23,214 nt of DNA from a virus. A model generated the notes under the pieces. That model made no database searches. It was given only the letters and a program-made list of their open reading frames with translations, and was not told the origin of the DNA. Position numbers and translations under genes: made by a program. This document shows, one piece after another, positions 1-23,214 of this stretch. The stretch spans positions 1 through 23,214 of IMG/VR virus record IMGVR_UViG_3300020419_000083; one strand, written 5' to 3'. How positions within the stretch are numbered: position 1 is the stretch's first letter; each line of letters opens with the position of its first letter.

Positions 1-2
1 CA

Positions 3-77
3 TCCATCAAGTATGAATCAAATGAAGGTGGAGACAACAAGTACGAATTCAAAACTGGATTAAAGTACAAGTTCTAA
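3..77 (+). CDS. 3' end of an upstream gene (partial), function unknown
   Basis: Frame 3 is open from the left edge to a TAA at 75-77 and encodes the last 24 residues of a protein. They alternate polar and hydrophobic residues and end in KYKF, as in the last strand of a beta-sheet or beta-barrel protein. A strong terminator follows 25 bases later, which supports this as the true end of a transcription unit. The other forward frame starting at base 1 stops at 61-63 and looks less natural. Too little is visible to name a family. Confidence 0.5.
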   Translation, partial: SIKYESNEGGDNKYEFKTGLKYKF

Positions 78-102
78 ACCTTTATACATAATTACACAAC
101 TG

Positions 103-131
103 AAGAGACCCACCAATAGGGTCTCTTTTTT
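103..131 (+). terminator. Rho-independent terminator
   Basis: A perfect 9-bp stem (AAGAGACCC at 103-111, GGGTCTCTT at 119-127) has a 7-base loop and runs into a T tract at 126-131. It separates the upstream gene from the replication block. Confidence 0.9.
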
Positions 132-145
132 ATTCAACTAAATTT

Positions 146-388
146 ATGCAATACTATGTGAACTGTACACCTCGGCATATGAGAGAAAAAGAGAATATCA
201 ATATTGATGTTCCTACCTCTGATGTCGAGGATTTTCTTTATTATGTTCGTCTCTTAGCAGACGAAAGAAATATTTCATCACGTCGTGCCTTTGGCGAACT
301 TGTCAGAGGTGTTTACCAACAACTTATGGAGAAAGAGTATGACCGTCAAGATCGTAAGAGTCGCCAACGGGGAAGACATAATTGCTGA
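146..388 (+). CDS. Small protein of unknown function upstream of the Sm-like genes
   Basis: This 80-residue frame opens 15 bases after the terminator. I do not recognise it. Residues about 20-63 look helical and amphipathic (DVEDFLYYVRLLADERN, then RRAFGELVRGVYQQL), and the C-terminus is strongly basic and Arg-rich. The last 50 bases overlap the start of the next gene at 339, so the basic tail is read from DNA that also encodes the Sm-like protein in another frame. No clear ribosome binding site precedes the ATG at 146; an in-frame ATG at 179 is an alternative start. Codon use and position suggest a real gene, but the exact ends are uncertain. Confidence 0.55.
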   Translation: MQYYVNCTPRHMREKENINIDVPTSDVEDFLYYVRLLADERNISSRRAFGELVRGVYQQLMEKEYDRQDRKSRQRGRHNC

Positions 389-710
389 TGTTCAAGAAGC
401 ATATCCAAACAAAGAAGTCTATGCTCCTATTGGATACTTCCTTACTAATCCTTATCAGGTTATAGTAGAAGCAACAGCAGAAATGCTCTTTGAAGAAGGC
501 ACTACCGATGAACCACAAAAGATTAATGATCTTAATATGCAACTGTTTCCTTGGATACCTATGTCAGCAGACAAACGTTGTCTAGTTCAGTTGAGTCAGG
601 TTCAAACAATCTACAATCCACACCCAGAGATTCAAAACAAATGGGAAAAATTAACAGAGGCAGATGAAAATGGCACCGATCAAACTGGTGATACTGAGAA
701 ACAATCTTAG
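339..710 (+). CDS. Sm-like (LSm-type) phage protein
   Basis: A 123-residue protein. The N-terminal segment KIVRVANGEDIIADV, followed about 55 residues later by MQLFPWIP and the strand VQLSQVQTIYNPHPEI, has the strand-turn-strand pattern of Sm/LSm beta-barrels. Phage proteins of this type (beginning K[IL]VRLxNGEDIIAD) are common in T4-like cyanophages, and a crystal structure of a cyanophage-like Sm fold has been reported. The ATG at 339 is chosen because GGAG lies 8 bases upstream (328-331); the longer frame from 285 lacks such support. The acidic tail (about residues 105-123) is probably disordered. It overlaps the preceding gene by 50 bases and the next small gene by about 40. Family knowledge suggests RNA or DNA binding as an oligomeric ring, but the partner is unknown. 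Confidence 0.7.
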   Translation: MTVKIVRVANGEDIIADVQEAYPNKEVYAPIGYFLTNPYQVIVEATAEMLFEEGTTDEPQKINDLNMQLFPWIPMSADKRCLVQLSQVQTIYNPHPEIQNKWEKLTEADENGTDQTGDTEKQS

Positions 711-909
711 TTATCTTATGGGAGAAGTTACTGAATTAGATGAAGAACCCTCTTATCTAATTACAGGATGTATGCTAATGGAAGGTGATAAATTTACATC
801 GTTCCCATTACATACAGATCAAAGAGATTGCTTCTTGACATCTGATGTAATTCTGACTATAGTAGATCCATCTAAAGAAGCAATAACCAATTACAAGAAA
901 GCACTGTGA
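670..909 (+). CDS. Second small Sm-like protein
   Basis: A 79-residue protein with IKLVILRNNLSYLMGEV, then PSYLITGCMLMEG and VILTIVDPSKEAITNYK. This is again the bent-sheet order of an LSm barrel: strand 1 KLV, strand 2 MGEV, strand 3 YLITGC, and the last strands VILTIVDPS. Two in-frame starts exist, at 664 and 670. AGAGG (656-660) is only 3 bases from the first but 9 from the second, so 670 is preferred. The stop at 907-909 overlaps the GTG start of gp43 by 4 bases (GTGA), implying translational coupling to the polymerase. Assignment to the Sm fold is from pattern recognition and is less certain than for its neighbour. Confidence 0.6.
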   Translation: MAPIKLVILRNNLSYLMGEVTELDEEPSYLITGCMLMEGDKFTSFPLHTDQRDCFLTSDVILTIVDPSKEAITNYKKAL

Positions 910-3383
910 GCAGATTATACTCTAACGTAACTTTACTAGGTGACTCTATCCTCTGTAGAGGATATGAAAATGGTGATCAAGTATCGTTCAAAGAGATTAT
1001 CAAACCTACATTATTTGTACCATCACCTAAAGGTAAATGGAAATCCTTGACAGGTGAATCAATGACACCTGTAAAACAGGATGGTGCTAAACGTGCAAGA
1101 GAGTTTCTTGAAAAATATAAAGACGTTGATAACTTTGAAGTTCACGGTTATGAACGTTTTGTATATCAATGGATCTCTGACAAATATCCAGGTCAACTTA
1201 AATTTAATATAGATCAAATGAAGATCTATACTATTGATATTGAGGTTGCCTGTGAAAATGGATTCCCTGATGTAGAAGCATCACAAGAGGAAATGCTTTG
1301 TATTTCAATTAAAGATCTTGCAACTGGTAAGTTTATTACTTGGGGAACTCGTGAAGCAAAGGTAGAATCTGAGTATCGTGTGTTCTGGACAGAGCAAGAG
1401 ATGCTTGAGGATTTTGTTAAGTGGTGGTGTTCTAATACACCTGATATTATTACTGGTTGGAATTGTAACCTGTATGATATACCTTATATCTGTCGTCGTA
1501 TAGAACGTGTCTTAGGAGACAAGTGGCAGAAGTCATTGTCACCTTGGAATAAAGTTAATATGAGAGAGGTCTACATCCAAGGACGTAGAAATCTTGCATA
1601 CGATATACTTGGTGTTAGTATCTTAGACTATCTTGATCTCTATAGAAAGTTTACATACACCAACCAAGAGTCATATCGTTTAGAACATATTGCTACAGTA
1701 GAACTAGGTGAAGGTAAATTAGATCACAGTGAGTTTGAAAACTTTAAAGATTTCTATACAGAGCATTGGCAGAAGTTTGTAGAGTATAACCTTAAAGACG
1801 TTGATCTAGTTCATAGATTAGAAAAGAAGATGAAACTTCTTGAACTAGCAGTGACTATGGCATATGATGCCAAGGTAAATTTTGAAGATGTGTATTCTCA
1901 GGTTCGTACTTGGGATACTCTTATATACAACTATCTTAAGGAGAGAAAGATCTGTGTTCCACCTCGTCAAGAAAGTAAAAAGGATGACAAATACGCAGGT
2001 GCGTACGTTAAGGAACCTGTACCTGGGTTATATGATTGGGTGGTTAGTTTCGACCTTAACTCTCTGTACCCTCATCTCATTATGGAATATAACATTTCAC
2101 CAGAGACTTTGGTTCCCACTAGATACCCAAGTATCAGTGTTGACAAAATCTTAAATGATGAGATCACTATTGATAGTGAGTATTGTGTTGCTGCTAATGG
2201 AGCACAGTATAGGAAAGACATCCACGGTTTCTTACCTCAGATGATGCAAAAGATCTACGATGAACGTAAGATCTATAAAAAGAAAATGCTTATCGCCAAG
2301 TCTCAATATGAGAAGACAGGTAACAAAGCACTACAAGCAGACATATCTGCTTTCAACAATATCCAAATGGCACGTAAGATTCAACTTAACAGTGCTTATG
2401 GTGCTATCGGAAATCAATACTTCCGATACTTTAATATTGCTAATGCCGAGGCAATTACATTGTCTGGACAGTTATCTATCCGTTGGATAGAAAACAAAAT
2501 GAACTCTTACATTAACAAAATTTTAAAAACTAAGGAGACTGATTATGTTATTGCTTCTGATACCGATTCCATTTATCTTAATTTGGGTCCTCTGGTTAAA
2601 ACTATATTCAAGGGCAGAGAGACAAGCGATAAAAGCATTCTCAGGTTCCTTGAAAAGGTGTGTGATGTGGAACTTGAAAAGTATATTGAGAATTCTTATG
2701 AAGCGTTGGCAACCACTGTAAACGCATACGATCAAAAGATGTTTATGAAGCGAGAGAACATCGCTAACAAAGGCATCTGGACTGCTAAGAAGAGATACAT
2801 TCTCAACGTATGGAATAGTGAAGGTGTTCAGTATGCTGAACCTAAACTAAAGATGATGGGTATCGAAGCAGTTAAATCATCTACTCCTTCTGCTTGTCGT
2901 ACAGCAATTAAAGATGCACTGAAAGTTATTATGAACGGTAGTGAGTCTGATGTACAACAATTTGTAGGAGACTTTAGACAGAAGTTTGAAAGTATGCCAC
3001 CAGAAGATATTGCATTCCCTCGTGGATGTAATGGGGTTGGCAAATTCTCAAACCCTGTTACAATATATGGTAAGGGAACTCCTATTCACGTACGTGGTGC
3101 TTTACTATATAATTTCCACGCGAAGAAAACTAAGATCACACACAAGTATCCTCTCATACAAGAGGGAGAGAAAGTAAAGTTCATTTATCTTCGACGACCA
3201 AATAAGATTAACGAAAACGTTATCTCATTCTTCCAAACATTACCAAAAGAGTTTGGACTTGACAAATACATAGATTTTGATCTACAATTCCAGAAGAGTT
3301 TCCTTGATCCTTTACAGGTAATTATGGATACTATTAATTGGAAAGCAGAAAAAATCGCTACCCTAGAAGACCTTTTTGTATGA
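906..3383 (+). CDS. 43: DNA polymerase gp43 (family B, T4 type)
   Basis: The replicative polymerase with proofreading exonuclease, 825 residues (T4 gp43 is about 900). Exonuclease motifs visible: Exo I DIE at 111-113, Exo II in GWNCNLYD with D191, Exo III YNLKD at 294-298. Polymerase motifs: A DLNSLYP with D383, [10 protein letters not shown] at 491-499, C DTDS at 552-555. All catalytic acidic residues are present, so it should be active in both functions. The start is GTG at 906, overlapping the previous stop; the N-terminus [19 protein letters not shown] aligns with the T4 start region. The stop overlaps uvsX by 4 bases (ATGA). It should act at the fork with the clamp, helicase gp41 and primase gp61, the latter two also in this window. 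Confidence 0.98.
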
Positions 3384-4396
3384 CATCAGCATTTTTTAAA
3401 GACATCATCAGCGACATTGGAAACGAATACGCAGGTGTTGTATCAGATGGAGTATCAGCAGGAGACGTTGCGTCTTTTGTAGATACAGGCAGTTACATCT
3501 TTAATGCCCTAGTAAGTGGTTCCATTAATGGTGGTATCCCTTCAAACAAAATCACTGCTATTGCAGGTGAGAGTAGTACAGGTAAAACTTTCTTCACTCT
3601 TAGTGTTGTGAAGAGTTTCCTAGAAAGAAATCCAGACGCAGGTTGCATTTACTTTGAATCTGAATCTGCATTATCTAAAGATATGATTGAGTCTAGGAAC
3701 ATTCCATCAGATCGTATGGTCTTAGTTCCTGTTACAACAGTTCAAGAGTTTAGAACTCAATCATTAAGAATTGTTGACAAATATTTAGAACAACCAGAGG
3801 CAGAACGTAAACCATTAATGTTTGTTCTCGACTCTCTTGGTATGCTTTCAACATCTAAAGAAGTACAAGACTCCTCTGATGGAAAGGATACTAGAGATAT
3901 GACTCGTGCTCAAGTTGTGAAAGCAATTTTTAGAGTTCTTACTCTTAAGTTGGGTAAAGCAAATATACCTATGATTGTCACAAACCATACATATGATGTA
4001 GTGGGTGCCTATGTACCTACAAAAGAAATGGGCGGTGGTTCTGGTTTAAAATATGCAGCATCGACTATCATCTATCTTGCTAAGTCAAAAGAGAAGGATG
4101 GTAAAGATGTAATCGGAAACATCATTAGATGTGAAACGAAGAAATCTAGGTTTACAAAAGAAAATGTTAAAATTGCTACACGTCTTTACTACGATGAACG
4201 TGGACTTGACCGTTACTACGGACTACTGGAGTTGGGTGAGAAATATGGAGTTTTTAAACGTAAGGGGAACCGTATTGATCTTGGGGATTCTAGCGTTTAT
4301 CCTTCTGCTATTCTCAAAGACCCTGACAAATACTTCACCCCCGAAATAATGGAAGCATTAGACAAGGCAGCATACCAAGAATTTGCATACGGATAG
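3380..4396 (+). CDS. uvsX: UvsX RecA-like recombinase
   Basis: A 338-residue strand-exchange ATPase of the T4 UvsX/RecA family, used in recombination-dependent replication and repair. Walker A is GESSTGKT at 63-70, Walker B MFVLD at 147-151, and YFESESAL at 91-98 supplies the acidic catalytic region. [12 protein letters not shown] further on resembles the loop 2 DNA-binding region of RecA homologues. The ATG at 3380 overlaps the gp43 stop (ATGA); an in-frame extension back to 3338 lies inside gp43 and is unlikely. The stop shares its last base with the GTG of the next gene. Adjacency to gp43 is typical of T4-like cyanophages. Confidence 0.96.
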
Positions 4397-4977
4397 TGGA
4401 ATTAAGAGATTACATCCAAATCTATGACTATACGTTATCTACAACTGTTTGTAAAAACATTGTTAGGTTATTTTCTAGTCAGGTTCACGAAGAGGTAGAC
4501 CAAAAAGGTATGCCTAAGTTTCGTCAATTCAACATCACACAAGCAATAGATGACAATGAGCATAATCTCAATGTCTCTCCTTGGTCTGAGTGGGGATTGA
4601 TACAGAATGCTTTGATTGAATCATCACATCACTATGTCCAAAAATATATGGAGGATGTAGATTGTAAACCATACTTCCCTATCAAATCTGCTCTTGAACA
4701 ATTCAGAGTCAAGAAATATGAGAAGGGAACTGATGATCGTTTTGATAAACACGTTGATGTAGGAGACCACGCATCTGCTCGTAGGTTCTTATCAATGTTC
4801 TGGTATCTAAATGATGTCAGTGAAGGTGGTGAAACCGTTTTTGATAATGGTCCCACAATTAAACCAAAAGAAGGTAGACTTGTTATGTTCCCTCCTTTAT
4901 GGTTATACCCACATCAGGGTAAACGTACTATATCTGATGATAAATTCATCGTGAGTTCTTACACACATTATGTCTAA
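4396..4977 (+). CDS. 2OG-Fe(II) oxygenase, prolyl 4-hydroxylase type
   Basis: A 193-residue dioxygenase. The iron triad is visible as H119-x-D121 (KHVDVGDH) and H173 (YPHQGKR), with K183 in the right place to bind 2-oxoglutarate. The jelly-roll core reads FLSMFWYLNDVSEGGETVF, a pattern strongly typical of the P4H family. The start is GTG at 4396, sharing one base with the uvsX stop; the end overlaps gp41 by 8 bases. Such oxygenases are recurrent in cyanophage replication modules; the substrate (protein proline, another side chain, or nucleic acid) is not known. It is one of two unrelated-looking 2OG oxygenases within 3 kb. Confidence 0.88.
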   Translation: MELRDYIQIYDYTLSTTVCKNIVRLFSSQVHEEVDQKGMPKFRQFNITQAIDDNEHNLNVSPWSEWGLIQNALIESSHHYVQKYMEDVDCKPYFPIKSALEQFRVKKYEKGTDDRFDKHVDVGDHASARRFLSMFWYLNDVSEGGETVFDNGPTIKPKEGRLVMFPPLWLYPHQGKRTISDDKFIVSSYTHYV

Positions 4978-6328
4978 TCTTGAATCTTTAATTTTATCAT
5001 CATTATTTTATAATGAAAAATATACTCGTAAAGTTCTTCCACATATTAAAGGAGAATACTTTGAAGATATTAATAACAAAATAATATATGAAGAGACTTC
5101 AAAATATTTTGTAAGTTATGATGGTCTTCCTACTAAAGAAGCATTACACATTGAACTGGAAACTCGTAAAGATCTTACGGATGACCAGTCTAAGACGATA
5201 GAAAATTCTATTTCTAATTTTGAAGAATCACCACACGATATAAATTGGTTGGTTGATTCAACAGAGAAGTGGTGTCGTGATCGTGCAATCTATAATGCTT
5301 TATTAGAATCAATTCAAATTGCAGATGGAGAAAAGAAAGCAGGTAGAGATTCTATCCCATCTTTACTCACAGATGCCCTTGCTGTAAGTTTTGATAACTC
5401 TGTTGGACACGACTACATTGATGATGCTGATGATAGATTTGATTTCTATCATAGAAAAGAAGAGAAGATACCTTTCGATATTTCTATGTTAAATAAAATA
5501 ACTAAAGGTGGTTTAAGTAAGAAGACATTGAACATCGCACTGGCAGGAACTGGTGTTGGTAAGTCATTGTTTATGTGTCACGCAGCATCATCACATTTAA
5601 TGCAAGGATATAATGTTCTTTACATTACTTGTGAAATGGCAGAGGAAAAGATTGCTGAACGTATTGATGCAAACCTTTTAAATGTAAATGTACAACAGTT
5701 AGAAACATTACCTAAAGTAATGTATGATAATAAGATGACAAAGGTTGCAGAGAAAACACAAGGTCGTTTAATTGTAAAAGAATATCCAACTGCTTCAGCA
5801 CACGTAGGTCATTTCAAATCTCTACTACAAGAGTTAGCAATCAAAAAGTCTTTTACTCCTGACGTAGTGTTTATAGATTACTTAAATATCTGTGCATCTG
5901 CTAGATATAAAGGAGCAATAGTTAATTCTTACACTTATGTTAAAGCAATCGCTGAAGAACTCCGTGGTCTTGCTGCTGAGTGCAACCTTCCTATCATTAG
6001 TGCTACTCAAACTACTAGATCAGGTTACGGTAATTCAGACGTGGAACTTACCGACACTTCTGAATCTTTTGGTCTTCCTGCAACTGCTGACTTTATGTTT
6101 GCTCTTATCTCTAGCGAAGACTTGGAAGCGAACGGTCAAATAATGATCAAGCAATTAAAGAATAGATACAATGATCCTACAATGAACAAAAGATTTGTTG
6201 TGGGTATTGACAGAGGGAAGATGAGACTGTATGATTGTGAACAGCAGGAAAATATTATAGATCCTGGTCACAATGGTGAGGAAACACCTAAACTTCAACC
6301 AACATTATTTACTGATTTTAAAGTATGA
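4970..6328 (+). CDS. 41: Replicative DNA helicase gp41 (DnaB type)
   Basis: A 452-residue hexameric 5'-3' helicase of the DnaB/RecA fold (T4 gp41 is about 475). Walker A is GTGVGKS at 193-199; Walker B is DVVFIDYLN with D303; YITCEMAEEKIAERIDA at about 218-234 matches the DnaB motif following Walker A. Helicase motif H4 is suggested by DFMFALISSEDL, with RYNDPTMNKRFVVGID near the end. The N-terminal helical domain (about 1-150) fits the primase-interacting collar. Its partner primase gp61 lies about 9 kb downstream, separated by the late-type block. The ATG is inside the oxygenase stop region, an 8-base overlap. Confidence 0.95.
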   Translation: MSNLESLILSSLFYNEKYTRKVLPHIKGEYFEDINNKIIYEETSKYFVSYDGLPTKEALHIELETRKDLTDDQSKTIENSISNFEESPHDINWLVDSTEKWCRDRAIYNALLESIQIADGEKKAGRDSIPSLLTDALAVSFDNSVGHDYIDDADDRFDFYHRKEEKIPFDISMLNKITKGGLSKKTLNIALAGTGVGKSLFMCHAASSHLMQGYNVLYITCEMAEEKIAERIDANLLNVNVQQLETLPKVMYDNKMTKVAEKTQGRLIVKEYPTASAHVGHFKSLLQELAIKKSFTPDVVFIDYLNICASARYKGAIVNSYTYVKAIAEELRGLAAECNLPIISATQTTRSGYGNSDVELTDTSESFGLPATADFMFALISSEDLEANGQIMIKQLKNRYNDPTMNKRFVVGIDRGKMRLYDCEQQENIIDPGHNGEETPKLQPTLFTDFKV

Positions 6329-6822
6329 CTTCTACACCAGACCCAATGCCTCAAGATTTTAAGGGGTTCGCATCACCTGCTGCTAAGAAAATGAAGGATC
6401 GTCCAAAGCAAGAGAAGTTTGATATTGATCTTGATAAGTACACAGACTTCGTTGATTTGGTAACATCCGATGCAAGTAAGAGTTATGAATCTCTAATAGA
6501 AAGGTACGAGGAACTACATAAAGAAGGGTGTAAAATAGAAAGACTCGATACCGCAGCATCAGGATTGGTTGCAGAAGCGGGAGAGTTTATGGAACTTGTC
6601 AAGAAAATCAAATTTCAAGGTAAACCTTGGAACGATGATGTTAAAGACCACCTTGTTACAGAACTCGGAGACATAATGTGGTATGCTGCACAAGCAGCAA
6701 TGGCATTAGATGAACGTCTTGCAGAGATAATCTTCCGTAATACAGTGAAACTTGCATCTCGCTATCCAGAGGGAGAGTTTTCTATAGAACGTTCAGAGCA
6801 ACGTAAGGAAGGTGATAGATAA
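6325..6822 (+). CDS. mazG: MazG-like nucleotide pyrophosphohydrolase
   Basis: A 165-residue all-alpha NTP pyrophosphatase. The metal-binding motif is seen as EAGEFME at 84-90 (ExxE) and ELGD at 113-116 (ExxD). The basic linker KKIKFQGKPW between them is typical of cyanophage MazG. The first 50 residues are polar and probably flexible. The ATG overlaps the gp41 stop (ATGA). A role in clearing ppGpp was long suggested, but published work on a cyanophage MazG found it preferred (deoxy)GTP and (deoxy)CTP and did not cleave the alarmone, so a role in recycling host nucleotides for phage DNA is the better inference. Confidence 0.92.
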   Translation: MTSTPDPMPQDFKGFASPAAKKMKDRPKQEKFDIDLDKYTDFVDLVTSDASKSYESLIERYEELHKEGCKIERLDTAASGLVAEAGEFMELVKKIKFQGKPWNDDVKDHLVTELGDIMWYAAQAAMALDERLAEIIFRNTVKLASRYPEGEFSIERSEQRKEGDR

Positions 6823-6838
6823 ACCACAACTGGAGAAA

Positions 6839-7144
6839 ATGACTAATTTTCCTTTATCAGATATAAAACCAAAGGTTAAAGTACCTGGGGTAGGGAGTTT
6901 CTACACTAAACAAGAAGTAGAACTCTTATTAAAAAAGACATTAGAAGAAGCAAGAAAGATAGATGAAGAATCTATGCGTAAACATAACAGAGACGCAACT
7001 GTTATTAGTATGATTCTTGGGTTCACAACACTAGCACTATTTTTAGATGGTACATTAAGATTACTAGGTGTCATTCCACCTTTTATGGGGATTGATATTG
7101 ATGTTATAGATAAGATAGTGGAGATAGTAAGAAGCAGAATCTAA
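6839..7144 (+). CDS. Small membrane-associated protein, unknown
   Basis: A 101-residue protein from the ATG at 6839, which has GGAG at 6832-6835, four bases upstream. An in-frame GTG at 6812 inside mazG has its purine run too close to use well. Residues about 28-52 form a charged helix (KQEVELLLKKTLEEARKIDEE), followed by ISMILGFTTLALFLDGTLRLLGVIPPFMGI, a likely single membrane segment. The tail returns to a helix (DVIDKIVEIVRSRI). I do not recognise the family. It is one base from the next gene, so it belongs to the same transcript. Confidence 0.7.
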   Translation: MTNFPLSDIKPKVKVPGVGSFYTKQEVELLLKKTLEEARKIDEESMRKHNRDATVISMILGFTTLALFLDGTLRLLGVIPPFMGIDIDVIDKIVEIVRSRI

Positions 7145-7690
7145 ATGACAGTTTATGTTGGTGGTGGACAACCAGTATTTGAGTTTATACTACCCGATGA
7201 ATGTATTGAAGAAGCAAACAATGTTATTGATGACTGGTTGAAGTTAGATAAACCATCACCAGAAGCATCTAATGTTGTTGCACGTCAAACTGATTGGAAT
7301 ATGAAGATGCCTAAGTGTGAATCATATGTCAATCTATGCTGTAAAATGATTGCTAACCTGATATACAATGCAGGTGGCAGAGTTTATGGTGGGTTGAATG
7401 ATGGAACCACAGACGTAGAATATTTTGCTAAAGATATATGGGGTGCAGACTATAAAGAGGGAGACTATGTGAAACCACACTGTCATTTCCCTGCTGATTT
7501 TGCTGCTGTTGGATATTTAAAGATAGAAGATGGTGCATCACCTATAATATTTGATGGACGCAATCCATACTATGTGTCAGCAAGACAACTATTAATATTT
7601 GATGCAAAGATGCAACACGAAGTGCCAGTTACGTCAGCAGGAAGACGTTGTTTTGCTATGAATTTATATAAAAAGGAAGGTACCTTCTAA
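7145..7690 (+). CDS. Second 2OG-Fe(II) oxygenase-like protein
   Basis: A 181-residue protein. GDYVKPHCHFPADFAAVGYLKI (about 106-127) and, 25 residues later, LLIFDAKMQHEVPVTSAGRRCFAMNLY fit the HxH...H pattern of the 2OG-FeII_Oxy_5-like phage family: iron ligands H112, H114 and H158, with R167 or R168 for 2-oxoglutarate. SPIIFDGRNPYYV occupies the usual 'dPR' strand. It differs from the P4H-type gene at 4396 in both sequence and motif form. The ATG directly abuts the previous stop. The 3' end includes the palindrome GAAGGTACCTTC and a late-type CTAAATA box that straddles the stop codon. Substrate unknown. Confidence 0.75.
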   Translation: MTVYVGGGQPVFEFILPDECIEEANNVIDDWLKLDKPSPEASNVVARQTDWNMKMPKCESYVNLCCKMIANLIYNAGGRVYGGLNDGTTDVEYFAKDIWGADYKEGDYVKPHCHFPADFAAVGYLKIEDGASPIIFDGRNPYYVSARQLLIFDAKMQHEVPVTSAGRRCFAMNLYKKEGTF

Positions 7691-7693
7691 ATA
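7687..7693 (+). promoter_or_regulatory. T4-late-type promoter box CTAAATA
   Basis: CTAAATA overlaps the stop codon of the oxygenase gene and precedes the first gene of the late-type block (ATG 7707) by 13 bases. T4-like cyanophages use NATAAATA or CTAAATA as the late -10 element read by gp55. No -35 is expected for this class. Confidence 0.55.
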
Positions 7694-7706
7694 GTAAAAA
7701 AGGTCG

Positions 7707-8600
7707 ATGGCACAAGATCAAGGAACTCAGTTTGAATGGTGTGTATTGCACACTGCGTATAGTCGTCTTAGTAATCCAGAAGTTTTATCTAGTACACAAC
7801 TAACAACTAAAGGAGATGCTCAAACAAATTGGAATAAAGCAGACAGTACAGTACAAAAAGACTCTGTAAAAATAATAGATAAACTTGCAAAGACCTTATC
7901 TACTAATGAAAGTTTAAAATTCTATGCTTCATTTCAGAAGATGGGTTCGGGAAGTAAATCTGATATAGTTTTTTATAAAAGTGGTAAGATATATCAATGC
8001 TCTATGAAATATGGAAACTCTTTTCAACTTAGTAGTTCAATGATAGAGACTAATATAACTGCACTCACTGATATATTTAAAAAGATTTCTAGAGGTAAAG
8101 GTGCAAGCAGCGATGGCACTACGTTAAGTAATATTCAAAGGGTAATTAATGATGTGGAAGCATTCTTTCCTAATAAATATATGACAAGTAATGATATTGA
8201 CTCATTAGTTAAACACAATCCGAATGCAGCAGCACTAGAAGAAAGATTGATAGAAATCATAGGAACTAAAGGTAAAGATGGTGTCGGATCAGTCTATGAT
8301 GAATTTAGATGTGCTTTTGTAGAAGAATCAATTACAGGAAAAATGACATTAAAAGGAAAACCTCTTCAAATAGCGACACATATACTAACAGAAAAAGGTA
8401 TAAGACCAATCACTAAGAAATTAGTACACGAGTTTTGTGCAATAGTTAATCCAAGATTCTCTAAAAAGAAACAAGGTACATTCCCAAAGTCAAGACAACT
8501 GGGTAAGGGTGTTCAAGGTCCTAAAGAGTTAGTTCCTGCCAGTCTACAAGGTGTCACACAATATAACCCAGTAATCAGATTAGATGTTAAACTAGGATAG
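7707..8600 (+). CDS. PD-(D/E)XK-like nuclease candidate, late block
   Basis: A 297-residue protein. SDIVF followed by a turn and YQCSMKYG (about residues 84-102) resembles the D...(E/Q)xK core of PD-(D/E)XK nucleases: D85, and K at the end of the next strand with S or Q replacing the usual acid. An upstream helix GTQFEWCVLHTAY holds a plausible first acidic residue. QLSSSMIETN after the core and AFVEESITGKMTLKGKP near residue 210 are shared with a broad set of uncharacterised phage proteins that I remember as carrying a QLMSGG-like and EA[AM]TG motif. AAGG lies upstream of the ATG. It could instead be a structural protein with a degenerate fold. Two bases separate its stop from the next gene, suggesting they act together. 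Confidence 0.55.
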   Translation: MAQDQGTQFEWCVLHTAYSRLSNPEVLSSTQLTTKGDAQTNWNKADSTVQKDSVKIIDKLAKTLSTNESLKFYASFQKMGSGSKSDIVFYKSGKIYQCSMKYGNSFQLSSSMIETNITALTDIFKKISRGKGASSDGTTLSNIQRVINDVEAFFPNKYMTSNDIDSLVKHNPNAAALEERLIEIIGTKGKDGVGSVYDEFRCAFVEESITGKMTLKGKPLQIATHILTEKGIRPITKKLVHEFCAIVNPRFSKKKQGTFPKSRQLGKGVQGPKELVPASLQGVTQYNPVIRLDVKLG

Positions 8601-8601
8601 T

Positions 8602-9789
8602 ATGAAAAACACTCACCTCGAACATTTAGAAGACGATATACTTAACAATGGATCTAACGGTGGCAGAAATGCTATTAAGATTTTAAGAGAGTTAGGTCTT
8701 ATGTTAACAGAACCACATTCTAATATACAGATCACTACCAAATGGGATGGTGCACCTGCTATTGTATGTGGACAGCATCCTACTACAGGAAAGTTTTTTG
8801 TTGGAACTAAAGCAGTATTTAATAAAGGAACACCAAAAATTTGTAGAAGCAATAGTGACATAGACACATATTATGCAGGTCAACTAGCAGATAAACTAAA
8901 GGTTTGTCTAGAACATTTACCTAAGTTGGGTATCAAGGGTGTAGTACAGGGTGATTTACTCTTTTATAATGATGTAATCACTAGAAATGTAAATGGTGAA
9001 CCTTGTTATGTATTCACACCTAATACTATTACCTATGCTGTACCTGTGAAGGGTGATATGGGTAAGAAAATAAGATCTTCAAAGATGGGTATCGTATTCC
9101 ATACAAAGTATAGTGGTGGTAATGGTACAGTTAGAGATATGAAAGCATCTTTTGGTGTTAATACATCTTCTATGAAGAGTATGGATGTAGCGGTATTCTC
9201 ATCTAACTTTAAAGATGTAACAGGTGCTTCTGCATTTGATAGAAATACATTGTCTAAGTTTATCTCAGCAACAAACCGTGCAGAAGGTTCTCTAAAACAA
9301 GCATCACAGTTCTTAGATATTCTAGGACAGACAGGTAGTGGTAAGTTTTTACTATCAGAAGTGTTTAAATTATTCTTTAACAGTTATGTTAAAAAAGGGA
9401 AAAAGTTTTCTAGTACAGCAGATGTATCTAATGCTTTTGAAAAATTTTATAAACAAATATTAGAAAAGGAAATACAATTAAAAAAGACTGAAGCGACAAA
9501 GACTAAATATAAACAGATACAGACTGATGGTATTAAATTTATTAAGACTTATGCACGTCCAATTTATATGACTGTGGCATCTTATATGAATTTAACTGAG
9601 TGTAAGACACTTATCATTCGTCAGTTAGAAAAGGTAAACACTATCGGTACATACATAAAAACTGATAATGGTTATCGTGTTACAGCACCAGAAGGTTTTG
9701 TAGCAATTAAATCTGGTTCTGCTCTTAAGTTAGTTGACCGACTAGAGTTTAGTAAAACTAATTTTACAATAGAAAAGAACTGGGGTTGA
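8602..9789 (+). CDS. Ligase-like covalent nucleotidyltransferase candidate
   Basis: A 395-residue protein. TTKWDGAPAI contains K47-x-D-G50, the signature of motif I of ATP-dependent DNA/RNA ligases and capping enzymes, in which Lys carries AMP or GMP. GVVQGDLLF at about 113-121 sits where motif III is expected. Near the C-terminus APEGFVAIKSG (E364-G365) followed by ALKLVDRLEFS (K376) resembles motifs IV and V (EGxV and KxK) of Rnl1-type RNA ligases. The N-terminus THLEHLEDDILNNG and EGGRNAI-like start are shared with uncharacterised phage proteins. AGGA lies 4 bases before the ATG. I infer adenylyl- or nucleotidyl-transfer to RNA, DNA or protein; this is not shown. Its neighbours are a nuclease candidate and an NMNAT-like enzyme. 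Confidence 0.6.
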   Translation: MKNTHLEHLEDDILNNGSNGGRNAIKILRELGLMLTEPHSNIQITTKWDGAPAIVCGQHPTTGKFFVGTKAVFNKGTPKICRSNSDIDTYYAGQLADKLKVCLEHLPKLGIKGVVQGDLLFYNDVITRNVNGEPCYVFTPNTITYAVPVKGDMGKKIRSSKMGIVFHTKYSGGNGTVRDMKASFGVNTSSMKSMDVAVFSSNFKDVTGASAFDRNTLSKFISATNRAEGSLKQASQFLDILGQTGSGKFLLSEVFKLFFNSYVKKGKKFSSTADVSNAFEKFYKQILEKEIQLKKTEATKTKYKQIQTDGIKFIKTYARPIYMTVASYMNLTECKTLIIRQLEKVNTIGTYIKTDNGYRVTAPEGFVAIKSGSALKLVDRLEFSKTNFTIEKNWG

Positions 9790-9795
9790 TAAATA
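9788..9795 (+). promoter_or_regulatory. Late-type box GATAAATA upstream of the NMNAT-like gene
   Basis: GATAAATA overlaps the stop region of the ligase-like gene and ends 5 bases before the ATG at 9801. If it acts as a late promoter the message would start at or near the start codon, giving a leaderless or nearly leaderless mRNA. Confidence 0.5.
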
Positions 9796-9800
9796 GTTCT

Positions 9801-10952
9801 ATGAAATTCAAATCATTCCTATCAGAAGCACGTACTGTTGCAGGAGAAGCAGCAGCGAAACGAGGTCTCCAACACGTTGGTCACGGTTACTATGCTGACA
9901 GCACAGGTCAGATTGTAGCAAAATCAGAAGGTGGTGAGAGACTCGTTACAGTATCTCGTGATGAAGCAGAACAAGCAACTGCCTCTACTGAGAACGGTGC
10001 TATTGAACAGGAAGGTAATGATTCGGTAAATGATCTTGGAAACATTGCAATTACTTTTGGGAGGTTCAATCCTCCTACTGTGGGTCACGAAAAACTTTTA
10101 TCCAAAGTTGCAGAATCTTCTAAAGGGGGAGACTACAGGATTTATCCATCACGCACTGTTGATCCAAAGAAAAATCCTTTGGAACCTGCGGAGAAGATAA
10201 ACTATCTTAAAAAGATGTTCCCCGACCACGCAGAAGCAATACAAAATGATCCTGATAAAGGAAACATTTTTAATGTATTAGCGTCTATCAATGAAGAGGG
10301 TTACAGTTCAATAACTATGGTTGTTGGCAGTGATAGAGTAGCAGAGTTTAATGATCTACTACAAAAATATAATGGTCAAGCATACAACTTTGAAGAACTC
10401 AAGGTAGTATCTGGTGGACAGAGAGACCCTGATGCTGAAGGTGTTGAAGGTATGTCTGCATCTAAGATGCGTGCATTTGCTGCTGAAGGAAACCTAGAAG
10501 ATTTTGCTAAAGGTATCCCTGGAAAAGATGAGGGAGTAGCAAAAAGACTTATGGATGCGGTACGTAAAGGTATGGGTATCCAAGAGAAAGAGGACGTAGA
10601 GATTAAAGAACTCTGGCAGATCGCTCCTAAATTAGATCTACAAAATTTAAGAGAAGCATACGTTCGCAAAAGTATTTTTGATATGGGAGCAAAAGTTGAG
10701 CACTTAGATACTGGTGTTCAAGGTAAAATTGTTCATCGTGGAACTAACTATGCAATATTTGAAGATGGTAATGGATGGAGATTCCGTTGTTGGTTGACTT
10801 CTTTAAACGAAGTAAAAGAGAAACATCATTCTGCTGATGATGGATCTGGAAACGACTGGAAAATAGGAACAGATACCTATAGACAAGCAGTACAGGCAAT
10901 GACTCCTGGGCAAGGTGTGAAGAAATTCAGCGACTTCCGAAAGTCTAAATAA
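9801..10952 (+). CDS. NMNAT/cytidylyltransferase-like enzyme with capsid-targeting N-terminus
   Basis: A 383-residue protein. The first residues MKFKSFLSEA closely resemble the capsid-targeting sequence of T4 internal proteins (MKTYQEFIAEA), including a prohead-protease site of the LxE|A type (L7-S8-E9|A10). The centre (about 80-240) is a Rossmann nucleotidyltransferase: ITFGRFNPPTVGHEKLL with T93-x-G-H96 (T/HxGH), VVGSDRVAEF, and MSASKMR at 218-224 matching the ISxxxxR motif of NMNAT/cytidylyltransferases. The C-terminal segment GAKVEHLDTGVQGKIVHR with GWRFRCWL resembles a KOW-like barrel. The longer frame starting TTG at 9786 is rejected because ATG 9801 gives the targeting peptide at the exact N-terminus. 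Inference: an enzyme packaged in the capsid and injected with the DNA, acting on NMN/NAD or another nucleotide. Confidence 0.78.
   Translation: MKFKSFLSEARTVAGEAAAKRGLQHVGHGYYADSTGQIVAKSEGGERLVTVSRDEAEQATASTENGAIEQEGNDSVNDLGNIAITFGRFNPPTVGHEKLLSKVAESSKGGDYRIYPSRTVDPKKNPLEPAEKINYLKKMFPDHAEAIQNDPDKGNIFNVLASINEEGYSSITMVVGSDRVAEFNDLLQKYNGQAYNFEELKVVSGGQRDPDAEGVEGMSASKMRAFAAEGNLEDFAKGIPGKDEGVAKRLMDAVRKGMGIQEKEDVEIKELWQIAPKLDLQNLREAYVRKSIFDMGAKVEHLDTGVQGKIVHRGTNYAIFEDGNGWRFRCWLTSLNEVKEKHHSADDGSGNDWKIGTDTYRQAVQAMTPGQGVKKFSDFRKSK
10945..10951 (+). promoter_or_regulatory. Late-type box CTAAATA
   Basis: CTAAATA overlaps the end of the NMNAT-like gene and is 22 bases before the next ATG (10974), with AGGA between. 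Spacing fits a late promoter plus ribosome binding site. Confidence 0.55.
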
Positions 10953-10973
10953 TATCATAGGATAATTAATCAA

Positions 10974-12671
10974 ATGGATCTCAAAACCTCAGCACTTTTA
11001 TTGAAGTATAGTCCTTCAGACGTTCAACGTGTCAGATATGTTGTAGAGTACGCTAATCACAACACCAATAACCCTAGCGAGTATATTGATGTGCATACAC
11101 ACAGCAATGCACAGAAAGAAATTGCAAAAATTTTCATAGAGACTGCAAACGCAGCGACACTTAATATGAAATCAAGTGATGCGTCACCAAAGATTGATAC
11201 TGTAAAAGAAAAAGAGACTACTGTAGATCCACAGTGTGAGAACCAAAAAACTATAAACGCTAAACCTTCTGAAGCATCTGCTAAGACAGAAGAGGTGACA
11301 GTAGAAGGGGTAAAAAAGATAGAAGAGGTTGAGAACCTTGATGAGTTGAGCAAGAAAACTCTAGGTGGTTACGTTGCTAAAGCATCAAAAGAAGTTGCAG
11401 GACATATGAAATACACGGGCGATAACCCTGATGCTAAAAAGATAAAGCAAGCACAAATTCACAAAAGGATAGGTGGTATGACAACAGCAGGTAAGAAGAT
11501 GTCAGAAGCATACGATGACGTATATGAAAAGTATGACAATAGATACTCTGATAATACAGGTGAAGAGTCAGCAAAGAAGAAAGCAGCACTTGAAAAGAAA
11601 AGAGGAATGAAGTTAGACAATCATCCTCAGTTCAAGAGAGAAGATGTAGAGCATATTGAAGAGAAAGATACATCAGTAATGAAGAAGTATCTTGATGATA
11701 AAGCAAAGAAGTTAACGAAGAAAAGAGATGCACAACCTGATCGTTATAAAAACAATCCTGCTTTTGATAGTACTTCACCTAATCCGAAGTACGAGGGAGT
11801 ATTGCATAAGGTAAAAGAAGCAGTTGATAATTATAATGAAGAACTCAAGATGACTAAGAAGGAGTATGGTAAGATTCATAAAGACTTCAAGTCAGATGAT
11901 CCTAAGAATCCTAGAACTACAAAGTATGTTCCAGGAAAAGGAACTGTATCAATGCCTGTTAAGTTTGTAGAGCATCATCAAAAAGATGAAAATGGTAAGG
12001 TAATCGAACACGAAGATACTGATACTACACCTAGTTCTGTAGAGGAAGGAAAGACTCCTAAGTCAGATAAGATGTATGATAAATGTTGGACTGGTTATAA
12101 GAAAGTTCCAGGTAAAGCACGTGGTGAGAAAGGATCTTGTGTTAAAGCAGAAGAAGTAATTAAGTCAACTACATTTGTTATTTCTGAAACTCCAAAGGGA
12201 GATGTAGGAAAAGACAGAGCGACTAAAGTAAAAGATAGATCAGCACGTAGTTACGGTGGATCAGATACTTTCGGTAAGAAATATCATTCTGGTGCTCGTA
12301 AAGTTATCCACGATATGAAGAGAGGTGTCAAGAAAATGAAAGGTTCTACTGATAGACCTGACAGTAAGTACAGTGGATATATTGATGATAGAAAAGGTAA
12401 GTCTCATTTCCACAATGAGGGTCAAGGTTTAGCGGGTACAAAGAAACACGGTAAGTCTGACTACGATGAACCTTCAAGAAAGAAGGTCAAAAAAGAAAAC
12501 TATTCTTGGAGAGAAAGAATAGAAGAAGGGATGGCAACTCCTGAGTCTGGTACTGGTAAGTATTATGTTCAAGGAAAACCTACTGCTATGCAGTTAAAGA
12601 AAAGAGCAGAGATGGAGAAAGTTAAAAAGTATGGTAGTGTGGAAGCACACGATAAAAAAATGAATAAATAA
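10974..12671 (+). CDS. Long Lys/Glu-rich protein, probable virion or prohead component
   Basis: A 565-residue, highly charged and mostly hydrophilic protein. The start (about 1-60) is the only well-packed part: KTSALLLKYSPSDVQRVRYVVEYA. ENLDELSKKTLGGYVAKAS at about 120-139 is a motif seen in many T4-like phage capsid-associated or internal proteins. DKCWTGYKKVPGKARGEKG at about 369-387 holds a conserved Cys, with a second Cys three residues later. The rest is low-complexity Lys/Asp/Ser, likely disordered. Several LxE or IxE sites (for example NLDE|L, RIEE|G) could be cut by the prohead protease, but such sites are frequent in this composition. A late-type box and AGGA precede the ATG. I infer a packaged or scaffold-like protein; no enzyme motif is seen. 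Confidence 0.6.
   Translation: MDLKTSALLLKYSPSDVQRVRYVVEYANHNTNNPSEYIDVHTHSNAQKEIAKIFIETANAATLNMKSSDASPKIDTVKEKETTVDPQCENQKTINAKPSEASAKTEEVTVEGVKKIEEVENLDELSKKTLGGYVAKASKEVAGHMKYTGDNPDAKKIKQAQIHKRIGGMTTAGKKMSEAYDDVYEKYDNRYSDNTGEESAKKKAALEKKRGMKLDNHPQFKREDVEHIEEKDTSVMKKYLDDKAKKLTKKRDAQPDRYKNNPAFDSTSPNPKYEGVLHKVKEAVDNYNEELKMTKKEYGKIHKDFKSDDPKNPRTTKYVPGKGTVSMPVKFVEHHQKDENGKVIEHEDTDTTPSSVEEGKTPKSDKMYDKCWTGYKKVPGKARGEKGSCVKAEEVIKSTTFVISETPKGDVGKDRATKVKDRSARSYGGSDTFGKKYHSGARKVIHDMKRGVKKMKGSTDRPDSKYSGYIDDRKGKSHFHNEGQGLAGTKKHGKSDYDEPSRKKVKKENYSWRERIEEGMATPESGTGKYYVQGKPTAMQLKKRAEMEKVKKYGSVEAHDKKMNK
12663..12670 (+). promoter_or_regulatory. Late-type box AATAAATA at a gene junction
   Basis: AATAAATA overlaps the stop codon of the Lys-rich gene and ends 2 bases before the next ATG. 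It may start a leaderless late message or be chance in A-rich Lys/Asn codons (AAT AAA TAA). Confidence 0.35.
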
Positions 12672-12672
12672 A

Positions 12673-13128
12673 ATGGAACTCTCTGAAAAAAAATCTAAGA
12701 TTTTAGTAAACCCAAAGAAATCTGATCTAATGAAAGAATCTATTCGCGAAATGCTTCGTCTTGAAGTACAAAACTTACAAGAGAAAGCAAAGAAAACACT
12801 TGATCCTGTAGGAAAAGAGGACAAGGACATCGACAACGATGGTGATCACGATAAAAGTGATAAATATCTTCTTAATAAAAGGAAGACTGTTGCTAAAGCA
12901 ATGGGTAAGAAGACTCATATCTGTGCAAAGATGGCAGAGCACGCTGATTATGGTCTTGTAACTACAATCCCAGAACATCACACTCTAGTTGAGATGGAAG
13001 AACCAGATGATCAGGGTAACACTCACTACGTATCACACTATGACATCGTAGACAAGGGTGGAAGAATCTATGAGAACGTAGCGGTAGAAGACTTAGAAGT
13101 ATTAGTGTCTGAAGCACATAATCATTGA
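12673..13128 (+). CDS. Small protein with an EF-hand-type calcium loop
   Basis: A 151-residue protein. DIDNDGDHDKSD at 52-63 is a full 12-residue EF-hand loop (D at 1, 3, 5, G at 6, acid at 12) and is followed by KYLLNKRKTVAKAM, a basic helix. The phrase DPVGKEDxDIDNDGDxDxSDKYL recurs in T4-like phage proteins, so the loop is a family feature. The first 44 residues are a charged helix (SIREMLRLEVQNLQEKAKK). The C-terminal half (about 85-151) is a separate domain with His and Glu residues (ICAKMAEHADYGLVTTIPEHH). No good ribosome binding site is seen before the ATG, which is one base from the previous stop. Inference: a calcium-stabilised virion component. Confidence 0.6.
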   Translation: MELSEKKSKILVNPKKSDLMKESIREMLRLEVQNLQEKAKKTLDPVGKEDKDIDNDGDHDKSDKYLLNKRKTVAKAMGKKTHICAKMAEHADYGLVTTIPEHHTLVEMEEPDDQGNTHYVSHYDIVDKGGRIYENVAVEDLEVLVSEAHNH

Positions 13129-13164
13129 TGTATATATAGGGTAGGTACCTTATTCTTTATTAAA

Positions 13165-13371
13165 ATGATTGGTTCAGTTTCAAGTTTTCTCTTACCCTTT
13201 GCGAAGAGTATTATAGAGAAAGCAATCGCTAAAATCCCTGATGATGCAGAACTCGGTGACAAACTCATCGATATTTGTTTAGTCATCATAGGAAAAGCAG
13301 TCAAAATGACTAAAACAGAAGCAGATGATAAGTTGTTTGAGCAAGTCTCGGCAGCAATCAAAGCAAGATAA
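13165..13371 (+). CDS. Small helical protein, possibly membrane-associated, unknown
   Basis: A 68-residue protein with two hydrophobic helices: GSVSSFLLPFAKSIIEKAIAKI and LIDICLVIIGKAVKMT, ending in an amphipathic helix (TEADDKLFEQVSAAIKAR). The size and layout are reminiscent of phage holin-like or small membrane proteins, but no family is certain. It lies 36 bases after the EF-hand gene, with no clear ribosome binding site, and is followed five bases later by a strong terminator, so it closes a transcription unit. Confidence 0.6.
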   Translation: MIGSVSSFLLPFAKSIIEKAIAKIPDDAELGDKLIDICLVIIGKAVKMTKTEADDKLFEQVSAAIKAR

Positions 13372-13377
13372 CATAGG

Positions 13378-13402
13378 GAGGGGAACTACCCCTCTTTTTT
13401 TT
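13378..13402 (+). terminator. Rho-independent terminator
   Basis: The 6-bp GC-rich stem GAGGGG (13378-13383) / CCCCTC (13389-13394) has a 5-base loop and runs into eight T residues (13395-13402). The last T is also the first base of the downstream late promoter. Confidence 0.92.
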
Positions 13403-13409
13403 ATAAATA
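13402..13409 (+). promoter_or_regulatory. Perfect T4-type late promoter TATAAATA
   Basis: TATAAATA is identical to the T4 late consensus and lies 34 bases before the ATG at 13444, leaving room for a short leader with GGAG (13434-13437). It directly follows a terminator, so the Ig-domain gene begins a new late transcript. Confidence 0.8.
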
Positions 13410-13443
13410 AATAATAGGAAACACATTGTATTTGGAGTAAAAA

Positions 13444-14232
13444 ATGGCGATCTATGGTAAGATTGACGCTGCTGCATTCACACAGAACATAGGAGTCACC
13501 AATGGAGACGCTACTGTAACAAAAAATGCTGCTGATAGCGTAGTCCCAGGTGACGTACTAGAAATTAGTAGCGTTGCTTATATTGTTAAACAGGTAACTA
13601 GCACTACTGCTATTGAATTGCATAAGACTTATGCAGGATCAACTGCAACAGTTACTGCATCAAGCGTAATTAAAAGAACCCCACCAAAGGCGGTTGCAGA
13701 GTTTGTAATCAAAGGTGGAGATAGTATCAGTGACTATCAATTAGTATTTGTAGATACAACAGAAGATGGAATTGCATCTAACAAGTCTCGTGGTATAGAC
13801 GGACCTGGATGGTGGTTGTATAGAACATACAATACAGCAGCAGGAACTACACGTCACAAGGCAGAGAAACTTGCTGCACTAAGAGTAGCAGCAGGAACAT
13901 CAGGTGATATGGCAGACGAGACAGTAGTAGCAGACGTACTTGAAACTATTACTATCGGTACACAACCTTCTAATCAGAACACATCTAGTGGTGCAGCAAC
14001 CTTTGCTGTTGCAGCAACAGTGGATCAATCAGGTACAATCACATATCAGTGGCAGAAGAGAACAAGTTCCTCTGCACGTTTTGCTGATGTATCAGGTGCA
14101 ACAAGTGCATCTCTTGTACTCTCTGGACAACTTGCTGCTAACACAGGAAACCAGTACAGAGTTAAAGTCAACTCAAGCAAAGGTGCTAAAGAAGTAGTAA
14201 GTTCTATTGCAACTCTAACATTTGTTAGTTAA
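13444..14232 (+). CDS. Virion structural protein with C-terminal Ig-like domain
   Basis: A 262-residue protein. Residues about 1-80 read as a small beta domain (TKNAADSVVPGDVLEISSVAYIVKQV). About 80-150 form a second region with GPGWWLYRTYNTAAGTTRHKAEKLAAL. The C-terminal 90 residues are an Ig-like/bacterial Big-type domain: ITIGTQPSNQNTSSGAATFAVAA, ITYQWQKR (strand with the core Trp), and NQYRVKVNSSKGAKEVVSSIATLTF. Such Ig modules decorate capsids or tails of many tailed phages and may bind host-surface sugars weakly. A consensus late promoter and GGAG precede the ATG, supporting strong late expression of a structural protein. Whether it sits on head or tail is not visible. Confidence 0.8.
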   Translation: MAIYGKIDAAAFTQNIGVTNGDATVTKNAADSVVPGDVLEISSVAYIVKQVTSTTAIELHKTYAGSTATVTASSVIKRTPPKAVAEFVIKGGDSISDYQLVFVDTTEDGIASNKSRGIDGPGWWLYRTYNTAAGTTRHKAEKLAALRVAAGTSGDMADETVVADVLETITIGTQPSNQNTSSGAATFAVAATVDQSGTITYQWQKRTSSSARFADVSGATSASLVLSGQLAANTGNQYRVKVNSSKGAKEVVSSIATLTFVS

Positions 14233-14249
14233 TTAAATTATAATTCGTT

Positions 14250-14624
14250 ATGAATTTTTCAGTGTTAACGAACGACAACTACACGTTGTTCGCAATGAAG
14301 CATTATGACAATCCTCAGTCAGTAACATACGATGATTTCCAAGAAGATATGATGAGATTTAAGTATCTCAAACGTCTTTTTGGTAGGTATGTTAAGTCTG
14401 GGGTATTGCGTAATCATTTGATCTTAAATCATATGATTGTATTGTTTAATGTATTTGGTGAAGCAGCAATACCTCTGTTGATATTTAAAATAGAGATGGA
14501 GTATTGGTCTTTAATGAAATCTTATCTATTATATTTGAATAGATTGAATCCCGAAGGTGGCAATGGTGTCCTTGATGAGATACCTATTGACGCTGAGGTT
14601 ACAGCACAGTTAAGTAAACTCTAA
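14250..14624 (+). CDS. Conserved phage protein of unknown function (helical)
   Basis: A 124-residue, mainly helical protein: DDFQEDMMRFKYLKRLFGRYV, then LRNHLILNHMIVLFNVFGEAAIPLLIFKI and EYWSLMKSYLLYLNRL. The block RNHLILNHMIVLFNVFG is very conserved in T4-like marine phages, where it stays unnamed. The hydrophobic run is interrupted by polar residues, so a soluble helical bundle is more likely than membrane spans. It lies 17 bases after the Ig gene and shares one base with the following ATG, so it is probably cotranscribed with that late gene. Confidence 0.72.
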   Translation: MNFSVLTNDNYTLFAMKHYDNPQSVTYDDFQEDMMRFKYLKRLFGRYVKSGVLRNHLILNHMIVLFNVFGEAAIPLLIFKIEMEYWSLMKSYLLYLNRLNPEGGNGVLDEIPIDAEVTAQLSKL

Positions 14625-15190
14625 TGAAACCCCTGTCTACATTTAACGAATATATGGTCGGATATGGTGCTGTTGTATCATCAGCAAGACCAGGATCCAC
14701 AAGTCATAGTGACGCTAAGGGAAAGTATGTAGCAAAAACATCTTCTTCCAAGAAGAAAAAGGTTGTTAAAGAAGAGGGTGCTCCTACTATGAGCACAGGT
14801 TCTACCGCAGCAGCAGCAGGATTCTCTGGTGACTCTGATCCAAATGGTCCTACAGCAGGACTAGATGAACCGTTAGGTGGTATAGGTAGACCACTTAAAG
14901 GTAGAAAGTTTAAATGTAAAACTAACAAAAAAACTGGGACCATCAAGTGTGGACCTTCAACTACCAAAGAAAGTTATACTAGAAACGAAGGAAGATACTT
15001 TCCTTTCAAAGTGGAGTTTAATGAGTTCGATGAAGCAGACTTTGTATTCTATGGTCGTAGTGTCTCTGATGTGAGACTACGTTTGAGGTCAATATACAGA
15101 CCTGAGAAGTTCGATAAGATAAAAATCACCCGCCTAACACCTTCTACTGTGTTAAAATATTACTGGGATAAGCGTCAAGGAGCAATGTAG
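14624..15190 (+). CDS. Unknown protein with disordered N-half and folded C-terminal domain
   Basis: A 188-residue protein. The N-terminus MKPLSTFNEYM has the MK....F.E layout of T4 capsid-targeting peptides, but the residue two before E is F rather than L or I, so this is only suggestive. Residues 20-110 are Ser/Gly/Ala/Lys-rich and likely disordered, with a Cys pair in KFKCKTNKKTGTIKCG. The last 65 residues form a compact domain (RYFPFKVEFNEFDEADFVFYGRS, VRLRLRSIYRPEKFDKIKITRL) that may be the functional part. It overlaps the previous stop by one base and the next GTG by one base. The order and late setting hint at a virion protein. No enzyme motif is seen. Confidence 0.62.
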   Translation: MKPLSTFNEYMVGYGAVVSSARPGSTSHSDAKGKYVAKTSSSKKKKVVKEEGAPTMSTGSTAAAAGFSGDSDPNGPTAGLDEPLGGIGRPLKGRKFKCKTNKKTGTIKCGPSTTKESYTRNEGRYFPFKVEFNEFDEADFVFYGRSVSDVRLRLRSIYRPEKFDKIKITRLTPSTVLKYYWDKRQGAM

Positions 15191-15570
15191 TGTCTGATAT
15201 TAATTCAGCAATCATAGAAAGACTGGAAAAAGTCGTAGACTCATTACAGGAGAACTCTGTAAAGATGGGTCAACTTCTTGCGGTTCATAATGAGAAGTTA
15301 GATAAGCAAGATAAGATAGACGAAATATTATTTGAGAAGATAGACAGACTATCTGCTGATGTTAATAGAGAAACAGATGCTATCAAGAAAGGATGCGAAA
15401 GAGATATAAGAAAGGTAGATGATAGACTTAGGTTGATGGAGAAGAAGATGTGGTCAATAGCAGGAGGTCTTACCATAGTATCTTTCCTTGTCAGTCCTAT
15501 AGGTCAAAGAATTGTTGGACCTATCTTGACACCAGACCCAGAAGTAAGTATAATAAAAGTCGTTCCATAA
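15190..15570 (+). CDS. Coiled-coil protein with one membrane segment, unknown
   Basis: A 126-residue protein starting at GTG 15190, which shares a base with the previous stop. Residues 1-85 are a continuous charged helix with heptad-like spacing (IIERLEKVVDSLQENSVKMGQLLAVHNEKLDKQ), predicted as coiled coil. Residues about 88-112 (MWSIAGGLTIVSFLVSPIGQRIVGPIL) are hydrophobic and could span a membrane once. The layout resembles small phage holin-like or membrane-anchored coiled-coil proteins, but I cannot assign a family. It is the last gene before primase gp61, 12 bases away. Confidence 0.6.
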   Translation: MSDINSAIIERLEKVVDSLQENSVKMGQLLAVHNEKLDKQDKIDEILFEKIDRLSADVNRETDAIKKGCERDIRKVDDRLRLMEKKMWSIAGGLTIVSFLVSPIGQRIVGPILTPDPEVSIIKVVP

Positions 15571-15582
15571 AAAACTTTTGTA

Positions 15583-16581
15583 ATGAGTTATGTTGATGTC
15601 AAGTACGCACGTCTTGTAGGAAGTCGTCTTGACAACTTCAAGGAAAAGAAGACAAACCTATACAATTTTAGATGCCCTTATTGCGGAGACTCACAGAAAC
15701 ATAAGTCTAAAGCAAGAGGGTATTTTTTCGTCAAAGGGTCTGACTTTATATTTAAGTGTCACAACTGTGGAGTTGGTAGAACACTAGGAAATTTCTTGAA
15801 GGATAATGCTAGAGACTTATACGATCAGTTTGTCTTAGAAAGATATAAGATGGGATTGACAGGTAAAAGTACAACAGTTTCTGAACCAAAATTTACGAGT
15901 GTTCAAACTAAACCAATCTTTAATACAGGTACTAAGATCCCAAAAATCTCTGACCTAAATAAAGAACATCCTGCAAGATCATATCTTGAATCTAGAAATA
16001 TTAATGGAGACAAACTTGATAGAATTTTCTATGCAGAGAAGTTCAAAGCGTTTGTTAACAAGCACAAACATACCTTTGACGATCTGCAAAATGATAGTCC
16101 AAGGATTATAATACCACTCATAGACCAAAGTGGAAAATGGTTTGGAGTACAAGGTAGAGCGATCTCATCTAATCCAAAACTAAGATACATTACTATTATT
16201 TTTGATGAAACAAAACAAAAAGTCTTTGGTCTCGACACAATCGATAGCAACAAAACAGTCTACATCGTGGAAGGACCGTTTGACTCCCTCTTCTTGGAAA
16301 ACTGTGTTGCTATGTGCGGGTCCGATCTTGATCCTAGGACGTGTGGTTGGAGCGATAGTGTTTTTGTTTTTGATAACGAACCACGCAACAAACAAATCAC
16401 CGACCGAATCTCAAACGCAATCTCAGCAGGATACAAGGTCGTCATATGGAACACTGCCTTAAAAGAAAAGGATGTAAATGATATGGTTCTATCTGGACAT
16501 AATGTTCAGAATATAGTAGAATCAAATACCCACTCTGGTTTAACAGCACAAGTAAAATTTCAAAATTGGAAAAAAGTATGA
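15583..16581 (+). CDS. 61: DNA primase gp61
   Basis: A 332-residue primase of the T4 gp61 type. The N-terminal zinc finger is visible as C31-P-Y-C34 and C59-H-N-C62. The Toprim domain shows YIVEGPFDSL with E230 and VFVFDNEPRN with D264 and E266 as the metal-binding positions. It makes the RNA primers for lagging-strand synthesis and works in complex with helicase gp41. The gene lies after the late-type block, with no terminator seen between them. Its stop overlaps the nrdA start (ATGA). Confidence 0.95.
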   Translation: MSYVDVKYARLVGSRLDNFKEKKTNLYNFRCPYCGDSQKHKSKARGYFFVKGSDFIFKCHNCGVGRTLGNFLKDNARDLYDQFVLERYKMGLTGKSTTVSEPKFTSVQTKPIFNTGTKIPKISDLNKEHPARSYLESRNINGDKLDRIFYAEKFKAFVNKHKHTFDDLQNDSPRIIIPLIDQSGKWFGVQGRAISSNPKLRYITIIFDETKQKVFGLDTIDSNKTVYIVEGPFDSLFLENCVAMCGSDLDPRTCGWSDSVFVFDNEPRNKQITDRISNAISAGYKVVIWNTALKEKDVNDMVLSGHNVQNIVESNTHSGLTAQVKFQNWKKV

Positions 16582-18905
16582 ACGTAATTAAAAGGGATGG
16601 CACTGCCGAACCTCTCAACCTTGACAAGATACATCAAATGGTTGAGTTTGCCTGTGAAGACATAACAGGTGTATCATCATCACAAGTAGAGATGAACAGT
16701 GGTCTACAGTTCTTTGATGGTATTGAATCAGAACAGATTCAAAATATTCTTATTAAATCTGCGAGTGATTTGATTAGTTTAGATTCACCTAACTATCAAT
16801 TTGTAGCAGCAAGATTACTATTGTTTAGTGTCCGTAAACAAGTATTCCCTGAGTGGAATAATACAGGATACCCTAAACTAAAAGATCACGTAAATACTTG
16901 TGCAGAAGCAGGAGTATATGATGGTGGTATCCTAAAGAAATATGACGATGAAGAGTGGGAAGAACTAAATTCTTATATAGATCATCAACGTTGCTATGGA
17001 TTTACCTATGCAGGGTTGAGACAGATCGTAGATAAGTATCTTGTACAAGATAGAAGCACTGGTAGTGTCTATGAGACACCACAGTATATGTACATAATGG
17101 TTGCAGCGACATTGTTTCAAGATTATCCAAAAGAAAAACGACTCGATTATGTCAAACGCTACTACACAGCAACCTCCAAAGGGAAAATCAACGTCCCAAC
17201 TCCAGTTCTCGCAGGTGTTAGAACACCTCTTCGGCAGTTCGCGTCTTGCGTTCTCGTTGATGTTGACGACACCTTGGATAGTATTTTTACTTCTGATATG
17301 GCCATTGGTCGTTACGTTGCACAAAGGGCAGGGATTGGTATCAACGCAGGTAGGGTTCGTGGGATCAACAGTAAAATCAGGGGTGGAGAAGTTCAACACA
17401 CAGGTGTTGTACCGTTCCTCAAAAAGTTTGAAGCAACTGTCAGATGTTGCACTCAGAATGGCATTAGAGGTGGATCAGCGACTGTCCACTTCCCCATCTG
17501 GCACCAAGAAATAGAAGACATCATTGTCTTAAAAAATAACAAAGGAACAGAAGATAATAGAGTAAGGAAACTTGACTATAGTATTCAGTTCAGTGAACTA
17601 TTCTATAGAAGGTTTATCGAAAATGGAGAAATCACACTCTTCTCACCTCACGATGTCCCAGGATTATATGATGCGTTTGGAACTCCTGAGTTTGATTCAC
17701 TGTATGTTCAGTATGAGAATGATCCTAATGTTCCTAAGAAAAAAATAGGTGCACAAGATCTTATTCTAAACTTCTTAAAGGAGAGAGCAGAGACTGGTCG
17801 TCTATACATTATGAATATAGATCACGTTAATAGTCATTCATCATTTAAAGACAAGGTTAATATGAGTAACCTATGTCAGGAGATAACTCTACCTACTGAT
17901 CCTGTACATCATATAGATGATGAAGGTGGTGAGATTGCATTGTGTATTCTATCTGCTATTAATGTAGGTAAACTCCGTACTCTTAATGAGTTAGAAGAAC
18001 TATGTGACCTTGCAGTTCGTGGACTAGAAGAACTAATTGACTACCAACGCTACCCTGTTGCAGCAGCACGACGTAGCACCCTTGCAAGACGCTCCTTGGG
18101 CATTGGTTACATCGGTCTGGCACATTACCTAGCAAAGAATGGATTTAAGTATAATGATCAAGGTGCATATGATCTAGTACATAACCTTACTGAAGCATTC
18201 CAATACAACCTTCTTAAGGCATCAAATGAACTAGCAAAAGAGAAGGGTGCTTGTGATGGTTTTCTCCGCACAAAGTACTCTGATGGAATCTTACCAATAG
18301 ATACATATAAGAGTGAGGTAGATCAGATCACGAAAGAGGAGTACAAATATGATTGGGAATCTCTTAGGGATTCTATCAAAGAGTACGGACTCAGGCACAG
18401 CACTCTGTCCGCACAAATGCCTTCGGAGAGCAGTTCCGTTGTGTCTAACGCAACAAACGGAATTGAACCTCCTAGAGACTACTTGTCCGTTAAGAAATCA
18501 AAGAAAGGACCTCTTAAGCAGATTGTTCCAGGGTTTCCATATCTGAAAAACAAGTACACATTACTATGGGATATGCCATCTAACGAAGGGTATATTAAAG
18601 TCACATCAGTTATGCAAAAGTTTTTTGATCAGGCAATCAGTGGGAACTGGAGTTACAATCCAGAGAACTATGATAATGATGAGGTTCCTGTCTCTGTTAT
18701 GGCACAAGATCTTCTTACCACATACAAATACGGTTGGAAAACATCATACTACCAGAATACATACGACGCTAAGAAAGATGTCGAAGACCCTGCACACCCA
18801 ATGGGATGGAGGGACGATGTGCCTATGGATGAAACCAATCAAAGATTAAATCAACTTATACAAGAATTAGAACAGGAGGAAGACTGTGACAGTTGCAAAG
18901 TTTAA
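16578..18905 (+). CDS. nrdA: Ribonucleotide reductase class Ia, large subunit NrdA
   Basis: A 775-residue catalytic subunit that reduces ribonucleoside diphosphates to supply dNTPs. Key residues match the E. coli enzyme: C224 (E. coli C225), N431/C433/E435 in NLCQE (N437/C439/E441), C456 (C462), the Y724-Y725 pair in SYYQN for long-range radical transfer (Y730/Y731), and the C-terminal redox pair C770-x-x-C773. An N-terminal ATP-cone-like segment begins NVIKRDGTAEPLNLDKI. The ATG at 16578 is chosen because it overlaps the gp61 stop and starts at the usual position; a TTG four codons earlier is unlikely. All active-site residues are intact. The end overlaps nrdB by 20 bases. Confidence 0.97.
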   Translation: MNVIKRDGTAEPLNLDKIHQMVEFACEDITGVSSSQVEMNSGLQFFDGIESEQIQNILIKSASDLISLDSPNYQFVAARLLLFSVRKQVFPEWNNTGYPKLKDHVNTCAEAGVYDGGILKKYDDEEWEELNSYIDHQRCYGFTYAGLRQIVDKYLVQDRSTGSVYETPQYMYIMVAATLFQDYPKEKRLDYVKRYYTATSKGKINVPTPVLAGVRTPLRQFASCVLVDVDDTLDSIFTSDMAIGRYVAQRAGIGINAGRVRGINSKIRGGEVQHTGVVPFLKKFEATVRCCTQNGIRGGSATVHFPIWHQEIEDIIVLKNNKGTEDNRVRKLDYSIQFSELFYRRFIENGEITLFSPHDVPGLYDAFGTPEFDSLYVQYENDPNVPKKKIGAQDLILNFLKERAETGRLYIMNIDHVNSHSSFKDKVNMSNLCQEITLPTDPVHHIDDEGGEIALCILSAINVGKLRTLNELEELCDLAVRGLEELIDYQRYPVAAARRSTLARRSLGIGYIGLAHYLAKNGFKYNDQGAYDLVHNLTEAFQYNLLKASNELAKEKGACDGFLRTKYSDGILPIDTYKSEVDQITKEEYKYDWESLRDSIKEYGLRHSTLSAQMPSESSSVVSNATNGIEPPRDYLSVKKSKKGPLKQIVPGFPYLKNKYTLLWDMPSNEGYIKVTSVMQKFFDQAISGNWSYNPENYDNDEVPVSVMAQDLLTTYKYGWKTSYYQNTYDAKKDVEDPAHPMGWRDDVPMDETNQRLNQLIQELEQEEDCDSCKV

Positions 18906-20082
18906 ACTTAACAACGACAATCAACAAATGCCAAAGACAAAAATTAAAGGAGTAACGGTATTCAATAAAGAAAAGAATAATACCAATCAATCTCCTATGT
19001 TTTTCGGACCACCTTTAGGAGTTCAAAGATACGACGGTGCTAAGTACCCAGTATTTGATAAACTAACTAATCAACAACTAGGATACTTCTGGAGACCAGA
19101 AGAGGTTTCTCTTCAGAAAGATCGAAGTGACTTTGGTACATTAAATGATACACAGAAACACATCTTTACATCAAATCTCAGGTACCAGATCCTCCTTGAC
19201 TCTGTACAAGGTCGTGGTCCTGGTCTTGCTTTCATTCCTTACTGTTCAATACCTGAGTTAGAATCTGCTATGATTGCGTGGGAATTTTTTGAGATGATAC
19301 ACTCAAAAAGTTACACACATATTATTAAGAATGTATATCCAGACCCATCAGTTGTCTTTGACACCATCTTAGATGATGAGAAGATACTTGCACGTGCTAG
19401 GAGTGTTACAGAAGCATACGATGACTTCATAAACGCTGCACAACAGTATGGATCTGGTAATATGTGGGAACATAACCTTGACGGTGTTCCTCTTGGTCAC
19501 TATGAACTCGTTGAATTAAAACGTAAACTTTATAGGGCAGTAGTAAATGTCAACATTTTGGAAGGAATTCGCTTCTATGTCTCCTTTGCGTGCTCGTTTG
19601 CATTTGGAGAACTTAAACTTATGGAGGGATCAGCAAAAATTATCTCCCTCATCTCAAGAGACGAAGCACAACATCTTGTCCTTACTCAACAAATCCTCGG
19701 AAAGTGGGCACAAGGGGACGACCCAGTAATGCTCCAGATAATTAAGGAGGAGAAAGATAGAGTAACTGAGATGTTTGTCAACGCAGTAAACGAAGAGAAA
19801 GCGTGGGCAGAATACTTATTTAAAGACGGTAGTATGATAGGATTGAATGCTAAACTGTTAGGTCAGTATGTAGAATGGATTGCTAATCGTAGAATGAAAG
19901 CAATAGGTATAGATCCTATCTATGACATACCTTTAAGAAACAATCCTCTTCCTTGGACAGAGCATTGGTTAAATTCTAGAGGACAACAGAACGCACCACA
20001 AGAAACTGAGATAGAATCCTATGTTGTAGGTGGTATTAAACAAGACGTAACCTCAGATACCTTCAAAGGATTTGAATTATAG
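18886..20082 (+). CDS. nrdB: Ribonucleotide reductase class Ia, small subunit NrdB
   Basis: A 398-residue diiron subunit that makes the tyrosyl radical for NrdA. Iron ligands are visible at D79, E136, H139, E226, E260 and H263, and the radical tyrosine at Y143 in EMIHSKSY (E. coli Y122), so this is a normal radical-bearing enzyme. The start is GTG at 18886 with a near-perfect AGGAGGA (18874-18880) five bases upstream; the first 20 bases lie within nrdA. The first 40 residues are polar and longer than usual. A terminator is not seen after the stop; instead a promoter (TTGACA) begins the very next base. Confidence 0.97.
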   Translation: MTVAKFKLNNDNQQMPKTKIKGVTVFNKEKNNTNQSPMFFGPPLGVQRYDGAKYPVFDKLTNQQLGYFWRPEEVSLQKDRSDFGTLNDTQKHIFTSNLRYQILLDSVQGRGPGLAFIPYCSIPELESAMIAWEFFEMIHSKSYTHIIKNVYPDPSVVFDTILDDEKILARARSVTEAYDDFINAAQQYGSGNMWEHNLDGVPLGHYELVELKRKLYRAVVNVNILEGIRFYVSFACSFAFGELKLMEGSAKIISLISRDEAQHLVLTQQILGKWAQGDDPVMLQIIKEEKDRVTEMFVNAVNEEKAWAEYLFKDGSMIGLNAKLLGQYVEWIANRRMKAIGIDPIYDIPLRNNPLPWTEHWLNSRGQQNAPQETEIESYVVGGIKQDVTSDTFKGFEL

Positions 20083-20112
20083 TTGACACTAGGGTTTTAA
20101 ATATGTTAAGAT
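20083..20112 (+). promoter_or_regulatory. Sigma-70-type (early) promoter with extended -10
   Basis: A perfect -35 TTGACA (20083-20088), an 18-base spacer and -10 TAAGAT (20107-20112) with TGT just upstream of it (extended -10). It starts immediately after the nrdB stop and would drive the small-gene/riboswitch region with host RNA polymerase. Confidence 0.75.
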
Positions 20113-20113
20113 G

Positions 20114-20121
20114 TATAAATA
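20114..20121 (+). promoter_or_regulatory. Perfect late promoter box TATAAATA, overlapping the early promoter start region
   Basis: TATAAATA matches the T4 late consensus and lies 2 bases downstream of the sigma-70 -10 box, where the early start point should fall. The leader of the small genes can thus be made both early and late. Confidence 0.65.
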
Positions 20122-20158
20122 TAAGTGAATGCTGACAAAGTGTTCACCTTGTAACCAA

Positions 20159-20168
20159 ACGTTCATCC
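20159..20168 (+). repeat. First copy of riboswitch-like 5' box ACGTTCATCC
   Basis: ACGTTCATCC is identical to 20387-20396, the 5' strand of the complete downstream element. Here its matching 3' half is about 190 bases away (20360-20384), beyond the 61-residue gene. Confidence 0.6.
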
Positions 20169-20169
20169 A

Positions 20170-20355
20170 ATGGGTATTCTGTTTTACCTATCTTTGATCG
20201 CCTCACACGAACCAGTCCATTGGACTATTAAATGTGATGGATATAAAGAACTTGTTGAAGAAGTAAGACAAGATCAATATCTTGATCCTGCATCTAAGCA
20301 AAGTCTAATCAATTACTTTAGGACTAAAGTAGAAGGAGAGTGTAAAGAAGGATAA
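20170..20355 (+). CDS. Small protein with hydrophobic N-terminus, unknown
   Basis: A 61-residue protein. The first 12 residues (MGILFYLSLIAS) are hydrophobic but too short for a clear membrane span; the rest is a charged helical domain (GYKELVEEVRQDQYLDPASKQSLINYFRTKVEG) with Cys at positions 22 and 58. The ATG follows the box ACGTTCATCC (20159-20168) by one base, and that box recurs at 20387-20396 in the RNA repeat region after the gene. The gene thus lies between the two copies of the 5' strand of a riboswitch-like element. I do not recognise the family. No normal ribosome binding site is seen, which raises the possibility that the upstream box regulates its translation. Confidence 0.65.
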   Translation: MGILFYLSLIASHEPVHWTIKCDGYKELVEEVRQDQYLDPASKQSLINYFRTKVEGECKEG

Positions 20356-20359
20356 CTAG

Positions 20360-20426
20360 AGGACGCAAGTAGGTCGCGGAACGGATACGTTCATCCTTTA
20401 TAGGACGCAAACGATTGAAGGAACGG
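20360..20426 (+). repeat. Two-copy direct repeat, period exactly 42 bases
   Basis: AGGACGCAA, nine variable bases, then GGAACGG occurs at 20360-20384 and again at 20402-20426, offset by exactly 42 bases. Conserved blocks at fixed spacing with a variable middle look like two RNA aptamer 3' halves rather than a simple duplication. Confidence 0.85.
20387..20426 (+). promoter_or_regulatory. Glutamine-riboswitch-like element (Downstream-peptide/glnA type)
   Basis: A compact fold can be drawn: P1 CGTTC (20388-20392) with GAACG (20421-20425), and inside it P2 TCCT (20394-20397) with AGGA (20402-20405) around a TTAT loop. The conserved single-stranded parts (CGCAA after P2, GAAG before P1 3' strand) and the order CGTTCA..CC / GG.CG.AAG.. 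/ GAAGGAACG match my recollection of the glnA and Downstream-peptide RNAs, glutamine-binding aptamers found in cyanobacteria and cyanophages upstream of short peptide genes. A short peptide gene starts 30 bases after it (20456). No covariance search was possible. Confidence 0.65.
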
Positions 20427-20455
20427 GAATTAAACAACCCTATTACTCAAATCAA

Positions 20456-20584
20456 ATGGCACAAGTAACTTATCGTGGTATCCCTTATGATACCGATGCT
20501 CGCGTTCAGAGTCAGAAGACTCAGCAACCACAGCAGAAGAATCTCGTTTATCGAGGAATCAAACTAGAGGAGGAGAACAAATGA
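20456..20584 (+). CDS. 42-residue DUF4278-like peptide (probable 'downstream peptide')
   Basis: A 42-residue frame with VTYRGIPYD near the start and LVYRGIKLE near the end, a pattern I associate with DUF4278, a small domain common in cyanobacteria ([LV]TYRGxxY...YRG). The middle is Gln/Lys-rich. It is the first gene after the riboswitch-like element, and cyanobacterial Downstream-peptide RNAs are known to precede just such short genes. The frame ends in GGAGGAG codons that form the ribosome binding site of the next gene, and its stop overlaps that gene by 4 bases (ATGA). Its function is unknown; inference from context is a small effector controlled by nitrogen status. Confidence 0.75.
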   Translation: MAQVTYRGIPYDTDARVQSQKTQQPQQKNLVYRGIKLEEENK

Positions 20585-20670
20585 TTGTTGCTCAAATAAC
20601 CCTCTCAATGGCAGTAGTAATGTCAATTTTTTATCTTGAAGTAAGACTCCTGCACCAGATGGAGGGGTAA
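20581..20670 (+). CDS. 29-residue single-span membrane peptide
   Basis: ATG 20581 follows a strong GAGGAGGAG (20567-20575) and opens a 29-residue frame: a hydrophobic segment (IVAQITLSMAVVMSIFYL) followed by a short charged tail (EVRLLHQMEG). Together with the overlap with the preceding gene and the GGAGGGG for the following gene inside its end, this supports real translation. The shape recalls the one-helix subunits of photosynthetic complexes, but I see no sequence match to one. Function unknown. Confidence 0.65.
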   Translation: MIVAQITLSMAVVMSIFYLEVRLLHQMEG

Positions 20671-20674
20671 ACCG

Positions 20675-20863
20675 ATGCTAAAAATCCATTTTAGTTTAGG
20701 TTTTGATTACGACTTACCAGAGTATGATCCTGAGATCCACAATCCAAAAGAAGTTTTCGCTTTGTTAACTTACAGAGGAGTGCACTACGCTAAATGGGTT
20801 CAATTAGACACATTCAATATAAACAACTGGTTTCTGTCTAACCCTAGACAAACAGAAAAATAA
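20675..20863 (+). CDS. 62-residue DUF4278-like protein
   Basis: A 62-residue protein with LLTYRGVHYAKW at about 30-41, the same TYRG core as in the 42-residue peptide two genes upstream. The N-terminus is IHFSLGFDYDLPEYDPEIHNPKE, acidic and Asp/Pro-rich. GGAGGGG at 20661-20667 lies 7 bases before the ATG. A terminator follows 10 bases after the stop, so this closes the small-gene operon that begins at the 20083 promoter. The DUF4278 link is based on the short motif only. Confidence 0.72.
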   Translation: MLKIHFSLGFDYDLPEYDPEIHNPKEVFALLTYRGVHYAKWVQLDTFNINNWFLSNPRQTEK

Positions 20864-20873
20864 TTGTTATAAT

Positions 20874-20903
20874 AAGGAGACTCGAAAGGGTCTCCTTTTT
20901 TTA
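20874..20903 (+). terminator. Rho-independent terminator
   Basis: An 8-bp stem AAGGAGAC (20874-20881) / GTCTCCTT (20890-20897) with an 8-base loop and a T tract from 20896 to 20902. It ends the small-gene operon. Confidence 0.92.
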
Positions 20904-20908
20904 TTAAA

Positions 20909-20916
20909 AATAAATA
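20909..20916 (+). promoter_or_regulatory. Late-type promoter AATAAATA for talC
   Basis: AATAAATA follows the terminator within 6 bases. A start point about 6 bases downstream would fall inside the first ATG at 20920, so the talC start used is more likely ATG 20941, which has AAAGGA upstream. Confidence 0.6.
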
Positions 20917-20940
20917 ACAATGACGAAACGGAAAGGACCA

Positions 20941-21606
20941 ATGAAAATTTTTTTAGATTGTTCTGACCCAGAATTACTCAAACCCGCAGTAGAAACTGGT
21001 CTAATCGATGGGGTTACAACTAATCCAACCTTGATGAAGAAGCAAGGTATGGAACCTCTTGATGTTATTCAAAAAATCTGTGAATTATTTTCTTGGAGTT
21101 CATCTGTAAGTGCTGAAGTCACTGGTGAAACCGCAGATGAAATGCTAGAGATGGCAGTAGATTACTATCAGATAGCACCCAACGTAACAATTAAGTTACC
21201 TTGTAACAAACAAGGGTTACTTGCTTGTTCAGATTTAACTGAAGATGGTATCAAAACTAATATAACTTTAATCTTCTCAGAAGCACAAGCAGTTCTTGCA
21301 GCAAAGGCAGGAGCAACATACGTCTCACCTTTTGTAGGACGTGTCAATGACAATTCATTTGATGGTATAGGATTGATAAAAGGTATATCAGAATTGTATA
21401 TGATGCACGACATAGAGACACAGATATTATCTGCTTCTATAAGGGATGTTAAACAGGTCACAGACAGTTATAAAGCAGGTGCTGATGTAGTTACTATGCC
21501 GATAGGTATATTTGACAAAATGTATAAGCACGTCTTGACAGATGTAGGTCTAGCACAGTTTAATAAAGACTGGGAATCACTATTATCTGACTTGAACAAT
21601 GGATAA
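20941..21606 (+). CDS. talC: Transaldolase TalC (auxiliary metabolic gene)
   Basis: A 221-residue transaldolase of the small TalC/Fsa-like class. MKIFLDCSDPELL opens at the family's usual residue, with D6 conserved; TTNPTLMKK at 26-34 and the Schiff-base lysine K85 in VTIKLP are present, as is GATYVSPFVGRV. It interconverts pentose phosphate intermediates; in cyanophages it is thought to push carbon from the Calvin cycle to the pentose phosphate pathway, giving NADPH and ribose for nucleotides, which fits NrdAB nearby. The start at 20941 (AAAGGA 5 bases away) is preferred over ATG 20920, which would add an unusual seven-residue TKRKGP leader and lie on the presumed late start point. The gene overlaps the next one by 8 bases. 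Confidence 0.95.
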   Translation: MKIFLDCSDPELLKPAVETGLIDGVTTNPTLMKKQGMEPLDVIQKICELFSWSSSVSAEVTGETADEMLEMAVDYYQIAPNVTIKLPCNKQGLLACSDLTEDGIKTNITLIFSEAQAVLAAKAGATYVSPFVGRVNDNSFDGIGLIKGISELYMMHDIETQILSASIRDVKQVTDSYKAGADVVTMPIGIFDKMYKHVLTDVGLAQFNKDWESLLSDLNNG

Positions 21607-21748
21607 AGATAAACTGAAAGTTTTACTAGGAGAATTAAAGTACCTAGTAAACGAACTAGAATCAGAGATCTACTCAGACATTGCTACATATACTGAGGGA
21701 CCTGATACATTACCACAGTATGAACAAGAAGGAGTCGAGCACGAATGA
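21599..21748 (+). CDS. 49-residue acidic protein, unknown
   Basis: A short frame whose ATG lies in the talC stop region (8-base overlap). The first 27 residues form a regular amphipathic helix (DKLKVLLGELKYLVNELESEIYSDIATY); the tail is acidic (GPDTLPQYEQEGVEHE). Its last 29 bases overlap the start of the GIY-YIG gene. Good codon choice, tight packing and helix periodicity support it. I recall similar 'KLKxLLGELKYLVNELE' small proteins in other T4-like cyanophages, without a known role. Confidence 0.62.
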   Translation: MDKDKLKVLLGELKYLVNELESEIYSDIATYTEGPDTLPQYEQEGVEHE

Positions 21749-22175
21749 AAAAGAGTATGAGAATCCCTGGTACTACCAAGGTACAACTTTCACTTCTGAT
21801 GATATTGGCGACAAGTTCGGTTACGTCTACCTCATTACTAATCTCAGCACAGGCAAACAATATATCGGAAGAAAGTACTTCGTGCAGAAAAGAAAACCCA
21901 AAGGGGGAAAGCGACGTGTTACTTCTGAGAGCGACTGGAAGAAATACTATGGATCTTGCCCAGAATTAAAAGAGGATGTTAAAGCGTATGGAAAGTTAAA
22001 CTTTAAAAGAGAGATCATATCTTTACACAAAACTCTTGGAAAGGTAAACTATGAGGAAACCAAACAGTTATTTGTTAACAATGTATTAAAAGAAAAATTA
22101 GAAGACGGTACACCCGCATACTACAACAGCAACATACTCGGTCGTTATTACAGAAAAGATTATTTCAATGACTAA
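21720..22175 (+). CDS. GIY-YIG nuclease-like protein
   Basis: A 151-residue protein. GYVYLITNLSTGKQYIGRKY at 34-53 contains the GIY-YIG pair (GYVY and QYIG), with R51 in the conserved position; E112 in NYEETKQLF and N136 in YYNSNI occupy the usual catalytic glutamate and asparagine places. SDWKKYYGSCPELKEDV is a common segment of free-standing phage GIY-YIG proteins. The start is ATG 21720, inside the preceding small gene; the frame runs open upstream to a TTG at 21681 which is less likely. Such proteins are either homing endonucleases or DNA-degrading enzymes; no intron is seen in its neighbours. An intact active site suggests it works. Confidence 0.82.
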   Translation: MNKKESSTNEKEYENPWYYQGTTFTSDDIGDKFGYVYLITNLSTGKQYIGRKYFVQKRKPKGGKRRVTSESDWKKYYGSCPELKEDVKAYGKLNFKREIISLHKTLGKVNYEETKQLFVNNVLKEKLEDGTPAYYNSNILGRYYRKDYFND

Positions 22176-22183
22176 TTTAGGTT

Positions 22184-22202
22184 CCTCAAGATCACCTTGA
22201 GG
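22184..22202 (+). repeat. Perfect 7-bp inverted repeat without T tract
   Basis: CCTCAAG (22184-22190) and CTTGAGG (22196-22202) flank a 5-base loop, just after the GIY-YIG gene. There is no T run, so it could be an RNA-processing hairpin or a protein-binding site rather than a terminator. Confidence 0.55.
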
Positions 22203-22229
22203 TTGTACACAGTTTATAGGAAATGTCCT

Positions 22230-22430
22230 ATGCCTATCACAAAGTCAGACCTACCAATTTTAAGGTCAGCAGTTAACGGAGACTTATCTCTAGACATTGA
22301 TAAACCATCATTGTTCCGAAGAGTTTTCCAATGGTATGAGAGAATTGGAGTTCAGTTCTACGGTAATACCGAAGACGATTATGAAATTCTTTTAGATCAT
22401 ATCGCAACTGACATTGGGTACGCTTCTTAA
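22230..22430 (+). CDS. 66-residue protein, unknown
   Basis: A small protein read from ATG 22230: PITKSDLPILRSAVNGDLSLDI then a helical stretch LFRRVFQWYERIGVQFYGNTEDDYEILLDHI. TAGGA lies 10 bases upstream. The open frame extends back to a TTG at 22197 but this would begin inside the inverted repeat. I do not recognise the family. It is followed 11 bases later by a strong terminator, and so forms the end of the talC transcript. Confidence 0.65.
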   Translation: MPITKSDLPILRSAVNGDLSLDIDKPSLFRRVFQWYERIGVQFYGNTEDDYEILLDHIATDIGYAS

Positions 22431-22441
22431 TCTGTCACAAC

Positions 22442-22467
22442 GACCCCTTCACAAGGGGTCTCTTTTT
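22442..22467 (+). terminator. Rho-independent terminator
   Basis: An 8-bp stem GACCCCTT (22442-22449) / AAGGGGTC (22453-22460) with a 3-base loop and a T tract at 22463-22467. Confidence 0.9.
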
Positions 22468-22497
22468 GTGTATAATAATTACATCAACAATAATATT

Positions 22498-22764
22498 ATG
22501 GATTTAATTCACGAACGTTACCCTTACAAGTATGTTACTTGTGGTACACTAGAGATCAATGGTAAACCTGATTGTCGTATTTTAAAGTTGGACGAATACT
22601 CACAGAGATATAAGACAATGTATTACTGTGACAATATGGATCAGATGATGACTGCTATTGAAGACTTTGAATACACCAAATGGTTAGACCCCGCAGGTGT
22701 TCCTTGTTACGAAAAAGATGAGAGTAGTAACACTTCTGATACAGATGCTACACTCATTTCGTAA
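22498..22764 (+). CDS. 88-residue protein, unknown
   Basis: From ATG 22498: MDLIHERYPYKYVTCGTLEINGKPDC followed by YSQRYKTMYYCDNMDQMMTAIEDFEYTKWLDPAGVPCYEKD, and a Ser/Thr/Asp-rich tail. Cysteines at 15, 26, 44 and 69 could bind a metal or be chance. The longer frame from 22414 runs through the previous terminator and is rejected. A TATAAT (22471-22476) sits between the terminator and this gene, but without a good -35. No family is recognised. It ends just before a terminator. Confidence 0.62.
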   Translation: MDLIHERYPYKYVTCGTLEINGKPDCRILKLDEYSQRYKTMYYCDNMDQMMTAIEDFEYTKWLDPAGVPCYEKDESSNTSDTDATLIS

Positions 22765-22789
22765 ACTTAGTTTACAATAAATACAAATT

Positions 22790-22812
22790 AAGACTCCTTC
22801 GGGGGTCTTTTT
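22790..22812 (+). terminator. Rho-independent terminator with UUCG-type loop
   Basis: An 8-bp stem AAGACTCC (22790-22797) / GGGGTCTT (22802-22809), one T-G pair, closed by the stable TTCG tetraloop, then Ts to 22812. A smaller hairpin GTAAAC-TTA-GTTTAC (22761-22775) overlaps the preceding stop codon. Confidence 0.9.
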
Positions 22813-22853
22813 AAGTATTTACACTTATATTTGTGTTAGGATACCCACATAAC

Positions 22854-22883
22854 TTGACATAAATCTTCACAATACTATATAAT
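22854..22883 (+). promoter_or_regulatory. Near-consensus sigma-70 promoter for hli
   Basis: TTGACA (22854-22859), an 18-base spacer and TATAAT (22878-22883), both perfect hexamers. The terminator just upstream insulates it. It should be read by unmodified host RNA polymerase, so the hli genes can be made from the first minutes of infection. Confidence 0.85.
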
Positions 22884-22908
22884 ATATGTAACGTTTCTTT
22901 ACAAACGA

Positions 22909-23109
22909 ATGACAACAGTAACTGAATCTGGCGGTCGCCAGAATATGTACGCAACTGAACCACCAATCATAGTTGACAAGAACTATGAAGGTTATGGTTT
23001 AAACGCTGAGAAAACCAACGGACGTTGGGCAATGATCGGTATAGTTGCAGGGGTAACATCATATGCCTTAACTGGCAGTTTTTTCTTCGGTGGAATCCTA
23101 GGATTCTAA
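22909..23109 (+). CDS. hli: High-light-inducible protein (HLIP)
   Basis: A 66-residue, one-helix chlorophyll-binding protein. The Chl-binding motif is AEKTNGRWAMIG (E34, N37, R39) and the helix continues VAGVTSYALTG. Phage HLIPs are thought to bind chlorophyll and carotenoid and protect photosystem proteins of the infected cyanobacterium from light damage while phage D1 (psbA) is made. The first 30 residues are longer than the shortest HLIPs and polar. It starts 26 bases after the perfect -10 box. A second hli begins two bases after its stop, so they are cotranscribed; hli genes in cyanophages often lie next to psbA, which may be just beyond this window. Confidence 0.95.
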   Translation: MTTVTESGGRQNMYATEPPIIVDKNYEGYGLNAEKTNGRWAMIGIVAGVTSYALTGSFFFGGILGF

Positions 23110-23111
23110 CG

Positions 23112-23214
23112 ATGAAGTTTCAATCACAATTTACAATTACTAAAGAGGACAAACTAATGACTCCAGAAGCAGAAAGATTTAACGGTTGGGCAGCAATGCT
23201 CGGTTTCGTAGCAG
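23112..23214 (+). CDS. hli: Second HLIP, cut by the window edge
   Basis: The frame from ATG 23112 runs to the end of the window. TPEAERFNGWAAMLGFVA has the HLIP helix pattern (ExxNGxxAMxG: E and N kept, W in place of R in the first copy's R position). Sequence outside the helix differs from the first HLIP, so it is a distinct paralogue rather than a recent copy. An in-frame ATG (23157) just before this helix is a possible shorter start. Confidence 0.85.
   Translation, partial: MKFQSQFTITKEDKLMTPEAERFNGWAAMLGFVA

Follow-up and report, generated by a model that had tools for sequence, protein, structure and literature searches.

A candidate composite glutamine-riboswitch-like RNA with protein genes inside its fold in viruses of marine cyanobacteria

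The locus

The window, meaning the whole stretch of DNA that was analysed, is a virus record of 23,214 bases, within which an array of two similar units is located between nrdB, which precedes it, and the gene for transaldolase, which follows, an order that is also found in several named T4-like cyanophages (Table 1). The array is marked by three short boxes, each of which is present in two exact copies (CGTTCA at 20160 and 20388, GACGCAA at 20362 and 20404, GGAACGG at 20378 and 20420), the GACGCAA copies being offset by exactly 42; elsewhere in the window, the exact boxes in this order were not found on either strand. An initial annotation had described 3' halves lying 42 bases apart and a full small gene between the two halves of the first element, and all of its coordinates were confirmed, including those of the 61-residue open reading frame, termed gene A here. 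The 5' box which it had placed at 20159-20168, and which by its suggestion could control the start of this gene, is present but was corrected to the 5' strand of both P1 and P2 of an outer aptamer core. The TATAAATA motif upstream of the array presumably is a late-promoter-like box of T4-like phages. Two further reading frames of the window were recorded: a second small gene after the array (20675-20863), which matches PHROG 6192 (E 1.8e-26) and shows a weak end match to DUF4278, and a frame of 565 residues (10974-12671), for which no PHROG match was found at E <= 1.

Table 1. Positions of the array elements and their neighbours in the window.
Feature	Position	Strand	Remark
TATAAATA box, upstream of array	20114..20121	+	sequence
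CGTTC, P1 5' strand, outer aptamer core	20160..20164	+	
TCC, P2 5' strand, outer core; one base, then start codon	20166..20168	+	
Nested gene A, 61 aa, PHROG 6471	20170..20355	+	hydrophobic N-terminus, two conserved cysteines
GGA, P2 3' strand, outer core	20361..20363	+	
CGCAAGTA, core strand and loop E 5' half (AGUA)	20364..20371	+	
GGTCG, shared P3 5' strand	20372..20376	+	
GAACG, inner-core P1 3' strand (junction hairpin)	20379..20383	+	
GATA, junction-hairpin cap	20384..20387	+	
CGTTC, inner-core P1 5' strand (junction hairpin)	20388..20392	+	
Inner-core P2, TCCT-TTAT-AGGA	20394..20405	+	empty in window; gene B there in many relatives
CGCAAA, inner-core core strand	20406..20411	+	
CGATT, shared P3 3' strand	20412..20416	+	
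GAA, loop E 3' half	20417..20419	+	
GAACG, P1 3' strand: outer core (composite model) or second aptamer (separate model)	20421..20425	+	
Downstream gene C, 42 aa, DUF4278	20456..20584	+	PF14105 26.8 bits, cut-off 25.3

Genes inside the P2 loops

The association of gene and aptamer boxes was followed in 73 IMG/VR relatives of the 61-residue protein, whose loci were fetched via the protein alone. Both the CGTTCA box and a CGCAA...GGAACG 3' half were present in 71 of them and the box only in the remaining two; in the 55 loci that were printed and read, the box directly precedes the start codon, and GACGCAA...GGAACGG directly follows the stop codon or runs across it. Every one of the 51 phage records matched by the protein bears the name Synechococcus, Prochlorococcus or cyanophage. 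All 14 named phages which were fetched for encoding a relative of gene A (S-8S29, syn9, S-CAM1, S-CAM3, P-SSM4, S-TIM5, P-HM1, Syn19, P-RSM4, Sf-CH11, Sf-FR1, S-SCSM2R, S-IOM18 and Sf-FS3) possess two split units, the second enclosing a different small gene, gene B; in syn9 the two nested genes are gp196 and gp197. Five more phages were picked by a blastn match to the junction between the units; here the first unit is empty in all five, and gene B was identified in the second unit by pattern in three, while in the other two the gene B start is in place and the 3' half deviates from the search pattern. The second units of L341 and L343 were noted separately: gene B of L341 ends in ...WDAHD, so that the core there seems to deviate from GACGCAA, and arrays with this type of core variant were missed by the search patterns.

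A pattern scan (at least 120 contigs) together with the earlier loci yielded at least 348 distinct units, a set assembled by search, many units via their core letters, whose proportions are not population frequencies and whose core-letter conservation is in part built in. Loop sizes fall into 108 units of 45 nt or less and 236 of 100-260 nt, the remaining four comprising a loop slightly over 45 nt and three that are longer, and in each of the 236 long-loop units an open reading frame of 50-75 codons fills the loop. This frame starts 4 nt after CGTTCA in 187 units, 5 nt after it in 35 and 3-15 nt after it in the other 14; it stops 2-3 nt before CGCAA in 76, inside the aptamer 3' half in 148 (nearly always as AAGTAA or GACTGA/GACTAA) and further upstream in 12. 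Among 224 arrays, both loops are gene-filled in 57, the second only in 57, the first only in 51 and neither in 13, so each loop may be empty or filled, and the most frequent cores are found in gene-bearing and gene-free units alike. Where no gene is present, this loop is a plain hairpin, the 70 tetraloops including 24 of the UNCG and 9 of the GNRA type.

The unit-to-unit junction, which by itself is no proof of a nested gene, was found in 417 of 50,697 phage records, of which 416 are named Synechococcus, Prochlorococcus or cyanophage and one 'Marine'. A scan of host genomes gave 12 matches, six of which are real arrays (L326, L327, L332, L334, L336 and L337); the other six were rejected as chance occurrences in coding sequence. 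Two of the real arrays come from records named Prochlorococcus and the rest from Rhodospirillaceae MAG, Nonlabens isolate and Euryarchaeota MAG records; two sit on contigs of 188-189 kb, a length that matches these phages, and are taken to be probable viral contigs. A case in point is the cyanophage-type array in the record of the flavobacterium Nonlabens xiamenensis (188 kb; L332, 6800-8000), probably a viral contig within the assembly.

Several arrays show traces of rearrangement. Three-unit arrays with a gene in the middle unit (L163, ~320-700; an empty-filled-empty array in L292, 6503-6824) are likely recombinants, hinting at how genes move between loops, and in L143 and L173 gene A apparently begins in a first unit and ends in a second-type 3' half, which appears as if two units had recombined through the gene. 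The empty first loop of S-RIM2 (L339, 658-722) retains TCTCACAAT...TATGATAGTGAGA, resembling both ends of gene A in S-8S29, and looks like a gene deletion that spared P2. An HNH endonuclease gene, which could help to move the cassette, immediately precedes the array in S-TIM5 (L199, 140-634) and Sf-FS3 (L207, 174-581). In P-SSM4 (L198, 392-577) a manA RNA (RF01745, 184 bits) is located directly upstream of the nested-gene array, placing two structured RNAs in a row.

The P2 helix spans the gene

Pairs 1-2 of P2 are partly fixed by the search pattern, while pairs 3 onward are free. Across 141 distinct arm pairs, with the arms about 200 nt apart, the mean contiguous P2 stem is 5.63 as compared to 4.01 ± 0.09 with shuffled partners (0/2000), and the excess persists within gene A units (0/2000) and within gene B units (1/2000). 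All 141 arm pairs form pair 3, as CG, UA or UG, and sliding the partner by 1-3 positions lowers the stem from 5.62 to 2.37 or less. When 33 gene-containing sequences were given to RNAalifold unguided, P1 and, across the gene, P2 were recovered, two pairs of the latter showing 14 and 6 two-sided changes. In the pair counter, P2 exceeded shuffles in two-sided cells (20 vs 5.6, 0/500) and in covariation score (0.146 vs 0.081, 0/500); the number of pairs with two-sided change (2; 216/500) and that of further pair types (4; 500/500) were not above shuffles. The window itself forms three contiguous pairs in its outer P2, followed by A-A and A-G mismatches, and together with its 97% relative L121 it provides the two sequences of the aligned set in which pair 4 is broken.

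Pairing of the start codon beyond shuffles is clear for its A, slight for its U and absent for its G. An extension of P2 into RNA structure of the coding region was considered and rejected as not specific. As compared to synonymous shuffles, the nested genes fold with z values of -2.58 and -2.54, other window genes with -0.8 and the gene after the array with -1.92, a set which contains some unrecognised gene B. End-to-end pairing exceeds synonymous shuffles for gene A taken as a group (mean z -1.46) and does so little for gene B (-0.37); in the window it is not above synonymous shuffles (-20.0 vs -22.4), and the window loop folds at z -3.0 versus dinucleotide shuffles.

The initial annotation had left two choices for the first element, namely a gene sitting in the P2 loop of an aptamer or a copy that has decayed. 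The former is supported by P2 covariation across the gene, by natural gene-free hairpin versions of the same loop and by the 14 of 14 gene A phages. Decay, with pieces that flank the gene by accident, would fit the weak P2 of the window, but the 236 units keep the layout, the start distance and the covariation; as a general account it is refuted by these units together with the P2 covariation and is given almost no weight, and a loss of function confined to the window may have taken place. What the initial annotation did not describe is that a second gene often occupies the second loop and that a covarying P3 links its 'tandem' units.

A probable composite of the two units

In the glutamine-I riboswitch the order is CGGAAGUA - P3 - GAAG - P1 (crystallised construct, PMC5393176). 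The linker of the first phage unit begins with GTA in 188 of 188 arrays and that of the second ends with GAA or AAA in 186 of 188; measured against the glutamine-I order, each phage unit hence lacks one half of loop E while the pair is complete. The two linkers can pair as P3, AGTCG with CGACT and in the window GGTCG with CGATT, and compensated variants (AATCG/CGATT, AGACT/AGTCT, ATTCG/CGAAT, AGTCA/TGACT) occur in one array each. Arrays of the Prochlorococcus type possess AGCCGACT/AGCCGACT or AGCCGACA/TGCCGACT, mostly with two A-C mismatches in 8 positions. Over five positions the paired fraction is 0.88 versus 0.78 ± 0.02 in shuffles (0/2000; 17 distinct combinations of 186). L141, the sole single-unit example with a complete loop E, carries gene A in P2, a local P3 of its own and both loop E halves, and corresponds to an outer core that lacks the inner insertion.

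Of 203 short junctions, 193 have a spacer of 3 or 4 nt from GGAACG of the first unit to CGTTCA of the second, the scan pattern having permitted 1-5, and this spacer is simply a hairpin cap; in the window the junction hairpin is predicted at a probability of 0.99, calculated without ligand terms. All 13 natural gene-free arrays favour the composite over two separate aptamers by 2.3-4.8 kcal/mol. Their unconstrained minima contain the outer P1 in 13 cases, the junction hairpin in 11, P3 in 2 and either separate P1 in none, and RNAalifold, again unguided, returned for them the outer P1, both P2 helices and the junction hairpin, P3 not being part of the consensus. For the window, the free fold was computed at -71.0 and the composite at -66.0, ligand and tertiary terms being left aside; this deficit of 5 kcal/mol on the side of the composite may be expected of a switch and is no proof of one.

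The assignment of P1 partners deserves a separate remark. Partner variants were sought in 168 arrays, and none was seen in the 160 in which all four strands were found, the other 8 being short of one strand. Because the P1 letters are invariant, the partners are assigned by folding and by the covariation of P3, and confidence in the composite is slightly lowered since most of the computed minima do not contain P3, the helix itself being proposed from covariation rather than from computed folds. The covariation which the initial annotation had named as a check is seen in P2, across the gene; in P1 the invariant strands leave the partner indistinguishable.

It was also considered that the array consists of two separate tandem glutamine aptamers, each with its own P1 and with genes in the P2 loop or loops, without a shared P3 and with two-site cooperativity as proposed for other tandem riboswitches. 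The identical P1 strands, either partner of which pairs equally well, would allow for this, as would the absence of P3 from most minima, the second element, which on its own is near the Rfam threshold as a self-contained aptamer, and the tandem glnA RNAs on record (PMC2864571). However, the P3 strands of both units covary, 186 of 188 arrays have units that each miss a loop E half, and neither separate P1 appears in any of the 13 minima; moreover, in the 13 gene-free arrays the separate fold falls short of the free fold by 2.3-7.1 kcal/mol and of the composite by 2.3-4.8, the corresponding values in the window being 6.6 and 1.6. Independent aptamers are disfavoured on these grounds and considered unlikely. 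The array is best read as a composite, with an outer core of the glutamine-I-like type around an inner, circularly permuted one and a covarying P3 common to both, an anatomy supported by covariation and folding.

Relation to the glutamine riboswitch families

The match to Rfam, which had been proposed as a check, turned out positive for both models yet short of both thresholds. In the window, cmscan aligned RF01739 to 20386-20429 with 33.3 bits (E 2.9e-5; gathering cut-off 35) and RF01704 to 20385-20434 with 31.5 bits (E 9.5e-6; cut-off 33), which is 1.5-1.7 bits below the curated values. At Rfam gathering, the whole window gave no match, and none of 19 named-phage loci gave a glutamine match. 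The segment 20387-20426, which had been described as a complete element, is what both models match, but it probably shares its P1 strands with the split element. Among the features of RF01739, the three-way junction of P1, P2 and P3 is found, with P2 and P3 identified by covariation and P1 by consensus folding only, and loop E (AGUA/GAA) beside P3 is found only when both units are combined. Of RF01704, the second helix enclosing GGAACGG, i.e., the pseudoknot, shows three non-standard pairs (six marks) and gaps in the cmscan alignment of the window. The letters contacting glutamine in the glutamine-II crystal were reported to be C1, G18, C39 and G40 (PMC6698751), and counterparts of all four, mapped by hand, are present in both window units. 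The element was hence filed as one which would work like a glutamine riboswitch and not as a member of an Rfam family, glutamine sensing being putative.

The scores raise the question of whether the conserved fold no longer senses glutamine and instead plays a structural role, i.e., in protection of the transcript end, in ribosome recruitment without a Shine-Dalgarno motif or in protein binding. Phage cores below the Rfam cut-offs, with the first units of S-H38 and S-RIM12 reaching 23-26 bits against the Rfam glutamine models, are compatible with such a loss, as is the first unit being without the GAA half of loop E. The glutamine-contact letters kept in both window units (PMC6698751, mapped by hand) speak against it, and so do the boxes kept in 71 of 73 protein-only loci and the identity of the downstream gene, DUF4278, as a known partner of glutamine riboswitches; a fold that has lost its ligand is accordingly judged improbable, a shade more so than two independent aptamers.

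Compared with glutamine-I (RF01739, PMC5393176), the phage RNA has P1, a P2 hairpin and the order CGxAAGUA - P3 - GAAG - P1 in common; it differs in that its P2 loop holds a gene, its P3 carries a second, circularly permuted core, CGCAA replaces CGGAA, and its score is below the Rfam cut-off. With glutamine-II (RF01704) it shares the binding-site letters CGUUCA...CGCA...GGAACGG (PMC6698751), small downstream open reading frames and the occurrence in marine picocyanobacteria. In contrast to glutamine-II, the window match shows a poor enclosing 3' helix, and the phage genes are located inside the very hairpin which the crystallographers replaced by a short UUCG-capped stem, an RNA that still binds glutamine (PMC6698751). 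The same group's two-piece aptamer was split in the linker and not at the P2 loop (PMC6698751).

The nested and downstream proteins

The profile of PHROG 6471 matches gene A of the window with E 7.1e-15 and syn9 gp196 with E 2.4e-38. By blastp at E 1e-3 the 236 nested proteins form one connected group, which at 1e-10 resolves into 124 gene A proteins, 87 gene B proteins and some small groups; those that were viewed have a hydrophobic N-terminus and two cysteines. Against Pfam, genes A and B gave no family. An AF2 model of gene A (mean pLDDT 80) places two helices between the cysteines and found no match in the PDB at E <= 0.001, and a solved relative of the nested protein was not found either (best E 0.62). 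In 42 sequences of gene A seven residues are invariant (H, W, E, L, K and two C), the median dN/dS over 472 pairs of relatives is 0.196, and the gene is, as judged from sequence, under purifying selection. The gene after the array encodes YRG in 149 of 163 cases, and glutamine riboswitches were reported to precede DUF4278 genes (PMC6316151), the Pfam family whose cut-off is exceeded by gene C (PF14105, 26.8 vs 25.3 bits).

A Shine-Dalgarno-like motif is missing before all 85 gene A starts; it precedes gene B in 37 of 66 cases and the gene that follows the array in 141 of 163. This absence before gene A, together with stop codons lying inside the aptamer in 148 of 236 units, fits the idea of nested reading frames as leader-peptide-like sensors, in which the act of translation, not its product, controls aptamer folding and the downstream gene. 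The conservation of gene A, with seven invariant residues in 42 sequences and a dN/dS of 0.196, however exceeds the need of a leader, and the idea is regarded as more doubtful than a fold without ligand.

Upstream signals and the proposed switch

GTAN8TAC was described as the marine NtcA consensus, and NtcA sites were described in cyanophages (PMC3037559). This motif occurs in 149 of 204 upstream regions of relatives, as compared to 9.3 by base shuffling, and in 119 of the 204 it is located 50-64 nt before CGTTCA, a place where it is absent in the window. In 39 of 204 regions it lies 10-24 nt before CGTTCA as part of a dyad over the -10 region, and these copies are assigned to the dyad rather than to a likely NtcA site. 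Dyads such as GTATGCTAACATAC, across the -10 region and 10-25 nt before CGTTCA, were noted as a possible operator or 5'-end hairpin. The TATAAATA box was counted in 20 of 204 upstream regions versus 4.9 in shuffles. An expression-platform hairpin after the last GGAACG received no support (mean stem 3.54 vs 3.61 shuffled).

Considering all of this, the region is read as one composite glutamine-riboswitch-like RNA with a built-in protein gene, acting as a switch between ribosome and ligand, a reading to which a probability of about two thirds is given. Its outer core would consist of P1 formed by CGUUC (20160) and GAACG (20421), P2 looped by the 61-codon gene and P3 flanked by AGUA and GAA, whereby the far end of P3 would bear the permuted inner core with a P1 capped by 3-4 nt and a P2 that is empty or holds a related gene. 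The nested gene starts atop P2 and often ends inside the aptamer, so a translating ribosome and the folded aptamer would exclude each other. At low glutamine the aptamer would be open and the nested gene translated; with rising glutamine the composite would close and bury the nested start codon. Glutamine-II riboswitches were described as ON switches (PMC6698751), and in line with this behaviour the closed composite may allow the downstream DUF4278 protein to be made. Because translation and aptamer folding would exclude each other, the nested and the downstream gene would be under opposite control. More than half of the relatives, but not the window, have an NtcA-type box at a suitable upstream position, so that nitrogen hunger may start the transcript, and glutamine may then pick which protein the transcript yields.

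The full version of this model is held more tentatively, at slightly short of an even chance: two putative glutamine-binding cores, one normal and one circularly permuted, would be joined via P3, each being able to hold a gene in its P2 loop, with ribosome and ligand competing and with opposite outputs for nested and downstream genes. In this version the start codon would be placed atop P2, and core motifs (AAGUAA, GACUGA) would supply many of the stop codons. The window itself illustrates the arrangement poorly, given its three P2 pairs, its late-type promoter box, the missing NtcA box at the usual place and its empty second loop.

Known systems and significance

Glutamine riboswitches in T4-like cyanophages (PMC9602691, PMC9964418) and in a methylophage (PMC9004378) have been stated before; the accessible parts of these reports describe ordinary elements and mention no genes in the aptamer. 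Within titles and abstract openings of the literature, a gene inside a glutamine aptamer was not found, prior description being possible. Like tandem riboswitches, the phage RNA presents two cores in a row in one leader, but these cores appear interlocked through P3 and not independent. Self-splicing introns carry open reading frames in their loops, and the arrangement is alike in that a protein gene resides in a peripheral loop of a folded RNA; it differs in that no intron is known here and the phage RNA looks like a regulatory mRNA sensor.

Riboswitches are usually described as leaders ahead of the genes they control. Here, genes reside inside a sensor-like fold, in many ocean viruses of cyanobacteria, which appears to be a novel design for a genetic switch, with the sensing of glutamine being putative. 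The nested-gene elements were missed by Rfam at gathering (0 of 19 named-phage loci), and searches with capped loop lengths would miss other such cases. The findings suggest that natural selection can give rise to an aptamer that is circularly permuted and carries genes, and they open to experiment the question of how viruses that infect very abundant photosynthetic cells may sense the nitrogen status of their hosts.
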